NCBI GenBank assembly: GCA_030149285.1
Contig: JASBRU010000004.1
Span: 62,001 to 126,000 of the forward strand
Reading direction: 5' to 3'
Source of the DNA: Flavobacteriales bacterium
GTDB lineage: Bacteria; Bacteroidota; Bacteroidia; Flavobacteriales; JASBRU01
DNA: 64,000 nt
Both the position numbers and the translations under genes were made by a program. The notes beneath the pieces were generated by a model. That model did no database searches. It had not been told where the DNA came from and saw only the letters and a program-made list of their open reading frames with translations. Positions 1-64,000 of this stretch are shown here, piece by piece. Every line of letters begins with the position of its first letter. Within the stretch, counting starts at the first letter, position 1.

Positions 1-1
1 C

Positions 2-310
2 CCTGAAAACAAAGTTTTTGTAGCTACTGATAACAAAAAAATAGTAGGTTGGGTACATGGATTTTACACTATAAGAGTAGAGTCTGACCCTTGTGTAGAA
101 ATTGGCGGTTTGGTTGTAGATGAAAACTCTAGAAGTCAAGGCATAGGCAAAACCTTAGTAGAAAAGGTAAATGAATGGGCAAAATCTGTTAACTGCACTA
201 AAATAAGAGTGCGTTGCAATGCCATAAGAACCGAAAGCCACATTTTTTACGAAAAAACGGGCTTTATACTCAACAAGCAGCAAAAAGTATTTGACAGGCA
301 AATACACTAA
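2..310 (+). CDS. GNAT-family N-acetyltransferase (5' truncated)
   Basis: The reading frame is open from the window edge to the TAA at 308-310, so the N-terminus lies outside the window. The visible part carries the GNAT acetyl-CoA binding signature: a beta strand ending in IGGLVV, then RSQGIGKTLV, which matches the R/Q-x-x-G-x-G/A motif A, followed by a helix and the typical late GNAT segment ending in a tyrosine and GF (FYEKTGF). The family transfers acetyl groups from acetyl-CoA to amines; the substrate cannot be told from this fragment. It runs in the same direction as the TetR gene, about 70 bp upstream. The family call is safe; specificity is unknown. Confidence 0.8.
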   Translation, partial: PENKVFVATDNKKIVGWVHGFYTIRVESDPCVEIGGLVVDENSRSQGIGKTLVEKVNEWAKSVNCTKIRVRCNAIRTESHIFYEKTGFILNKQQKVFDRQIH

Positions 311-353
311 ACTTCATTATACCCAGCCCTCTTTTATGGTGATTTGTTTTTTT

Positions 354-374
354 ATATACCGTAAGGTATATTTG
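354..374 (+). promoter_or_regulatory. TetR autoregulatory operator overlapping a -7 promoter element
   Basis: An inverted repeat ATATACC-N4-GGTATAT lies at 354-371. It overlaps TATATTTG at 367-374, a perfect match to the Bacteroidota -7 element TAnnTTTG; a TTTG at 343-346 is suitably placed for a -33 element. The same 18-bp repeat recurs before the next gene at 989-1006. A repressor bound here would cover the -7 box, so autorepression by the downstream TetR protein is the likely reading. Confidence 0.65.
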
Positions 375-378
375 CAGC

Positions 379-972
379 GTGATAAGATCAGAGAAAACAA
401 GAAAGTTTATTATAGAAAAAACGGCTTCTATATTCAATAAAAAGGGATATACAGGCACCTATTTATCTGATTTAACCAATGCAACAGGCTTAACAAAAGG
501 GAGTATCTATGGGAATTTTAAAGACAAAAACGAAGTTGCTGTTGAAGCTTTTAGGTACAACTATAATTTCCAAACAGACCCCGTATTAGCCAGTATTGAT
601 AAAGAGAAAACTGCCACAAATAAATTACTGGCATTTTTAAATCATTACAAAAAGGGGTATTTACCTATTTTTAAAAACGGAGGCTGTGCTATTTTAAACA
701 CCGCTGTTGACACTGATGATGGGAACGATTTATTAAAAAAAGAAGTTACCAAAGCTATTAATACTTGGCATGAAAAAATAACTGAAATAGTAGAAACAGG
801 TATTACAAATAAAGAGTTTAAGCAGCTAAATGTAAGTGAGTATGCTTATAGAATGATTGCTCTTATTGAGGGAAGCATTTTACTCTCAAAAACACTAAAC
901 AAGCCGGATATCTTATTAAATAACATTAACTATTTGGAAGCCGAAATTGAACAAATGAATTTGAAAAAATAA
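379..972 (+). CDS. TetR/AcrR-family transcriptional repressor
   Basis: This 197-residue protein has the standard TetR layout: an N-terminal three-helix DNA-binding domain (about residues 5-52, with the helix-turn-helix around LSDLTNATGLTKGSIYGNF) and an all-helical ligand-binding domain of unknown ligand. The start is GTG at 379; a later start would remove helix 1, which begins within the first ten residues. The GTG lies exactly four bases after a TAnnTTTG -7 element, so the mRNA is probably leaderless. Identical inverted repeats precede this gene and the ketoacyl synthase gene downstream, so the protein probably represses both. The effector may be fatty-acid related given the target, but that is inference. 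Confidence 0.88.
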   Translation: MIRSEKTRKFIIEKTASIFNKKGYTGTYLSDLTNATGLTKGSIYGNFKDKNEVAVEAFRYNYNFQTDPVLASIDKEKTATNKLLAFLNHYKKGYLPIFKNGGCAILNTAVDTDDGNDLLKKEVTKAINTWHEKITEIVETGITNKEFKQLNVSEYAYRMIALIEGSILLSKTLNKPDILLNNINYLEAEIEQMNLKK

Positions 973-988
973 AAAAATTTAATTATTC

Positions 989-1006
989 ATATACCTATCG
1001 GTATAT
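989..1006 (+). promoter_or_regulatory. Second TetR operator, before the ketoacyl synthase gene
   Basis: ATATACC-TATC-GGTATAT, an inverted repeat with 7-bp arms and a 4-bp spacer, identical in both arms to the repeat at 354-371; only the spacer differs. It sits 13 bp before the likely ATG at 1019, in the gap after the TetR gene. Two matching copies before a regulator and its neighbour are the usual sign of a local repressor-operator circuit. No convincing -7 box is visible here. Confidence 0.65.
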
Positions 1007-1018
1007 AAAATGCATATT

Positions 1019-2260
1019 ATGAAAAGAGTTGTAATAACAGGATTAGGAGCTATTACTCCTATAGGGAAAAATGTAAATGATTACTGGAAAAACTTATTAG
1101 ACGGTGTTTCCGGAGCCGATAAAATAACCCGTTTTGATACAAGTAAATTTAAAACACAGTTTGCTTGCGAAATAAAAGAGTATAACCCATTGGATTACTT
1201 TGACAGAAAAGAAGCCAGAAAACTTGATAGGTACAGCCAATACGGAATGATCTCTGCAGATGAAGCCATAAATGATGCTGAACTCGATTTTTCTGCACTT
1301 GATGTAAACAGAATAGGTGTAATTTTTTCTAGCGGAATAGGTGGTTTTGAAACATTTGAAAAAGAGATAATTGATTATGCAAACACAAACCTTACCCCAA
1401 GATTTAACCCCTTTTTTATACCCAAAATCATCCCTAATGCTCTGGCGGGTTTAATCTCTATTAAATATGGACTTAGAGGTATTAATTATTGCCCGGCAAC
1501 AGCTTGTGCAGCATCTACACAAAGCATTATTCAGGCAGCAAATTACATACGCCTTAATAAAGCAGATATCATAATTACAGGTGGCTCTGAAGCACCAATT
1601 ACACAATCTTCTATTGGTGGGTTTAATGCCATGAAAGCGATGTCAACTAATAATGAAAATTATAAGTCTGCATCTAGACCTTTTGACACTAATAGAGATG
1701 GATTTGTAGTAGGTGAAGGTGCAGGTGCTCTGGTGGTAGAAAGTTTAGACTCTGCTTTAAAAAGAAATGCAAAGATATATGCAGAAATAGTTGGTGGAGG
1801 CGAAAGCTCAGATGCATATCACATTACCGGAACACATCCGGAAGGGCTTGGTGCCTATTTAGCAATGGAAAATGGACTAAAAGAAGCTAATATAGCACCC
1901 GAAAAAATTGACTATATCAATGCTCACGCTACCTCTACAGGTATAGGAGATTTATCAGAAATAAAAGCTATTGGGCAACTATTTAAGTCAAACCTTAGTA
2001 AGTTACAAATTAGTGCAACAAAGTCTATGACCGGGCATTTATTGGGAGGGACAGGTGCTATAGAGGCTATCTCTACTTGTCTATCTGTAAAAACAGACTT
2101 AATTCCGCCTACAATAAATACAACTGAAGTTGATAAAGATATACCTGCGGAATTGAATTTATCGTTAGGTAAAAAATCAACTAAAGTTATTGATTATGCA
2201 CTGAGTAATAGCTTTGGCTTTGGTGGGCATTGTGCGGCTATTATATTAAAAAAGTATTAA
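1019..2260 (+). CDS. Beta-ketoacyl-ACP synthase, FabF (KAS II) type
   Basis: It condenses malonyl-ACP with an acyl-ACP to extend a fatty-acyl chain. The Cys-His-His triad of the KAS I/II class is present: Cys in TACAAS (about residue 163 from the chosen start), His in NAHATST (about 303) and His in TGHLLGG (about 340); the GFGGHCA motif is near the C-terminus. Length (413 residues) is normal for FabF. ATG 1019 (MKRVVITGLG) is preferred to ATG 1010 because family members begin at this strand. No acyl carrier protein or other fab gene is adjacent, and the gene has its own TetR-type operator, so this is probably a specialised or conditionally expressed paralogue rather than the housekeeping FabF. 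Confidence 0.88.
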   Translation: MKRVVITGLGAITPIGKNVNDYWKNLLDGVSGADKITRFDTSKFKTQFACEIKEYNPLDYFDRKEARKLDRYSQYGMISADEAINDAELDFSALDVNRIGVIFSSGIGGFETFEKEIIDYANTNLTPRFNPFFIPKIIPNALAGLISIKYGLRGINYCPATACAASTQSIIQAANYIRLNKADIIITGGSEAPITQSSIGGFNAMKAMSTNNENYKSASRPFDTNRDGFVVGEGAGALVVESLDSALKRNAKIYAEIVGGGESSDAYHITGTHPEGLGAYLAMENGLKEANIAPEKIDYINAHATSTGIGDLSEIKAIGQLFKSNLSKLQISATKSMTGHLLGGTGAIEAISTCLSVKTDLIPPTINTTEVDKDIPAELNLSLGKKSTKVIDYALSNSFGFGGHCAAIILKKY

Positions 2261-2266
2261 AATAAG

Positions 2267-2340
2267 TGGAGCTAAGGGGATTCGAACCCCTGACCCCTTG
2301 CCTGCCAGGCAAGTGCTCTAGCCAGCTGAGCTATAGCCCC
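2267..2340 (-). tRNA. tRNA-Ala (anticodon GGC)
   Basis: Read on the minus strand, 74 bases fold as a normal cloverleaf. The acceptor stem GGGGCTA/TAGCTCC includes the G3:U70 wobble pair that is the alanine identity element. The anticodon stem CTTGC/GCAAG encloses loop CTGGCAG, giving anticodon GGC (codon GCC). The T-arm carries GTTCGAATC. No CCA is encoded; the sequence continues with CTTATT. The 5' end lies one base after the batE stop codon on the same strand, and no TAnnTTTG box is evident in the end of batE, so the tRNA is probably released from the 3' end of the bat transcript. Confidence 0.95.
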
Positions 2341-2341
2341 A

Positions 2342-3094
2342 TTATATTTCTACAATATCTGCTTGCGCTATCCAACCTGTTTTACCGTCTTGCAGTTGTA
2401 TTCGGCTCCAGCCATCAAACTGTTCAGTAATAGTGGCTTTGGTGCCTTCGTGCAATACAAATGCATTATCACTAGTCTGGTTGGGCTCACTTTTTACATA
2501 AGCCGTTTGTGCAAACACTATTGCCTCTTTTTGGTTTTGTATTCCGTATCTGCTATACCCTGCAGATAGAGTTACCACCCCCGCCAAAAGGAGCAGCAAA
2601 GTAGTAAAAAATAATAGTTTTTTGAGCTTTACATTTTCACTCATTCTAAAAATAACCAAAAGGGCTATTGCCATTACAAATAATATAATAGTTAATACGC
2701 CCCATGTATCCGCGGCAAAGCTATTTACAAAACCTAACCACATTTTTTTAACAATAGACATCGGTACTTCTTCAATATCATCTACTGTTTTTTGTTGTGC
2801 AATGGCTAAATTATACGCGGCATCTTTATCTTTTGGAGCTAACTTTAAAGCTCTCTCATAAAACAAAATAGCAGGTGCTAATTGTCCGGTTCGGTAATAG
2901 CAATTACCCATATTGTAGTACAAATCGGCAGACTCATAGCCCATTTCCATAATACTCTTATAGTCCTCTAATGCTTTTTCATACTCCTTTTGTTGGTACA
3001 AGTTGTTTGCCTCTGCAAACAACTCTCTTGAGTCTTGCTGAGCAAAAGCAGGGATAGCAAATAGTATAGCTAGTATGTATATTATTTTTTTCAT
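2342..3094 (-). CDS. batE: BatE: TPR and SH3-domain membrane protein
   Basis: This 250-residue protein has a signal peptide (about 1-18, ending AFAQ), TPR repeats (about 22-100), two transmembrane segments (about 131-149 and 159-178) and a C-terminal bacterial SH3-like domain (about 191-250, with a GWSRIQLQDGKTGWI core). This is the BatE architecture that closes the Bacteroidota aerotolerance operon. It overlaps batD by four bases (start at 3094, batD stop at 3091-3093), so translation is coupled. The Bat proteins are thought to form an envelope complex with MoxR and the VWA proteins, linked to oxidative or envelope stress; the biochemical role is not settled. Confidence 0.85.
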   Translation of the reverse strand: MKKIIYILAILFAIPAFAQQDSRELFAEANNLYQQKEYEKALEDYKSIMEMGYESADLYYNMGNCYYRTGQLAPAILFYERALKLAPKDKDAAYNLAIAQQKTVDDIEEVPMSIVKKMWLGFVNSFAADTWGVLTIILFVMAIALLVIFRMSENVKLKKLLFFTTLLLLLAGVVTLSAGYSRYGIQNQKEAIVFAQTAYVKSEPNQTSDNAFVLHEGTKATITEQFDGWSRIQLQDGKTGWIAQADIVEI

Positions 3095-4860
3095 AGCTGT
3101 TTCTCTAATTTACCGATTAATGAAACTGCTTTTTCATATTCTCCTTCTTGTTGTGTGGCACTATTATCTGGTGCAAAACGTGCAAACTCACAACGATCTA
3201 TTAAGGCCAATACATCATCAGATAAGCTCACCTCAACGCCTCTTTTCTGTAAAGTGTCTTTTGTAGTGTCCTTGTTTAGTTTTGCTTTTTCAATATTCAG
3301 CTTATCAGATAAGTAGCCCCACAATCCTTTTGCCAATGCCTCATAAAATGCTTCTCTGTTATTAGCATTCAGTTGCTTTTTTGCTTCGGATAAATGTTTT
3401 TTAGCCAACCTTGCCGCATTACGGTTTTTAACTGCAGATTTATCGGCATTACGAACCTGCATTTGTTTTTGAACTCCTATGAATACTATAAATAGCAAAA
3501 AGGGAGCGACTAATAAACTGTAAAACTTAGTAGTATTAAAAAAGCCTGTATTAATTTTCACCAAGTTTGGATTACCCGTTTTTACAAAGTGTATGTCTTT
3601 ATCCAGCAACTCTACCTCTTCTTTACCGGGCGTGGCAACACTAGCTTGTGCCCCTGTTGGCAACGGTTCGCCACCGGTAACTTTTATGGTATAGTCTTCA
3701 GTAGTTATTGTTTTGTACTCTTCGGCAGAGGGGTCAAAATAAGTAAACTGTATTGGCGCAATTTTATACTCTCCACCATAACGTGGTATTAATAAATATT
3801 CATTGCTCTTTGTGCCTCTTAAGCCGGCAGCAGATACACTTATACTCTCGTTATACTTTGGGTCATAAGCCTCAATAGTTGGCGGCATTTCCAGCTCAGG
3901 CAAATCAAATAATGGTAAGTTACCTTGCCCCTTTAAATTGAGCTTCACACTTACCGACTGGTTAGCCTCAACCTCAGTTTTATTTAAACTGGAGCTGAAT
4001 GTATATTGCCCTACTGCACCATTAAAACTCTTGGGTCTGCCCTCTAGCGGCAGTGCATTTACTTTTATAGTTGGCGCTTGAGAAACAGCAGAATATGTAT
4101 AATCTCTTGTAACCCTTCTGCCAAAAAAGTCTACTTGCTTAGTTGGTACCGGAACAGACAAGTTTAGTTCCATTGGATCTAGTTTCAATTCGCCTGTTTT
4201 CTGAGGAATTAAAACAACCTGCTTTAAAACTACTACCTCATAGGTTTGCCCTTTATAATTTTCTCTAGTACGTATTTGTTTCTCTATATCAATATATCGT
4301 TGGTAAAATCCATCATGCGATGGAACACTTTCATACTCCAGCCCATTTATATTCATATTGAAATAGAGCTTGTAAGTAGCTGTTATCTCTTCTCCTAAAT
4401 ACACATTTGTTTTACTTAACTCTGTACGTAGAAATACATTTTTAGAAACAATATTATAGGGGTCATTAGGGTCTTTACTGCGGTCTATTTCTCCCGAAAT
4501 TTGAATTTCTAAAGGCTGAGTTGTATAGGTTCTCGCCCTTACTACTATACTTGCTGGCGGTATTACAATTTGCCCTTCTTCTTTTGCTATAAACCTATAA
4601 GTATAACTTTCTTGTACCTCTAAGCTATGGTTACGGAGTACTTGCTTAGAGAACACCTCGGGGCCCGATATGAGTTTCAGTTCACTAGGAAAATCAGGAG
4701 CCCTAAATTCTCTACCATTAGAGTTTAACAAAAAGGTAATTTTTAACTCTTCGTTTTTGGCTACCACTTTTTTATCAGTAGATGCTCTAAAGTTTACCGT
4801 TTGCGCATGCATTGTAACAGATGCACATAATAGAACCAGTATGGAAAGTAGTTTTTTCAT
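3091..4860 (-). CDS. batD: BatD: oxygen-tolerance family envelope protein
   Basis: This 589-residue protein has a signal peptide (about 1-20, MKKLLSILVLL), several tandem Ig-like beta domains, one transmembrane helix near residues 445-468 and a cytoplasmic helical tail rich in Lys, Arg and Ala. The N-terminus carries the BatD hallmark of extracytoplasmic beta domains beginning NFRAS followed by a protein-interaction-like fold (KNEELKITFLLNSNG). It lies between batC (one base apart) and batE (4-bp overlap). The family is assigned by architecture and operon position. It is probably a periplasm-facing scaffold for the BatA/BatB VWA proteins. Confidence 0.85.
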   Translation of the reverse strand: MKKLLSILVLLCASVTMHAQTVNFRASTDKKVVAKNEELKITFLLNSNGREFRAPDFPSELKLISGPEVFSKQVLRNHSLEVQESYTYRFIAKEEGQIVIPPASIVVRARTYTTQPLEIQISGEIDRSKDPNDPYNIVSKNVFLRTELSKTNVYLGEEITATYKLYFNMNINGLEYESVPSHDGFYQRYIDIEKQIRTRENYKGQTYEVVVLKQVVLIPQKTGELKLDPMELNLSVPVPTKQVDFFGRRVTRDYTYSAVSQAPTIKVNALPLEGRPKSFNGAVGQYTFSSSLNKTEVEANQSVSVKLNLKGQGNLPLFDLPELEMPPTIEAYDPKYNESISVSAAGLRGTKSNEYLLIPRYGGEYKIAPIQFTYFDPSAEEYKTITTEDYTIKVTGGEPLPTGAQASVATPGKEEVELLDKDIHFVKTGNPNLVKINTGFFNTTKFYSLLVAPFLLFIVFIGVQKQMQVRNADKSAVKNRNAARLAKKHLSEAKKQLNANNREAFYEALAKGLWGYLSDKLNIEKAKLNKDTTKDTLQKRGVEVSLSDDVLALIDRCEFARFAPDNSATQQEGEYEKAVSLIGKLEKQL

Positions 4861-4861
4861 C

Positions 4862-5788
4862 TTACCAGTCTTTCTCTATTTTTTGCGGAGCTTTATTATC
4901 ACTCTGTTTTAACTTATATGCTTTTACCTTTTCTTGCACTTTATCTTCTTCATTTTCTATTGCCTCTAACAAACGTAAGGCATCTTGACGAGATATTTGT
5001 CCTTCTATTTGCTGATTAGGGTCTCCCTCTCCGGATTGATTAGCAGAATTAGACTCTTCGCCCGGTTTACGCTCATCTTCTTGCCCGGGTTGTTTGCCTT
5101 TTTCTCCTTCTTTTTCCTCGTCTTTCTTATCACCTTCGCCCTTTTCATTCTCTCCTTTATCTCCATCCTCTTTATTGTCTCCGTCTCCTTGGTTTTCTTT
5201 TCCCTTTTCGTCTTTATTATCTCCTTCTTGCTTGTTTTGCTTATCGTTATCTCCCTTACCCTCTTCGTTTTTCTGGTCTTGGTCTTGCTTATTTTGATCT
5301 TTATTGTCTTGATTCTGATCATCCTTATTCTCGTCGTTTTGTTGGTCTTGCTGCTCCTTTAACTTACGTTGAGCGTATGCCAAATTATAACGAGTATCTA
5401 TATCCGAAGGGTTATTTCGCAAAGCATTTTTATAGGCACCAACAGCTTCTTTATACTTCTCGGTTTTCAGGTAACTGTTACCCATGTTATGATAAGCCTT
5501 TGCCTTTAGCTCTTTATTGGCTGTTAAACTAACTGCTGCATTAAATTGTTCTAGGGCTTTGTCGTATTCTCCTTTTTGATAATATACATCGCCACTATTA
5601 AACTTGCTAGCTACAGAGCTTGCATTTAAAGTTGCTACCTTATCATATTTTGTTTGAGCGCTATCATAATTTCCTTGCTCATAATATGCGTTCCCTTCAT
5701 TAATTATGGCGCGTTCTTTTTCTTGCCCAAAACTTAATAAGGGCATTAGTATTACTAGGCAATATGTAAGTACTTTACTTTTACTCAT
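4862..5788 (-). CDS. batC: BatC: TPR protein with a very long charged low-complexity tail
   Basis: A signal peptide (about 1-21, ending LLSFGQ) is followed by three to four TPR repeats (about 25-140). Then come about 115 residues made almost wholly of Asp, Asn, Glu, Gln, Lys and Gly (about 145-260), and a short ordered C-terminus (SRQDALRLLEAIENEE region) of the kind that closes BatC proteins. ATG 5788 (MSKSKV) is chosen over a TTG 12 bases upstream; it overlaps the batB stop by 8 bases. The polar tail is longer than seems usual for the family, although I have no alignment to prove it. It is probably a flexible periplasmic linker. Confidence 0.85.
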   Translation of the reverse strand: MSKSKVLTYCLVILMPLLSFGQEKERAIINEGNAYYEQGNYDSAQTKYDKVATLNASSVASKFNSGDVYYQKGEYDKALEQFNAAVSLTANKELKAKAYHNMGNSYLKTEKYKEAVGAYKNALRNNPSDIDTRYNLAYAQRKLKEQQDQQNDENKDDQNQDNKDQNKQDQDQKNEEGKGDNDKQNKQEGDNKDEKGKENQGDGDNKEDGDKGENEKGEGDKKDEEKEGEKGKQPGQEDERKPGEESNSANQSGEGDPNQQIEGQISRQDALRLLEAIENEEDKVQEKVKAYKLKQSDNKAPQKIEKDW

Positions 5789-6818
5789 CGTTATTCCCAA
5801 ACAAATTTAATTTCTTTAGCCATGCTGTTCTACGCTCTAAAGCCAGGCTGTCTAATAATAGCAATAACAAAGCTGCACCTAAAAACCACTGAAACTGATC
5901 TTTATATTCCGAAAACTGCTTTGATTCAAACTCTGTTTTTTCCATTCCGCCCAAAGTTTCTTTTACAAAGTCTACCACGCGTTTAGTGCTTGCTCCATTT
6001 ATATACTCTCCATCTCCGGCTTTAGCTATCTTCTTTAAATTATCTTCATCCAGTCTGGTAACTACCACATTCCCTTCACGGTCTTTTTTGTATTCTTCTC
6101 TGCCATTTCTTCTAATAGGTATCGGGCCCCCTTTACTGTTCCCTACACCAATGGTATATATCTGTACCCCGTTTTTTGCTGCAGATTCTGCCGCAGATTC
6201 TGTACCACTTTCATGGTCTTCGCCATCAGATATAATAAATAATACTCTGTTCTTTTGGTCTTCATTATCAAAGTACTCCATAGATAAGTCTATAGCATCT
6301 GCTATGGCTGTACCTTGTGTAGGAATATCATCTGTGCTAATGGTTTTTAAAAAAGTTCGTGCCGCACTATAATCGGTAGTAATAGGTAGCTGCGGATAAG
6401 CGTTTCCTGCATATACTACAATTCCTATACGGTCATTATCTAACTCATCCAATGTTCGGGAAAGCAATTGTTTTGCCTTTTCAATTCTGCTTGGCGCAAT
6501 ATCTTCTGCCAGCATACTTTTAGATACGTCTATAGCAAAAACAACATCCACACCCTTACGAGTTACCGTCTCTAGCTTAGTACCCATTTTTGGATTTACC
6601 ATAGCTAGGGTTAAACAAGCAAACACCAATAGCATTAGTATTAACTTGGTTACTCTTTTACCGGCAGAAGAATCCGGACTCAGTTTTTTCAGCAAAGTAG
6701 CATCAGCATACCTTTTGCGCGCACGCTTTTGCCACAAACTCATCATAACAAATAGTAATATGAGTATCGGCAAAATTAGTAGCCCGTAGAAATATTGTAT
6801 GTTCTCTAACTGATACAT
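5781..6818 (-). CDS. batB: BatB: VWA-domain membrane protein
   Basis: This 345-residue protein has an N-terminal pair of transmembrane helices (about 10-28 and 57-75), a von Willebrand factor A domain with an intact metal-binding site (DVSKS at about 97-101, then the Thr of PITTDYSA and the Asp of ISDGEDHES) and a C-terminal membrane helix near 310-325. This matches BatB. It starts directly after batA ends (stop to start without gap) and overlaps batC. The VWA domain is exposed to the periplasm and is expected to bind protein partners via Mg2+; MoxR-family ATPases are the usual regulators of such complexes. Confidence 0.88.
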   Translation of the reverse strand: MYQLENIQYFYGLLILPILILLFVMMSLWQKRARKRYADATLLKKLSPDSSAGKRVTKLILMLLVFACLTLAMVNPKMGTKLETVTRKGVDVVFAIDVSKSMLAEDIAPSRIEKAKQLLSRTLDELDNDRIGIVVYAGNAYPQLPITTDYSAARTFLKTISTDDIPTQGTAIADAIDLSMEYFDNEDQKNRVLFIISDGEDHESGTESAAESAAKNGVQIYTIGVGNSKGGPIPIRRNGREEYKKDREGNVVVTRLDEDNLKKIAKAGDGEYINGASTKRVVDFVKETLGGMEKTEFESKQFSEYKDQFQWFLGAALLLLLLDSLALERRTAWLKKLNLFGNNDE

Positions 6819-7817
6819 TTATATAAAACTCTTAAATACTGTATACTTCAATAACATTTCTAATAACAATAACCCTGCTGCCAATAATACTAAAGTGCTA
6901 TACTTTTCATCATAATTATAATACTTCAGTTCTTCTAAAATGGTTTTCTCCAGCTCATTTATCTCTTCGTAAATAGCCTCATACTTCTCTTGATCAATGG
7001 CTCTAAAGTACTTACCCCCTGTCATATCTGCTATTTTTTGCAGTAAGTCTTCATCAATATTTACATCTACATCCACCAATACATCTCTACCAAAAAAATC
7101 TTTGGTTGGATAAGGCGCCTTTCCTTTTGTGCCCACCCCAATTGTATAAGTGCGGATGTTGTATTGCTTGGCAATTTCTGCCGCTGTAATAGGGTCTATT
7201 TGCCCTTGATTGTTTTGCCCATCGGTAAGTAGTATTACTACTTTACTTTTAGCCTTACTGTCTTTCAATCTATTTACCGCAGTTGCCAAACCCATACCAA
7301 TGGCGGTACCATCTTCTATCAATCCAAAGCGGATATCTTTAATAGCATTCTTTACTATTTTATGATCTGTAGTAAGTGGTGTTTGGGTAAAACTTTCGGC
7401 TGCATACACTACCACTCCAATTCTATCGCTGGGTCTGTCCTCAATAAAATCTATAGCTACATCTTTAGAAGCCTCTAATCTATTTGGTGTAAAATCTCTC
7501 GCATCCATACTACGAGATACATCTACCGCTAGCATTATATCTATCCCTTCAGACTTTTTGGTTTTGCTACTTATATCAGTAGTTCTGGGTCTGGCAAGTG
7601 CTACTACAATTAATGCAAAAGCCAACATTCTAAGCACCAATAATACCGGACGAAGCTTTGGTAAAAAACTTTTTTGTCCTTTGGCAAAAGCAGCCGTTGT
7701 AGAAATACTGAGGTTTGCCTGTTGCTTGTTGCGCTGCCATATATGCCATACTATAAGCAAAGGAACTAGTAGTAACAGATAAAAAAACTGCGGATGTAAA
7801 AATGTTATATCGTTCAT
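6819..7817 (-). CDS. batA: BatA: VWA-domain membrane protein
   Basis: This 332-residue paralogue of BatB has transmembrane segments at about 10-26 and 57-75, a VWA domain with the metal-coordinating motif DVSRS at about 99-103, a matching Thr (PLTTDHK) and Asp (LLTDGQNNQG), and a C-terminal membrane helix (about 308-324). The repeated SDRIGVVVYA block is shared with BatB (NDRIGIVVYA), which shows the duplication. It overlaps the upstream gene by four bases (ATGA type). Function as for BatB: envelope-located partner of the MoxR ATPase. Confidence 0.88.
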   Translation of the reverse strand: MNDITFLHPQFFYLLLLVPLLIVWHIWQRNKQQANLSISTTAAFAKGQKSFLPKLRPVLLVLRMLAFALIVVALARPRTTDISSKTKKSEGIDIMLAVDVSRSMDARDFTPNRLEASKDVAIDFIEDRPSDRIGVVVYAAESFTQTPLTTDHKIVKNAIKDIRFGLIEDGTAIGMGLATAVNRLKDSKAKSKVVILLTDGQNNQGQIDPITAAEIAKQYNIRTYTIGVGTKGKAPYPTKDFFGRDVLVDVDVNIDEDLLQKIADMTGGKYFRAIDQEKYEAIYEEINELEKTILEELKYYNYDEKYSTLVLLAAGLLLLEMLLKYTVFKSFI

Positions 7818-8725
7818 TTTTGCACCTCCTTTTCTACTACTCTAGGCTTTAATGCCAATAATATTCTGTGTGCATATTTTACATACATTTCTCCTTCTGC
7901 AACGGTAGGTTTGGCTTTGGCAAATTTTACCAAATCTGCTTGAGTGAATAACTGTTTTAGATCCTCTCTTTCTGCTTCGGTTATTTTTAATGTTTTGGTA
8001 GCCGATAAAGTCTCATCTGTTGTAAACTCCATTGCCGGAATTTGATATTCTTCCTCTAAATATTCTCTAATTACATTGGTTAGCCTAATGTAATATTGCT
8101 TTGGCTTTTCGGTATCCCAAGCTCTTTCTTCCTGAATAATACTTAAAGCTTTAATAGCTTTATCAAAAGGTAGAATTAGCGGTTTTGGTGGCTCAACAAC
8201 TTTCTCCTCTTCTGCAGAAGTTAGCCAGCTATACACAAAAATAGTAGTTGCAATAAGCAATGCTACCCCCATTGCAATGGCAATGATTATCCAATAATCC
8301 CAAATATTAAAGGGGGCCTGTATAGGCGCCTTAATATCCATTATATCAGCCTCTGCATCTACTACAATAGTATTTACCTGTATAGTTATAGGCTCTGTTT
8401 TCAACTCTTTATCTTCAAATACAAAGGGAATTGGTTCTATTACGTAATAGCCCGAGTCGAATAGAGTAAGTATTATCTCTTGGCGTAGCTGAGCATTATT
8501 ACTATCTACAGGACCGGCGTTAATAATCTCAAATTTATTGATGGTATCGCCTGCAATAGGCCAATTGCCCATTTCACCATTGGGGTCATCTACAACAATG
8601 GTTAGCGTAAACTGCTCGCCAATCAATATTTGGTTTGTATCTACCGATGCAATTACGGTTTGTGCCTTTAGTTGGGCACCAAAAGCAAACAGAAGTACTA
8701 CTATAAATAACAGTCCCTTTTTCAC
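7814..8725 (-). CDS. BatD-like membrane protein between DUF58 and batA
   Basis: This 303-residue protein has a signal peptide (about 1-21, ending QLKAQ), one or two beta-rich extracytoplasmic domains (about 22-130), a transmembrane helix (about 147-170) and a cytoplasmic helical domain (PYYIRLTNVIREYLEEEY-like, about 190-290) resembling the tail of BatD or DUF4381 proteins. It overlaps DUF58 and batA by four bases on each side, so it is an integral part of the operon. I recognise the layout but not a named function. It is probably a second scaffold pairing with BatA. Confidence 0.7.
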   Translation of the reverse strand: MKKGLLFIVVLLFAFGAQLKAQTVIASVDTNQILIGEQFTLTIVVDDPNGEMGNWPIAGDTINKFEIINAGPVDSNNAQLRQEIILTLFDSGYYVIEPIPFVFEDKELKTEPITIQVNTIVVDAEADIMDIKAPIQAPFNIWDYWIIIAIAMGVALLIATTIFVYSWLTSAEEEKVVEPPKPLILPFDKAIKALSIIQEERAWDTEKPKQYYIRLTNVIREYLEEEYQIPAMEFTTDETLSATKTLKITEAEREDLKQLFTQADLVKFAKAKPTVAEGEMYVKYAHRILLALKPRVVEKEVQK

Positions 8726-9591
8726 TTTTCTCGGTTTTTAAAGTATCCTAGCAAAGCCTTTACATAAGAGCGGTCTACACGAGTATCTATAGTACCCGAA
8801 CCACTTTTTAAAAAGGCATTCTTAAAATATTTTTTATTGTTTTGGTACCAATTGGCATACTGACTACGCACAGAGTTTGATGCAGTGTTTACAAGCATGG
8901 TTTTGCCTGTTTCAGCATCGGTCATGTTCACCATTCCTAAGTTTGGTATGCTTTCCTCATTACGGTCATAAACCCTAATGCCTGTTATATCGTGTTTTTT
9001 TGCAGCAATTTTCAAGGGCTCTTCATAGCCATCATTCATAAAGTCTGATAAAATAAAAGCTATCGTTTTCTTCTTCATGATGTTGGCAAAGTACTTCAGC
9101 GCTTTGTTTAAATCTGTACCTGTACTTTTGGGCTGAAAGTCTACCAACTCACGGATGATGCGTAAAATATGCGACTTCCCTTTTTTGGGTGGGATAAACA
9201 TTTCTATTTCATCTGTAAAGAAGATAACCCCAACCTTATCGTTATTTTGGATAGCCGAAAAAGCCAAGGTGGCACACATTTCGGTAATCATTTCTCGCTT
9301 TTGCTGAACAGAGGTTCCAAAGCTTTCGGAACCCGAAACATCTACCAACAACATCATGGTTAGCTCTCGTTCCTCTTCAAAAACCTTGATGTAGGGTTCT
9401 TTAAAACGAGCCGTAACATTCCAGTCTATTGTGCGGATATCATCGCCATATTGGTAGGGGCGTACCTCGCTAAAGGTCATACCACGCCCTTTGAACGAGC
9501 TGTGGTACTCGCCCGAGAATATATGGTCGGACAACCGTTTGGTTTTTATCTCAATCCGCCTAACTTTTTTAAGGATATCTTGCGTCTCCAT
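8722..9591 (-). CDS. DUF58 / VWA-like protein
   Basis: This 289-residue soluble protein carries the DUF58 signature GRGMTFSEVRPYQYGDDIR (about 36-53) followed by IDWNVTAR, and a VWA-type metal site DVSGS (about 84-88) with later SDF and DGYEE loops. DUF58 proteins sit next to MoxR ATPases almost everywhere, and the gene follows moxR by 23 bases here. It overlaps the next gene by four bases. The likely role is a cytoplasmic adaptor between the MoxR ATPase and the membrane Bat proteins. Confidence 0.85.
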   Translation of the reverse strand: METQDILKKVRRIEIKTKRLSDHIFSGEYHSSFKGRGMTFSEVRPYQYGDDIRTIDWNVTARFKEPYIKVFEEERELTMMLLVDVSGSESFGTSVQQKREMITEMCATLAFSAIQNNDKVGVIFFTDEIEMFIPPKKGKSHILRIIRELVDFQPKSTGTDLNKALKYFANIMKKKTIAFILSDFMNDGYEEPLKIAAKKHDITGIRVYDRNEESIPNLGMVNMTDAETGKTMLVNTASNSVRSQYANWYQNNKKYFKNAFLKSGSGTIDTRVDRSYVKALLGYFKNREK

Positions 9592-9614
9592 CCTGCTACT
9601 ATTGCGAATTGTTT

Positions 9615-10625
9615 TTAAGGTACTTCTACTGTATTTAAAATGTGGTTTACAATGTCTTCTGTGGTCACGTTCTCAGCCTCGGCCTCATATGTAAGCCCAA
9701 TACGGTGGCGCAATACATCTAGTGCTACTGCACGTACATCCTCCGGTATTACATAACCTCTTCGCTTGATAAAGGCATACACTTTGGCAGCAGTTGCCAA
9801 GTTGATACTACCCCTTGGCGATGCCCCAAAACTGATTAAGTTTTTAGTACGAGCATTCAAGCCATACTTCTCTGGTTGGCGGGTAGCGAAGATGATGTCT
9901 AAGATGTATTTCTCAATCTTCTCATCCATATATACTTCCTTCACCATTTCACGAGCCTTTAATATCTGCTTGGTAGAAACCACTTTCTTTACATCGGCAA
10001 AACCACCGTTTAGGTTCTGACGGATAATCATACGCTCCTCTTCTTGCTCCGGGTAGGTAATTACCGTTTTTAGCATAAAACGGTCTACCTGTGCTTCGGG
10101 CAATGGGTATGTCCCTTCTTGCTCTATTGGGTTTTGTGTTGCCAATACCAAAAAGGGCTCTTCTAGCTTAAAAGTTTCTTCGCCAATGGTTACTTGTCTT
10201 TCTTGCATGGCTTCTAGTAAAGCACTTTGCACTTTGGCAGGCGCACGGTTTATCTCATCCGCCAATACAAAATTGGCAAAGATGGGTCCCTTTTTAATGG
10301 CAAACTCATTCTTTTGCATATTGTATATCTGTGTACCTATTACATCTGCCGGTAATAAATCGGGTGTAAATTGTATCCGACTAAAGTTGGCATCAATAGC
10401 TTTTGCCAAAGTATTAATGGCAAGGGTTTTTGCCAGTCCGGGCACGCCTTCCAGTAATATATGCCCTGAGCCGAGTAGCCCAATTAACAAGCGTTCTACC
10501 ATATGCTTTTGCCCAACAATTACCTTGTTTATTTCCAGCGTAAGCATATCTATAAAAGCACTCTCTTTCTCAATCTTCTCATTAATTGCTTTAATGTCAA
10601 TAGCAGTATTTGTCTCTTCCATCAT
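9615..10625 (-). CDS. MoxR-family AAA+ ATPase (head of the bat operon)
   Basis: About 336 residues. The Walker A motif GVPGLAKT, Walker B FVLADEINR, a sensor-1 segment with LATQNPIEQEGTYPLPEAQ and RF (DRFMLK) and sensor 2 (SPRGSINLA) are all typical of MoxR. ATG 10625 (or 10622) is preferred to the longer frame that begins at 10664: a perfect TAnnTTTG -7 box at 10669-10662 would place the transcript start near 10657, downstream of the longer start. MoxR ATPases remodel VWA-domain protein complexes, here the Bat proteins encoded downstream. Confidence 0.9.
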   Translation of the reverse strand: MMEETNTAIDIKAINEKIEKESAFIDMLTLEINKVIVGQKHMVERLLIGLLGSGHILLEGVPGLAKTLAINTLAKAIDANFSRIQFTPDLLPADVIGTQIYNMQKNEFAIKKGPIFANFVLADEINRAPAKVQSALLEAMQERQVTIGEETFKLEEPFLVLATQNPIEQEGTYPLPEAQVDRFMLKTVITYPEQEEERMIIRQNLNGGFADVKKVVSTKQILKAREMVKEVYMDEKIEKYILDIIFATRQPEKYGLNARTKNLISFGASPRGSINLATAAKVYAFIKRRGYVIPEDVRAVALDVLRHRIGLTYEAEAENVTTEDIVNHILNTVEVP

Positions 10626-10661
10626 TCTAATAATAAATAGGTTATCATTTTTTGCCGTAGG

Positions 10662-10669
10662 CAAATGTA
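10662..10669 (-). promoter_or_regulatory. -7 promoter element of the moxR-bat operon
   Basis: On the minus strand the bases read TACATTTG, a perfect TAnnTTTG. The start codon of moxR follows about 36 bases later. The match also decides the start codon, because the longer open frame would begin upstream of the transcript start. Confidence 0.55.
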
Positions 10670-10741
10670 GCCAACAATAGGCTTAATAAAAAGTGTTCAG
10701 GTTTTGAAACGCTAAGTAACAAATCAAATTTTATTCATTTT

Positions 10742-10758
10742 GTTAAAGTTTCGTTAAA
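10742..10758 (-). promoter_or_regulatory. Paired TTTAAC repeat (Pho-box-like), minus orientation
   Basis: On the minus strand TTTAACGA-aac-TTTAACAA appears: two 8-bp units with a 3-bp spacer, an 11-bp period. It lies in the approximately 400-bp gap between moxR and phoX, about 70 bp upstream of the moxR -7 box. Unit and spacing resemble the Pho boxes of cyanobacteria (PyTTAAPyPyW repeats, 11-bp period). It could serve either gene. Apart from this, the phoX-proximal array and the moxR -7 box, I see nothing in this gap. Confidence 0.4.
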
Positions 10759-10907
10759 ATGCACCTTTATTAGGACTTTTATATTTCGACTGTCTTTAAT
10801 CAACAATAGCTTGAGAGATGTCTTAAAATCTTATGTTAATTTATAATTAAGCCCAGCTTGTTATTACAATAACTGTTATGTGTCTTATGGATCCCACACA
10901 ATATATG

Positions 10908-10979
10908 TTTAACGAGGGTTTAACCTCTTTAACACTATCATAAATCTTAATTAGTACACCTCTAACCATGCCTTAACAC
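10908..10979 (+). promoter_or_regulatory. Pho-box-like repeat array upstream of phoX
   Basis: TTTAAC units occur at 10908, 10919 and 10928 (periods 11 and 9), and a further pair TCTAACCA (10961) and CTTAACAC (10972) is again 11 bp apart. The unit at 10919, TTTAACCT, matches the cyanobacterial Pho-box repeat exactly; the others differ by one or two bases. The proximal pair ends 9 bp before GACATTTG at 10988-10995, a one-mismatch -7 element with no -33 box. That is the geometry expected when an activator replaces the upstream promoter element. The regulator is inferred, not shown. Confidence 0.5.
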
Positions 10980-11033
10980 TACCTACTGACATTTGCGATG
11001 AGTTATAACAACTATAATCTAATCGCGAAAACA

Positions 11034-12866
11034 ATGAAAAAATTTTACACTTCTTTAGCGGCTATTGCTTTAACAAGCACAGTTGCTTTCGGTCAAATAC
11101 AATTTGACCCAACGATTGATACATCATACACACCTGATGTAATTACAATGTCTCCATCTCCATTACAAACACAAGTACTTTTTATAGGTGGTGTAGATAT
11201 GGTACAAACTACTGCTACTTACGGTAACCCTGCAGGTGCTTACCCAGCAAAACAGTGGCATGACTTTATCGGTTTTACTCCAGACCCTTCTTCATCAGAC
11301 TTAGGTTGGTTATCTGTAAACCACGAAATGGTATTGGCAGATGACAACATTGGTGACGGTGGTGGTATGACTGTATTTAAAATTGCTCGCGAAGCTACTA
11401 CAGACTCTATTGTAATTGTACCACAAACTTTAGGTGATGGTCGTTCTGGTGAGTTTTTTAACGTAGACTTTGCTAATACTGTTGGTGAAACAGGTATGAA
11501 CTGTGGTGGTATCATCTCTAAGGTTGATGGTCGTATATGGACTGCTGAAGAGTGGTTCCGTGGAAACACTGCTAGTATTTATGATGGTGGTAACGGTGTG
11601 CGTGACACAGCTACATTTACTATTGGTACTGATGGTAATGCATCTGGTATTACTGTAGCAGACGGGCAAACTATTGATAAATACCAAAACTTCAACTGGA
11701 TGGTAGAAATTGATCCTCGTGAAGCTGTTGCAATTCGTAAGCAATACAACTGGGGTCGTCAGCCATTTGAAGGTGGTGTTGTAATGACAGATAACAGAAC
11801 AGTATATACTGGTGGTGATGCTACTCCTGGTTACTTCTCTAAATTTGTGGCTACTACTCCTGGCGATTTTACTTCTGGTAACTTATACGTATACAAGCAT
11901 GATAATGCAGGTGGTAATCCATGGGTACAAGTTGATAACTCAAACTTTAACAACATGCTAAAGTTTGATAGTGTTGCTGTTGCTTTAAGCGCTACAATGT
12001 TTAACCGTATAGAGTGGGTAACTGCTGATAACAGTGGTAAAGTTTACTTTACTGAAACCGGTAGAGATAACCCAGGTGGCCGTTGGGCAGGAGAGTTAGC
12101 AGATGGTGCTGTTTTAGCTCCTCACCACATTGCACGTGCTACTGCACAAGGAACTACTGCAGATGATGCAGCTTACGAAGATTTTTATGGTAGAGTAATG
12201 ATGTATGACCCTGCTACAAACAACATGAGTGTAAAAATTGAAGGTGGTCCTGATTTACCACAAACCGGAAACCCTCCATCTGCTTACCCTTCTACTCACT
12301 TATCTAACCCTGATGGTTTAAGTGCTTGGGAAGTAAATGGCAGAGAGTACTTAATTATTCAAGAAGATTTAAATGGTTCTGACTACGGTCGTGTACCAGA
12401 CGGAACCGGTAACAGAACTTGCGAGATTTTCTTGCTAGACTTAACTATCCCTAACCCAACACCAGATGATTTATTACGTATTGCTGTTGTGCCTTTAGGT
12501 GCAGAGGTTACAGGTGGTGTAGGTTCGCCTGATGGAAAAACATTATTCTTCAACTCTCAACACCCAAGCTCTAGTAACCCTTACCCATACAACAACTCTG
12601 TAACTATTGCAATTACAGGTTTTGATAAGAGCACAGTAGGTGTTACTGAAAACTTTAATGATGATGATACTTTCCAAGTTTTCCCTAACCCGGTATCTCG
12701 TGAGTTGAGAATGAACAAAGTTTCTGATGTTGCTATCTACAACTCAAACGGACAAAGAGTTTTAGTTGCTCGTCAAGTAAAAAGAGTTGATGTTTCTCAC
12801 TTAGATGCTGGTCTTTACATCATTATGGACGAAACTGGAAACAAAAAGAAATTAATAATCGAGTAA
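11034..12866 (+). CDS. phoX: PhoX-type (DUF839) secreted phosphatase with T9SS sorting domain
   Basis: About 610 residues. A Sec signal peptide (1-20, ending AFGQ) is followed by a PhoX-like beta-propeller with family landmarks: WLSVNHE near residue 94, EEWF, YTGGDATPGY, LSNPDGL with a following W, and near the C-terminus EVTGGVGSPDGKTLFFNSQHP. PhoX enzymes are Ca/Fe-dependent alkaline phosphatases. The last 70 residues (FQVFPNPVS...LDAGLYII...KKLIIE) form a type A T9SS C-terminal domain, so the protein is exported through the outer membrane. ATG 11034 is chosen over 10998 because the signal peptide begins there. Codon choice is strongly skewed to GGT, GCT, ACT and CGT compared with neighbours, a sign of high expression. 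Pho-box-like repeats precede it and a strong terminator follows. Confidence 0.85.
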   Translation: MKKFYTSLAAIALTSTVAFGQIQFDPTIDTSYTPDVITMSPSPLQTQVLFIGGVDMVQTTATYGNPAGAYPAKQWHDFIGFTPDPSSSDLGWLSVNHEMVLADDNIGDGGGMTVFKIAREATTDSIVIVPQTLGDGRSGEFFNVDFANTVGETGMNCGGIISKVDGRIWTAEEWFRGNTASIYDGGNGVRDTATFTIGTDGNASGITVADGQTIDKYQNFNWMVEIDPREAVAIRKQYNWGRQPFEGGVVMTDNRTVYTGGDATPGYFSKFVATTPGDFTSGNLYVYKHDNAGGNPWVQVDNSNFNNMLKFDSVAVALSATMFNRIEWVTADNSGKVYFTETGRDNPGGRWAGELADGAVLAPHHIARATAQGTTADDAAYEDFYGRVMMYDPATNNMSVKIEGGPDLPQTGNPPSAYPSTHLSNPDGLSAWEVNGREYLIIQEDLNGSDYGRVPDGTGNRTCEIFLLDLTIPNPTPDDLLRIAVVPLGAEVTGGVGSPDGKTLFFNSQHPSSSNPYPYNNSVTIAITGFDKSTVGVTENFNDDDTFQVFPNPVSRELRMNKVSDVAIYNSNGQRVLVARQVKRVDVSHLDAGLYIIMDETGNKKKLIIE

Positions 12867-12895
12867 GCAGACCGTTCAAGTATATTCTATTCTTA

Positions 12896-12926
12896 ATCCC
12901 GACAGGCTTACTCTGTCGGGATTTTT
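12896..12926 (+). terminator. Rho-independent terminator of phoX
   Basis: Perfect 10-bp stem ATCCCGACAG / CTGTCGGGAT (12896-12905 with 12913-12922), 7-base loop, then a T run through 12926. It lies 30 bp after the phoX stop codon, so phoX is transcribed alone. The T run is immediately followed by TACCTTTA (12926-12933), a one-mismatch -7 element for the peroxidase gene downstream. Confidence 0.85.
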
Positions 12927-12948
12927 ACCTTTAAAGCTCCACTGACGT

Positions 12949-14898
12949 ATGAAAACAAGAAAACTGATTAGCTTTGCACTATGTATAGCATTTTTAGCTA
13001 TTTACCTTTCGGCTTTTAAAAGTCCTGTTGAAAGCCCATCAAAAAATATCCAAAAAAACTACCATAATTATTTAACCGAATTTGATAAAGAGATTTCTAA
13101 TTTCTTAGAAACCACAAAAAATTTACAAGACTCAAGGTCTTCCATCAAAAAACTACAAACAGACTTCTTGCAGCTACGAAGAGAATTCAAAGAGGTTTCA
13201 TTTTTATTAGAGTATTTTGCTGCACAATCTACCAAAGACCATATAAATGGTGCGCCATTACCACGCATAGAGCGCAATGCGGGTCAGCTAAATGTTTTTG
13301 AGCCAGAAGGTTTACAAACCATTGACGAATTCGTTTTTAGCGAAAACCCATATGCAGAAAAAGATGCACTAATTAAGCTTACCGAAAAGCTGAAATTGCA
13401 TTACAGTCCGATTTTTCGTTACGAAGTTGGTCGACTTTTTTCAGATCGAGAGGTTTTTGAGGCTGCAAGGTTCGGAATTATCAGAATGTACACTTTAGGT
13501 GTCTCCGGATTCGATTCTCCTGCATCAAAAAACTCCATTGAGGAAGCAAAAATTGTGATAGAAGAGATTTTTCGTACCATAAAATTGTACAATCCCCTAC
13601 TTGAAGCCAGAAATTCTGATGTTGGTGAAAAATTAGAAATTCAGTTCAAAAACAGTATTCAGTATTTAGCAACAAATAATGACTTTGATTCTTTCAACAG
13701 ATTGGAGTTTTTAAAAGACCATGTAAACCCCATTTTTAAACTGCTATTAGAAGCTCAACAAGCTTTATACATCGAAACAATTTATGAGGTTACACCCGCA
13801 AAACAATCTAATAACTACTTGGCTACCAACCTTTTTGCAATTGACTTCATCAATAAATACTACTACAGCAGCTTAAATAATACTATTGATAATGAGAAGG
13901 TTAGAGAGCTTGGTAGGCTTCTCTTCTTCGATCCTATCCTTTCTGCCAATAATATGCGCTCTTGTGCCTCTTGCCATAACCCGAAATTGGCCTTTACAGA
14001 TGGCAAAAAAAAGAGTGATGCTTTTGATGGAAATAGCTCTGTAAGCCGCAATTCGCCTACAATTATCAATGCTGTATATGCCGATAAATATTTCCATGAT
14101 ATGCGTGCCTCTGTGCTAGATGACCAGTTTGAGCACGTAATTTTAAGCGAAGATGAGTTTAATACAAACTACAAAGAGATATTAGCCAAACTCAATGCCA
14201 GCAAAGAGTACAGGGCGCTTTTCAAAGAAGCCTTCCCACAATTTGGCAAGCAAAACTTAGAGAAACATACCTTTAAATTGGCATTGGTAGCCTATGTTAC
14301 TTCTTTAAGTGGTTTTAACTCTGAGTTTGACCAATACGTACGTGGAGAAATCCCGGCAATAGCAAAGGAAGTAGAACGTGGTTACAATATTTTTATGGGT
14401 AAAGCCAGTTGCGGAACTTGCCATTTTGCCCCTACTTTTAACGGTACTGTACCTCCATTGTATCAAGAGTCGGAATCTGAAGTATTGGGCGTGCCTGCTA
14501 CTACAGATACTATAAATGCAATGATAGACAGCGATTTAGGAAGACGTGGCAACAAAAACCCTAAAGAAGAGGTAGACTTTTATTACTTCTCTTTTAAAAC
14601 TCCTACAATAAGAAACATAGCCTTAACTGCTCCTTATATGCACAATGGAGTTTATGAAACCCTAGAGGAAGTAGTTGATTTTTATGATGTTGGTGGTGGT
14701 GTAGGCTTAGGCTTTGAGGTGCCTTATCAAACCTTACCTTTTGATAATCTGAGTCTTACGGAACAAGAAAAAGCAGATTTAGTATCCTTTATGGAAGCAT
14801 TAACAGATACAACAGGGCTTACAGCAATGCCCACTGAACTACCAAAATTTGAGAATAAGCCCGAGTGGAATAACAGACCTATTGGTGGACTTTATTAA
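12949..14898 (+). CDS. Di-haem cytochrome c peroxidase/MauG family protein with N-terminal helical domain
   Basis: This 649-residue protein has an export signal (about 1-22) and two c-type haem sites, CASCH at 339-343 and CGTCH at 488-492, in a C-terminal CcpA/MauG domain (about 310-640). This domain has the usual second-haem landmarks (FKTPTIRNIALTAPYMHNG) and a PTIINA segment. The first about 300 residues are helical and contain PLPRIERN followed by EPEGLQTIDEF, which resembles imelysin/EfeO-type domains found fused to such peroxidases in Bacteroidota; this part is less certain. CCPs reduce peroxide in the periplasm; MauG relatives oxidise protein substrates. A one-mismatch -7 box lies just after the phoX terminator. 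Confidence 0.82.
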   Translation: MKTRKLISFALCIAFLAIYLSAFKSPVESPSKNIQKNYHNYLTEFDKEISNFLETTKNLQDSRSSIKKLQTDFLQLRREFKEVSFLLEYFAAQSTKDHINGAPLPRIERNAGQLNVFEPEGLQTIDEFVFSENPYAEKDALIKLTEKLKLHYSPIFRYEVGRLFSDREVFEAARFGIIRMYTLGVSGFDSPASKNSIEEAKIVIEEIFRTIKLYNPLLEARNSDVGEKLEIQFKNSIQYLATNNDFDSFNRLEFLKDHVNPIFKLLLEAQQALYIETIYEVTPAKQSNNYLATNLFAIDFINKYYYSSLNNTIDNEKVRELGRLLFFDPILSANNMRSCASCHNPKLAFTDGKKKSDAFDGNSSVSRNSPTIINAVYADKYFHDMRASVLDDQFEHVILSEDEFNTNYKEILAKLNASKEYRALFKEAFPQFGKQNLEKHTFKLALVAYVTSLSGFNSEFDQYVRGEIPAIAKEVERGYNIFMGKASCGTCHFAPTFNGTVPPLYQESESEVLGVPATTDTINAMIDSDLGRRGNKNPKEEVDFYYFSFKTPTIRNIALTAPYMHNGVYETLEEVVDFYDVGGGVGLGFEVPYQTLPFDNLSLTEQEKADLVSFMEALTDTTGLTAMPTELPKFENKPEWNNRPIGGLY

Positions 14899-14913
14899 AT
14901 TATTTCTAAAGCC

Positions 14914-14921
14914 TATATTTG
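14914..14921 (+). promoter_or_regulatory. -7 promoter element of ridA
   Basis: TATATTTG, a perfect TAnnTTTG, 20 bases before the ATG at 14942, giving an expected leader of about 15 bases. Confidence 0.5.
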
Positions 14922-14941
14922 CTGGATAAAACACAGTAACA

Positions 14942-15361
14942 ATGGCTGAAAACGAAAAATTCAACTCAGAGCAAGCACCGGAACCAGTAGGGTTATACCC
15001 ACATGCGCGCAAAGTAGGTAACTTATTATTCCTTTCGGGAGTAGGGCCTAGAGAACGTAACACCAAAAAAATACCCGGTGTAGACTTAGATGAAAATGGC
15101 AACATTACTTCTTATGACATTGAAACACAATGCCACTCTGTGTTTAAAAATATTCGTTTGATCCTAGAAGCATCCGGTTCTAGCTGGGATAACATTGTAG
15201 ATGTAACTGTTTTTCTGACCAATATGAAAGATGACTTTGCTACCTACAACCGTATTTATGCCGAATACTTTAAGGACAACCAGCCTTGTCGTACTACCTT
15301 AGAAATTAAATCGTTACCAACACCTATTGCTATTGAATTAAAGGTAATTGCTACAGTTTAA
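14942..15361 (+). CDS. RidA-family protein (possible 2-aminomuconate deaminase)
   Basis: This 139-residue protein has the RidA (YjgF/UK114) fold motifs: FLSGVGPRE, a central TVFLTNMKDDFATYNRIYAEYF, and CRTTLEIKSLPTPIAIELKVIA with the conserved substrate-binding arginine (CR at about 115-116). RidA enzymes hydrolyse reactive enamine/imine intermediates. The insertion after GPRE (KKIPGVDLDENGNIT) and the exact C-terminal block resemble the 2-aminomuconate deaminase subgroup of kynurenine degradation, but no other kynurenine gene is near. A degraded copy of its 3' end lies about 680 bp downstream at 16048-16118. It overlaps the convergent lipoprotein gene by four bases. Confidence 0.85.
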   Translation: MAENEKFNSEQAPEPVGLYPHARKVGNLLFLSGVGPRERNTKKIPGVDLDENGNITSYDIETQCHSVFKNIRLILEASGSSWDNIVDVTVFLTNMKDDFATYNRIYAEYFKDNQPCRTTLEIKSLPTPIAIELKVIATV

Positions 15362-16002
15362 TTTTTTATTACAGTTTCCAATAGGTCTGAATTAAAAATG
15401 CTTTTAGGTGATATTACCACTTCGTCTAGTGGTACTTTATCTCCATATCGTTGGGTAATAATTTCCCTTACTTCTGGTTCGTTAATATTAAAAGAACTTA
15501 ACTTTTCTAAACTCCCAAGTTTGAGTCCTGTAGCCTGATAATATATTTTCCAAACCAGTTCAGAACAATAAATTCTATCATCACTCCATTCAAAAAAGCT
15601 ATCATATGGTTTCCCCATATAAGTTTTTCCAATGTGCTTCATTTCTGCTAACACTTTCTCTGTTAGAATCTCATCACCCTTAAGTCTTTTAACAACAAAG
15701 TGTTCGCCTACCCCTCTTTGTATCCATTGGTTTAAAAGAGTAAGCTTTACAGGTTGTACAGCTTCAAACACAAATGTTCCATCATCAGAAATAAAAACAA
15801 TACCCATATGACTATATCTAGAGCCGGTAGCCATTTGTATAGCCTTACTTTGCGTAGACTTTGACGTTTGAAATATAATATCACCATCTTTTATTTCTTG
15901 CTCATTAGAAATGTTCTCATTGGAAATCACTTCTGAATTTGAGGTTGGGTTACAGGCAAGAAAAAAAATAGCTGTAATGCTTAGTAATATTGTATTTTTC
16001 AT
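15358..16002 (-). CDS. YiiX-like papain-fold lipoprotein
   Basis: This 214-residue protein has a lipoprotein signal peptide with lipobox LACN (Cys about residue 17) and the permuted NlpC/P60 (YiiX/YebB) fold: KDGDIIFQTS, then SRYSHMGIV with the catalytic His, and IYCSELVWKIY with the catalytic Cys. Family members are thought to act as thiol hydrolases or acyltransferases on lipids or peptidoglycan; the substrate is unknown. The start ATG at 16002 is exactly four bases after a perfect TAAATTTG -7 box on the minus strand (16014-16007), so the mRNA is probably leaderless. The gene lies wholly between ridA and a chimeric alkD/ridA scar. Confidence 0.82.
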   Translation of the reverse strand: MKNTILLSITAIFFLACNPTSNSEVISNENISNEQEIKDGDIIFQTSKSTQSKAIQMATGSRYSHMGIVFISDDGTFVFEAVQPVKLTLLNQWIQRGVGEHFVVKRLKGDEILTEKVLAEMKHIGKTYMGKPYDSFFEWSDDRIYCSELVWKIYYQATGLKLGSLEKLSSFNINEPEVREIITQRYGDKVPLDEVVISPKSIFNSDLLETVIKN

Positions 16003-16006
16003 ATTC

Positions 16007-16014
16007 CAAATTTA
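16007..16014 (-). promoter_or_regulatory. -7 promoter element of the YiiX-like gene (leaderless)
   Basis: The minus strand reads TAAATTTG, then GAAT, then the ATG at 16002. The exact N4 spacing from a perfect TAnnTTTG to the start codon is shared with the TetR, uvrC and padR genes in this window. Confidence 0.55.
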
Positions 16015-16023
16015 TAAAGAGAG

Positions 16024-16118
16024 ATGCAATACCAAGCTATACTGGACGAACTATCTTAGAAATAAAATCATTACCAACACCTATTGCCATTGAATTAAAG
16101 GTAATTGCTACTATTTAG
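16024..16118 (+). pseudogene. Chimeric scar: 5' end of alkD-like gene joined to 3' end of ridA
   Basis: The first 29 bases, from ATG 16024, translate as MQYQAILDEL and match the start of the AlkD-like gene at 17351 (MQYQTILDEL; 3 nucleotide differences). From about 16048 the sequence shifts to another frame reading GRTILEIKSLPTPIAIEL and on to a stop at 16116-16118, which matches the last 24 residues of RidA (CRTTLEIKSLPTPIAIEL...). The junction falls in CGAACT, which both genes share in similar form. Differences from the intact ridA are mostly synonymous, so the copy diverged while functional and was broken later. It abuts the acyltransferase stop exactly as the intact ridA stop abuts the YiiX-like gene. 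Confidence 0.85.
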
Positions 16119-17269
16119 TTTTTTTGAGGCTTAGAAAAACGCTCCCTTAAATTGGTCATTGGTTTCTCGTAATACTTATACAGCAATGTAGCTACTACTA
16201 AGCTTACTACCCAGTAGGTGGTATACAATAGTATTGCCTCTTGTTTGTCAGTAAACCACTCGGGTACAAATTTATACTTATAGTGCTCTACAGTTTCTTT
16301 AACTAAAGATAAGTGTACCACATATAGTGCGTAAGAAACAATACTTATGTAGGTAATAAATTTATACAGTACTCCTTTACCACTTTTTATACTATTTAAA
16401 AATGGCAATGTAAAAAGTACACCAATAGGCACTCTCAGGTACAAAATTACAATGGTATTAATCCCAAAGTTGATTTCCCTATGAGCATCCGGTGCTATAA
16501 AAAGCGATAGTATTCTTACCTTAAAAAGTATGTACAGCCCTATAATAAATAAGGGTATTTTATACTTTGCCCATGTTTTGGGGTAGTAGTGGTATATATA
16601 GGCTCCTAGTACTCCGTACATAATACTGTCTAACCTGGTAACTACAACTTTTCTTATGTAAACACCCAGTTCATTTACCTGATCAATATCAAAGGTATAA
16701 TACCTATACAGCCTTGCCAGTATAGATGCCAAGATAATGGCAATAATAGTTGTAAGCAGTGCATACCTTGCTTTTAGCTTAAAACCCCTAATAAATATAT
16801 AAATAAGCAAGGGGGTTAAAAGATAAAACCACTCCTCTACAGCCAAGCTCCAAGATTCAATAAAAAACGAATTATCTGCTACCAAAAAGTTCTGTAAAAA
16901 AAGCGGAAACAAGTACAATTGGTTTATTTGGTGCCCAATAGTTAGGTGTATAATTGCTAGTAGTAATACAATAAACACATAGTTGGGTAGGGTTCTAAAC
17001 CAGCGCCTTAACCAAAAATTTAAGAGGTCTTTTTTGGTGAAATCGGTGTTTTCTAAGGTCCTTATCAAGATGCCGCCAATCAAAAAACCACTCAACACAA
17101 AAAAGGCAGAGACCCCATCAAACCTAAAAAAGTTATAGGCTTTGGGAGAAACAAAATCATAAGCATAGGTTTTGCCATGCCCATATACAACGGTAAGTAT
17201 AGCAATGGCTCTTAGAATATCTAAGCCAAAAATTCTTTTTTCGCTAAACTTTACTCCTAAAAATTGCAC
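16115..17269 (-). CDS. Acyltransferase-3 family membrane protein (OafA/YrhL type)
   Basis: This 384-residue protein has ten or so hydrophobic segments and the acyltransferase-3 landmarks: FGLDILRAIAILTVVYGHG at about 14-32 with the conserved His, a short FFVLSGFLIGG segment, and a WSLAVEEWFYLLTP block near 140. Such enzymes acylate sugars, lipopolysaccharide or other envelope glycans. The start is GTG at 17269; no upstream ATG fits. The gene stop overlaps the ridA-derived scar by four bases. No sugar gene is adjacent, so the substrate is unknown. Confidence 0.85.
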   Translation of the reverse strand: MQFLGVKFSEKRIFGLDILRAIAILTVVYGHGKTYAYDFVSPKAYNFFRFDGVSAFFVLSGFLIGGILIRTLENTDFTKKDLLNFWLRRWFRTLPNYVFIVLLLAIIHLTIGHQINQLYLFPLFLQNFLVADNSFFIESWSLAVEEWFYLLTPLLIYIFIRGFKLKARYALLTTIIAIILASILARLYRYYTFDIDQVNELGVYIRKVVVTRLDSIMYGVLGAYIYHYYPKTWAKYKIPLFIIGLYILFKVRILSLFIAPDAHREINFGINTIVILYLRVPIGVLFTLPFLNSIKSGKGVLYKFITYISIVSYALYVVHLSLVKETVEHYKYKFVPEWFTDKQEAILLYTTYWVVSLVVATLLYKYYEKPMTNLRERFSKPQKN

Positions 17270-17327
17270 CCGATAAATTTTGTTTATGCGAATCTAGTAA
17301 ATCCTTTTACTAAAAAAACCCGTTATT

Positions 17328-17345
17328 TATTCTAATATTAGAATA
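17328..17345. promoter_or_regulatory. 18-bp perfect palindrome before the AlkD-like gene
   Basis: TATTCTAATATTAGAATA is a perfect palindrome ending six bases before the ATG at 17351. A decayed form (TATTCCAAATTTATAAA) stands at the same distance before the alkD-derived part of the scar at 16024. It is a good operator candidate, but AT-rich palindromes also arise by chance. Confidence 0.45.
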
Positions 17346-17350
17346 CAAAC

Positions 17351-18049
17351 ATGCAATACCAAACCATACTAGACGAACTTAATAGGCTTGCCGAACCAGA
17401 AAAGGTGCTTTTTAAGCACAAAAAATACAATATTGTAGCCCACAATGCCTTGGGTGTTTACCAAAAAGACCTAAAAGAAATTGCCAAAAAAATAGGCTAT
17501 AATAATGCTTTAGCTATTCAGCTTTTTGATAGTGGTATTTACGAAGCCCGTATACTGTGCAGTAAACTATTCAATCCAAAAAACTTAACTAAGGAGTTGA
17601 TGGAAAAGTGGGTACAGACCTTTGAGAACTGGGAAATATGCGACTCTTTTTGCATGGGCTTATTTGCCAAAAGTGAACATGCTTATGAAAAAGCCCTAGA
17701 GTGGTCTCACAGAGAAGCTGAGTTTGAAAAACGAGCCGGCTTTGCCATTATGGCAGCCTATTGCATGGCCGATAAAAAAGCCGATAACAAAACATTTGAT
17801 GCATTTTTAGAACACATTACAGCTGAAGCAAGCGATGATAGACAATATGTAAAAAAGGCTGTAAACTGGGCGCTCCGTAATATTGGAAAAAGAAACAAAG
17901 ACCTCAACAGAAAGGCAATTTCTACTGCTGAAGAAATAAAAAAGCAGGGGACAAAACCCGCCATATGGATTGCAAATGACGCCCTAAAAGAGTTGCAATC
18001 TGAAAAGCTAAACATCTTAGAATACCCCAGACATATCTATAGAAACTGA
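17351..18049 (+). CDS. AlkD-like DNA alkylation repair protein (HEAT-like)
   Basis: This 232-residue, all-helical protein is of the AlkD/AlkC DNA glycosylase family. The central FENWEICDSFCMGLF (about 89-103) holds the Trp and Asp typical of the catalytic groove, and KKAVNWALRNIGK (about 167-179) is the other highly conserved HEAT-like helix. Members excise positively charged alkylated bases such as N3- and N7-alkylpurines without flipping them. An 18-bp palindrome lies just before the start, suggesting its own regulation. The 5' end of a divergent second copy is preserved in the scar at 16024. Confidence 0.85.
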   Translation: MQYQTILDELNRLAEPEKVLFKHKKYNIVAHNALGVYQKDLKEIAKKIGYNNALAIQLFDSGIYEARILCSKLFNPKNLTKELMEKWVQTFENWEICDSFCMGLFAKSEHAYEKALEWSHREAEFEKRAGFAIMAAYCMADKKADNKTFDAFLEHITAEASDDRQYVKKAVNWALRNIGKRNKDLNRKAISTAEEIKKQGTKPAIWIANDALKELQSEKLNILEYPRHIYRN

Positions 18050-18075
18050 GGACTTATAGGCTCTATATTTTTTCG

Positions 18076-18083
18076 TAATTTTG
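18076..18083 (+). promoter_or_regulatory. -7 promoter element of the ileS run
   Basis: TAATTTTG, a perfect TAnnTTTG, 33 bases before the ileS ATG at 18109. AAAGAAAGG lies in the leader, one of the few purine-rich stretches that could act as a ribosome binding site. Confidence 0.5.
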
Positions 18084-18108
18084 CCCACTTCTAAAGAAAG
18101 GCTTTTTG

Positions 18109-21100
18109 ATGCAAAAGAAATATCCCGAATATAAAAAGTTAGACCTCTCTGCGATCAACAAAGAGGTACTAAACTATTGGAAAGAAAATAACATCTTCGA
18201 AAAGAGTGTATCTACTCGCGAAGGCAATGATACCTTTACTTTTTACGAAGGCCCGCCTTCGGCAAACGGTATGCCCGGTATACACCACGTAATGGCACGT
18301 ACCATTAAAGATATTTTTTGCCGTTACCAAACCCTACAAGGCAAGCAAGTACACCGTAAGGCAGGTTGGGATACCCACGGTCTTCCGGTAGAGCTGAGTG
18401 TAGAAAAAGAGTTGGGCATTACCAAAGAAGACATCGGTACTAAAATTTCGGTAGAAGAATACAACCAAAAGTGCCGCGAAAACGTGATGAAATACAAGCA
18501 CGTTTGGGAAGATTTAACAGACAAAATGGGCTACTGGGTAGACATGAGCGACCCTTATGTAACCTATGATAATAAATACATAGAGAGTGTTTGGTACTTG
18601 CTAAGCCAGATGTATAAAAAAGACTTTTTATACAAAGGTTACACCATACAACCTTACTCTCCGGCTGCCGGTACGGGTTTAAGTACCCACGAGCTAAACC
18701 AACCTGGTACTTATAGAGATGTAAGTGATACTACGGTTACAGCTCAGTTTAAAATAGTAGCTGATGACGAAAAAGCGGCTGACTTAAGAGCAGCTGCAAA
18801 ATCAGATGTATACTTCTTGGCCTGGACCACAACCCCATGGACATTGCCATCAAACACTGCTTTGGCAGTAGGTAAAAAGATAGATTATGTGTTGGTAAAC
18901 ACCTACAACCAATACACAGGTAAACCCGTAAGTGTAGTATTGGCAAAAGACTTGTTTGGCAAGCACTTCCCAGAGAAGAATGCCGAGCTAAGCATGGATG
19001 AATACAAAGCCGGCGACAAAAAAGTGCCTTTTGAGTTGGTAAAAGAATACAAAGGTGCTGACTTAGAAGGTATCCGTTATGAGCAGCTATTGCCATATGC
19101 ACAGCCTACTGATGGCGATGCCTTTAGAGTAATCATCGGTGATTATGTAACTACCGAAGACGGTACCGGTATTGTACACATTGCGCCTAGCTTTGGTGCG
19201 GATGATAATCGTGTGGCAAAAATGGCTGGCATTGGTTCGCTTACCCTAGTAGATTTACAAGGTAAGTTTACCCAAGAAATGGGCGAGTTTGCAGGTGAGT
19301 ATGTAAAAGAAGAATACATAGATGAAGCTGATAAACCGGAAGACTACAAAAATGTAGACATCCGTATTGCCATAAAACTGAAAGAAGAAAACCTTGCTTT
19401 TAAGGTTGAAAAATATGTACACAGTTACCCACATTGTTGGAGAACTGATAAGCCGGTATTGTACTACCCGCTAGACTCTTGGTTTGTAAAAACCACATCG
19501 GTAAAACAGCGCATGATGGACTTAAACAAGACCATCAACTGGAAACCTGCTTCTACAGGTACAGGGCGTTTTGGTAACTGGCTAGAAAACTTGGTAGACT
19601 GGAATTTATCTCGTTCTCGTTTTTGGGGTATACCAATCCCGATATGGACTAGCGAAGACCGTACCGAGCAAAAATGTATTGGCTCTGCTGAAGAGTTGAG
19701 AGCTGAAATAGAAAAAGCTGTTGCAGTCGGCTTTATGGATAACAATCCATTGGCAGATTTTACACCGGGAGATTTCTCTAAAGAAAATTATGAGACTTTT
19801 GATTTTCATAAACCGTATGTAGATCGTATTATCTTGGTTTCAGACTCCGGCAAACCAATGAAGCGTGAATCTGATTTAATTGATGTTTGGTTCGATTCGG
19901 GTTCTATGCCGTATGCACAATTGCACTACCCTTTTGAGAACAAAGAGGAATTTGAAAACAACTACCCTGCAGATTTTATTGCCGAGGGGGTAGACCAAAC
20001 ACGTGGTTGGTTCTTTACATTACATGCCATTGCTACTATCTTATTCGATTCTGTGGCTTACAAAAATGTAGTGTCTAACGGATTGGTGTTGGATAAAAAC
20101 GGACAGAAAATGTCTAAGCGATTAGGCAATGCCGTAGATGCTTTTGATACCATAGAAACTTATGGCTCCGATGCTACCCGCTGGTACATGATTACCAACG
20201 CACAACCTTGGGACAACCTTAAGTTTGACCTAGAGGGTATAAAAGAAGTACAACGTAAGTTCTTCGGAACCCTATACAATACCTATTCTTTCTTTGCATT
20301 GTATGCCAATATTGATGGCTTTACGTATGCCGAAGAAGAAATGAAACTGGAAGACAGACCGGAACTGGATCGTTGGATTTTATCAGAATTAAACACCCTG
20401 ATAAAAGAAGTAAATACTGATTTTAGTAATTACGAGCCAACAGGTGCAGGTCGAAAAATGGAATACTTCTTAGAGAAGTTAAGCAACTGGTATGTACGCT
20501 TAAGCAGAAGACGTTTTTGGAAAGGCAGCTACGGACAAGACAAAGTATCTGCTTACCAAACCTTATATCACTGTTTAACGGCTATGGCAAAAATGATTTC
20601 GCCAATAGCACCGTTTTTCTCAGAGCGTTTGTTTGCTGATTTAAATGGTGTTTGCAATAAAGAAAACTGCGAATCTGTACACTTAAGCCTCTTCCCTGAG
20701 TACAATAAGTCTGCTGTAGATAAAGACTTAGAAATACAGATGGATTATGCACGACAAATAACATCGTTAGTGCTTTCTATCCGTAAAAAGGAAAACATAA
20801 AGGTTCGTCAGCCTTTAAATAAAATACAAATACCTACCGTTAATGCTGATGTAAAAGCCAAAGTAGAAGCGGTACGAAGTTTGATACTTTCTGAAGTGAA
20901 TGTAAAGCAATTGGAGTTTGTAACCGAAGAGGATACACAGTTGGTAAAAAACATGAAGCTGAACTTCCGCAACTTAGGTGTGAAGTATGGCAAGCTGATG
21001 AAGAGTATCCAACAACATACAGGAGCTAATAGCGATGCAGTAATTAAAGCTATAGAAACCGAAGGTGTATATAACTTTGATATTGATGGTGAAGCAGTAA

Positions 21101-21468
21101 GCCTTATGCCGGAAGATGTAGAGATTATACCGGTAGATATTCCGGGTTGGAAAGTAGCTACATCAGGTATACATACTGTGGCTTTGGATGTAACTATAGA
21201 TGATGATTTACGTGAAGAGGGTATAGCAAGAGAGCTAGTAAACCGTATACAAAACATGCGTAAAGAAATTGGCTTAGAAGTAACTGATAAAATAGAGCTG
21301 TCTATCCAAAGCAATGAGCAACTGGATAAGGCAATAAGTAATAATTTAGAGTACATATGTAACGAAACGTTGGCTGAAAAATTAAACATGGTAGAAGAAG
21401 CACCAAGCAATAATTTTTCTGTTGAGTTTGACGATATAATTACCTACATTGCCCTATCTAAAATTTAA
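18109..21468 (+). CDS. ileS: Isoleucyl-tRNA synthetase
   Basis: This 1119-residue class I synthetase attaches isoleucine to tRNA-Ile. The nucleotide-binding HIGH motif appears as PGIHH at about 56-60 after FYEGPPSANG, and KMSKS as GQKMSKRLG near residue 664-672; WDTHGLPVE and the CP1 editing domain (TTPWTLPSNTA) lie between. The anticodon-binding region (LSNWYVRLSRRRFW) and a C-terminal extension without an obvious zinc finger follow, as in the longer eukaryote-like IleRS type common in Bacteroidota. ATG 18109 is used rather than the TTG one codon upstream. It probably heads a run with the DksA-like gene, lspA and a glycosyltransferase; gaps are 12, 4 and overlap. Confidence 0.97.
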   Translation: MQKKYPEYKKLDLSAINKEVLNYWKENNIFEKSVSTREGNDTFTFYEGPPSANGMPGIHHVMARTIKDIFCRYQTLQGKQVHRKAGWDTHGLPVELSVEKELGITKEDIGTKISVEEYNQKCRENVMKYKHVWEDLTDKMGYWVDMSDPYVTYDNKYIESVWYLLSQMYKKDFLYKGYTIQPYSPAAGTGLSTHELNQPGTYRDVSDTTVTAQFKIVADDEKAADLRAAAKSDVYFLAWTTTPWTLPSNTALAVGKKIDYVLVNTYNQYTGKPVSVVLAKDLFGKHFPEKNAELSMDEYKAGDKKVPFELVKEYKGADLEGIRYEQLLPYAQPTDGDAFRVIIGDYVTTEDGTGIVHIAPSFGADDNRVAKMAGIGSLTLVDLQGKFTQEMGEFAGEYVKEEYIDEADKPEDYKNVDIRIAIKLKEENLAFKVEKYVHSYPHCWRTDKPVLYYPLDSWFVKTTSVKQRMMDLNKTINWKPASTGTGRFGNWLENLVDWNLSRSRFWGIPIPIWTSEDRTEQKCIGSAEELRAEIEKAVAVGFMDNNPLADFTPGDFSKENYETFDFHKPYVDRIILVSDSGKPMKRESDLIDVWFDSGSMPYAQLHYPFENKEEFENNYPADFIAEGVDQTRGWFFTLHAIATILFDSVAYKNVVSNGLVLDKNGQKMSKRLGNAVDAFDTIETYGSDATRWYMITNAQPWDNLKFDLEGIKEVQRKFFGTLYNTYSFFALYANIDGFTYAEEEMKLEDRPELDRWILSELNTLIKEVNTDFSNYEPTGAGRKMEYFLEKLSNWYVRLSRRRFWKGSYGQDKVSAYQTLYHCLTAMAKMISPIAPFFSERLFADLNGVCNKENCESVHLSLFPEYNKSAVDKDLEIQMDYARQITSLVLSIRKKENIKVRQPLNKIQIPTVNADVKAKVEAVRSLILSEVNVKQLEFVTEEDTQLVKNMKLNFRNLGVKYGKLMKSIQQHTGANSDAVIKAIETEGVYNFDIDGEAVSLMPEDVEIIPVDIPGWKVATSGIHTVALDVTIDDDLREEGIARELVNRIQNMRKEIGLEVTDKIELSIQSNEQLDKAISNNLEYICNETLAEKLNMVEEAPSNNFSVEFDDIITYIALSKI

Positions 21469-21480
21469 TGTATTACGATT

Positions 21481-21864
21481 ATGGCTACAAATGAAAAAGT
21501 ACGCTATTCGGATGAAGAACTAAAAGAATTTCGCACGCTGATTGAAGACAAGATCAAGAAAGCCGAAATTGATTTGGAGTTAATTAAAGGAGCATACGCT
21601 AACGATAAAAATAATGGAACAGACGATACTTCTCCAACGTTTAAAGCGTTTGAAGAAGGATCAGATACCATGTCTAAAGAAGCAAATGCGCAATTAGCTG
21701 CACGTCAGGTAAAGTTTATCCGCGATTTGAAAAATGCGCTAATCCGTATAGAAAATAAAACATACGGCATATGCCGTGTAACTGGCAAATTAATTGCCAA
21801 AGATCGCCTGAAATTGGTTCCGCATGCTACCTTAAGTATCGAGGCCAAAAACATGCAAAAATAG
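21481..21864 (+). CDS. TraR/DksA-family protein lacking the zinc-finger cysteines
   Basis: This 127-residue protein has an N-terminal coiled-coil hairpin (about 10-90) and the DksA-like C-terminal block YGICRVTGKLIAKDRLKLVPHATLSIEAK. Three of the four zinc cysteines are replaced (CxxC is C-RV-T and the second pair is S-IE-A), so no metal site can form. This variant is, to my knowledge, widespread in Bacteroidota. It probably binds the RNA polymerase secondary channel, although this is not shown. It lies 12 bases after ileS and 4 bases before lspA. Confidence 0.85.
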   Translation: MATNEKVRYSDEELKEFRTLIEDKIKKAEIDLELIKGAYANDKNNGTDDTSPTFKAFEEGSDTMSKEANAQLAARQVKFIRDLKNALIRIENKTYGICRVTGKLIAKDRLKLVPHATLSIEAKNMQK

Positions 21865-21868
21865 TTTA

Positions 21869-22525
21869 GTGAAGAAAGCACTGATTATCATTTTTGGAGT
21901 ACTAATTGCCGACCAAGTTTTAAAACTATGGATTAAGAGTACTATGGCCATTGGTGATGAAATTGAAATTACCAGTTGGTTTGTACTTGAGTTTGTAGAA
22001 AACCGAGGGATGGCTTTTGGACTTGAAATTTTTGGAAAATTATTTTTAAGTGTTTTTCGTGTATTAGCCGTAATAGGTATCGCATGGTGGCTTAGAAACC
22101 TTACCCGACAAAAAGCTCCGGGAGTAGTAATTGTAAGTGTGGCTCTTATTTTTGCAGGTGCACTAGGTAATATTATAGACAGTGCTTTTTATGGTTTGTT
22201 ATTTGGCGATAGCAACGGACAAATAGCAGAGTTTATGCCCGAAGGTGGTGGTTACGCCCCTTTCTTATACGGCAACGTAGTAGATATGCTTCATTTCCCT
22301 ATTGCCTCTTGGTACTGGCCGGACTGGGTGCCTTTTGTAGGTGGCACTTATCAACGTTTTTTCAGTGCTATTTTTAACATTGCAGACACCTCCATAAGTG
22401 TTGGTGTATTATTACTCATTATCTATCAGCGTAAGGCTTTTCCAAAAGACCCAATCAAAAAGGAGGATGAGGAAACTCAAGAAAACCCTTTTGAGCCTAC
22501 AGAAACTGTAATTGCCAATGCCTAA
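21869..22525 (+). CDS. lspA: Lipoprotein signal peptidase (signal peptidase II)
   Basis: LspA cleaves the signal peptide of prolipoproteins below the lipidated cysteine in the inner membrane. The 218-residue protein has four membrane helices and the two catalytic aspartates, D139 in GNVVDMLHF and D173 in FNIADTS; NRGMAFGL and GALGNIIDS are also typical. The stretch between about 108 and 135 is longer than in the enterobacterial enzyme, as usual in Bacteroidota. The start is GTG at 21869, directly after the DksA-like stop. Several lipoproteins in this window would be substrates. Confidence 0.93.
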   Translation: MKKALIIIFGVLIADQVLKLWIKSTMAIGDEIEITSWFVLEFVENRGMAFGLEIFGKLFLSVFRVLAVIGIAWWLRNLTRQKAPGVVIVSVALIFAGALGNIIDSAFYGLLFGDSNGQIAEFMPEGGGYAPFLYGNVVDMLHFPIASWYWPDWVPFVGGTYQRFFSAIFNIADTSISVGVLLLIIYQRKAFPKDPIKKEDEETQENPFEPTETVIANA

Positions 22526-23522
22526 AGGTTGCATCAGCATCCTTATGCCGGTAAAAAACACGGCAATTTATTTACACGAATGCTTAAATTCTATCCTTAA
22601 CCAAACTGAAACCAATTGGGAGTTATTTGCTGTAAACGATCATAGTACAGATGATAGCTTTTCTGTTTTACAAGCTTACGCAGATAAAGATCCTCGCATA
22701 AAAATATTTCAGAGTACTGAATCCGGTATTATTCCTGCCCTTAGGCTGGCTTACGCCAAAAGCACTGGTGAGTATATTACCCGTATGGATTCTGACGATA
22801 TAATGCCTGCTCATAAGCTAGGGCTAATGAAAAGCAAACTCATTACAGAAGGCAAGAATACCGTTGTAACAGGTTTGGTAGAATACTTTCCAAAAGAAGA
22901 GATTGGTGAGGGTTATTTAAAATACCAAAAGTGGTTAAACAAACTCACAAAAACCGAAGAGAGCTTTAAAGATATATACAGAGAATGTGTAATTGCATCG
23001 CCATGTTGGATGCTTCACAGAACTGATTTAGACATGTGTGAAGCCTTTGAGCCCAACAACTACCCCGAAGATTATGATTTGGTTTTCCGTTTTTATAAAT
23101 ATGGTTTAAAGCTTAAAACTGTACCTGAAATACTTCATCTATGGAGAGACCATGATGCCCGCACATCTCGCAACCATGAACATTATCAAGACAATTCGTT
23201 TTATCGTTTAAAACTGAATTACTTCTTAGAGTTGGAGCGTGATTTAAGTCGCCCCTTAGTGCTTTGGGGTACCGGAACTAAAGGAAAAAAATTAGCTCGT
23301 TTGCTAAATAAACTGAATGTTAAATATATATGGATGTGTAACAACAACCTCAAGTACGGACAAGTAGTTTTGGGCAAACCGATTGTTAATTATGAGCTAA
23401 CGCAAGACCTTGTAAATCCGCAAATTATTGTCTCTGTATCTTCACCTAAGGCGCAACCCATCATCAACAGGTATATGCGAATGATGGATTTAGAAAAGTA
23501 CCGCCATTACTGGTTTTTATAA
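22518..23522 (+). CDS. Family 2 glycosyltransferase with C-terminal Rossmann-like domain
   Basis: About 334 residues. The N-terminus ISILMPVKN, the nucleotide-sugar DxD-like segment TRMDSDD (about 92-98) and the PEDYDLVFRF acceptor motif define a GT-A (GT2) domain of about 230 residues. The rest (LVLWGTGTKGKKLARLL...) looks like a small nucleotide-binding Rossmann fold. ATG 22518 overlaps the lspA stop by 8 bases. It presumably transfers a sugar to an envelope glycan; donor and acceptor are unknown. The 184 bp that follow, to 23706, contain no visible gene. Confidence 0.85.
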   Translation: MPKGCISILMPVKNTAIYLHECLNSILNQTETNWELFAVNDHSTDDSFSVLQAYADKDPRIKIFQSTESGIIPALRLAYAKSTGEYITRMDSDDIMPAHKLGLMKSKLITEGKNTVVTGLVEYFPKEEIGEGYLKYQKWLNKLTKTEESFKDIYRECVIASPCWMLHRTDLDMCEAFEPNNYPEDYDLVFRFYKYGLKLKTVPEILHLWRDHDARTSRNHEHYQDNSFYRLKLNYFLELERDLSRPLVLWGTGTKGKKLARLLNKLNVKYIWMCNNNLKYGQVVLGKPIVNYELTQDLVNPQIIVSVSSPKAQPIINRYMRMMDLEKYRHYWFL

Positions 23523-23706
23523 ACATTTACACTATAACTTTAAAACTACTTAATGTGCTTTTCATGCTCAGGTAATTTTAGATACGCACCTTGCAGTAAA
23601 TTTTATAACATTATTTTGATGTAGAATTTGATATAATTCAACAAGAGTAAAATTTGCCTATGTTATTAATTTTCATAGCTTTATAATAAACTAAACATAT
23701 TTTTTA

Positions 23707-25230
23707 ATGCGAAATACATCCACATCTTTGTTTGATTTGGTTCAAAAAATGGATAAAGCCGAAAAAAGGTATTTCAAATTAAATGGAGCCACTTACGGAC
23801 AAAAAAATAATTATATAAAGCTATTTGAAGCTGTAGACCGTCAGAAAACTTACAAGGAGGAGTCCATTAAAAAACAATTTGAAAACGAGGCTTTTAGCAA
23901 CAATTTACATGTAACTAAACGAATATTATTCAACCAAATACTTAAAACATTAGTTCCTAACTTTTCTGACAAAAAGCACACCTTTAAAATTAGAGAGCTC
24001 ATCAGCTATGCCGAAATACTATTGCTAAAAGGCTTGTATAAAGAGTGCGCTGAGCAATTGGTAAAAGCTAAAAAAACAGCCCAAGAGTATGAAAGCCATG
24101 AGCAGTTGCTAGAAGTATTAAACCTAGAAAAGGACTTATTGCTTGCTGAGCCTCTTACCGATAAAATAGCTGAGGGCTTAACTACACTCACTAAAGAGCA
24201 AAGTCAGGTGCAAACTATACTATTAAATAAGCAGGTTTACTTTAACTGGCTACTAAATCTTTCATTGATAAAAACCACAGACACAGAAGGCAATGAGCAG
24301 TTAAAAATACTATCGGAAATTATTAAAGACCCATTGATGGGAGATGAAAGCATGGCTCTGTCTTATGAAGCAAAAACCATCTTCTATAAAATCCAAATAG
24401 CTAATGCCACTGTCAACAGAGATGCGACAGCAATTGGCAAATGGAATGAGCGTTTAATCAAGCATCTGGAAAGTAAGAATAAGTTGCTACAATACAGCTT
24501 AGACACCTACATTACTGCATTGCACAGCCTTGCAGAAACACAGTTGCAATTAGAAGATTTTGATGCTTTTAAACAAAGTATTGATTGCCTAAAAAACTTG
24601 AAATCTAACCCTTTATTAAATCGGCAAAATTTATTCGTCACCAACTTCATATCCCGAATGTTGGAGCTAGAGTATTTGAGTAGTACAGGTCAGTTTGAGG
24701 AAGCAATTGCACTGAGTGAAGAGTTAGAAACCTTAAGCGAAGATTATGCTCCTCTACTAGAAGTAGAGCATCTACTAAACTTGTACTACGATATTGCTTA
24801 CTGCTATTTTGGTGCAAACAAATATAAGTCTGCATTAAACTGGGTACAAAAAGCGCTTACAAATCAGGAGAAAAACCTGAATATAGAAGTAGTAAGCTAT
24901 GCCCGAATCTTGTACTTGGTTCTATTATATGAACGCTCTGACTATGATTTCTTAGAACATCAAATTAGTTCGGCCAGCCGATTCTTAAAAGCAAAAAGCA
25001 AACTCTATGCTGTTGAACAAATTTTTGTAAAACGCATGAATAAAATACTCATGCTAGATGACACACTTTCTGCTTCAGAGCAGTTTGCCAAGTTTAAAAA
25101 TGACTTGAATAATCTGGAAGGTATTCAAGCATTAAAACTAAACCCTTACTTTGATTTTATAAGCTGGGTTGACAGCAAAATAGAGAACATTCCTTTCGGA
25201 AAAACGCTACAGAAAAAAGTAAAAGTATAA
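23707..25230 (+). CDS. Helical-repeat (TPR-like) protein of unknown function
   Basis: I recognise no named family. The 507 residues are predicted all-helical, with repeat-like blocks (LLLKGLYKECAEQLVKAKKTA; YYDIAYCYFGANKYKSALNWVQKAL) resembling TPRs. The N-terminus is basic and conserved-looking (LFDLVQKMDKAEKRYFKLN) and there is no signal peptide, so the protein is likely cytoplasmic. Similar proteins of about 500 residues that begin the same way are familiar from Bacteroidota genomes without a function. It is convergent with asd, 5 bp apart, and has no operon partner. Confidence 0.65.
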   Translation: MRNTSTSLFDLVQKMDKAEKRYFKLNGATYGQKNNYIKLFEAVDRQKTYKEESIKKQFENEAFSNNLHVTKRILFNQILKTLVPNFSDKKHTFKIRELISYAEILLLKGLYKECAEQLVKAKKTAQEYESHEQLLEVLNLEKDLLLAEPLTDKIAEGLTTLTKEQSQVQTILLNKQVYFNWLLNLSLIKTTDTEGNEQLKILSEIIKDPLMGDESMALSYEAKTIFYKIQIANATVNRDATAIGKWNERLIKHLESKNKLLQYSLDTYITALHSLAETQLQLEDFDAFKQSIDCLKNLKSNPLLNRQNLFVTNFISRMLELEYLSSTGQFEEAIALSEELETLSEDYAPLLEVEHLLNLYYDIAYCYFGANKYKSALNWVQKALTNQEKNLNIEVVSYARILYLVLLYERSDYDFLEHQISSASRFLKAKSKLYAVEQIFVKRMNKILMLDDTLSASEQFAKFKNDLNNLEGIQALKLNPYFDFISWVDSKIENIPFGKTLQKKVKV

Positions 25231-25235
25231 GCGGC

Positions 25236-26234
25236 TTATACCTTTTGCAACAATTGGTTTTTAACTACCATCTCTGCAATTTGCACTGTATTGGTTGCAG
25301 CTCCTTTACGCAGGTTGTCAGATACAATCCACATGTTTAGCGTGTTCTTTTGGCTTAAATCTCTGCGTATTCTACCCACAAAAACATCATCCTTGCCGTG
25401 TGCATAAGCAGGCATTGGGTAGGTGTTTACATCCGTATTATCTTGCACGGTAACACCTGGTGTATCGTTTAATAGCTTACGGATATCCGCAGTTAAAAAT
25501 TCATTTTCAAACTCAATATTCACACTCTCAGAATGACCTCCTACAACAGGTACACGTACAGCAGTAGCTGTAACCTGAATAGAGTCATCACCTAAAATTT
25601 TGCGGGTTTCATTTACCAACTTCATCTCTTCTTTGGTGTACCCGTTATCCATAAACACATCACAATGCGGGATGCAGTTTTTATCAATCATGTATGGGTA
25701 AGCCGGATCTACCTCATCGCCAATACGCTCACCTTCCATTTGCTTTACAGCCTTTACCCCTGTACCGGTTACCGATTGGTAAGTAGAAATTACTAAACGT
25801 TTTATTTTATATTTTGCATGCAATGGTGCCAATGCCATTACCATTTGTATGGTAGAGCAATTTGGGTTTGCAATAATTTTATCTTCGGGTGTTAAGGTTT
25901 CACCATTAATCTCAGGTACTACCAGTTTTTTATCCTCATTCATTCTCCAAGCCGAAGAATTATCGATAACGGTTGTACCAACAGCTGCAAACTTAGGTGC
26001 CCATTCTAATGAAGTAGCCCCGCCTGCTGAGAACAATGCGATATTAGGTGCCATAGCAACAGCATCCTTTAAGCCTACTATAGTATACTGTTTACCCTTA
26101 TACGCTATTTGTTTACCTACAGACTTCTCTGAAGCTACAGGAATTAACTCATCTAAAGGAAAATTGCGCTCTGCAAGCACACTCAGCATTACTTGGCCTA
26201 CCATTCCGGTAGCACCTACTACAGCTACTCTCAT
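25236..26234 (-). CDS. asd: Aspartate-semialdehyde dehydrogenase
   Basis: The enzyme reduces aspartyl phosphate to aspartate semialdehyde with NADPH, the branch point to lysine/diaminopimelate, threonine and methionine. The N-terminal VGATGMVGQ is the nucleotide-binding loop, the active-site cysteine is C126 in ANPNCSTIQ, and the substrate-binding QSVTGTG and GGHSES segments with the catalytic His are intact. Length (332) is normal. The gene is divergent from uvrC, with its own -7 box at 26262-26255 (TATTTTTG) and a leader of about 15-20 bases. Confidence 0.95.
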   Translation of the reverse strand: MRVAVVGATGMVGQVMLSVLAERNFPLDELIPVASEKSVGKQIAYKGKQYTIVGLKDAVAMAPNIALFSAGGATSLEWAPKFAAVGTTVIDNSSAWRMNEDKKLVVPEINGETLTPEDKIIANPNCSTIQMVMALAPLHAKYKIKRLVISTYQSVTGTGVKAVKQMEGERIGDEVDPAYPYMIDKNCIPHCDVFMDNGYTKEEMKLVNETRKILGDDSIQVTATAVRVPVVGGHSESVNIEFENEFLTADIRKLLNDTPGVTVQDNTDVNTYPMPAYAHGKDDVFVGRIRRDLSQKNTLNMWIVSDNLRKGAATNTVQIAEMVVKNQLLQKV

Positions 26235-26254
26235 ATTATAAATTTGTTAGGCTG

Positions 26255-26262
26255 CAAAAATA
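26255..26262 (-). promoter_or_regulatory. -7 promoter element of asd
   Basis: The minus strand reads TATTTTTG, a perfect TAnnTTTG, 20 bases before the asd ATG at 26234. It is separated by about 40 bp from the divergent uvrC promoter. Confidence 0.5.
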
Positions 26263-26300
26263 CTACAAATACACATGGTTTACAATCTAGTTCTGTTGAG

Positions 26301-26308
26301 TATCTTTG
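26301..26308 (+). promoter_or_regulatory. -7 promoter element of uvrC (leaderless)
   Basis: TATCTTTG, then TTGC, then the ATG at 26313. The exact N4 distance to the start codon means that transcription should begin within a base or two of the initiation codon. Confidence 0.55.
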
Positions 26309-26312
26309 TTGC

Positions 26313-28106
26313 ATGGTAAATGAAGCTTTGAAACATATTTTACAAAGTATTCCGCATAAACCGGGAGTCTATCAATACTATGATAGTAACGGAAAAATAC
26401 TATATGTTGGTAAAGCAAAAAACCTGAAAAAAAGAGTTTCTTCTTACTTTAATAAAGAGCATGATAGCGGTAAAACCAGAGTGTTGGTTAAAAAAATTGC
26501 CGACATCAAAACCATTGTAGTAGAAACCGAAATGGACGCCCTTTTATTAGAAAATAACCTAATAAAGGAGTACCAACCCCGATACAATGTAATGCTTAGG
26601 GACGATAAAACGTACCCATGGATTTGCATTAAAAAAGAACGCTTCCCAAAAGTATTTTCTACTCGTAGGCTGATTAAAGATGGGTCTGAATACTACGGGC
26701 CATATGCTTCGGCAAAAATGGCCAATACAGTTTTAGAGCTTGTTCATCAACTCTTTCCACTTCGCAATTGTAATTTCGATTTATCAGAGAAGAATATTGA
26801 GTCCGGTAAATTTAAAGTTTGCCTAGAGTACCATATTGGCAATTGTTTAGGCCCCTGTGAAGGCAAGCAAACCGAAGCCGAGTATGACGAAATGATTACC
26901 CAAATAAGAAACATTGTAAAAGGGAACATTAGCGTGGTAACTAAGCACCTAAAGGAGCTAATGAAAACCTTTGCAGAGAACCTGCAATTTGAAGAAGCCC
27001 AACAGGTAAAAGAAAAGGTAGAGTTATTAGAAAGATACCAAGCAAAATCTACTATCGTTAATCCAAAAATTAATAATGTAGATGTCTTTTCGGTGGTGTC
27101 AGACAATGAGTATGGTTATGTAAACTTTTTGAGCATTGTAAACGGAGCCATTATTCAGTCTCATACCATAGAAATGAAAAAGAAGTTGGATGAGACAGAT
27201 GAAGAATTGCTGATATTAGGTATTACAGAATTAAGGCAGCGTTTTAATAGTCAGTCTAAAGAGTTGTACTTGTCTAAAGAGTTAGATGTTGAAATTGAGG
27301 GGCTAAAATTGACTGTGCCCAAAATTGGTGATAAAAGACAGTTGGTAGAGCTATCCATTCGCAATGCACATAACTTTAGGCAAGAGCGCTTTAAGCAAAG
27401 CAAAATTATAGACCCGGAAAGGCATAGCAAACGTATACTAGAGCAAATGCAAAAAGATTTGCGCTTGCCCCAAAAGCCTGCGCATATTGAGTGTTTTGAC
27501 AACTCTAATATTCAGGGTACAAATCCCGTGGCAGCTTGTGTGGTATTTAAAAATGCTAAGCCCAGCAAAAAAGATTACAGGCACTTTAACATTAAAACTG
27601 TTGTTGGCCCTGATGATTTTGCCTCAATGGAAGAAGTGGTATACCGCAGGTACAAAAGACTAAGAGATGAAAACCAACCCCTACCCCAACTTATAGTTAT
27701 AGATGGTGGAAAAGGACAATTAAGCTCTGCTGTAAAAAGCTTAGATGCATTGGGCTTAAGAGGTAAAATTGCTATTATAGGTATTGCTAAACGCTTAGAA
27801 GAACTGTACTACCCAAATGATCCTTTACCATTATATTTAGATAAAAAGTCTGAGACATTAAAGGTCATACAACAATTACGTAATGAGGCGCATCGCTTTG
27901 GTATAGAGCACCATAGAAACAGAAGAAGCAAGGCAAGTATTAAGTCTGAGCTAGAAGATATCCCCGGTGTAGGGCAAGCCACAATTAATGACCTACTAAA
28001 AGCGTTTAAGTCTGTTAAAAGAGTAAAAGAAGCTAGCGAAAATGAATTGAAGGAAATTGTGGGTTTATCAAAGGCAAAAAAAATACACTCTTTTTTTAAT
28101 TCGTAA
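26313..28106 (+). CDS. uvrC: Excinuclease ABC subunit C
   Basis: UvrC makes both incisions in nucleotide excision repair after UvrAB damage recognition. The 597-residue protein has the GIY-YIG nuclease domain (PGVYQYY ... ILYVGKAKNLKKRV, about 11-34), a Cys cluster (C-x8-C around CLEYHIGNCLGPCEG), a UVR UvrB-interaction helix pair (about 205-235), the RNase H-like nuclease domain (HIECFDNSNIQG and LIVIDGGKGQL with catalytic Asp) and C-terminal HhH motifs (LEDIPGVGQATINDLL). The start at 26313 is chosen over an upstream in-frame start at 26193 that would cross the divergent asd gene; the -7 box at 26301-26308 supports it. Confidence 0.96.
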   Translation: MVNEALKHILQSIPHKPGVYQYYDSNGKILYVGKAKNLKKRVSSYFNKEHDSGKTRVLVKKIADIKTIVVETEMDALLLENNLIKEYQPRYNVMLRDDKTYPWICIKKERFPKVFSTRRLIKDGSEYYGPYASAKMANTVLELVHQLFPLRNCNFDLSEKNIESGKFKVCLEYHIGNCLGPCEGKQTEAEYDEMITQIRNIVKGNISVVTKHLKELMKTFAENLQFEEAQQVKEKVELLERYQAKSTIVNPKINNVDVFSVVSDNEYGYVNFLSIVNGAIIQSHTIEMKKKLDETDEELLILGITELRQRFNSQSKELYLSKELDVEIEGLKLTVPKIGDKRQLVELSIRNAHNFRQERFKQSKIIDPERHSKRILEQMQKDLRLPQKPAHIECFDNSNIQGTNPVAACVVFKNAKPSKKDYRHFNIKTVVGPDDFASMEEVVYRRYKRLRDENQPLPQLIVIDGGKGQLSSAVKSLDALGLRGKIAIIGIAKRLEELYYPNDPLPLYLDKKSETLKVIQQLRNEAHRFGIEHHRNRRSKASIKSELEDIPGVGQATINDLLKAFKSVKRVKEASENELKEIVGLSKAKKIHSFFNS

Positions 28107-28111
28107 ATTTG
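28104..28111 (+). promoter_or_regulatory. -7 promoter element of the patatin-like gene
   Basis: TAAATTTG, a perfect TAnnTTTG, starting on the uvrC stop codon (TAA 28104-28106) and 30 bases before the next ATG at 28142. The gene after uvrC therefore has its own promoter. Confidence 0.5.
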
Positions 28112-28141
28112 TGGGCATCCTATAAGAACCAACAACACCTG

Positions 28142-30355
28142 ATGTATAACCGAAAGCTACTTTTTCTACTTATACCCCTCTTATTTTTAAGCTTTACCCG
28201 AAATGCTTTTGCTCAAAATCAGGCAGAAAATGCACGTCCAAAGGTAGCCGTAATACTTAGTGGTGGTAGCGGAAAAGGCTTTGCACACATAGGTGCTTTG
28301 CGCGTAATAGAAAAAGCAGGTATAAAACCCGACTTGATTGGTGGCACCAGCATGGGAGCTGTAATTGCTGCACTATATGCAATAGGCTATAGTTTAGATG
28401 ATATTGAAGAAATTATCCTTTCCTTAGATTGGGACCAAGTAATGAGCGACAACATCTCTAGGAGAGAACTTTTTATTGAAGAAAAAACCGGAGACGAACG
28501 ATATGTTGCTTCTTTCCCCATTAAGGATGGGAAAATAGGTTTACCGTCCGGACTTTCGGGCGGACAAAACTTATCTAATTTATTAATTAGGCTAACAGAG
28601 AGAGTTCATCATATAGAAGATTTTAATGACTTTCAAATCCCTTTCTTTTGTGTTACAACTAATATAGAAACCGGAGAGCAAGTAATTTTAGATGGCGGTT
28701 ATTTGCCCGATGCTCTTAGAGCTTCTTCCTCTATTCCTACATTTTTTAATCCGGTAGAAATAGATGGTGCCCTTTATATAGATGGTGGCGTGGTAAACAA
28801 TTTTCCGGTTTTTGAAGCGAGAATGAAAGGTGCCGAAATAGTAATTGGTTCGGATGTACAGTCTCCTTTATATGAGCAAGAAGAGCTGAATAGTTTTGTA
28901 AGAATTATGGAGCAAGCCACCAGCTTTGCTAACAAAGAACAAAATAAATATCAGCAAAAGTTATGCGACATCATTATTACCCCAGAAATAGGTAAGTATG
29001 CCATTACTGATTTTGATGATGCAGACTCTATTATTTACAAATCCAATAAATACTGTGAGCGCTACTATGATGATTTAAAAGCGCTGGCAGACAGTATTAA
29101 CAACCTTGGCCCTGCTTATACTCACCCTCAAGCTATAACTCCTCTAGACTCATTATACATTGCTGAGCTTGAAATTATTGGAGAAGAAAAAATTTCTGAG
29201 GAACTGATACTCGGAAAACTAAACCTTAGAGTTCCGTATAATCACACCCATAAAAGCTTACAAAAAGCTATAGATAGAGTATATGGAAGCCAATATTTTA
29301 GTTCTGTAAACTACAAGTTAACTCCTGTTGAGGGAGGTTGGTTTAAGCTAACCCTTAGAGTAAAAGAAAAAGTTACCGATAAAGAGTTTAAAGTAGGCTT
29401 ACACTATGATAGTGACTTTAACGTAGGTGTTTTACTAAACACCACTTTTAGAAATGTTGGTGTAAAAGGCTCTAAATTCCTTTTAGAAGGAGTAATTAGC
29501 GATAATCCTCGGCTTTGGGCAAGCTACTATATTGATAGAGGCATTAAGCCTAGCTTAGGTATTGATTTTAGATCACATCATTTTAAAGCCGGTACATATA
29601 GTCTCGATAGAGAAAAAATAGGCAGCTTTGAGTACTCAGACTATGTATTGAGTGTTTCATTGCAATCTACTTTTTTCAACTCTTATGCAATAGGTTTTGG
29701 CGCAGAGGTAGATAGAACTTTACTTATTGGAGATGTAACCCCCGAAGGGTTTGAAGATTTTAAAGCGACCTTCTTTAATTTATTTGGGCATATCAAAGCA
29801 GAGTCTTTTAATAGAGGCGCATTCCCAACCACTGGCGTACGGTTTAATACTACTGTAAAAACCATTTTTGATGATTTTAGCGAGGGTAATTTTGAGCCCG
29901 TTACTATCTTTAATGTACAATTCCACCAGGCCATTCCTCTAGGTAAAAGAATATCTCTTCATCCAAGAATAATGGGAGGCGCAACCATTGGCCCGGACCC
30001 CCCTGCCCCCTACCAGTTTTATTTAGGTAGTAATGGCGAAAATTATATTAAAAATATAATGCCCTTTATCGGCTTTAATTACATGGAAATTATTGGTCGT
30101 AATGCTTTAATTGCTAGGCTAGACTTACAAACTGAAATTGCAAAAAACCACTTCATCACCCTTAAGGTAAACGGCGCCAAAACCGACCCTATTTTTGAAA
30201 AACTATTTGACTTATCTGCAAATGAATCTATTTTCAACGGCTACGGAATTAGCTATGGCTACAATAGTATGATTGGCCCCATAGAACTTACTGTATATGG
30301 CTCAGACTCACATGATGAGATACGCAGCTATATCAGCATCGGCTTCTGGTTCTAA
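28142..30355 (+). CDS. Patatin-like phospholipase fused to POTRA and outer-membrane barrel
   Basis: About 737 residues. A signal peptide (about 1-24, ending AFAQ) is followed by a patatin domain with the oxyanion loop LSGGSGKGFAHIG, nucleophile Ser70 in GTSMG and catalytic Asp214 in DGG. A POTRA-like segment (about 345-420, LYIAELEIIGEEKISEELI) and a C-terminal beta-barrel of the BamA/TpsB type ending in a terminal aromatic (FWF) complete it. This is the PlpD/type Vd autotransporter layout, in which the barrel delivers the lipase to or across the outer membrane. ATG 28142 begins the signal peptide. It belongs to a Bacteroidota-wide group whose substrates are not known to me. Confidence 0.88.
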   Translation: MYNRKLLFLLIPLLFLSFTRNAFAQNQAENARPKVAVILSGGSGKGFAHIGALRVIEKAGIKPDLIGGTSMGAVIAALYAIGYSLDDIEEIILSLDWDQVMSDNISRRELFIEEKTGDERYVASFPIKDGKIGLPSGLSGGQNLSNLLIRLTERVHHIEDFNDFQIPFFCVTTNIETGEQVILDGGYLPDALRASSSIPTFFNPVEIDGALYIDGGVVNNFPVFEARMKGAEIVIGSDVQSPLYEQEELNSFVRIMEQATSFANKEQNKYQQKLCDIIITPEIGKYAITDFDDADSIIYKSNKYCERYYDDLKALADSINNLGPAYTHPQAITPLDSLYIAELEIIGEEKISEELILGKLNLRVPYNHTHKSLQKAIDRVYGSQYFSSVNYKLTPVEGGWFKLTLRVKEKVTDKEFKVGLHYDSDFNVGVLLNTTFRNVGVKGSKFLLEGVISDNPRLWASYYIDRGIKPSLGIDFRSHHFKAGTYSLDREKIGSFEYSDYVLSVSLQSTFFNSYAIGFGAEVDRTLLIGDVTPEGFEDFKATFFNLFGHIKAESFNRGAFPTTGVRFNTTVKTIFDDFSEGNFEPVTIFNVQFHQAIPLGKRISLHPRIMGGATIGPDPPAPYQFYLGSNGENYIKNIMPFIGFNYMEIIGRNALIARLDLQTEIAKNHFITLKVNGAKTDPIFEKLFDLSANESIFNGYGISYGYNSMIGPIELTVYGSDSHDEIRSYISIGFWF

Positions 30356-30419
30356 AAATTTCTGCGCATTTTATGGAGTTTACAACTCTTTGCATCCTAT
30401 AAGCACTAAAAAGGATGTT

Positions 30420-30848
30420 ATGAAGAATATTACTCTATTATTAATTCTTACACTTATCAGCTGTAAATCAACCCTACTTGCACAAAGTACAGGCGAAATT
30501 AGCGGGGTTATTTATGATTCCTTGTCAGGCGAAGAAATTCCCGGAGCAAACGTATATGTAGAAGTTGATGGCGAAAAAATTGGTGGTACTACCGATATAA
30601 ATGGTTGTTTTACAATCAAATCTTTAAAACCTGGGTTGTACGATGTTAAAGTATCTTTTATAGGATATGTCACGCAAACTGTAGTTGATATAAAGGTTTT
30701 TGCAAATCAGGTTACCAGCTTATATGATATAAAGCTTATAGAGGACACATTGCCTAAGGGTTGTTATGGAGGACCGCTTTTTCAAAATAAAAATGCTTCA
30801 AAATTTGAAACCTCTGGCCAAGAAATTCACAACCTACCATACAGATAG
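30420..30848 (+). CDS. Short secreted CarboxypepD_reg-like protein (truncated paralogue of the next gene)
   Basis: 142 residues: signal peptide (about 1-21, with a SCK segment that could be a lipobox), one CarboxypepD_reg beta-sandwich (about 25-105, GEISGVIYDSLSGEEIPGANV...) and a short tail. It is closely similar to the N-terminal half of the protein encoded at 30947; alignment continues to HNLPYR, where the paralogue enters its plug domain (HELPRTQNLNEIVA). So the gene is either a truncated duplicate or a stand-alone domain protein. No plug-like sequence is seen after its stop. ATG 30420 is the start that gives a signal peptide. Confidence 0.75.
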   Translation: MKNITLLLILTLISCKSTLLAQSTGEISGVIYDSLSGEEIPGANVYVEVDGEKIGGTTDINGCFTIKSLKPGLYDVKVSFIGYVTQTVVDIKVFANQVTSLYDIKLIEDTLPKGCYGGPLFQNKNASKFETSGQEIHNLPYR

Positions 30849-30946
30849 AAAGCTTATTCACAAAAAAGTAAATTCTTTTTATGGAATTTCTCATTCGGTA
30901 GCATCCTATTACCGAAAAGGGTTTATTAATCAAAAATTCAAATGCT

Positions 30947-31729
30947 ATGAAAAAGAAAATATTATTACTGGTTTTTGCTGCGATTTCGTTTGGGGGGGTG
31001 TCTTTTGCCCAAAATAGCGGAGAGATTAACGGCAAGGTTTATGATGCCTCCTCAGGCGAAATTATAATCGGGGCAAACGTGTATGTAGAACTAGGAGAAA
31101 CAAAAATTGGTGGCGCAACCGATATAAATGGTCGGTTTACTGTTAAGCCACTACCCCCGGGTACTTATATTGTTAAAGTATCATTTATTGGTTATACCGA
31201 AAAAAAGATTGCCGGCATACAGGTATATGCTAACCAAGTTACTTACCTGAATGATATAAAAATATCTGAAGGCGGAACAACTTTAGGCCCAATTGAATTA
31301 TCAAGTGGTCCTCCGATTGGTCACAAAAATCCAAATTTAGTTCAAATTTCTAGTGCTAAAATCCATGAGTTACCCAGAACTCAAAACCTCAATGAAATTG
31401 TAGCAACAGTTGGAGGCGGAACTTATGTAAGTGATGATGGGCAAACTTTACATGTAAGAGGAGCGCGACCAAACTCAAATTCTTACTATATTGATGGGGT
31501 TTTGGTACAAGACATAAACTCATCTATGGTACCATCTAACGCAATAGGTAGTATGCAAGTTTATGTAGGCGGAGTACCAGCCAGATATGGCGATGTAACA
31601 GGTGGTGTAATAGCTATAGAAACACGCACTTATTTTGATGATTACTATGAAGCTGTTTATTTAAATAGCCTTTACGAAGAGGCTGCTAAAAAGAAAAAAG
31701 AGAAAGAAGCAGCAGAGAACAAGGAATAA
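30947..31729 (+). CDS. CarboxypepD_reg plus TonB-receptor plug protein without a barrel
   Basis: 260 residues: signal peptide (about 1-21), CarboxypepD_reg domain (about 22-105), a receptor plug domain (about 130-225, IHELPRTQNLNEIVATVGGG ... LHVRGARPNSNSYYIDGV ... VYVGGVPARYGDVTGGVI) and a charged C-terminal tail (EEAAKKKKEKEAAENKE). All the sequence marks of a SusC/TonB-dependent receptor N-terminus are present, but the 22-strand barrel that should follow is absent; the stop is clean and a sigma factor gene begins 15 bp later. The protein is likely periplasmic, perhaps bound to a separate barrel or acting as a signalling module for the adjacent sigma factor. Confidence 0.85.
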   Translation: MKKKILLLVFAAISFGGVSFAQNSGEINGKVYDASSGEIIIGANVYVELGETKIGGATDINGRFTVKPLPPGTYIVKVSFIGYTEKKIAGIQVYANQVTYLNDIKISEGGTTLGPIELSSGPPIGHKNPNLVQISSAKIHELPRTQNLNEIVATVGGGTYVSDDGQTLHVRGARPNSNSYYIDGVLVQDINSSMVPSNAIGSMQVYVGGVPARYGDVTGGVIAIETRTYFDDYYEAVYLNSLYEEAAKKKKEKEAAENKE

Positions 31730-31744
31730 TATGTAGTAAAATAA

Positions 31745-32332
31745 ATGTTTAAGAAGCGCAGCAAAAAACTTCAACAATTATCTGATCTGGAGCTGGTAGC
31801 CAACTACCAGCTTTCAGAGGATAATGCCTGCTTGGAGATTTTGTACGAGCGCTTTTCGCATTTGGTATATGGTGTATGCCTTAAATACCTGAAAAACGTA
31901 GCCGATAGCCAAGATATGGTAATCACCGTTTTTCAAAAGCTGATGAACGATTTAAAAACAACAGAAGTAAACAACTTTCAGTCTTGGTTATACGTAGTAA
32001 CAAAAAACCAATGTTTAATGCTACTGCGCAAACAAAGTAGAGAAAGAGACCGTAAAAAGTATATAGAAGAAGTTGGGCTAAATGAAAAATATGCTGATAC
32101 TGTTGAAGAACAGTTTGAAGTTAAAGAAGCAAAATTAACCGCCTTAGAAAAGGCAATGAAACAACTAAAACCAGAACAAAAGCTTTGTGTAGATCTCTTT
32201 TATTTAAAAGAAAAATCATACAACGAAGTAGCAGATGAAACAGGCTTTACCTTAAAACAAGTAAAGAGTTATATACAAAATGGCAAAAGAAACTTAGGTT
32301 TGCTAATGGCAAGAGAAAATGAAAACTCCTGA
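31745..32332 (+). CDS. ECF-type RNA polymerase sigma factor
   Basis: This 195-residue sigma-70-family protein has region 2 (about 25-95, with ILYERFSHLVYGVCLKYLKNVADSQDMVITVFQKL and a WLYVVTKNQC promoter-melting segment) and region 4 (about 138-188, LKPEQKLCVDLFYLKEKSYNEVADETGFTLKQVKSYIQNGKRNL). It starts 15 bp after the plug protein gene and overlaps the following membrane protein by 14 bases, so the three are one transcript. The membrane protein that follows is its natural anti-sigma candidate. Confidence 0.88.
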   Translation: MFKKRSKKLQQLSDLELVANYQLSEDNACLEILYERFSHLVYGVCLKYLKNVADSQDMVITVFQKLMNDLKTTEVNNFQSWLYVVTKNQCLMLLRKQSRERDRKKYIEEVGLNEKYADTVEEQFEVKEAKLTALEKAMKQLKPEQKLCVDLFYLKEKSYNEVADETGFTLKQVKSYIQNGKRNLGLLMARENENS

Positions 32333-33749
32333 TAATAAACATAACGCCGAGCACATTAGTGCAGATGAATTGCAACGCTACTTTGATGGCGAAATGAGCA
32401 ATGCAGAAATGCGTGCCTTAGAACAGAAGTTAGACAATGACTTTAACTCTGATGCTTTTGATGGATTTGAAGCCAACAGAAATGCATTGGCAGACATGGA
32501 TGCCTTAAAAAGTCGCTTTGAAAACGAAGTGATTGGACAAAAAGGAGCAGGGTCCTCTAATACGGTTAGGTATCTTACTTATGCTACTGGTATTGCGGCC
32601 ATATTGGTTATCGGTTTCTTTATCTTTAAACCCAATGAACCTTACTTAAACCCTGAGCAATTAGAAAAGGTAATGCCTACAGCTGTTGTGGATTCTGCAA
32701 TAGCAGATAGTGACACTTATGTAGTAGAAGAAAGTGCAGATACTTTTCTATTTGATTATACAAGCCCTTCTGAACCAAAAGACGAAATAAATAATAACCT
32801 AAGTGTAGGTATAGGTGATATTATCTCTACAGAAAAAGATAGCTCACCGTCTTTATTACTAAAACAAGAATCCTTCTCTCTATCCCCTACAAATAACGAA
32901 GGCTTGATTGGCGTTTATGATAATATCCCTGAGCCTGATTATACTTCGGGGTGGGCTAATGGTAGCAATAGCATAGCAAATATATCTCTTTCTGATACAA
33001 GCTTTATATTACTAGACATTGCCGAAGAAGATGCCGAACTGGAAAACGCTAAACCTCTAGAACCTGCTTTGCAAATTACCTATAGCAATACGGTACAAGA
33101 CCAAAGAGACTTCTCATATGTAGAGGCTGAAGAAATTGCGGCTAGAGGATATGAAATGGAAGACAGAACTGACGAAAAAGAAGATAAAAAACCCTTACCT
33201 ATAAAGTATATTATAGATCTTAAAGTGGTTAACTATGATAGTAGAGAAACTCCTGAAGTAAATGACTCTGATAAGATTGAATTACTTCGTGAAAGACATA
33301 AGTCTAAGAGTATTTCGCCTAGATTTAGCAACCCAGACAACTATGCAAAAGGCATTGAGAACAATAATAATGTAAACTACTGGAACACCCCTAAAGTAAC
33401 CGAAATACCCTATGATGACTTTTTGGAAGAGGCCTTAAGTAAGTTTAAAAAGCAAGACTTTAAAGATGCTATAGATGATTTTACTATTATTTTAGATACT
33501 TATCCGGAAGATGCCAATGCGCTTTTTTACGCAGGCTTATGCTACTATAATCTCAACCTGCCTGATAGAGCTATTAATTATTTCGGCTTACTACAACAAA
33601 CCCCTTTTGATGAGGAAGCTGCTTGGTATGAGGCCCTGAGTTATAAACTAAAAGACGATGACGCAACTGCCAAAAAACTATTGCAAAATATTGCCAAAGC
33701 CAACGGCTTTTATGCCAAAAGAGCTCAAGAGATGTTAACTAATTACTAG
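32319..33749 (+). CDS. Membrane protein with TPR C-terminus, probable anti-sigma factor
   Basis: 476 residues: a cytoplasmic N-terminal helical domain (about 10-80) without the Cys/His pair of zinc anti-sigma factors, one transmembrane helix (about 85-104), a long low-complexity periplasmic linker, and a TPR-like C-terminal domain (about 365-476, SKFKKQDFKDAIDDFTIIL...). The arrangement (cytoplasmic domain, single helix, sensor domain, overlapping the sigma gene) is that of anti-sigma factors. The N-terminus (ISADELQRYFDGEMSNAEMRALEQKL) resembles the first helices of Bacteroidota anti-sigma proteins. A TPR sensor is unusual and suggests binding of a peptide or protein, perhaps the plug proteins encoded upstream. 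Confidence 0.65.
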   Translation: MKTPDNKHNAEHISADELQRYFDGEMSNAEMRALEQKLDNDFNSDAFDGFEANRNALADMDALKSRFENEVIGQKGAGSSNTVRYLTYATGIAAILVIGFFIFKPNEPYLNPEQLEKVMPTAVVDSAIADSDTYVVEESADTFLFDYTSPSEPKDEINNNLSVGIGDIISTEKDSSPSLLLKQESFSLSPTNNEGLIGVYDNIPEPDYTSGWANGSNSIANISLSDTSFILLDIAEEDAELENAKPLEPALQITYSNTVQDQRDFSYVEAEEIAARGYEMEDRTDEKEDKKPLPIKYIIDLKVVNYDSRETPEVNDSDKIELLRERHKSKSISPRFSNPDNYAKGIENNNNVNYWNTPKVTEIPYDDFLEEALSKFKKQDFKDAIDDFTIILDTYPEDANALFYAGLCYYNLNLPDRAINYFGLLQQTPFDEEAAWYEALSYKLKDDDATAKKLLQNIAKANGFYAKRAQEMLTNY

Positions 33750-33833
33750 TCCCCTCGCACATTTTTTACTTCATTTTTGTTATCCTAAAAATGCTAAATT
33801 GCACAATAGTTGCGTTTGTAAACTAAAGTAGGT

Positions 33834-34508
33834 ATGGATAACATCTGGTATTTAGATAAAGTAAACCTGTTCAATGTGTTATGTCCGCATAAAGTGGCAG
33901 ACTATAACAAAGAAAACAAACATGAATTTAAGACCTACAAAAGTGGTGAGGTAATTTATTTTAGCGAAGACCCTGCCAATATGGTATACCTTGTTGCTAA
34001 CGGACGAGTACGTATAGTAGACTATACCGAAGATGGTAATGAGGTGGTAAAAAACATTTTATCTCGTGGTGAATTATTTGGTGAGCTAGCCTTATTGGGC
34101 GAAAATAAAAGAGCCGAAATAGCAGAAGCCATGGATAACGACACCATGCTATGCCCCATGAGTGTAGAAACCATGCAAAACTTAATGAAGGAGGATAAAG
34201 CCTTTAGCTTTAAAATATACAAGCTCATTGGTATGCGCATTAGAAAACTAGAGCGCCGTATAGACTCTTTAGTTCATAAAGATGTCCGTTCTCGTTTAAT
34301 AGAGTTTATAAAAGACTTAGCCGAAGAAAAAGGCTCTTCTGATGGAGATAAGATACGTATTGAACACTACTTTACACATAAAAATATTGGCAATTTAATA
34401 GGCACATCTAGGCAAACTGTTACCACCTTATTAAATGAGCTGAAAGACGAAGAGCTGATTGACTTTAATAGAAGAGAGATTATTATTAATGATATTTCTA
34501 GTTTATAA
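33834..34508 (+). CDS. Crp/Fnr-family transcriptional regulator
   Basis: This 224-residue protein has a cyclic-nucleotide-binding beta-roll (about 30-120, GRVRIVDYTEDGNEV ... GELFGELALLGENKRAEIAEA), a long dimerisation helix and a C-terminal winged helix-turn-helix (about 168-215, HKNIGNLIGTSRQTVTTLLNELK). There is no N-terminal FNR cysteine cluster and only isolated Cys, so oxygen sensing by an iron-sulphur cluster is unlikely. The closest -7 box is TGCGTTTG before the start, one mismatch from consensus. It overlaps the convergent OmpA-like gene by six bases. Confidence 0.88.
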   Translation: MDNIWYLDKVNLFNVLCPHKVADYNKENKHEFKTYKSGEVIYFSEDPANMVYLVANGRVRIVDYTEDGNEVVKNILSRGELFGELALLGENKRAEIAEAMDNDTMLCPMSVETMQNLMKEDKAFSFKIYKLIGMRIRKLERRIDSLVHKDVRSRLIEFIKDLAEEKGSSDGDKIRIEHYFTHKNIGNLIGTSRQTVTTLLNELKDEELIDFNRREIIINDISSL

Positions 34509-36110
34509 GTCTATTTTACCAAGATTTATATTTACACCAAACTGTAGTAGAGGATATACATCGGTAGTATTGTTTTGCAGATAATCATACCCAACTCCAA
34601 CTTGAAAGAATACTCTTGGTATTATTGCATCTGTTCGAACATTTATGGCTTCTAAACCTACAAATGCACTTTGCTCTAAAAAATGATTATCAATAAACCC
34701 CTTTTTTAACTCGGTACCAACATACATTCTGCCATATTTTGGTTGAAAAGCAGGCTGTGAGGCAGGCTTTTGCCATGATGTAAAAGGATTTATTACTTCA
34801 TAATCAAAGGCAGTTATACTTACTTGGTATTTAAGTGAGCCATAAAACTGTTTGTTAATATCAAGTCCTGCCAATAAACTATAACCATCTACAGAGTAAG
34901 CACTGCTACCTATAGAGTTTTCTTTCTTTATTCTTATCCCACCATAGGTTAAGTGTTCAGGTTGTTGATAGTTATCAGCTATTTCAAATGTAAAAGTTAA
35001 TCCTCCTGTATAAGGAGCTTGATAGCCTATATAGGCACATTCCATTATTATCATATCACACTCCGAAGGTTCTGGTTTTGTCTCACAACACTCTGTATAC
35101 TTGGTGATATTATATACTCTGTTATGCATATAATCTATGGTGAGCTTGGCGTAATAATACTTTTTTCTACCCCATCCTTTTTTAGTTTTCCACACAAGTT
35201 TAGTTGAGTCTCCACAACCAATATAATACGCAGCGCTAGTATCTACGTACTCTCTGGGTACTCTTATATTTATGTGCTTTTTATTAAATAATATCCTTTT
35301 GTACTGCATGTTTTGCATCACAAAATAATCTACTTGCCTACACTCTGTCTTCTTGGTAATTTTCTTTTGCTCAATTAAATTTTCTGAACAAGTATCACAT
35401 GGTTCGTCATCTGTCTTAAATAATCGATAGTTATCATAAGACTCCTTAGGAATCGTTGCTATGTATCTTCTTTCTTTCCACCAGCTTTTTCCGGAATTAC
35501 GAGCCTTCCACCGTACCTGTTTTGAAACAAACTCTCCTTGGCTATTTATTTCGCCATAATAATGCTGCCGTTTATTTTCTATGCTGCTTAATGATGTTTC
35601 TATCAGCACCTGTTGCTTTTCTTTTTTGGTAATTGTTCTTACTTGGCTCTTATGCAACAGTCTGTAGTCTATATTAAAACAGGGTTTATTATTTTGTATT
35701 CCCCCATCTTCTATTTCACTATCTACAATAGTTGCGGAGCTAGATTGATAGTAGAAAACTATTTCTACTCTTCTACTTTTAGCATCATCAGTTGCATTTG
35801 TTTCTCCAATGGCTTTTACTTTGTAGGGAATCGTTTCAGGTATTATTTTTTTGCAATACTTAGCAACTTTTCTCGCTCTCTTTTCCGAAAGCTTAAGGTT
35901 TGAGTCAAAGTTACCGGTTGAATCTGCCATACCTATATACACAATAGAGTCTGCATCTGATAGATCATAATTAGCGGGTATAGCATTTAAGATATTTGCC
36001 TGTTTGTCTTGTATTTTTGAGCTCCCAAACTCAAAATAGATAGAAAGTTTATCTTGCCCGGTAGCAAAAAAAGAAATGGATATGAATATGATTGATAATA
36101 ATTGCTTCAT
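34503..36110 (-). CDS. OmpA-like domain outer-membrane protein of unknown role
   Basis: 535 residues: signal peptide (about 1-18), an N-terminal OmpA-C-like domain (about 22-125, LSIYFEFGSSKIQ ... GMADSTGNFDSNLKLSEKRARKV ... SRRVEIVF), a long middle region with many Tyr and Lys residues, and a C-terminal part rich in beta strands ending in INLGKIDL. It is unusual that the peptidoglycan-binding-type domain is N-terminal. It follows the nitroreductase gene by 12 bases on the same strand. I recognise no named family beyond the OmpA module. Confidence 0.65.
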   Translation of the reverse strand: MKQLLSIIFISISFFATGQDKLSIYFEFGSSKIQDKQANILNAIPANYDLSDADSIVYIGMADSTGNFDSNLKLSEKRARKVAKYCKKIIPETIPYKVKAIGETNATDDAKSRRVEIVFYYQSSSATIVDSEIEDGGIQNNKPCFNIDYRLLHKSQVRTITKKEKQQVLIETSLSSIENKRQHYYGEINSQGEFVSKQVRWKARNSGKSWWKERRYIATIPKESYDNYRLFKTDDEPCDTCSENLIEQKKITKKTECRQVDYFVMQNMQYKRILFNKKHINIRVPREYVDTSAAYYIGCGDSTKLVWKTKKGWGRKKYYYAKLTIDYMHNRVYNITKYTECCETKPEPSECDMIIMECAYIGYQAPYTGGLTFTFEIADNYQQPEHLTYGGIRIKKENSIGSSAYSVDGYSLLAGLDINKQFYGSLKYQVSITAFDYEVINPFTSWQKPASQPAFQPKYGRMYVGTELKKGFIDNHFLEQSAFVGLEAINVRTDAIIPRVFFQVGVGYDYLQNNTTDVYPLLQFGVNINLGKIDL

Positions 36111-36122
36111 TGCTTCTGATTA

Positions 36123-36797
36123 CTACTCATAAAAAACACAAACCTCATCTAAGCTTTTTCGTTCAAGGTCAGGCACCATTGCATCGGTTGCAGGGTAGCC
36201 TATAGGTAGTAGCAAAAATGGCTTTTCATTTTCGGGTCTATTCAATAGTTCACTTAAAAAATTCATGGGACTAGGTGTGTGTGTAAGTGTTACTAAGCCT
36301 GCATTATGTATGGCAGATATTAAAAAACCCGAAGCAAGCCCTACTGATTCATTTACATAATAGTATTTCTTTTTGGTACCATCCGGTAAAAGACCGTAAG
36401 ACTTTTTAAATACAATAATTATCCAAGGCGCTATATCTAAAAAGGGTTTGTTCCAATCTGTACCCAATGGAGCTAAGTCTTCTAACCACTCTTCGCTCAT
36501 ACGTTTGTGATAGCTCTCAAACTCTTCTTTTTCTGCAGCTTCCCTAATCTTAGATTTCAATTCTTTATTAGAAACCACACAAAAAGTCCAGGGTTGCATG
36601 TGTGCTCCGGATGGTGCTGTAGAGGCTGTTTTTACAATATTTTCTATTACTTCACGAGGCACTGGTGTGTCTGCAAACTCTCGCACAGAACGGCGAGTAT
36701 CCATAAATTGATACAACTCTTTGCTTCTTTGCACCAGTTGATTTGCATCCACAAACTCTCTCTTATAAGGAATAAAGGGATATCTTGTTTCTTCCAT
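36123..36797 (-). CDS. Iodotyrosine deiodinase-like nitroreductase-superfamily flavoprotein
   Basis: 224 residues from ATG 36797. The FMN-binding TRRSVREFADTPVP and the APSGAHMQPWTF block match the IYD/BluB branch of the nitroreductase superfamily. The three residues that clamp halotyrosine in human IYD (Glu157, Tyr161, Lys182) are at E92, Y96 and K117, with exactly the same spacing (E-x3-Y, Y+21 K) in EEFESYHKRM and WNKPF. LLLPIGYPATDAMVPDLERK also matches the end of IYD. IYD-type enzymes reductively remove halides from halotyrosines using FMN and NAD(P)H-derived electrons. The substrate in this organism is inferred. Confidence 0.82.
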   Translation of the reverse strand: MEETRYPFIPYKREFVDANQLVQRSKELYQFMDTRRSVREFADTPVPREVIENIVKTASTAPSGAHMQPWTFCVVSNKELKSKIREAAEKEEFESYHKRMSEEWLEDLAPLGTDWNKPFLDIAPWIIIVFKKSYGLLPDGTKKKYYYVNESVGLASGFLISAIHNAGLVTLTHTPSPMNFLSELLNRPENEKPFLLLPIGYPATDAMVPDLERKSLDEVCVFYE

Positions 36798-36845
36798 AAT
36801 TACCAATTAAATCACAGACACAAGATAAAAAATATACAAACAGGC

Positions 36846-37841
36846 TTAACTGAGTTTTTCGGCAAGCTTTGCCAGCTGTTTTTTAGGTGACTTACCTTTG
36901 TACAATACCTTATACACCATATTGGTAATAGGCATGTTTACATCGTGTAATTTCTTCATTTTCTTAACACAGGCTACGGCATAGTAACCTTCTGCTACCA
37001 TGTTCATTTCTAACTGAGCAGATTTTACTGTATAGCCCTTACCCACCATATTACCAAAGGTTCTGTTTCTGCTAAATTGTGAGTAAGCAGTAACTAATAA
37101 ATCGCCTAAGTAAGCCGAGTCATTAATATCTCTTTTGATAGGATATACTGCTTTTACAAAGCGCTTTATTTCTTGTATAGCATTGGATACCAATACCGCC
37201 TGAAAGTTGTCTCCGTAACCCAAACCATGTGCCATGCCCGATGCTATCGCTACAACGTTTTTAAGAACCGCCGAGTACTCTGTCCCAAAAATATCATCAG
37301 ATACTGTTGCAATTATATAATCGCAACTAAGCATTTCTGCCAATGTTTTTGCCTTAGCCTCATCTTGCGATGCAATGGTTAGGTAAGACAATTTTTCTAG
37401 TGCTACTTCCTCTGCATGACAAGGACCTGTAATTACTCCAATAGAGTCATACGGAATATTATATTGGGTATGCATATACTCACCAACAATCATATTCTCT
37501 TCCGGCACAATACCTTTTATAGCCGAGAAAACAACTTTGTTTTCTAATGAAGTGGTTAAAGCAGTTAAAGAACTTTTTAAAAAGGCAGATGGAATTGCAA
37601 AAATTATATAGTCTGCTGCATCCACAACCGCATTCATATCAGAACTAACTTTAATCCGTTCTAGCTCTAACTCTACATTGCTTAAATAATTGGGGTTATG
37701 GTCATGCTTATAAATGTAGTCTATAGTCTCTTGGCTACGCACCCACCAATGTACTTGGTCTTGGTTCTCGCTCAAGATTTTTACCAAAGCTGTTGCCCAG
37801 CTTCCGCCACCTATAACGGCTATTGTAGGAGATGTTTGCAT
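36846..37841 (-). CDS. gpsA: Glycerol-3-phosphate dehydrogenase [NAD(P)+]
   Basis: This 331-residue enzyme makes sn-glycerol 3-phosphate from dihydroxyacetone phosphate, the first step of phospholipid synthesis. The Rossmann loop VIGGGSWATAL (a GxGxxxA type) starts the protein; the catalytic Lys is in EYSAVLKNVVAIASG, and FGNMVGKGY with NMVAEGY is typical of the C-terminal half. The start codon overlaps the M28 peptidase stop (TAATG arrangement), so the two are co-translated. Confidence 0.95.
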   Translation of the reverse strand: MQTSPTIAVIGGGSWATALVKILSENQDQVHWWVRSQETIDYIYKHDHNPNYLSNVELELERIKVSSDMNAVVDAADYIIFAIPSAFLKSSLTALTTSLENKVVFSAIKGIVPEENMIVGEYMHTQYNIPYDSIGVITGPCHAEEVALEKLSYLTIASQDEAKAKTLAEMLSCDYIIATVSDDIFGTEYSAVLKNVVAIASGMAHGLGYGDNFQAVLVSNAIQEIKRFVKAVYPIKRDINDSAYLGDLLVTAYSQFSRNRTFGNMVGKGYTVKSAQLEMNMVAEGYYAVACVKKMKKLHDVNMPITNMVYKVLYKGKSPKKQLAKLAEKLS

Positions 37842-39535
37842 TAAAATGTTACTTCGGTTTCAATAACTTCTTCTCCTCTTTTTACCTTCACCATCACTTT
37901 ATCTCCTTTTTTAAAGGCGCTAAGTCCTTTCATGTAGCTCATCATATCTACAACCTTTATCTCTCCCATTTGTATAACTACATCACCTTTTTGCAAGCCT
38001 GCATTATGTGCAGGTTTACCTTCAGTAATACCATCTATACGCATCCCTTGTTCTTCATATAAATAGTCTGGTACTACACCTAAAGTTACGCTAAAGCGAG
38101 GAGCAGACTCATTGTCTTGATCCTTTGTTTTTGTAAACTCTATTTTTCCTTCATCATTCAACTCTTTTATAATCGTTTCTATATAAGCAACTACAAAAGC
38201 TGTTCCCTCAAAGTTAATTTTATGAGCATCATCCGTTGGCTTGTGATAGTCTTCATGTGTACCTGTAAAAATATGAATTGCCGGTACATCTTGTAAATAA
38301 AAAGAGGTGTGATCTGATGGACCTACACCTGATTGTGATGTTTTAATGGTGATACCTCCACATTTAATATCATTTAAGGTTTCTTCCCATACTGGTGAAG
38401 TTCCTACTCCGGCAATTGCCAGTTTTTTGTCTTCATCCAATCTGCCAACCATATCCATATTTATCATATAGTTCATATCGGTTGTAGAAATGGGTGTTTG
38501 TTTGACAAAAGAATTAGAGCCCAATAGCCCTTTTTCTTCGCCTGAAAAGGCAACAAATAGGTAGTTGTTTTTCTTAAACTTTTTTGTCTTTTCTTTAATA
38601 AAAGTTGCTATTTCTAATAAGGCTGCTGTACCACTGGCATTATCATCTGCACCATTATGAATCATTGGTTCTGCACCTCTGTAGAGCGACCCTTCTTCGC
38701 CATAACCCAAATGATCAAAATGTGCGCCTACAACTACAGTGTGTTTTGCTCCATTGTCAATAAATCCAACAACATTATACCCTGTTGCTTTGGTTTCATT
38801 CATCTCTACTTTTATGCGACATGGGTGATGAACATCTTTGTTGTAAAACAATGACTTTATCATATCTCCCTTTGCAAACACAACTGGTATTCCTTTAGAG
38901 TATATTTTTTTAAACTGAGGGGATGGTGCATCCGCTGTTTGGTCAAAATTCACCAAAATTACTCCTATAGCTCCTTTTGCTTTTGCTAAGTCTAAACGGG
39001 CATTTAAATCGTGATACTTTAAATATGCAGAGTGTGGGTGTATTCCATCAGGAGATGAAATATCCATCACAAATATTTTACCCATGTATGCCTCTCTTAC
39101 TTCCTTGTAGTCCGTATACTCTTTTTCTGGAGCATCAATTCCATATCCTACCCATTTTGTTCTTCCTTGTATATCCACATGGTTGGCCGAATACTTAATC
39201 GGATAAAAATCATCATTCAGTTTAAATGATGGTTTATTAACAGTTAGTATAGATTGATTTGAGAACATTACATTTTTAGAAAACCCAAACGGTTGTTTAT
39301 ACTCATCCGTACCCATTGGCTTTAAACCAATTTCTTTCATTCGTTTACTTAGGTATTCTACTGCCAACTGTTCTCCCTTGGTTCCGGCTTCCCTGCCTTC
39401 TAGTGCATCGCTAGCTAAATAATCAATATCAGCCTTTATACGAGCTACTGCATCTTCATCTGCTTTTTTGCATTCTTGGGCATTTGCTAAAATTGTAATA
39501 GATGCAAATGCTATACTTAACAATATCTTTTTCAT
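37841..39535 (-). CDS. M28-family metallopeptidase with PDZ domain
   Basis: 564 residues: signal peptide (about 1-19, ending ANAQ), an M28 aminopeptidase domain interrupted by a PA-type insert (about 100-240), and a C-terminal PDZ domain (about 470-560, MRIDGITEGKPAHNAGLQKGDVVIQMG). Zinc ligands are visible: GAHFDHLG (His, Asp), NGADDNASG (Asp), FSGEEKGLLGS (Glu), INMDMVGR (Asp) and the late His in TGTHEDYH. It is a secreted dizinc aminopeptidase, probably for nutrient peptides. A perfect -7 box (TATCTTTG, 39568-39561) lies upstream; gpsA follows in the same transcript. Confidence 0.88.
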   Translation of the reverse strand: MKKILLSIAFASITILANAQECKKADEDAVARIKADIDYLASDALEGREAGTKGEQLAVEYLSKRMKEIGLKPMGTDEYKQPFGFSKNVMFSNQSILTVNKPSFKLNDDFYPIKYSANHVDIQGRTKWVGYGIDAPEKEYTDYKEVREAYMGKIFVMDISSPDGIHPHSAYLKYHDLNARLDLAKAKGAIGVILVNFDQTADAPSPQFKKIYSKGIPVVFAKGDMIKSLFYNKDVHHPCRIKVEMNETKATGYNVVGFIDNGAKHTVVVGAHFDHLGYGEEGSLYRGAEPMIHNGADDNASGTAALLEIATFIKEKTKKFKKNNYLFVAFSGEEKGLLGSNSFVKQTPISTTDMNYMINMDMVGRLDEDKKLAIAGVGTSPVWEETLNDIKCGGITIKTSQSGVGPSDHTSFYLQDVPAIHIFTGTHEDYHKPTDDAHKINFEGTAFVVAYIETIIKELNDEGKIEFTKTKDQDNESAPRFSVTLGVVPDYLYEEQGMRIDGITEGKPAHNAGLQKGDVVIQMGEIKVVDMMSYMKGLSAFKKGDKVMVKVKRGEEVIETEVTF

Positions 39536-39560
39536 ATTGGTGTTTTAATTTTTGATGTGG

Positions 39561-39568
39561 CAAAGATA
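39561..39568 (-). promoter_or_regulatory. -7 promoter element of the M28 peptidase-gpsA pair
   Basis: The minus strand reads TATCTTTG, a perfect TAnnTTTG, about 25 bases before the ATG at 39535. Confidence 0.5.
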
Positions 39569-39667
39569 ACCATTTATAAAACCTTGCCATTGTTAGTAAC
39601 AAACTTTTAGAGTTTTAATGACTTTATATATTATGTTTAATTTTAGCCAAACAAAAGCCAGCTGAAT

Positions 39668-41143
39668 TTGAATCCATTAAAAAAATTGTTGGGGCAAACT
39701 GCCATCTACGGCTTAAGTAGTATAGTGGGTAGGGTACTCAACTTTTTGCTGGTTCCGCTTTATACAGATCCCTCAATATTTTCTAAGTCTGAGTATGGTG
39801 TTGTTACAGACCTTTATGCGCTTGTAGCGTTTTTCATTATTATTCTTACTTACGGAATGGAAACTGCCTTTTTTCGCTTTTTAGATACTAAAAAAGTGCA
39901 AAATCAAGCTAGGTTATATTCTACTTCATTAATATCTATTCTATCAACATCTACTCTGTTTTTACTCATAATTATTGTATTCCAACAGTACTTAGCAGAT
40001 ATAATGAAATACCCTACGCATCCAGAGTATATACTTTGGTTTGCATGGATATTGGTATTGGATGCGGTTGCAGCAATACCCTTTGCCAACCTTAGAGCAC
40101 AGGGAAAAGCAGTAAAATTTGCTACCCTAAAATTTATAAACATTGGGGTAAATATTGGCCTCAATTTATTCTTTATATTACTTCTTCCATACATCATTAA
40201 ACATGATTTAGCTTTTGCAGAAACAGCTAAAAGCATTTATAACCCCAACATTGGTGTAGGTTATATTTTTATAGCCAACCTTATTGCCAGTGCAGTAGTA
40301 TTGGTGCTATTAATGCCTAGCATCATTAAAATAAACTGGGTATTTGATAAAGTCCTTTGGAAAAAATTGGTGCTCTATGGTTTACCTCTGCTTATTGCAG
40401 GTTTAGCAGGTGTTGCCAACGAAACACTAGACAGGCAGTTGCTAAAATACATGTTGCCTGATGATACTTGGCAAAGCACATTAGGGGTGTACGGAGCCAA
40501 TTATAAGCTTGCTGTTTTTATGACACTTTTTATACAAGCATTCCGCTTTGGTGCAGAACCCTTCTTTTTTGCAAATGCAAAAGAAAAAAATGCCAAGCAG
40601 ATGTATGCACTGGTAATGAAGTACTTTGTACTATTTGTAAGTTTTATTTTTCTGGCATTAATAGCCTACCTAGATATAGTAAAAGGGTTTATAGGTTCAT
40701 CATACCATGAAGGACTTAAAATTGTTCCTATTTTATTATTAGCTAACCTTTGCTTGGGTATCTATTACAACCTTTCTATTTGGTTTAAACTAACTGATAA
40801 AACTCGTTATGGAGCCTACTTATCAGGTGGTGGTGCAGTCATTACAATTGTTATGAATGTGTTATTAATTCCTAAAATTGGTTACATGGGTTCGGCATGG
40901 GCTACACTAGGCGCATATGGGTTTATGATGGTTGCCGCCTACTATACAGGACAAAAGCACTACCCTATTAAGTATCCTATTCGTACAATTAGTGTTTATC
41001 TTTTTACTGCCTTAGCTTTGGCTTCAATTAGTTTTTGGATAAGCCGAGGAAATATACTGGTAAACACCGCACTTATAATTATATTTGTGCTTCTAACCCT
41101 CTTCATAGAAAAAAACACGAAGAAGAATGAATTTAAAAATTGA
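39668..41143 (+). CDS. Wzx/MOP-type polysaccharide flippase
   Basis: This 491-residue protein has about 12-14 transmembrane helices and the oligosaccharide-flippase motif around [27 protein letters not shown] at the N-terminus and [34 protein letters not shown] in the second half. The start is TTG at 39668; no ATG fits the family N-terminus. It is the first gene of a tight run to the EnvC-like gene and probably moves lipid-linked envelope sugars across the inner membrane. Its product may be sugar made by the nucleotidyltransferase two genes downstream. Confidence 0.8.
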
Positions 41144-41156
41144 TGATGTAGATACC

Positions 41157-41591
41157 ATGAGGGTAAAAGTCATAAACAAATCTAAACACCCATTACCTCA
41201 ATACCAGACTATCGGTTCTGCCGGAATGGATTTAGTAGCAAATATTGAAGAGCCTATAACACTAGCTCCTTTGCAACGTACAATTGTAAAAACAGGTCTG
41301 TTTATTGAGTTACCACTTGGTGTTGAGGCCCAAGTAAGACCCCGAAGCGGTTTGGCATATAAAAGTGGTATTACCGTTTTGAACTCCCCCGGAACTATAG
41401 ACTCTGACTACCGAGGAGAAATTGGCGTAATACTTGTAAACCTAAGTAACCAAGACTTTGTGGTAAACGATGGTGAGCGTGTTGCACAAATGGTAATAGC
41501 CAAGCACCAACAAATAGAATGGACTGAGGTAGATACTTTAGAAGAAAGTGACCGAGGTGCAGGTGGTTTTGGAAGTACAGGAAAAAAATAA
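41157..41591 (+). CDS. dut: dUTP diphosphatase
   Basis: The enzyme hydrolyses dUTP to dUMP and pyrophosphate and keeps uracil out of DNA. About 144 residues; the five conserved motifs are present: [34 protein letters not shown] and the C-terminal glycine-rich [13 protein letters not shown] 41157 ([14 protein letters not shown]) gives the usual length and clears the flippase stop; ATG 41127 overlaps the flippase gene by 17 bases and is less likely. Confidence 0.95.
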
Positions 41592-41623
41592 ATCGAACAT
41601 ATACAAAAAGAAAAAAGCAAGCA

Positions 41624-42628
41624 ATGAAAATTATTGTTCCAATGGCCGGAAGAGGCTCAAGACTAAGACCTCACACTCTTACTATTCCTAAACCATTAAT
41701 ACCTATTGCCGGTAAACCCATTGTACAGCGTTTGGTAGAAGACATTACCAAAGTATGTGACGAAAAGGTAGATGAAATTGCCTTTATTATTGGTGATTTT
41801 GGGAAAAAGGTGGAGCAAGATTTGATAAAAATTGCAGAAAACCTTGGCGCAAAGGGAAGCATTTACTTTCAGGATGAGCCCCTAGGTACAGCACATGCTA
41901 TTTTATGTGCAAAGCCCTCTTTAGAAGGTAATGTTGTAGTGGCTTTTGCCGATACACTTTTTAAAGCAGATTTTACGTTAGACAACAGTAAAGATGGTAT
42001 CATCTGGACAAAGAAAATAGAAGACCCGCGTGCATTTGGGGTAGTAAAGGTTGATGCTGATGGTGTAATTACAGACTTTATAGAAAAACCACAAGAGTTT
42101 GTATCTGACCAAGCAATTATTGGTATTTATTATTTTAAAGACGGTGCTTATTTACGTGATGAGCTACAATATTTATTAGACAATGATATTCGTGATAAAG
42201 GAGAATATCAAATTACCAATGCATTAGAAAACATGAAGCAAAAGGGCAGCAAATTTGCACCTGGCCAAGTTGACGAATGGATGGATTGTGGTAATAAAGA
42301 TGTAACCGTAGACACCAACAAGCGTGTATTAGAGCACAACAAAGGCAATGCTGATTTAGTAGCAAAGTCTGCTGTGTTAGAAAACACAAACATTATAGAG
42401 CCTTGCTACATAGGAGAAAACGTGGTAATTAAAAACTCAACAGTAGGCCCACATGTTTCAGTAGGAAATGATTCTGTGATAGAAGATAGCACCATTAGTA
42501 ACTCTATCATCCAAACTGAAGCAGAGGTTATAGGAGCAAACCTTACCAACTCTATGATTGGTAATAAAGCGCGCTTTAACGGTAATTTTACTACCGTAAG
42601 CATTGGCGACTACTGCTTTTTAGAATAA
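41624..42628 (+). CDS. Sugar-1-phosphate nucleotidyltransferase with hexapeptide C-terminus
   Basis: This 334-residue enzyme makes nucleotide sugars. The N-terminal pyrophosphorylase signature VPMAGRGSRLRPHT...KPLIPIAGKPI is intact, with DTLFKADF and the IEKPQEF/EYQITNAL blocks. From about residue 260 a left-handed helix begins (IEPCYIGENVVIKNSTVGPHVSVGNDS...). It resembles the glucose-1-phosphate thymidylyl/uridylyltransferase group, but I cannot say which sugar. It lies in the run with the flippase and envelope genes. Confidence 0.85.
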   Translation: MKIIVPMAGRGSRLRPHTLTIPKPLIPIAGKPIVQRLVEDITKVCDEKVDEIAFIIGDFGKKVEQDLIKIAENLGAKGSIYFQDEPLGTAHAILCAKPSLEGNVVVAFADTLFKADFTLDNSKDGIIWTKKIEDPRAFGVVKVDADGVITDFIEKPQEFVSDQAIIGIYYFKDGAYLRDELQYLLDNDIRDKGEYQITNALENMKQKGSKFAPGQVDEWMDCGNKDVTVDTNKRVLEHNKGNADLVAKSAVLENTNIIEPCYIGENVVIKNSTVGPHVSVGNDSVIEDSTISNSIIQTEAEVIGANLTNSMIGNKARFNGNFTTVSIGDYCFLE

Positions 42629-42631
42629 TAT

Positions 42632-44389
42632 ATGATTAAGATTTTTAGAACCTTTTCTGTACTTCTTTTCATTGCCTTTTTGGTGGCGTCTTGCCGAACC
42701 CAAAAAGGGGCTTCTAAAGCTGATAGCCCTACTTATTTGGATGAAATGAGCCCTGATCAGGTTTCATATGCTAAGCAACGTAAGTTTGATCGCCTGTTTT
42801 TTGAAGCCAACAAACAAAAAATGTTGGGTAATTACGAGGCTGCTTTAGAAAAGTTTAAACAGGCTTATGATGTAGTAGAAGAGCCTGCCGCTGCTTATGA
42901 AATGGCAAATTTATATTTAGGTAATGGCGATGTAGATAATGCACTTACCTATGCAAAAATTGCTGCTAAAGCTAACCCAAAAAACAAGTGGTATTTAAAA
43001 ATACTTGCCGATGTACACAATGTAATGGGCGATTATATAGAAGAGGCTAAGGTTTATGAAAAAATTGTTGCCATAGACCCAAATGATATTGATGTGTACT
43101 TTAGTTGGGCTTCGGCCTACCTACAAGCCGATGAATACAATAAAGCCGTAGACGTATACAGTCAACTACAAGACATTATTGGCATTGATGAAGATATTAC
43201 GCTACAAAAAGTGCGTATTTATCAATTCACGCAAAATAAAAATGCTGCGTTGGCAGAAGTACAAAGCCTTATTGATGCTTTCCCTAGCGAAAGCAGGTAT
43301 CAGCTAATGAAAGCAGAGTTGTATCAAAACTTTGGGCAAAATGATGAGGCCAGTAAAATATACATGAGCCTTGCAGAAACCAACCCCTCTAACCCTGAAG
43401 TACAACTTGCCCTAGCAGATTTTTACAGAGCTAGTGGTGACAATGATAAATCTTACGAGTATTTAAAAGCTGCTGTTTCTAATCCATTATTAGATATAGA
43501 TCCTAAAATAGAAGTCTTATTATCATACTATACCATTACACAAAGTAACCCGGAGTTATTACCACAAGCATATGAGCTGGCCGGTATAATAACAGATGTC
43601 CACCCAGAGGACCCAAAGGGATACTCTATTTTAGGTGATTTTTTAAATAGGGATGGTAAACTTGAAGAAGCCCGAGCTGCTTTTAGAAAATCTGCAGAGA
43701 TGGGTGGCAATGAGTTTCCTATATGGAACCAGATTATTTTAATTGACTCTGACTTACAAGACTTTGAAGCCTTAAAAGTAGAAGGTGCAAAAACAATTGA
43801 ACTGTTTCCTTCACAGCCTTTTCCATACCTACTAACTGGGGTTGCAAATATTCAAACCGAAAACTATCAAGAAGCTGCAGATGTTTTAGAAATTGGTATT
43901 AACTATGTTGTAAACAACAATGTTTTAAAAGCAGAGTTTTATTCGTTTTTAGGCGAAGCCTATAATAAGCTGGAAGAATACAAGAAATCTGATAAGAACT
44001 TTGACAAATCATTAAAGCTAAACCCAAACAATGCTGGGCTGCTAAATAACTACGCTTATTATCTTTCTTTAAGAGGTGAGCGTTTAGATGAAGCATTAGC
44101 TTTTTCAGAAAAAAGTAACCAATTATCTCCCGGTTCGTCTACTTTTTTAGACACATATGCTTGGGTGTTGTACAAACAAGGCAACTATGCCGAAGCAAAA
44201 ACTGCTATAGAAAAAGCCATAAATACTAGTGGCAATGTAATTGGCGAGATATATGAACATTATGGCGATATACTATTTAAGCTTGGCGAAATAGATAATG
44301 CCATTATTCAATGGAAAAAAGCAAAAGAGGCAGGAGATGTGTCTGATTTAATTGATAAAAAAATTACAGACAAGAAACTTTATGAATAA
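42632..44389 (+). CDS. TPR-repeat lipoprotein
   Basis: 585 residues: lipoprotein signal peptide with lipobox ASCR (Cys about residue 21), then tandem TPR repeats throughout (e.g. FKQAYDVVEEPAAAYEMANLYL; AKIAAKANPKNKWYLKILAD; SDKNFDKSLKLNPNNAGLLNNYAYYLS). It starts 3 bp after the nucleotidyltransferase and overlaps DUF4292 by 8 bases. It is likely outer-membrane anchored; the TPR array would serve as a scaffold for the envelope functions encoded around it. Confidence 0.8.
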   Translation: MIKIFRTFSVLLFIAFLVASCRTQKGASKADSPTYLDEMSPDQVSYAKQRKFDRLFFEANKQKMLGNYEAALEKFKQAYDVVEEPAAAYEMANLYLGNGDVDNALTYAKIAAKANPKNKWYLKILADVHNVMGDYIEEAKVYEKIVAIDPNDIDVYFSWASAYLQADEYNKAVDVYSQLQDIIGIDEDITLQKVRIYQFTQNKNAALAEVQSLIDAFPSESRYQLMKAELYQNFGQNDEASKIYMSLAETNPSNPEVQLALADFYRASGDNDKSYEYLKAAVSNPLLDIDPKIEVLLSYYTITQSNPELLPQAYELAGIITDVHPEDPKGYSILGDFLNRDGKLEEARAAFRKSAEMGGNEFPIWNQIILIDSDLQDFEALKVEGAKTIELFPSQPFPYLLTGVANIQTENYQEAADVLEIGINYVVNNNVLKAEFYSFLGEAYNKLEEYKKSDKNFDKSLKLNPNNAGLLNNYAYYLSLRGERLDEALAFSEKSNQLSPGSSTFLDTYAWVLYKQGNYAEAKTAIEKAINTSGNVIGEIYEHYGDILFKLGEIDNAIIQWKKAKEAGDVSDLIDKKITDKKLYE

Positions 44390-45182
44390 ACTACTTGCCT
44401 CTATTCTCATCCTTGCCTTATTTATAGGTTGTAAAGGACCAAAAGAAACTACCGCTACTTCTCCTTTAAAAAAAATGAAGGAAAAAGACCTTATTGAAAA
44501 GCTAGAAGACAACACCTTTACCAAAACCACATTAACGGCAAAGGTTAATGGCAGGTTTGAAAGCCCTAAGAGCGGCACCAGTTTTTCTGCTACCTTACGC
44601 ATGGAAAAAGACAGCATTATATGGGCTAGTATTTCTGTAGCATTGGGCATAGAAGTGGCTCGTTTAAAAGTAACCCCAGACACTGTTTTATTGGTAGATA
44701 AATTCAATAAAAAATACTTTGCCGGTAATTTTGATTTCATCAGCTCTATGATTGGCACTGAGTTAAACTTTGAGATGTTTCAAAACATTATTTTAGAGCA
44801 AAGCCTATTTGAATTAGATCGCAGAGACTTTGAGTCTGCCATTGTAAACAACTATTACCTGCTAACTTCTTTAGATGAAGATGAAATTGAAGACATCAAT
44901 AATGGCAAAGATGAGGCTGAAATTTTAAAACAGATTTATCAGTATCCTGGTCACTTTCATATGCACAAGCAGCAACTGCAAGACTTTGAAAAAAACAGAA
45001 AAGTATCTGTAACTTACAGCAATTATGAAAAAGTAGATGATATACTTTTTCCTACTGATATAAGTTTATTTATTAAAGACCCTAAGGGCGAAACAAAGCT
45101 AAATTTGAGTTTTAGTAGAATAAAACTGAATGAAAAGCTGAGTTTCCCATTTAATGTACCTAGTAAGTATGAACCAATGTAG
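44382..45182 (+). CDS. DUF4292 lipoprotein
   Basis: 266 residues from ATG 44382; lipobox IGCK (Cys about residue 17). The beta-rich body (TTLTAKVNGRFESP...FSATLRMEKDSIIWASISVALGIEVARLKVTPDTVLLVDKFNKKYFAG) fits DUF4292, a family resembling LolA/LolB-like lipid or lipoprotein carriers in general shape; that resemblance is inference. It overlaps the TPR gene upstream and the EnvC-like gene downstream. The location in a TPR-DUF4292-EnvC block is typical for Bacteroidota. Confidence 0.8.
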   Translation: MNKLLASILILALFIGCKGPKETTATSPLKKMKEKDLIEKLEDNTFTKTTLTAKVNGRFESPKSGTSFSATLRMEKDSIIWASISVALGIEVARLKVTPDTVLLVDKFNKKYFAGNFDFISSMIGTELNFEMFQNIILEQSLFELDRRDFESAIVNNYYLLTSLDEDEIEDINNGKDEAEILKQIYQYPGHFHMHKQQLQDFEKNRKVSVTYSNYEKVDDILFPTDISLFIKDPKGETKLNLSFSRIKLNEKLSFPFNVPSKYEPM

Positions 45183-46458
45183 ACATTTATTGGTACTCAT
45201 TTTTTTACTGTTCTCTTTTGCTTCTTTTGGGCAAACAGCTTCATCCAGAAAAAAAGTGAAGCTACAAGAAGAGCAAGTAAAACTACAAGACCAAATAGAT
45301 TTTATACAAACTCTGCTAAAAGAAACTACAGCAGGGCAAAATGCATCGTTGGGTCAACTACAAACGCTTACCCGAAAAATAGAGATTCGTAAACAACTTA
45401 TACGCAGTATTGAAAATGAAGTAAAACTCCTTGATAAAGAAATTGAGGAGATGGAAATTGAAATAGATACACTGGAAGCAGAAATTGATCGCTCTAAAAA
45501 AGCCTATGCCGAAATGATTTACAAGGCATACAAAAGTAAAAGCAAACACAGCAGGGTTATGTTTATTCTCTCATCAGAAGATTTTAACCAAGCATATAAG
45601 CGTCTGAAATATTTACAAAAGTATGCCGAATACCGCCGTAAACAGGCCAACAATATTGAGCTTCAAAAAACCGAACTAACAGCCACTATTACAGAGCTAG
45701 AAAAACAAAAGCAAGACAAAATTCAGCTTGGGAAAAACAAAGAAAGAGAACTTGCTTCCTTACAAACAGATATTACAGAACAAGAAAACACTGTAGCTGA
45801 GCTAAAAGGAAAAGAAAAAGAAATTAAAAAAGACCTGAAGGAAAAACAAAAAGAGGCCGAGAGGGTAAGCAAGCAGATTAAAAAAATTATTGCAGAAGAA
45901 ATAAAAAGAGAACGTGCTAGAGCCGCCGCAGAGGCAAAGCGTAAAGCCGAAGAAGAAGCAAGAAGAAGGGCTGCTGCTAATGCAACAGCATCTACAGAAG
46001 CGGCACCTGCCGTTACTTATGCCTTAACTCCGGAAGCAAAATTGGTTTCTGATAACTTTACGACCAATAAAGGAAAACTACCTTGGCCTATAGAAAGAGC
46101 TGTTGTAATTGGCAGTTTTGGTAAGCATACTGATGACAAAACAGGCTTGGTAACCTCTAACGATGGTATAGATATGGTAACCGCCAAAGGCTCTAAGGCT
46201 CGTGCTGCTTTTAAAGGTACTGTGGTACAAATATTATTGGTGCCAGGCAAAGGAAAAGCCATTATTGTAAGCCATGGAGACTATTTTACGGTTTATCAAA
46301 ACTTAAGCGAAGTATATGTAAAAAATGGCGATGCCGTTGAGCCAAAGCAAGATTTAGGAGCAATATTAACCAACCCTATTACCAACCAAACGGTACTGCA
46401 TTTTGAGCTATGGAAAAACCTAAACCCTCAAAACCCTGTTTTGTGGTTGTATAAATAA
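45169..46458 (+). CDS. EnvC-like murein hydrolase activator (degenerate LytM domain)
   Basis: About 429 residues: signal peptide (1-22), long coiled coil (about 25-260, heptads of Leu, Ile, Glu and Lys), an Ala/Glu linker and a C-terminal LytM/M23 domain (about 305-429). The Zn ligands of active M23 enzymes are mostly lost: the first His is replaced (SNDGIDM instead of HxGIDM), the first His of HxH is Val (VLHFELW), and the YxHLS-type His is Asn (YQNLS). The protein should not cleave peptidoglycan but should activate amidases, as EnvC does in E. coli. It overlaps DUF4292 by 14 bases. Confidence 0.88.
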   Translation: MNQCRHLLVLIFLLFSFASFGQTASSRKKVKLQEEQVKLQDQIDFIQTLLKETTAGQNASLGQLQTLTRKIEIRKQLIRSIENEVKLLDKEIEEMEIEIDTLEAEIDRSKKAYAEMIYKAYKSKSKHSRVMFILSSEDFNQAYKRLKYLQKYAEYRRKQANNIELQKTELTATITELEKQKQDKIQLGKNKERELASLQTDITEQENTVAELKGKEKEIKKDLKEKQKEAERVSKQIKKIIAEEIKRERARAAAEAKRKAEEEARRRAAANATASTEAAPAVTYALTPEAKLVSDNFTTNKGKLPWPIERAVVIGSFGKHTDDKTGLVTSNDGIDMVTAKGSKARAAFKGTVVQILLVPGKGKAIIVSHGDYFTVYQNLSEVYVKNGDAVEPKQDLGAILTNPITNQTVLHFELWKNLNPQNPVLWLYK

Positions 46459-46478
46459 GCTTATTCACTATTTCTTTT

Positions 46479-46486
46479 TACCTTTG
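46479..46486 (+). promoter_or_regulatory. -7 promoter element of tatA
   Basis: TACCTTTG, a perfect TAnnTTTG, 27 bases before the tatA ATG at 46513. It suggests that tatA has its own promoter after the EnvC-like gene. Confidence 0.5.
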
Positions 46487-46512
46487 GCACTCAAACTAAA
46501 TCATTCATAGAG

Positions 46513-46704
46513 ATGAATTTATTAAATGTATTATTAGCAATTGGTCCTTGGCAAATAGCTATTGTAGTTGCTTTGGTATTGCTTTTATTTGGTGGTCGTA
46601 AGATCCCGGAATTGATGAGAGGTCTTGGAAGCGGAATTAAAGAATTTAAAGATGCATCAAAAGGCGAAGAGGATAATAACGATGTTACTAACGACAAGAA
46701 ATAA
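46513..46704 (+). CDS. tatA: Twin-arginine translocase subunit TatA/E
   Basis: 63 residues: one N-terminal membrane helix (about 10-25, [17 protein letters not shown]), the [23 protein letters not shown] amphipathic helix with conserved FG and a charged tail ([13 protein letters not shown]). It forms the pore-lining part of the Tat system that moves folded proteins across the inner membrane. tatC is not nearby. It is followed by gatA after 15 bp. Confidence 0.93.
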
Positions 46705-46719
46705 TTTTCACCTATTCCA

Positions 46720-48147
46720 TTGAGAAATTATTCTTCACTTTCCGAGATTACAACTGATATAAATGCCGGCAAGCTTACTTGTGCGGCTTTAGTAGATTAT
46801 TACCTCAACAATATTGAGGAACAAAAAGATTTAAACGCTTTTTTAGAAGTCTTTACAGACGAAGTAAAAGAGCGCGCACTGGCTATTGATGAAAAAATAA
46901 AAAACGGTACCGCAGGTAAATTGGCAGGTATGGTTATAGGCATAAAAGATAACCTATGTTATAAAGGGCATAAGGTTTCTGCCTCTTCTAAAATTTTAGA
47001 GGGTTTTGAATCTTTATACACAGCCACTGCATTAGAACGATTATTAGCAGAAGACGCTATTTTTATTGGACGCTTAAACTGCGATGAATTTGCAATGGGT
47101 TCTAGTAACTTTAACTCTGCATACGGTAAGGTTCTAAACCCAATAGATAAAACAAAAACATCTGGTGGCTCATCAGGCGGCGCATCTGCTGCAGTAGCCG
47201 CAGACATGTGCTTAGCTACTTTAGGTAGCGATACAGGCGGTTCTATCCGCCAACCTGCAGCTTTTACCGGTATTGTAGGGTACAAGCCAACATACGGAAC
47301 AATCTCTCGTTATGGCTTAATTGCTTTTGCTTCTTCTTTTGATCAAATTGGTCCGCTTACCAGAAGTGTAGAAGATGCTGCATTACTTACCGAAATTATG
47401 GGTGGTGTAGATGAATATGACAGCACCATGATGCAAAAGGAAGCCCCTGCTTTTTCTGAAGCTAAATATGATGGCAAACCAAAACGTATTGCTTACTTAA
47501 AAGACTGTTTAGAGCATAGTGCTATAGACCCTGAAATACGTAAGCAAACAGAAGATATTATTGAAGGTTTGCGCAAAGATGGGCATACTGTAGAGGCAAT
47601 AGATTTTCCGTATATAGATTATATGGTGCCTATCTATTATGTGCTTACTCCCGCTGAAGCTTCTTCAAACTTAGCACGCTATGATGGTGTACATTACGGA
47701 TACCGTAGCCCAAACGCTGTAGACTTAGAAAGCACTTATAAAAAATCCAGAACTGAAGGTTTTGGCGAAGAAGTAAAACGAAGAATTATACTGGGTACTT
47801 TTGTACTAAGCTCTGGCTATTACGATGCTTACTATGGTAAAGCACAAAAAGCCCGTCGTTTTGTAAAAGATAAAACTCAGGAGATTTTTAATGATTACGA
47901 TTTTATTTTATCTCCCACTACCCCACATACGGCCTTTTCATTAGACAGAAAAGACGCTGACCCAACTGTAATGTATCTAGAAGATATTTTTACAGCACAG
48001 GCCAATATTACCGGCATGCCGGCTATATCATTGCCTATAGGCACACACTCAAATGGCTTGCCAATTGGTATTCATTTAATGGCTAACAATTTTGCCGATG
48101 AGCAATTATTGGCATTCTCTCAATACGTAATGAACACGTATAAGTGA
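46720..48147 (+). CDS. gatA: Asp-tRNA(Asn)/Glu-tRNA(Gln) amidotransferase subunit A
   Basis: This 475-residue amidase releases ammonia from glutamine for transamidation of mischarged tRNA. The Ser-cisSer-Lys triad is visible: Lys in GIKDNLCY, Ser in TSGGSSGG and the nucleophile Ser in GSDTGGSIRQPA. GatA-type features (YKPTYGTISRYGLIAFASSFDQIGPLTRSVEDAAL) distinguish it from general amidases. The start is TTG at 46720, since no ATG lies before the conserved N-terminus. GatB and GatC are elsewhere. Confidence 0.93.
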   Translation: MRNYSSLSEITTDINAGKLTCAALVDYYLNNIEEQKDLNAFLEVFTDEVKERALAIDEKIKNGTAGKLAGMVIGIKDNLCYKGHKVSASSKILEGFESLYTATALERLLAEDAIFIGRLNCDEFAMGSSNFNSAYGKVLNPIDKTKTSGGSSGGASAAVAADMCLATLGSDTGGSIRQPAAFTGIVGYKPTYGTISRYGLIAFASSFDQIGPLTRSVEDAALLTEIMGGVDEYDSTMMQKEAPAFSEAKYDGKPKRIAYLKDCLEHSAIDPEIRKQTEDIIEGLRKDGHTVEAIDFPYIDYMVPIYYVLTPAEASSNLARYDGVHYGYRSPNAVDLESTYKKSRTEGFGEEVKRRIILGTFVLSSGYYDAYYGKAQKARRFVKDKTQEIFNDYDFILSPTTPHTAFSLDRKDADPTVMYLEDIFTAQANITGMPAISLPIGTHSNGLPIGIHLMANNFADEQLLAFSQYVMNTYK

Positions 48148-48239
48148 AAAAGTTTTCTTTAGCCTGCTAAATCCTTGATTATTAGGTACGATATTTGATA
48201 CATTACTAAAATAATAGCCTTTTGGCTAGCGTTAGCATT

Positions 48240-49832
48240 ATGACTATGAAGCAACTTGAAAGATATTTTTTCCTACTTCTCTTATTAGTAAGTATCACAG
48301 CCTTTGGCCAAGACCAAGCTGATAATACTATTGCTATTGACAGTAACGATATAGCTATGACTGATACTGTTGAGTCTGTTGAAGAAATCACCTACAATTT
48401 TGAAGATATGCCCTACGTAGCTGCTTTAGACAGCTTATTAATGATAGACATCTTCCCGAATAGTTTAGACTCTAGTAACTATGTTTATGATTTCTCTGCA
48501 ACAGACACAGTCATTCCTACATTTCATGACAGCATCTATGCACAACGCATGGCTTATTTAAATGCACTTTCGCCATTTAAGCTAGAGTATAATAGAGATG
48601 TAAGAGGGTATATAGATTTATATACCGAAAGGAAAAGAGAGCAAGTATCTAGAATGATGGGCTTGGCAGAGCTATACTTCCCAATGTTTGAAGAAAAGTT
48701 AGATCAATATAACCTTCCGCTAGAGTTTAAATATTTAGCCGTAGTTGAATCTGCACTAAATCCATCAGCACGTTCATGGGTAGGAGCAAAAGGGCTATGG
48801 CAGTTTATGTATACAACCGGTAAAATTTACGACTTAAAGGTAAGTTCTTATGTAGATGAGCGTAATGATCCTTTTAAGGCGACAGAAGCCGCTTGCCAAT
48901 ATTTTACAAAACTGTACTCTATTTTTGGCGACTGGAACTTAGTATTAGCTGCCTACAACTCAGGCCCCGGTAATGTAAACAAAGCTATACGCAGAAGTGG
49001 TGGTAAAAAAGATTATTGGGAAATACGAAGATATTTACCTAGAGAAACGCGTGGTTATGTACCCGCATTTATTGCTGTAAACTATGTGATGAGCTATGCT
49101 AATGAGCATAACTTACATCCAACTATGCCCATCATTAGACACTTAGATAGAGATACGGTTGTGATAAAGCAAACCATGCGATTTGATCAAATCTCTAAGA
49201 TGTTAGATATACCTAATGACCTATTGGTGTTTTTAAACCCGTCTTACAAACTAGAAATCATTCCTTATTTAAAAAACAGACCATATACTCTATCCTTACC
49301 AAAGGATAAAATTGGAGTGTTTTTGGCAAATGAAGACTCTATATACAAACTTATTGCTGCCGAAGAAGCTATAAATAATAAGCCAATGCCCCAGTATGTA
49401 GATATGGGAGATAAAATTATACACCGTGTACGTAGAGGTGAATACCTAGGAGCTATTAGCGAAAAATATGGTGTTTCTGTTAGAAGCATTATGCGTTGGA
49501 ATAACTTAAGAAGCACTAATATTGCTATTGGTCAAAGACTATCTATTTACCCTAGAAAACTATCTAGTGCTGCTATCGTTTCTGCCCCAGAACCTAAAAA
49601 AGAGGAGAAAAAGAAGGAAGCGGAAGAAGAAAAAACAGAAGAAGTAGCATCCAATGAAAGCTCTCAAGAAGAGCAACTTAGCTACTACACCGTACAAAAT
49701 GGTGATACTTTATGGAGTATTGCAAGAAAATATCCTGGAATTAGTGCTAGTAACATTAAAGATTGGAACAATATTCGCAGTGAAAAGAGAATAAAACCAG
49801 GAATGAAATTGAAAATACTAAATGCAAACTAA
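48240..49832 (+). CDS. Lytic transglycosylase with LysM repeats (MltD-like)
   Basis: 530 residues: signal peptide (about 1-22, ending AFGQ), a segment of about 100 residues, an SLT domain (about 145-290) with catalytic Glu in AVVESALNPSARSWVGAKGLWQFM and the YNSGPGNVNKAI motif, and two LysM repeats (HRVRRGEYLGAISEKYGVSV at about 392 and YYTVQNGDTLWSIARKYPGI at about 480). The linker between LysM repeats is very rich in Lys and Glu. It cleaves peptidoglycan glycan strands with 1,6-anhydro products. A GATATTTG box (one mismatch) lies at 48190-48197. ATG 48240 or 48246 starts the signal peptide. Confidence 0.9.
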   Translation: MTMKQLERYFFLLLLLVSITAFGQDQADNTIAIDSNDIAMTDTVESVEEITYNFEDMPYVAALDSLLMIDIFPNSLDSSNYVYDFSATDTVIPTFHDSIYAQRMAYLNALSPFKLEYNRDVRGYIDLYTERKREQVSRMMGLAELYFPMFEEKLDQYNLPLEFKYLAVVESALNPSARSWVGAKGLWQFMYTTGKIYDLKVSSYVDERNDPFKATEAACQYFTKLYSIFGDWNLVLAAYNSGPGNVNKAIRRSGGKKDYWEIRRYLPRETRGYVPAFIAVNYVMSYANEHNLHPTMPIIRHLDRDTVVIKQTMRFDQISKMLDIPNDLLVFLNPSYKLEIIPYLKNRPYTLSLPKDKIGVFLANEDSIYKLIAAEEAINNKPMPQYVDMGDKIIHRVRRGEYLGAISEKYGVSVRSIMRWNNLRSTNIAIGQRLSIYPRKLSSAAIVSAPEPKKEEKKKEAEEEKTEEVASNESSQEEQLSYYTVQNGDTLWSIARKYPGISASNIKDWNNIRSEKRIKPGMKLKILNAN

Positions 49833-49836
49833 CCAT

Positions 49837-50838
49837 ATGTTTTTCAAAAAAGCTTTTCTTTTATTATCAGTAACTGTTGGTCTTTTATTCTCATGTACTA
49901 CACCTCCTAACGAGGCTGATAGAGTGAAAACTTTACCCGAGTCTTCCGGTAAAGTTGCAGAAATTGTAATTGTAATTGACTCTACTAAATGGCAAAGCGA
50001 AGTTGGTGATGCGCTAAAAGATGTTTTGATTAGATACTATCCCGGCTTACCACAGCCAGAAGCACAGTTTTCTTTGGTGTCTATTCCTAACCCTGAATTC
50101 AGCTCCTTATTAAAATCCGGCAGAAATATATTATTGGTAGAGGTAACCGACGAAAAAACAGAGGGCTTTTATAAAAAGAAGAATGTTTGGGCAAAAAACC
50201 AGTACACAGCATCTATCCAAGCACCAACGCCTGCAGGTTTAATAGCCTTAATAAAAAAGCATAAAGAAGAGTTAGTATCCTACTATCATGAAGGTGAAAT
50301 AGACCGCCTAAAGAATAAAGCAAAACAAATTGCCATTGGTGTTCCTCAAACCTTAACTAAAGAAAACATATCCATTGCTATCCCAAAAAAATATAAACTT
50401 AATATACAAGAAGGCGATTTTCATTATTACATTAATAATGAGCCAAAATATATGCAGGGAATACTTATACACAGTATGAGCTCTGAAGAGTTTATACAAC
50501 ACAATTCAAATGCTAAAGACGCTATAATTAGTGTTCAAGATTCTGTTACCAGTCGTTTTGTAGAAGGTGCTACTAAAGGATCTTATATGCTTACCGAAAG
50601 GCTTTTCTTCCCAAAATATAAGGACCTTGAACTAGGTAACCATAAAGCAATTGAAACAAGAGGCTTGTGGAGAATGGAAAACGAAATTATGGGTGGTCCT
50701 TTTATCAGTTATACCATATTTGATACTTTAAATGACAGAGTTGTTACAGTAGAGGCATTTGTTTTTGCTCCGAGTACCAAAAAAAGAAACTTTATTTTAG
50801 AACTAGAGGCTATATTGCAAACCATAGAGGTTAATTAA
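49837..50838 (+). CDS. DUF4837 lipoprotein
   Basis: 333 residues from ATG 49837; lipobox FSCT (Cys about residue 20). The body (SSGKVAEIVIVIDSTKWQSEVGDALKDVLIRYYPGLPQPEAQFSL...) matches DUF4837, a Bacteroidota family of unknown function. It begins 4 bp after the MltD-like gene, so it is probably co-transcribed with it and works in the periplasm. ATG 49822, which overlaps the upstream gene, is the alternative start. It is convergent with recO by 8 bases. Confidence 0.75.
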   Translation: MFFKKAFLLLSVTVGLLFSCTTPPNEADRVKTLPESSGKVAEIVIVIDSTKWQSEVGDALKDVLIRYYPGLPQPEAQFSLVSIPNPEFSSLLKSGRNILLVEVTDEKTEGFYKKKNVWAKNQYTASIQAPTPAGLIALIKKHKEELVSYYHEGEIDRLKNKAKQIAIGVPQTLTKENISIAIPKKYKLNIQEGDFHYYINNEPKYMQGILIHSMSSEEFIQHNSNAKDAIISVQDSVTSRFVEGATKGSYMLTERLFFPKYKDLELGNHKAIETRGLWRMENEIMGGPFISYTIFDTLNDRVVTVEAFVFAPSTKKRNFILELEAILQTIEVN

Positions 50839-51547
50839 ATAACTCTTCTAAGACTTTTAACGATTTGATAGTTGCAAAACTATCTATATGAAGTTGGTAA
50901 TAATCTAAGAGTATTTGCAGCAATCTCCTACGCTGAGCGCCATTCATTTTTAACTCTCCTGCAAACGTAATAGTTGTACTAGCCATTTGCTTAAATAAAG
51001 CTAAATCATCTCCTGCTATATAATCATTATGCAAAGGTTTTACATCAACATATAAGCCCTCTTTCATATCAAAGTACTCTCCATCACTCTGCATAGGACC
51101 AAAGCCTAGATAATGTGTTAAACTTGTTAAAAATAGGAGGTGAAAGTTACTAGACCCTTCGGTTGTATTGTCAAACCAAAAAAGTGAGTCTGCAATAAAA
51201 TCGTAGAGCCCAATATCCGGAGACTCTTCTTTAATGCTTTTATAAAGCACTTCTGCCAAAAATAAGCAGATACCTGTTTTAATAGGTTGGTAAGGTATAT
51301 CTGTATACTGGTAGTCTACCTTTAGTTCTTTAATACGTTCTAGGTTCCCTTTTCCTTTATGGTAGGTAATAAGGTTTAACTGATTTAAGGGCTGTATTGC
51401 TCCGGAACGAACGGGGCTCTTTTTATTTTTAATTCCGCTCACTAAATATGATTGTAAGCCTAACTCCCTGGTAAAACATTTTAGAACAACACTGCTTTCA
51501 GAATACTTAACAGTATGTAGCACTATTGCTTTTGTTTTTACAAGCAT
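50831..51547 (-). CDS. recO: DNA repair protein RecO
   Basis: 238 residues. The N-terminal OB fold (LVKTKAIVLHTVKYSESSVVLKCFTRELGLQSYLVSGI) and the helical C-terminal part (LLHFLFLTSLTHYLGFGPM-like, followed by a zinc-less DMKEGLYVD) fit RecO, which with RecR loads RecA onto SSB-coated DNA. The zinc cysteines present in some RecO proteins are absent. The gene follows porZ by one base on the minus strand; recO next to porZ is a familiar arrangement in Bacteroidota. Confidence 0.9.
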   Translation of the reverse strand: MLVKTKAIVLHTVKYSESSVVLKCFTRELGLQSYLVSGIKNKKSPVRSGAIQPLNQLNLITYHKGKGNLERIKELKVDYQYTDIPYQPIKTGICLFLAEVLYKSIKEESPDIGLYDFIADSLFWFDNTTEGSSNFHLLFLTSLTHYLGFGPMQSDGEYFDMKEGLYVDVKPLHNDYIAGDDLALFKQMASTTITFAGELKMNGAQRRRLLQILLDYYQLHIDSFATIKSLKVLEELFN

Positions 51548-51548
51548 A

Positions 51549-53882
51549 TCAATTAATCACCACTATTTTGGTAATAAATGTTTTTCCACCATCATCATTG
51601 GTAATAAAGGCAAGGTATACACCAGATTTTACACGTTCGCCACTAAAGTTATTCCCACTCCATATAGCTTGACCACCTTCTGCAACTGTCTCAAAAACAA
51701 GGTTACCACTTACATCGGTAATTTTTACTTGTGCATTGGTTACCAAGCCACGAATAGCTATAGGTCCTGCATACCCTGGTCTTACCGGGTTGGGGTAGGC
51801 AAATACCTCTTTAAAGTCCTCCCCTCCTTCAGTGGCTGCTCCCTGAAAAGAAATGATTCCTTTATCTGTACCAAAGTATACCTGTCCGTCTACCGGATTT
51901 ACAACTATGTCAATAATATTATTTGAAAGTAAAGGACTATTCTCCGATGTGAAATGGTGAATCTGTTCTGTACCGTCATCAGACGTATAGAAAGCGCCAC
52001 CACCGGATGTACCAAACCATTTTTTATTGGCTCCGTCTACTGCTATAGTTGTTATAGCTTGCCCAGAGAATAAACGCTCTACATTGCCTCCTTGCTCAAT
52101 TAAAATAGGTTGAGCATCTGCATTTAAAGGATCAGAAAAGATAAGATCGGGTGAAAAGAAAACACTCACACCATCATTTGTTCCTACCCATATTTCTCCA
52201 TCTTGATCCTCAACAAAACTCAACACACTTGCAGACTCTAAGTTACCACTACCCCCGGCAGTTGTAAGCCTACGAACTTGCGGCGAAGGAGACTCATTAA
52301 ATACAATAATACCATTGTTACGGGTTTGTAACCACTTATTTCCATTCTCATCAATCAGCAAATCTTTAAATGGAGTACCTGCCGGAGAAAATGCTCCTAA
52401 GCTGTAGTTTTGCCAAGAGCCATCGGCACGCTTTACTACCAATGGTCTTTCTACTAATGAGTTTGTCATCCATAAATCGCCATTGTAAAATACTGCGGCG
52501 CCTATTTGCACAATACTATCTGTAGTTGCTGCAGCTTGCAGCCCATCGTTACCTGTATTCTCGTGGTTAAATCGCTGAAAAAGCTCTCCGTTTCTAAACT
52601 CCAATAAACCATAGCCCCATGTGCCCACAAATACTTGTGTTACATCTATAGGGTTTATAGTTACCGTTACTGCATCTCTAACAAAATTCGGATACTGGGC
52701 TTGTTTCCAAGAAACCCTATCGTAGTTAAACAGTCCTTCATTATTAAACTGGTTTTCCCATGCTGCATTAATGCTACCAGGTGCTACCCATAATACTTGC
52801 TCTTCGGTAGCCATTGTTTGTACCGAATTACTAATTGGGCTATTGGGTATAATATTTAAAATAAAACTTGCATCCCACCTTCTTATCAAACCACTATTGG
52901 CATCAATCATCCATACATTACCTCTGGTATCATATGCAACGCCCAAAGGGGTAAAACTAAATGGCTCATTACCTTGGTCTGCCCTCCAAACCCTTACATC
53001 GTTTTCATCAAAACCGGAAGTACTGTAACTGTTAGAAAAGAAAATTAATCCGTTAGACACTCTTACATCTGCATACTTTGCAGGGTCTATTATAGGGGGG
53101 TCTACATTTAGTATATGCTGATTCCAAAGACCGTTTGCTATATCATATCTATAAATATCATCATCAAAACCAATTGGTGTTTTGTTTACTGCATACACAT
53201 AGCCATTATATACCGCTAAGGTGTTATATAAACTAGTAGGTATAGTATTTTGCAAGCCATTTTGCCAAGTGCTGGATAGTAGCAATAAAGGGTCGCTTCT
53301 ATCTACCTTAAATACTCCGGCTTCTGTAGCTGCATACAACACATCATTTGCAGGGTCATATGCAAGCTCATTTACATTCAGCTCGGTTGCGTTTACACCA
53401 ATAAAGTAGGTGTCTTTTACAATTTTATCGGTAAGGTTTATCACCACAATACCAAAACCACATGAAACATATATATCATCTCCTATGGGCAAAATATGGT
53501 TGATTGTTTTTCGGCTGATACCCGATGCACGTTTTATATCGGCAATGTTTATTACCTCATTGCCTCTTATCAAATCTATATTGGCATTGTCATAACCCAC
53601 CACTATATAGTCTGCAGCTTGGTTGTATGCTATTGCATTTACACCAATATCTGATAAGCCCGAAAGCTTAGACAAGCGGGTAATCTCTTCGGTAACAATA
53701 TCGTAGGTAAATATAGACTGTGTAGTAGCACAGTACAGTAAATCTCCTTTGCGAGCAATATCTACACCTTTGCTATAAGGCAAGTGTTCTCGCCACAAGC
53801 CTAATGAGGTTACTTGGGCATTAATTGCCTGAATAGACAAAACGAAAACAAATAAAAAAACAAGCCTTTTTCTAATAAACAT
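51549..53882 (-). CDS. porZ: PorZ-type T9SS surface component (beta-propeller)
   Basis: 777 residues: signal peptide (about 1-22), two seven-bladed-type beta-propellers with two-component-regulator-like blades (e.g. IVVGYDNANIDLIRG; DGEIWVGTNDGVSVF; KKWFGTSGGGAFYTSDDG) and a C-terminal T9SS sorting domain (FAYPNPVRPGYAGPI ... SGVYLAFITNDDGGKTFITKIVVIN). PorZ works with the PorU sortase at the cell surface, where it helps deliver the anionic LPS that anchors T9SS cargo. PhoX in this window is a likely client. Perfect -7 box at 53925-53918. Confidence 0.88.
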   Translation of the reverse strand: MFIRKRLVFLFVFVLSIQAINAQVTSLGLWREHLPYSKGVDIARKGDLLYCATTQSIFTYDIVTEEITRLSKLSGLSDIGVNAIAYNQAADYIVVGYDNANIDLIRGNEVINIADIKRASGISRKTINHILPIGDDIYVSCGFGIVVINLTDKIVKDTYFIGVNATELNVNELAYDPANDVLYAATEAGVFKVDRSDPLLLLSSTWQNGLQNTIPTSLYNTLAVYNGYVYAVNKTPIGFDDDIYRYDIANGLWNQHILNVDPPIIDPAKYADVRVSNGLIFFSNSYSTSGFDENDVRVWRADQGNEPFSFTPLGVAYDTRGNVWMIDANSGLIRRWDASFILNIIPNSPISNSVQTMATEEQVLWVAPGSINAAWENQFNNEGLFNYDRVSWKQAQYPNFVRDAVTVTINPIDVTQVFVGTWGYGLLEFRNGELFQRFNHENTGNDGLQAAATTDSIVQIGAAVFYNGDLWMTNSLVERPLVVKRADGSWQNYSLGAFSPAGTPFKDLLIDENGNKWLQTRNNGIIVFNESPSPQVRRLTTAGGSGNLESASVLSFVEDQDGEIWVGTNDGVSVFFSPDLIFSDPLNADAQPILIEQGGNVERLFSGQAITTIAVDGANKKWFGTSGGGAFYTSDDGTEQIHHFTSENSPLLSNNIIDIVVNPVDGQVYFGTDKGIISFQGAATEGGEDFKEVFAYPNPVRPGYAGPIAIRGLVTNAQVKITDVSGNLVFETVAEGGQAIWSGNNFSGERVKSGVYLAFITNDDGGKTFITKIVVIN

Positions 53883-53917
53883 ACTTTCAACAATTTAGCT
53901 ATGAGCCATAGCAGCTC

Positions 53918-53925
53918 CAAATATA
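53918..53925 (-). promoter_or_regulatory. -7 promoter element of porZ-recO
   Basis: The minus strand reads TATATTTG, a perfect TAnnTTTG, about 35 bases before the porZ ATG at 53882. It is divergent from the tRNA-Arg promoter 24 bp away. Confidence 0.5.
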
Positions 53926-53948
53926 AACGATAAAGACTGCAAAAATGA

Positions 53949-53956
53949 TATATTTG
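53949..53956 (+). promoter_or_regulatory. -7 promoter element of tRNA-Arg
   Basis: TATATTTG, a perfect TAnnTTTG, ending 12 bases before the tRNA 5' end at 53969. This is the spacing expected for a tRNA promoter with a short 5' leader. Confidence 0.5.
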
Positions 53957-53968
53957 CTTGTGTTTTTT

Positions 53969-54042
53969 GGCCCCGTAGTTCAACTGGATAGAATATCAGA
54001 TTTCGGCTCTGAGGGTTGGGGGTTCGAATCCTCCCGGGGTCA
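53969..54042 (+). tRNA. tRNA-Arg (anticodon TCG)
   Basis: 74 bases fold normally: acceptor stem GGCCCCG/CGGGGTC, D-arm GTTC/GAAT, anticodon stem TCAGA/TCTGA with loop TTTCGGC (anticodon TCG, codon CGA), T-arm GGGGG/CCTCC with loop TTCGAAT, discriminator A73 at 54042. No CCA is encoded (CACAAC follows). A diverged copy of its 3' part, from the anticodon loop onward, lies 540 bp downstream at 54586-54627. Confidence 0.95.
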
Positions 54043-54069
54043 CAACTATAAATCTACTATCTTTAAAGT

Positions 54070-54570
54070 ATGGAAAATCAGGTTTTAGACGATGCATTTC
54101 AAGAAATAAAAGAAAGAAGACGCAAGCTACTCCCTTGGTGGATACGTTTTTTTACATGGGTATATATGATTTTTGGAGTTATAGCCCCTCTTGGACTTAT
54201 TGCAGGCATTGCAGGCTGGCAGTTTAACTTATCTATTTATGGCTTAAGTACTGTGCAGCCTTTGTCTATTATAGGCCTAGTAATTATCTGTTTATTTATA
54301 TTGAATGGACTAGCTGCTTTTGGCCTTTGGTTAGAAAAAGACTGGGCAATACTATATGCAAAGGCTGCCGGTTATACAGGCATAGTGGTTTGTATTTTTA
54401 CCATGTTTATAATGCCTTCTCTATTTCCGCCACACGATAACTCTATTTATTTTGTGAATGGGAGTACTTCTATTAGTATTAGGTTAGAGCTTGCTTTACT
54501 TACTCCGTTTGTAATACGCCTAAGCAAAATACAGCGGGAGTGGAAACTAAGAGGCTTTAGTGCTATATAG
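54070..54570 (+). CDS. Small multi-pass membrane protein of unknown function
   Basis: I do not recognise this 166-residue protein. It has a basic N-terminus (QEIKERRRKLLPWW), about four hydrophobic segments (about 27-48, 65-86, 95-113 and possibly 133-147) and no signal peptide. It lies alone between the intact tRNA-Arg and the half tRNA-Arg. TATCTTTA, one mismatch from the -7 consensus, ends exactly four bases before its ATG. Confidence 0.6.
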   Translation: MENQVLDDAFQEIKERRRKLLPWWIRFFTWVYMIFGVIAPLGLIAGIAGWQFNLSIYGLSTVQPLSIIGLVIICLFILNGLAAFGLWLEKDWAILYAKAAGYTGIVVCIFTMFIMPSLFPPHDNSIYFVNGSTSISIRLELALLTPFVIRLSKIQREWKLRGFSAI

Positions 54571-54585
54571 TTTTACTATATTTTA

Positions 54586-54627
54586 TTTCGGTTCTGAGGG
54601 TTGCAGGTTTGAATCCTGTCGAGGTCA
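54586..54627 (+). pseudogene. 3' half of a tRNA-Arg (anticodon loop to discriminator)
   Basis: Over 42 bases (TTTCGGTTCTGAGGGTTG... to GAGGTCA) this aligns without gaps to the intact tRNA-Arg from its anticodon loop to A73, with seven differences. In the T-stem one change is compensated (G-C became C-G), so the copy evolved as a functional tRNA. Nothing upstream matches the 5' half. Partial tRNA copies like this are typical products of integrase-mediated insertion (att sites) or of a truncated tandem tRNA gene. The present acceptor 5' strand would mispair with it at one position. Confidence 0.75.
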
Positions 54628-54657
54628 CTTACTAATTAATCATATTAATAAAATCTT

Positions 54658-55668
54658 ATGGATTTCCCGAAAAGAAAACAACAGCATAAATCTCAATCAG
54701 ACTCTTTTGCAATACTTTTATATAGGCTCAAAGAGCTTGGAATATTTAGAAGTTTTACTGAAAATGACTACGGTATTGATTTTGAAATCGAAATAATTCT
54801 TAAAGAAAATGTCATTGGAAAATATTTAAAAGCACAAGTAAAGAGTGCTCAAAAAGTAAAAATTCGAAAACGTGATAATATCCCTACTATAAGCGGAATT
54901 AAACAATCTACACTTTTATATTGGGCTGAATTAAGTTTCAAAAGCCCTGTTGTAGTTTTTGCTGTTGACCTAAAAACTGAAGCAATATATTACACAAAAA
55001 GTGTTTTTTGGCAGGCTACTAAGTTAATTGACGACACCAATAAATCTAAAACTATTGAATTCCTACCTGCGTTGGAGTTACCTAATACAGAAGATAATAT
55101 TACTAAAAAAAAGATGGAGGGTTTTATAACTAGTTTACTAGTGAAAAAAATTGCTTATGACCCTAGTATAAGTGATATAATTTTTGCACATAAAACTATC
55201 CTTAGAAGTCTTAAAAATATATTTGATATGTATACTGATACATGGCATTACGATGCTTGGACTGAAGTTCAATCTTTAGATATTTTTAAAACTACTCTCG
55301 ATTGCTCCATATATCTTATCGAGCTTCCTAAAGAAATTGATGGTGTTGATGCTGATGATTTGAAAAACCTTTTAAGTTTTGACTATTGGGCAAAAAAAAC
55401 TAATTGGTCAGGCGATGAAGTCTCAAATGAAATTGCAAAAATTCCACTCAAAATTATTTTACCCCTTTTACTAAGTAGAATATCTTATTTCTCCAATATG
55501 ATTTTAGATGCTAAAACCTACTGGCAACATAAAGACATTGCTTACTTGAAACTAGTCCATTCAATTAAAATTCCTGAAAACCTTGATCATGAATCAATAA
55601 CAGACATTAGTTATAATAATACCCCTTTAACAAATGATGTTCCCTTTTCACATTATTTATTAGTATAA
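54658..55668 (+). CDS. DUF4365-domain protein, predicted nuclease-like
   Basis: This 336-residue protein has no signal peptide. Its N-terminal about 140 residues match DUF4365: RKQQHKSQSDSFAILLYRLKELGIFRSFTENDYGIDFEIEI followed by GKYLKAQVKSAQKVKI. The Asp of YGIDFEIEI and the AQVK (QxK) motif are in the order expected for a PD-(D/E)xK-like nuclease fold with Gln for Glu. The C-terminal about 190 residues are helical and unrecognised. DUF4365 proteins turn up in accessory islands and in some defence loci. The gene is visibly more AT-rich than its neighbours and sits right after the half tRNA. Confidence 0.72.
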   Translation: MDFPKRKQQHKSQSDSFAILLYRLKELGIFRSFTENDYGIDFEIEIILKENVIGKYLKAQVKSAQKVKIRKRDNIPTISGIKQSTLLYWAELSFKSPVVVFAVDLKTEAIYYTKSVFWQATKLIDDTNKSKTIEFLPALELPNTEDNITKKKMEGFITSLLVKKIAYDPSISDIIFAHKTILRSLKNIFDMYTDTWHYDAWTEVQSLDIFKTTLDCSIYLIELPKEIDGVDADDLKNLLSFDYWAKKTNWSGDEVSNEIAKIPLKIILPLLLSRISYFSNMILDAKTYWQHKDIAYLKLVHSIKIPENLDHESITDISYNNTPLTNDVPFSHYLLV

Positions 55669-55699
55669 GATGATATTTTGTATACATAAGATTTTTATG

Positions 55700-55707
55700 T
55701 ATATTTG
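55700..55707 (+). promoter_or_regulatory. -7 promoter element of padR (leaderless)
   Basis: TATATTTG, then TCTT, then the ATG at 55712. Perfect -7 consensus with the same N4 distance to the start codon seen at the TetR, YiiX-like and uvrC genes. Confidence 0.6.
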
Positions 55708-55711
55708 TCTT

Positions 55712-56047
55712 ATGTATTCAAATAATCTAATTAAAGGCACACTACAACCTATTATTCTGAAGTTATTAGAAAGCGGCAGAATGTATGGTTATGAGATCAC
55801 CCAAAAGGTAAAAGAATTATCTGATGGGAAAATAGAAATAACTGAAGGCGCATTGTACCCTGCATTGCATAAGCTAGAAGCAGACGGCATACTTAAAACC
55901 GAAAAAGAGTATATCGGTAAACGGGTGCGCAAGTATTACTCTTTGTCTGACGATGGCGCTGCAGTAGCAACAGCAAAAGTCACAGAGTTTTCTGATTTTA
56001 TGCAAACCGTAAGTTCTATTCTATCTCCAAAAGCAAAAACATTATGA
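55712..56047 (+). CDS. PadR-family transcriptional regulator
   Basis: 111 residues from ATG 55712: a winged helix-turn-helix of the PadR type (LIKGTLQPIILKLLESGRMYGYEITQKVKEL ... ITEGALYPALHKLEADGILKTEKEYIGKRVRKYYSLSDDG). An in-frame start at 55670 adds 14 residues with no family match and lies upstream of the -7 box, so it is rejected. The gene overlaps the next by four bases (ATGA). Such PadR-membrane protein pairs usually control a neighbouring envelope or transport function. Confidence 0.88.
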   Translation: MYSNNLIKGTLQPIILKLLESGRMYGYEITQKVKELSDGKIEITEGALYPALHKLEADGILKTEKEYIGKRVRKYYSLSDDGAAVATAKVTEFSDFMQTVSSILSPKAKTL

Positions 56048-56463
56048 TACTAACTGAGCAACAAATAGACTATATCAAAAAAGACATCTCTAACAGAGGG
56101 GTGAGCTTAACAGATTTGGCTGACAGCTTGGTAGACCATATCTGCTGTTTTATAGAAAACAATAATCATACAGACTTTAGCACTGCATACGAAGCGGCCC
56201 TGGCAAAATTTGGCAGTTTCGGACCAAAAGAAATTCAAAAAAACACCACACTATTATTAAATCTCAAAAAAGAAACAATTATGAAAGCAACCATGTATAT
56301 CTTAGGATACGTAGCCGTAATTTTAGTTACAACCGGTAGCCTATTTAAAACCATGCACTGGCCAATGGCTAACATATTTTTGGTAACCGGCATTATGCTG
56401 TTAAACATTGGCGTATTACCTATGTACTTTTATAACAAGTACAAGCAGTCTATTGCACAATAG
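56044..56463 (+). CDS. PadR-linked membrane protein with GldL-like segment
   Basis: 139 residues: a helical N-terminal domain of about 75 residues (ILTEQQIDYIKKDISNRGVSLTDLADSLVDHICCFIE), typical of proteins encoded after padR in Bacteroidota, then two membrane helices (about 83-100 and 108-126). The segment GSLFKTMHWPMANIFLVTGIMLL contains the FK-x-HWP-x-A pattern seen in GldL and related inner-membrane proteins. It is translated with padR (4-bp overlap). The function is unknown. A terminator follows. Confidence 0.7.
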   Translation: MILTEQQIDYIKKDISNRGVSLTDLADSLVDHICCFIENNNHTDFSTAYEAALAKFGSFGPKEIQKNTTLLLNLKKETIMKATMYILGYVAVILVTTGSLFKTMHWPMANIFLVTGIMLLNIGVLPMYFYNKYKQSIAQ

Positions 56464-56490
56464 CAATACGCAAAAACATAATTAAATGAA

Positions 56491-56519
56491 AAGCCTGCAC
56501 AGATGTGTAGGCTTTTTTG
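56491..56519 (+). terminator. Rho-independent terminator after the padR pair
   Basis: Stem AAGCCTGCA/TGTAGGCTT (with one G-T pair, from 56491 to 56514), loop of about six bases, then a run of six T. It is 28 bp after the stop codon at 56463. Confidence 0.75.
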
Positions 56520-56612
56520 ATTCTAGCAACCTGTTTACTATATAATCCAATACTTAAAAATGCTTATTTTGGTTCAAGAAAAGTTAACAATTCTCATAAA
56601 ACATAAGCACAA

Positions 56613-57446
56613 ATGGGAAAATGCATCTATTGTGAAAAAAAAGCAGGTTTTTTAAGTTCTCGGCACAGAGCATGTAAAACCAAATTTGAAAATGGGGTTC
56701 AATTATATATAGATGAAATATCTAATACAATAGTTAAAAAATCTACCTATGAAAATTTAAAACAAAAATTAGAGGAAATAAGGGTATCACACTTGATAAA
56801 AGAAAACCAAAAACCAAGCTTAATAGCATTAGGCTTTGACAGAGCAATCAAAAGCATTTTAAGTGATCGTTTATTATCTGTAGAAGAAGAGGACAGAGTA
56901 ACAGAGTTTAAAACCCGCTTTGAGTTAAGTGAAAAGCTTTTAGATAAAAATGGCTCTTATACAAAAGTAATAATGTCCTCCATATTAAGAGACCTAAGTA
57001 TTGGGCTTATTCCAGAATTAAATACCAATAATGTAATTCCCTTGCCTTTCCTTTTTCAAAAATCTGAACAATTGATTTGGTTTTTTAATGATGTAGGGTA
57101 TTATGAACAGCAAACACGAACAGAATATCACGGTTCTAAAGGGTCTTTAAACTTTGAGTTATTTAAAGGTGTAGATTATGAGATGAGTTCTTTTTCTGTT
57201 AGCCCTGTATCTATTACAGAAATGAACTATATAAGTACCGGAACACTTGCGATAACCACTAATCATATTTATTTTGGTTCTGATGATACCACTTTTAAAA
57301 TTCGTCATTCAAATTTAATTGGCATAGACCCTTATGAAGATGGAATAGGTATTCATACAGACGGATGGAATTCAGTACCCCAAGTATTCAATAATATAGA
57401 TGGATGGTTTATGTATTACGCTATCATAGGTCTTAATAAGCTTTAA
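56613..57446 (+). CDS. Zinc-ribbon protein of unknown function
   Basis: I do not recognise this 277-residue protein. It starts with a zinc-binding segment (CIYCEKKAGFLSSRHRAC, i.e. CxxC and HxxxC-like at residues 4-21), then a helical middle (about 25-140) and a beta-rich C-terminal part with a PH-like run (GTLAITTNHIYFGSDDTTFKIRHSNLIGIDPYEDGIGIHTDG) near 208-250. There is no signal peptide. It is followed 3 bp later by a serine hydrolase gene, so they may be co-transcribed. It belongs to the accessory-looking part of the window. Confidence 0.55.
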   Translation: MGKCIYCEKKAGFLSSRHRACKTKFENGVQLYIDEISNTIVKKSTYENLKQKLEEIRVSHLIKENQKPSLIALGFDRAIKSILSDRLLSVEEEDRVTEFKTRFELSEKLLDKNGSYTKVIMSSILRDLSIGLIPELNTNNVIPLPFLFQKSEQLIWFFNDVGYYEQQTRTEYHGSKGSLNFELFKGVDYEMSSFSVSPVSITEMNYISTGTLAITTNHIYFGSDDTTFKIRHSNLIGIDPYEDGIGIHTDGWNSVPQVFNNIDGWFMYYAIIGLNKL

Positions 57447-57449
57447 ATT

Positions 57450-58562
57450 ATGTATAATCTCTCCAAAAACTATCTATCAATATTTCTTTTTTCCCTTTAT
57501 TCAGTAACAGGTTACTCTCAAACACTAGAAACCCAATTTCAGGAAGTTTTAGACTTTACTTACCAAGAAAACACGGATGCTGTAGGCATGATTATTCATG
57601 TGGAAGCACCCAACAAAAATATTTCGTGGACAGGAGTAGTTGGTTATTCCGGTAAAGAAAATACGCTTGCACTAAATACAAACCAGCCTGTACTTATTGC
57701 CAGTAATACTAAAACTTATGTTGCGGTTGCAACCCTAAAACTGGTTGAAAAAGGCAAAATAAAACTAAACCAACCAATTGCAGATTTAATTAGTGAAAAA
57801 TCAAATACTGTATTAACGGAAGATGGCTATGAGTTAGATAAAATTACGATTAGGCATCTGTTATCACATACATCAGGCATTGCCGACTATGTAGATGATG
57901 CCTATTTTGAACTTGTTAATGAAAAACCATATAAACTATGGACTAGAGATGAACAAATACAGCGCACAGTAGCTGTTGGCGACCCATTAGCTGAGCCGGG
58001 AAAACAATTTAAGTACGGCGATATTAATTATTTGCTCCTTACTGAAATTATTGAACAGCAAACTGACAAGCCCTTTTATACAGCAATAAGAGGGTTAATA
58101 GATTATGAAAAACATGGGCTCAATTCTACTTGGTTTATTAATTTAGAAAAAGCTCCTGAGGGTACACTTCCCTTAGCACACCAGTATTGGAGCAAATACG
58201 ATTGGGGCTCTTACTATCAAAACCCATCATGGGATTTGTATGGCGGCGGAGGAATAGCCTCTACGGCAGAAGACTTAGCCCTCTTTTTTCAGTTGTTATT
58301 TGAGGGCAAAATCATTCAGGATAAAGAGCTTTTGGCAGAAATGTACTCCTTTGTATTACCCAAAGAAGAGTCAATCTATTGCTTAGGGATAAGAGTGATT
58401 TCTTTTCATGGTCATACGGCTTATTACCACGGTGGTTTTTGGGGTACTGATGTAATGTATCTGCCGGAGTTCAACACTACAATTTCTGCTTTTACCCTTC
58501 AAAAAGACAAGCGTAATTTAAATGCTGAAATCAGTAACAAAATTTTAGAGTTGTTAAAATAA
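57450..58562 (+). CDS. Serine hydrolase of the beta-lactamase/D-alanyl-D-alanine carboxypeptidase fold
   Basis: 370 residues: signal peptide (about 1-23) and a class C-type penicillin-binding fold. The nucleophile is in the SxxK motif SNTK (about 84-87, LIASNTKTYVAV), the second motif is YGD (FKYGDINYLL, in place of YxN), and the third is HGG (YYHGGFWGTD). Members hydrolyse D-amino acid peptides, esters or beta-lactams; substrate is unknown. It is convergent with the cupin gene across a short hairpin. Confidence 0.85.
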   Translation: MYNLSKNYLSIFLFSLYSVTGYSQTLETQFQEVLDFTYQENTDAVGMIIHVEAPNKNISWTGVVGYSGKENTLALNTNQPVLIASNTKTYVAVATLKLVEKGKIKLNQPIADLISEKSNTVLTEDGYELDKITIRHLLSHTSGIADYVDDAYFELVNEKPYKLWTRDEQIQRTVAVGDPLAEPGKQFKYGDINYLLLTEIIEQQTDKPFYTAIRGLIDYEKHGLNSTWFINLEKAPEGTLPLAHQYWSKYDWGSYYQNPSWDLYGGGGIASTAEDLALFFQLLFEGKIIQDKELLAEMYSFVLPKEESIYCLGIRVISFHGHTAYYHGGFWGTDVMYLPEFNTTISAFTLQKDKRNLNAEISNKILELLK

Positions 58563-58580
58563 TCCCTCTTAGCGAGGGAT
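58562..58580. terminator. Small hairpin between convergent genes
   Basis: ATCCCTC-TTAGC-GAGGGAT, a 7-bp perfect stem that overlaps the last base of the serine hydrolase stop and the cupin stop codon. There is no strong T run on the plus strand; on the minus strand ATTATTTTAA follows. It is a plausible terminator for the cupin operon only. Confidence 0.4.
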
Positions 58581-59063
58581 CATTTGATTGGTATCAAGCG
58601 GGTAACTATCATACTTATTGTAAAGCTTCAAAAAATCATCAGGGTTTACAGGGGCTGAGCTTAGTACTTGTTTAAGCCCTCTCATAAACCCTTCTCGCTT
58701 TGCAGCCGGATTAAAAATTAAGGTCACCTTAGCTTCACTTTGTTGGTCATTTTTAAAACCATGCGGTGTAAACCTAGGCACATATACAATATCTCCTTTC
58801 TGTAGCTTATGCTCCTCTTCCCCTACTTGCACCGTTACAATGCCCTCTCTCACCATAAATGTTTCATCCATAAACCGATGATAATGTGGTTTAGCCCCAA
58901 CAGCCCCTGCACCAAGTGTTATATAATATATCCCTAATTGGTCATTAGTATGTTCACTTGTAAGCATCAGGTTTGTCGACACATTATCTAAAACAAGGTG
59001 TTCTCCATCATCAGGTTTAATAATTTTTGCTCTATTTTCTAGTTTATCATTTAAGTAGTCCAT
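58569..59063 (-). CDS. Cupin-domain protein
   Basis: 164 residues with a single cupin barrel: motif 1 GAKPHYHRFMDETFMVREG (His, His, Glu metal ligands) and motif 2 PRFTPHGFKND (His), so the metal site is intact. No signal peptide. It is the last gene of a minus-strand trio with a SnoaL-like protein and a flavodoxin-like oxidoreductase, opposite to an ECF sigma factor. Substrate and reaction are unknown. Confidence 0.82.
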   Translation of the reverse strand: MDYLNDKLENRAKIIKPDDGEHLVLDNVSTNLMLTSEHTNDQLGIYYITLGAGAVGAKPHYHRFMDETFMVREGIVTVQVGEEEHKLQKGDIVYVPRFTPHGFKNDQQSEAKVTLIFNPAAKREGFMRGLKQVLSSAPVNPDDFLKLYNKYDSYPLDTNQMIPR

Positions 59064-59067
59064 AGTG

Positions 59068-59442
59068 TTATTTTGAAAGACTTATTAATTCAACTTTTGG
59101 GAAATTCCCAATTACTGTCCAGCCATCTTCATTTACCAATGAGATGTAAGAATGAAAATGTAAATACTCACTTGACAATGTAAGCTTTACCATAGCCATA
59201 TCTTCCATAATATCTACTGAGTGTATGTTTATTTCTCTAGGCACACCTCCAAACTTTCCGGTAGATACATGCTCAACATAATCCTCTTTATTAATTAAAT
59301 ACACACCTTTTTTATCAAAGTATCCGTTTTGGATATTTAAAAAATCTTTATGCATTGCTTTGCTAAGCCTATCTATGTTTGCTTCGTCCGCTCCTTCTGT
59401 AAAGTTTTTTAATGCTGCAATCACTTGTTCTTTATCAGTCAT
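59068..59442 (-). CDS. SnoaL/lumazine-binding-like small protein
   Basis: 124 residues of the NTF2-like fold: KEQVIAALKNFTEGADEANIDRLSKAMHKDFLNIQNGYFDKKGVYLINKEDYVEH ... VSTGKFGG, ending with a WTVIGNFPK strand. This resembles the putative lumazine-binding (DUF4440/SnoaL) group. Four bp separate it from the cupin gene. Such proteins often share operons with redox enzymes; a catalytic role is not established. Confidence 0.72.
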   Translation of the reverse strand: MTDKEQVIAALKNFTEGADEANIDRLSKAMHKDFLNIQNGYFDKKGVYLINKEDYVEHVSTGKFGGVPREINIHSVDIMEDMAMVKLTLSSEYLHFHSYISLVNEDGWTVIGNFPKVELISLSK

Positions 59443-59469
59443 AATTTTATAGTTTATTAATTATTAATT

Positions 59470-60048
59470 TCAAATTGATTGTCTTCCTAATACCTCAACC
59501 TGAGAAAGCCAATTTTCTCTTTGTTCTGGTGTTGAAGAATAAACCGGAGTAAATACTGTGGTTTTCACGGGGCTTACTCCACAATACTCCAGCAAGCCCT
59601 GTTTCATCGCTCGTAAGCCAACATTTTTATACACCAGGGAGTAATACCATTTGGGCGTGTCCATTGTAGTAACTATTCTAGCCGACTTCCCTTTAAGAAG
59701 TTTATCCCAAGACTTTGGGTTTCCCCTATGCTTAAATGCAAAGCCTGATAGAAATGTACGGTCAATAAATCCTTTAAGAAGCGCTGGATATGTTCCCCAC
59801 CAAATCGGAAATACAAATACAAGATGATCTGCCTGTTTAATCTTCTGTTGAGCTTCTATAATTTCATGCTCAAGATTATCACCCTTGCCTCTATCCTCTT
59901 TCAGAACCAAGTCGAATTGTATTTTATATAAATGCAAAACCTCACAGTTGTGCCCTGCTTCTTTTGCCGATTGATAATATTTGTCTGCAAAAGCAGTAGA
60001 GAGGCTGTTCTCATTTGGGTGTCCGTTTATAACCACTATTTTCTTCAT
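59470..60048 (-). CDS. Flavodoxin-fold NAD(P)H dehydrogenase (quinone type)
   Basis: 192 residues. The N-terminal VVINGHPNENSLSTAFADKY is the FMN/FAD-binding loop of the NQO1/MdaB/KefF group; FPIWWGTYPALLKGFIDRTFL is the second family motif. Enzymes of this type reduce quinones or electrophiles by two electrons. It heads the minus-strand trio and faces a sigma factor gene, with an inverted repeat between them. This fits the redox genes regularly found beside ECF41/SigJ-type sigma factors. Confidence 0.87.
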   Translation of the reverse strand: MKKIVVINGHPNENSLSTAFADKYYQSAKEAGHNCEVLHLYKIQFDLVLKEDRGKGDNLEHEIIEAQQKIKQADHLVFVFPIWWGTYPALLKGFIDRTFLSGFAFKHRGNPKSWDKLLKGKSARIVTTMDTPKWYYSLVYKNVGLRAMKQGLLEYCGVSPVKTTVFTPVYSSTPEQRENWLSQVEVLGRQSI

Positions 60049-60091
60049 ACTTTAGTACTTTTTGATGTAAAAACAGACAAGTCACCCAAAA

Positions 60092-60117
60092 CGTGACAAA
60101 CTTTTACATTTGTCACG
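60092..60117. promoter_or_regulatory. Inverted repeat in the sigma factor/oxidoreductase divergent region
   Basis: CGTGACAAA-N8-TTTGTCACG, with perfect 9-bp arms, plus another GTCAC at 60081. It lies between the divergent oxidoreductase (start 60048) and sigma factor (start about 60156) genes. TGTCAC is the -35 core reported for ECF41 promoters, and here it faces both ways; a matching -10 (CGTC) at the correct spacing is not evident. It could be a sigma-factor target or a repressor site. Confidence 0.55.
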
Positions 60118-60155
60118 AAAAGCCCCTTTACACTGTTATAAGAGAAAACATTATT

Positions 60156-60995
60156 GTGGAGAATTATCAGAAAATACTGTTTCCTTATGCCTACAATATT
60201 TTAGGCTCAGCAGAAGACGCTAGAGATGCTATACAGGATGTGTTAGTTAAATACTTGCAGGTAAAAACTAAGCCTGAAAATGAAAAAAACTATTTGATTA
60301 GGGCTGTGATTAATCAATCTATTAATCTTAAAAAAAAGCAACAAAAGCTGGCCTATGATAATAACTTACCTCAGCCAATTGTCACGTCTGATTATAGTAT
60401 TCAAACTGAGTTAAATGATTTGGTTTCTTACTCTCTATTGCTCTTATTAGAGAAACTAAATCCAAAAGAACGAGCTGTTTTTATTCTGAAAGAAGCCTTT
60501 GCATACACTCATCAAGAAATTGCGGATGTGTTATCTATCACTGAAGAAAATTCAAGAAAAATTCTCAGCAGGGCATCATCAAAAGTGCATCATCAAAAAG
60601 CGGTTTCTAAAACACATAAGCCTTCTAAAAACCACGAAAAACTAAAACAGTTTATTGAGGCAATTCAACAAAGAAATTTAGAACAGTTACATAGTATTTT
60701 TAAGGAAGATATATCATTTAGAGCAGATGGTGGTAAGCATATGAATGTGGTAGCAAAACTAGCTTCGGGCATCGACAAGGTTTCTGAATTAATGGTGTTT
60801 ATTTACCATAAATTTCAAACCGGGTATGAAATAAGTTATTATGAAGTAAATCACCAGCCCTCTATTTTATACTTTGAAGGTAAGGTTTTAAGAGCATGTC
60901 AAGTTTTTGAAATAGACCCTAAATCCAATAAAATAGCTAGTATTTCCGTAATATTAGATCCTATTAAACTCAACCGTATCTTCCAAAACAACTGA
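60156..60995 (+). CDS. ECF sigma factor with C-terminal SnoaL-like domain (SigJ/ECF41-like)
   Basis: About 279 residues from GTG 60156 (the open frame extends upstream to 60093, but the family begins at YQKILFPYAYNIL). Region 2 (about 1-65), region 4 (about 115-165, LLEKLNPKERAVFILKEAFAYTHQEIADVLSITEENSRKILSRA) and a C-terminal NTF2/SnoaL-like domain (about 180-279) with ISFRADGGKH, close to the DGGGK motif of ECF41. The WLPEP linker of classic ECF41 is missing. In this class the fused domain controls activity and the target is usually the adjacent oxidoreductase gene. No anti-sigma gene is present. Confidence 0.82.
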   Translation: MENYQKILFPYAYNILGSAEDARDAIQDVLVKYLQVKTKPENEKNYLIRAVINQSINLKKKQQKLAYDNNLPQPIVTSDYSIQTELNDLVSYSLLLLLEKLNPKERAVFILKEAFAYTHQEIADVLSITEENSRKILSRASSKVHHQKAVSKTHKPSKNHEKLKQFIEAIQQRNLEQLHSIFKEDISFRADGGKHMNVVAKLASGIDKVSELMVFIYHKFQTGYEISYYEVNHQPSILYFEGKVLRACQVFEIDPKSNKIASISVILDPIKLNRIFQNN

Positions 60996-60996
60996 T

Positions 60997-61692
60997 ATGT
61001 ACATACACAAGCCTTTCTTTATCAAAGCATCTCTCATCTTAATATTTTCATTAGGTTCTTTATTTGCAACCGCACAAAACATATTCGGTTTGTGGGAAAT
61101 CACCGAAGTAAAAATGGGTAATGAAGCAATGACCCCAATTGCAAAATGGACTCGCATAAATTTAGATGGCACATATGAGTCTGGTAATGGATGGCTACAA
61201 AACTCTGAAGGGGTTTGGTCCTATAATGAAAACACAAACTCTTACGCGCCCAAAGAAAAAAACGGTATTACAGACCCTTTTGGTGGCTTTACAGTTACAC
61301 TTTCTGAAAACACAATGCTATGGGAACGAATGGAAGAAGAAGGGGCAATGGTTACAGTAAGTTTACAAAGAATAGATAAGTTACCTAAAGCTCCTGCAGA
61401 TATGGTTGTTGGTTTATGGGAGCTACAAGCTAATCAACCCACTGACGAAGCTCACACAATACATATTCGTTGGGATAGACTCTATAAAAAGCAAATAGGT
61501 AGTGTTACAGAGTATGGGTACTGGAACATCCATGCTCACAGAGTAGAGATTGTGTTTTTTGATGATAGCACTGAGAATCTGAAAAAATGGAAAATTGAAG
61601 TAGATGATAATACATTAAAGCTTATTGGTATATCTGACTCCAACAAAGGAATTGAGCACACCTACAAGCGCCTACATAAGTTTCCTGAATAA
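60997..61692 (+). CDS. Secreted lipocalin-like protein of unknown function
   Basis: 231 residues: signal peptide (about 1-26, ending FATAQ), then two similar halves, each starting with a GLWEI/GLWEL strand (NIFGLWEITEVKMG and VVGLWELQANQPTD) and rich in aromatic residues. The repeat suggests two lipocalin-like beta barrels. It starts 1 bp after the sigma factor stop, so they are likely co-transcribed. I recognise no named family. Confidence 0.6.
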   Translation: MYIHKPFFIKASLILIFSLGSLFATAQNIFGLWEITEVKMGNEAMTPIAKWTRINLDGTYESGNGWLQNSEGVWSYNENTNSYAPKEKNGITDPFGGFTVTLSENTMLWERMEEEGAMVTVSLQRIDKLPKAPADMVVGLWELQANQPTDEAHTIHIRWDRLYKKQIGSVTEYGYWNIHAHRVEIVFFDDSTENLKKWKIEVDDNTLKLIGISDSNKGIEHTYKRLHKFPE

Positions 61693-61697
61693 ATGCA

Positions 61698-62375
61698 TTA
61701 CACAGTTCTTGCAAGTCTAAAGCCTAAGTCGTCAATTTTAAATTTTATGGGGTGGCTACGTCTACGGTTGGTGGCAATACAGCCTCTTGCCTCATCACAC
61801 CAACCCCCTCCACGAAAAATTCGATAAGAGCCATAAACTTCTTCATCATAAATATCTGAGCACCACTCCCAAACATTACCGAGCATATCATATAAGCCCC
61901 AATTATTTGGTGATTTTGCCCCCACATTATGGGTTTGTTGCTCAGAGTTTCCTTTATACCAAGCTATATCATCAAGCTCACCATAACGTATTTCTGTAGT
62001 GCCTGCCTTACATGCATACTCCCATTCTGCTTCGGTTGGTAGCCGATAGCCATTTACTTCTTTATTAAATTTTACTACTTCAGATTCGTTATCAATTATA
62101 TAACACTCTTTTAGCCCTGATTGTACAGAAAGCTGATTACAAAACACTACAGCCTCATGCCAAGTAACACTTTCAACAGGTCTTTTATCGCCCGTAAACG
62201 CTGATGGGGTCTGCCCGGTCAACTCCTTATAAATATCTTGTGTAACAGGATACTTAGCTAAAAGAAATGGTGCTATTTCAACCTGCCACTCTTCTTTTAT
62301 TCTATCGTCTCTCAATAAAACCTTTCCTTTTGGAATAGAAACCATCTCATCTTCATATGCCTTTATATCTGCCAT
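61698..62375 (-). CDS. SUMF1/formylglycine-generating-enzyme-domain protein
   Basis: 225 residues, no signal peptide. FLLAKYPVTQDIYKELTGQTPS, RPVESVTWHEAVVFCNQLS, GYRLPTEAEWEYACKAG and WGLYDMLGNVWEWCSD are the standard SUMF1-domain blocks, and RIFRGGGWCDEARGCIATNRRR ends it. The FGE active-site pair is C-x4-C; here it is C-x5-C, so copper-dependent formylglycine formation is doubtful. Other members of the domain family act as ergothioneine-type or structural proteins. No sulfatase is adjacent. Confidence 0.8.
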   Translation of the reverse strand: MADIKAYEDEMVSIPKGKVLLRDDRIKEEWQVEIAPFLLAKYPVTQDIYKELTGQTPSAFTGDKRPVESVTWHEAVVFCNQLSVQSGLKECYIIDNESEVVKFNKEVNGYRLPTEAEWEYACKAGTTEIRYGELDDIAWYKGNSEQQTHNVGAKSPNNWGLYDMLGNVWEWCSDIYDEEVYGSYRIFRGGGWCDEARGCIATNRRRSHPIKFKIDDLGFRLARTV

Positions 62376-62446
62376 GCGTTATTGAGTTTAATTGGGCATA
62401 AAAATAGCTTTTTGTACTTTTATAGAACTACTATTAACCCCAAATT

Positions 62447-62899
62447 ATGGAAACCCAAACTACCACAAAAGATGGCTTTGCAATCCATCATGATTTTGTA
62501 ATTAAAGCTCCTATAAAAAAAGTATTCGCAGCTATTTCAGAACCCAGTCATTTAATCAACTGGTGGCCACAAAAATGCTCAGGTACACCCAAGCTTGGTA
62601 ATGAGTACAATTTTTATTTTACCGAAGAGTATGACTGGCTAGGTAAGGTTATTGCATGCGAGCAAGACAAAACCTTTCATATAAAAATGACCAAAGCAGA
62701 TGATGACTGGAGCCCTACCTCTTTTGGTTTTGATTTAGAGGAAACCAAAAATGGTGTATTAGTGAAATTTAAGCATAAAAATTGGCCTGCATGTAATGCA
62801 CATTTCAGATACTCATCTTTTTGTTGGGCTATACTATTAAATGGCTTAAGAAATTATGTTGAAAAAGGCATTATTATTCCTTTTGAAGAAAGAGAGTAA
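62447..62899 (+). CDS. SRPBCC/AHSA1-domain protein
   Basis: 150 residues with the START-like helix-grip fold of the AHSA1 group: HHDFVIKAPIKKVFAAISEPSHLINWWPQKCSGTPKLGNEYNF and a final amphipathic helix (FCWAILLNGLRNYVEKG). These proteins bind small hydrophobic ligands or chaperones; the function here is unknown. It is a single gene with no close same-strand partner. Confidence 0.82.
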   Translation: METQTTTKDGFAIHHDFVIKAPIKKVFAAISEPSHLINWWPQKCSGTPKLGNEYNFYFTEEYDWLGKVIACEQDKTFHIKMTKADDDWSPTSFGFDLEETKNGVLVKFKHKNWPACNAHFRYSSFCWAILLNGLRNYVEKGIIIPFEERE

Positions 62900-62984
62900 G
62901 AAAATATTATATATTATTTTCTACGCTTTGAAAATATATATGAAAAAAAATCCGTTAGTAGTGTAGACCAATACCTCTACTACA

Positions 62985-64000
62985 ATGAAACTAACACTAA
63001 CCTCCCTAGCCCTGCTATTGGTATGCTCTATTACCATGGCACAAAATCAAAGCCAAACCCTTTTATTTGATTATGACGACTACAGCTTAAAAAGTAAACA
63101 TCAAAATCAATTACAAATTCTATTAGATAGTTTAGAAAAGTATGATGATTATTCAATAACCATTTCTGGACATACAGATGCAGATGGAAGTGATGAGTAC
63201 AACAAAACCTTATCGCAAAACCGCACAAATTCTGTAAAAGACTATTTTATCGAGCATAATATCCCTTCTGATAAAATAAGTACCGCATCACTAGGTGAAA
63301 AAAAGCCTGTTGCCAATAATAGCTCACTTAGTGGTAAGCAGCAAAACCGTAGAGTAGAAGTAACCATTAATTATATCCATAAAAAAGAAGTAGTAGACAT
63401 TTGGGAATTATACCAGCAGACGATAAACCCACCAAAAGAATATGTTATAAATAATACAAAAGACACTGTTCTGAGATGTGATAAGGGAACGTTGCTTTAC
63501 ATAAAAGCAAACTCATTTATTGATAATGGAACACCCATAAAAGACGAGCAAATTACGCTTCAAGTAAAAGAGGTTTACGATAAGTCTGATATGATATTAG
63601 AAAGTCTAACCACTACATCAAATGGTGCCTTATTAGAAACAGGTGGGATGGTTTACATAAATGCTTTTGGTAAAAATGAGAAACCAGCAGAAATTGCCCC
63701 CGATAAGAGTATAACCGTTTTTAAACCTACCGACAACATTATACAAAACACCTTGCTGTTCACCGGTGAGCGTGACCCACATAATGATGTTATGGATTGG
63801 ACCCCGACAAATTCAACTATGACAGATGCCTCCGCAATAGGCCTTGCTTACTGCAGTAGCGAAGCATTATATAAAAATGTAACCGGTCCCAGAGATAAAG
63901 GCAAAAGGAAAATTGATAATTGCCCATTTTTCTTTTGTAAGATAAATAGGTTCTTTGGAAGCCTTGCTAAGTCAAAAGAAGAAAGAGACAAAACTTCAAA
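62985..64000 (+). CDS. OmpA-family protein with additional beta domain (3' truncated)
   Basis: The frame is open from ATG 62985 to the window end, so 338 residues are seen. Signal peptide (about 1-23, ending TMAQ), an OmpA-C-like peptidoglycan-binding domain near the N-terminus (about 30-125, ISGHTDADGSDEYNKTLSQNRTNSVKDYF ... QNRRVEVTI) and then a beta-rich segment (about 155-250, KGTLLYIKANSFID...ITLQVKEVYDKSDMILESLTTTSNGALLETGGMVYI) of the kind that begins ZU5-like or carboxypeptidase-like domains. An N-terminal OmpA domain is unusual and also occurs at 34503-36110. Confidence 0.8.
   Translation, partial: MKLTLTSLALLLVCSITMAQNQSQTLLFDYDDYSLKSKHQNQLQILLDSLEKYDDYSITISGHTDADGSDEYNKTLSQNRTNSVKDYFIEHNIPSDKISTASLGEKKPVANNSSLSGKQQNRRVEVTINYIHKKEVVDIWELYQQTINPPKEYVINNTKDTVLRCDKGTLLYIKANSFIDNGTPIKDEQITLQVKEVYDKSDMILESLTTTSNGALLETGGMVYINAFGKNEKPAEIAPDKSITVFKPTDNIIQNTLLFTGERDPHNDVMDWTPTNSTMTDASAIGLAYCSSEALYKNVTGPRDKGKRKIDNCPFFFCKINRFFGSLAKSKEERDKTS

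Follow-up and report, generated by a model that had tools for sequence, protein, structure and literature searches.

The DNA analyzed was a stretch of 64 kb, referred to as the window, from a source genome of 2.05 Mb in 9 contigs that is 76% complete and has no relative from its own family in the collection searched. The window contains an intact ridA gene, a C92 gene, a chimeric scar, an acyltransferase gene, an intact alkD gene, and ileS. The order from ridA to alkD, including the minus-strand orientation of the two middle genes, had been correctly given by the sequence-only reading of this DNA. The coordinates are listed in Table 1. The two middle genes belong to unrelated Pfam families, and the same middle gene is therefore not present twice, as it would be after a simple tandem duplication. 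The C terminus of the C92 protein matches that of a homologue ending one residue later, and the GTG start of the acyltransferase gene is backed by a paralogue of 58% identity from this genome.

Table 1. Features of the region from ridA to ileS (positions are those of the window)
Feature	Position	Strand	Description
ridA, intact	14942..15361	+	RidA/YjgF family, 139 aa; Pfam PF01042, 5e-29; shares 88% identity with an order-level relative
C92 (YaeF/YiiX) permuted papain-like amidase, first middle gene	15358..16002	-	PF05708, 3e-32; lipoprotein-like N terminus
Flank	16003..16023	+	Probably homologous to the sequence directly upstream of alkD, strongly diverged; 14/22 aligned columns identical
Scar	16024-16118		95 bases, non-coding; between the minus-strand C92/YiiX gene and the acyltransferase gene
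alkD'	16024..16052	+	First 29 nt of alkD; 26/29 identical to 17351-17379, 3 differences
Junction CGAACT	16047..16052	+	alkD codons 8-10 / ridA codons R117-T118
ridA'	16047..16124	+	Last 24 ridA codons, stop TAG at 16116-16118, plus the shared TTTTTT; matches 15290-15367
Acyltransferase-3 family membrane protein, second middle gene	16115..17269	-	PF01757, 3e-25
alkD, intact (DNA alkylation repair)	17351..18049	+	PF08713, 6e-29
ileS, ancestral right-hand neighbour of ridA	18106..21468	+	PF00133; immediate successor of ridA in several families of relatives

Self-comparison of the 64-kb window revealed that positions 15285-15367 match 16042-16124 (83 nt, 88%, E 2e-21) and that positions 16002-16052 match 17328-17379 (52 nt, 79%, E 6e-4). 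Both the ridA and the alkD repeat of the scar rank among the five strongest in the window. The 88% match on the ridA side and the 26 identical positions of 29 on the alkD side bore out the earlier claim that the scar joins the 5' end of alkD to the 3' end of ridA. Both coding halves are in register, and the number of indels inside either half is zero; after the junction and up to the stop, ridA' differs from the intact ridA at 7 of 66 positions. The sequences at the junction are GACGAACT in alkD, GACGAACT in the scar, and GTCGTACT in ridA. A crossover at a shared CGAACT had been proposed, and this hexamer is indeed common to the scar and alkD, whereas the intact ridA reads CGTACT; the certain microhomology is the 3-nt ACT, or CG-ACT with one mismatch. 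Because CGA and CGT are synonymous arginine codons, a parental ridA carrying CGA would provide the full 6-nt microhomology. The scar thus contains a novel joint at a short identity (in the range of about 3-10 nt) between otherwise unrelated sequences, as is characteristic of the products of homology-facilitated illegitimate recombination.

The 21-nt flank upstream of the scar was compared with the sequence upstream of alkD, and the match had a shuffle P of about 0.05 and fell within the best 1.3% of window positions; the flank is therefore probably a real homologue of the alkD upstream sequence. The sequence-only reading had described a decayed palindrome shared with alkD at this position; the homology of the flank is probable but weak, and the palindrome itself is not preserved. 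The scar at present encodes no protein and accounts for the bulk of the C92 upstream sequence. On the minus strand (16003-16060), just upstream of C92, lies TAAATTTG with TTG 18 nt before, an arrangement that we take to resemble the Bacteroidota promoter consensus. By this likeness, the alkD start retained in the scar may include a candidate C92 promoter.

We further compared the interval between ridA and ileS in relatives. In order-level relatives of families f6, f8, and f15 and in part of f7, ileS comes immediately after ridA with a gap of -3 to about +17 nt, whereas in other genera the interval comprises 1 to 11 kb of unrelated genes. Genes found there elsewhere include MNT-HepT, an AAA ATPase, a solute-binding protein, and, as judged by eye, SDR-like and HD-like genes. 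The adjacency in some families and the different genes in other genera show that the space between ridA and ileS is a variable slot, in which C92, the acyltransferase gene, and alkD are all insertions. Thus alkD also belongs to the insert, a fact of which the sequence-only reading was unaware. In the best 80 AlkD loci in GTDB genomes, ridA, C92, the acyltransferase gene, or ileS was near alkD in 0 of 80, and the neighbourhood of alkD is not conserved. A genome with a single form of the locus (ridA-C92-alkD or ridA-acyltransferase-alkD) was not found among the searched genomes, where none was to be expected because the collection includes no other genome of the same family.

The tabulation of the changes between the scar and the intact genes over 31 codons yielded seven synonymous and three non-synonymous changes (dS about 0.29, dN about 0.04), which agrees with the earlier statement that most differences are synonymous. 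The expected non-synonymous share is 59% if the scar alone was free to change (P 0.06) and 74% if both copies were free to change (P 0.004). Divergence is about 11% in both scar halves, and the non-coding flank differs in 8 of 22 columns compared with 11 of 96 in the coding parts (P 0.008). The scar encodes Ile at RidA residue 139, as is common in relatives, and the intact ridA encodes the rarer Val, indicating that this change is not a product of scar decay. AlkD residue 5, which is Ala in the scar and Thr in the intact gene, is a variable position, and both residues occur in relatives. The Thr119Ile change of the RidA part of the scar is absent from 30 relatives examined, which indicates that some scar decay has occurred. 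These substitutions weakly suggest that two functional alleles diverged before joining and decayed slightly afterwards. The earlier proposal that the copies diverged while functional and were joined later is thus weakly favoured (P about 0.06 and 0.008), and the timing evidence is weak because the counts of substitutions are small.

The main rival explanation is a tandem duplication within one lineage, in which an unequal crossover joining alkD codon 10 to ridA codon 117 would have duplicated the segment from the ridA 3' end through one middle gene to the alkD 5' end; one copy of the middle gene would later have given way to an unrelated gene, and the scar would have decayed. This course of events leads to the same final anatomy, its first step needs no donor, and tandem duplication with illegitimate recombination in bacteria is described in a 2024 paper (PMC11111574). 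Nevertheless, decay from the start predicts that about 59-74% of the changes are non-synonymous, compared with the 3 of 10 that were seen (P 0.06 to 0.004 by model); the non-coding flank is also more diverged than the coding parts, and a separate, precise gene replacement is required at a later time. We therefore consider this explanation unlikely, although it deserves serious weight. The sequence-only reading had also pointed out that both minus-strand middle genes end four bases into a ridA stop. Both overlaps are present (C92, 15358-15361; acyltransferase, 16115-16118), and both genes end in KN-stop, but the overlaps are less telling than they appear. Since both genes cross the same ridA-stop/poly-T sequence, the overlaps are not strong evidence for either model.

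On the basis of the sequence comparisons, we consider it fairly probable that the scar is a fossil of additive recombination in a variable gene slot, where two allelic forms have been stacked. The ancestral order, as the relatives show, was ridA-ileS, and the slot in this lineage and its close kin would subsequently have been occupied by accessory genes in two or more forms, which we infer to be ridA-C92-alkD and ridA-acyltransferase-alkD. Donor DNA with one form may then have entered a cell carrying the other, with homologous pairing on one side (ridA or alkD). On the opposite side, an illegitimate join would have linked codons 8-10 of the alkD from the C92 form to codons 117-118 of the ridA from the acyltransferase form at the 3- to 6-nt microhomology. 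The joint is seen in the sequence, whereas the joining event is deduced from it. The product would retain a single intact copy each of ridA and alkD as well as both middle genes, between which the alkD'-ridA' piece remains. The chimeric joint and the presence of both alternatives side by side thus speak for the earlier idea that two allelic loci were merged in tandem, but as an interpretation it is only partly supported. No integrase was found in the slot, and the only two integrase genes found in the genome are both on another contig (C2). The presence of comEC in the source genome suggests that DNA uptake is possible, but most bacteria carry this gene.

Other bacteria are known to undergo this process, and the scar well exemplifies an already familiar type of genome change. 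Homology-facilitated illegitimate recombination has been described in the natural transformation of Acinetobacter, S. pneumoniae, and P. stutzeri, as cited in PMC5361080, and in E. coli conjugation (PMC3240628). The scar resembles its products in having one homologous end and one illegitimate end at a short identity; however, those cases were proven by experiment, whereas the present case is deduced from a single fossil. For the T6SS effector-immunity arrays of Vibrio cholerae, the authors proposed a mechanism akin to homology-facilitated illegitimate recombination, in which the incoming module is anchored by homology on one side and the old 3' end is shifted behind the new module (PMC5361080). 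The scar shares this arrangement, but the pieces retained in the arrays are immunity genes and effector ends, whereas the scar is a chimera of the end of a housekeeping gene and the start of a repair gene. In S. pneumoniae merodiploids, transformation drives tandem duplication through unequal pairing; these duplications span about 100-900 kb and involve long repeats, in contrast to the less than 2 kb and the microhomology of the present locus (PMC3784515).

A second displaced ridA end, an independent analogue that speaks for the stacking explanation, was found in a genome of family f7 (G006), in which the order is ridA, MNT, HepT, a remnant of the ridA 3' end, another gene, and ileS. Immediately after the stop of HepT, which forms a pair with the nucleotidyltransferase (PF01909, PF01934), positions 1511-1588 of locus L168 match the terminal 72 nt of ridA and 5 further nt (77% over 78 nt). 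The G006 fragment and the window scar start at the same ridA codon, R117 (CG-AC); by a rough positional estimate, the chance of two such cases is 0.02-0.05. This shared start in two families is suggestive but too little for a claim of site specificity. A search with the RidA C terminus in about 168 genomes recognized displaced copies only in the window and in G006. Short matches in G244 and G400 proved to be contig ends on checking, the remaining short matches (e.g., G091, G052, G036, and G111) look like contig ends, and a RidA-like stretch inside the ileS of G325 was set aside as probable chance.

Integrative elements that enter at tRNA and other gene ends leave a displaced 3' end. The present locus is similar in that an intact gene is followed by cargo and then by a copy of the 3' end of the gene: ridA and ridA' flank C92, with the original 3' end displaced behind the insert, and the same holds for G006. 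The locus differs in that an integrase was not found in or beside the insert and in that the scar also holds the start of alkD. It is conceivable, but we consider it quite improbable, that the ridA 3' end is the target of integrating elements whose own 3' end completes ridA while the original one is displaced, in which case C92 and MNT-HepT would be cassette remnants. The two displaced ridA 3' ends, which both run from codon R117 in different families, and the tRNA-Arg 3' fragment that lies behind a small ORF in the window accord with this explanation. However, neither slot contains an integrase (both integrase genes of the source genome are on C2, and 0 of 10 in G006 are on the ridA contig), only 2 displaced 3' ends occur among about 168 genomes, and the model alone does not explain the alkD half of the scar. 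A related idea, which we regard as speculative and improbable, is that R117-T118 at the ridA 3' end is a preferred, previously undescribed site at which small cassettes lacking an integrase enter across Flavobacteriales-like families, with the displaced ridA ends as footprints. When the literature was searched for integration at ridA, none of the matches listed was on point.

The G006 arrangement also bears on an assembly or binning artefact that would have joined two strain variants of the locus. The source assembly is incomplete and probably represents a metagenome bin, where strains can be mixed; nevertheless, overlaps used in assembly are usually far longer than 3 to 6 nt, the difference in the halves is about 11%, and G006 provides a natural analogue in another family. 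An artefact is thus very improbable.

We then scanned 464 kb of the source genome and 400 kb from each of two relatives (G010 and G013) for similar scars. The source genome contained three displaced gene ends or pieces, namely the alkD'-ridA' scar, a tRNA-Arg, and a gene on contig C5; G010 contained a few comparable pairs, and G013 none that was clear. The comparable pairs elsewhere in the source genome and in G010 indicate that such scars are not peculiar to the ridA locus. The tRNA-Arg(tcg) at 53969-54043 is followed by an ORF without a Pfam match (54070-54570) and by a copy of the tRNA 3' half (54578-54628), which begins near the anticodon loop and is 80% identical over 51 nt; the next gene (54658-55668) encodes a DUF4365 protein. 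Integration at the 3' end of a tRNA would be expected to leave such a footprint, but no integrase accompanies it. On C5, an NMT1-like gene is closely followed by a second copy of 86 nt from its interior (L261:11406-11491 and 11685-11770, 85%), which lies next to a minus-strand DUF418 gene. Elsewhere in the window, a 256-nt stretch recurs with 68% identity in two adjacent same-strand genes (30478-30733 and 31005-31260), which are probably a tandem paralogue pair.

For the locus alone, the interest is modest. If the stacking of two allelic forms is the right explanation, one short scar documents, within one genome, how accessory genes accumulate in a chromosomal slot instead of replacing one another, with no mobile-element machinery involved. 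The slot between ridA and ileS, together with the second footprint in another family, would then offer a small natural system for measuring the frequency of additive recombination.
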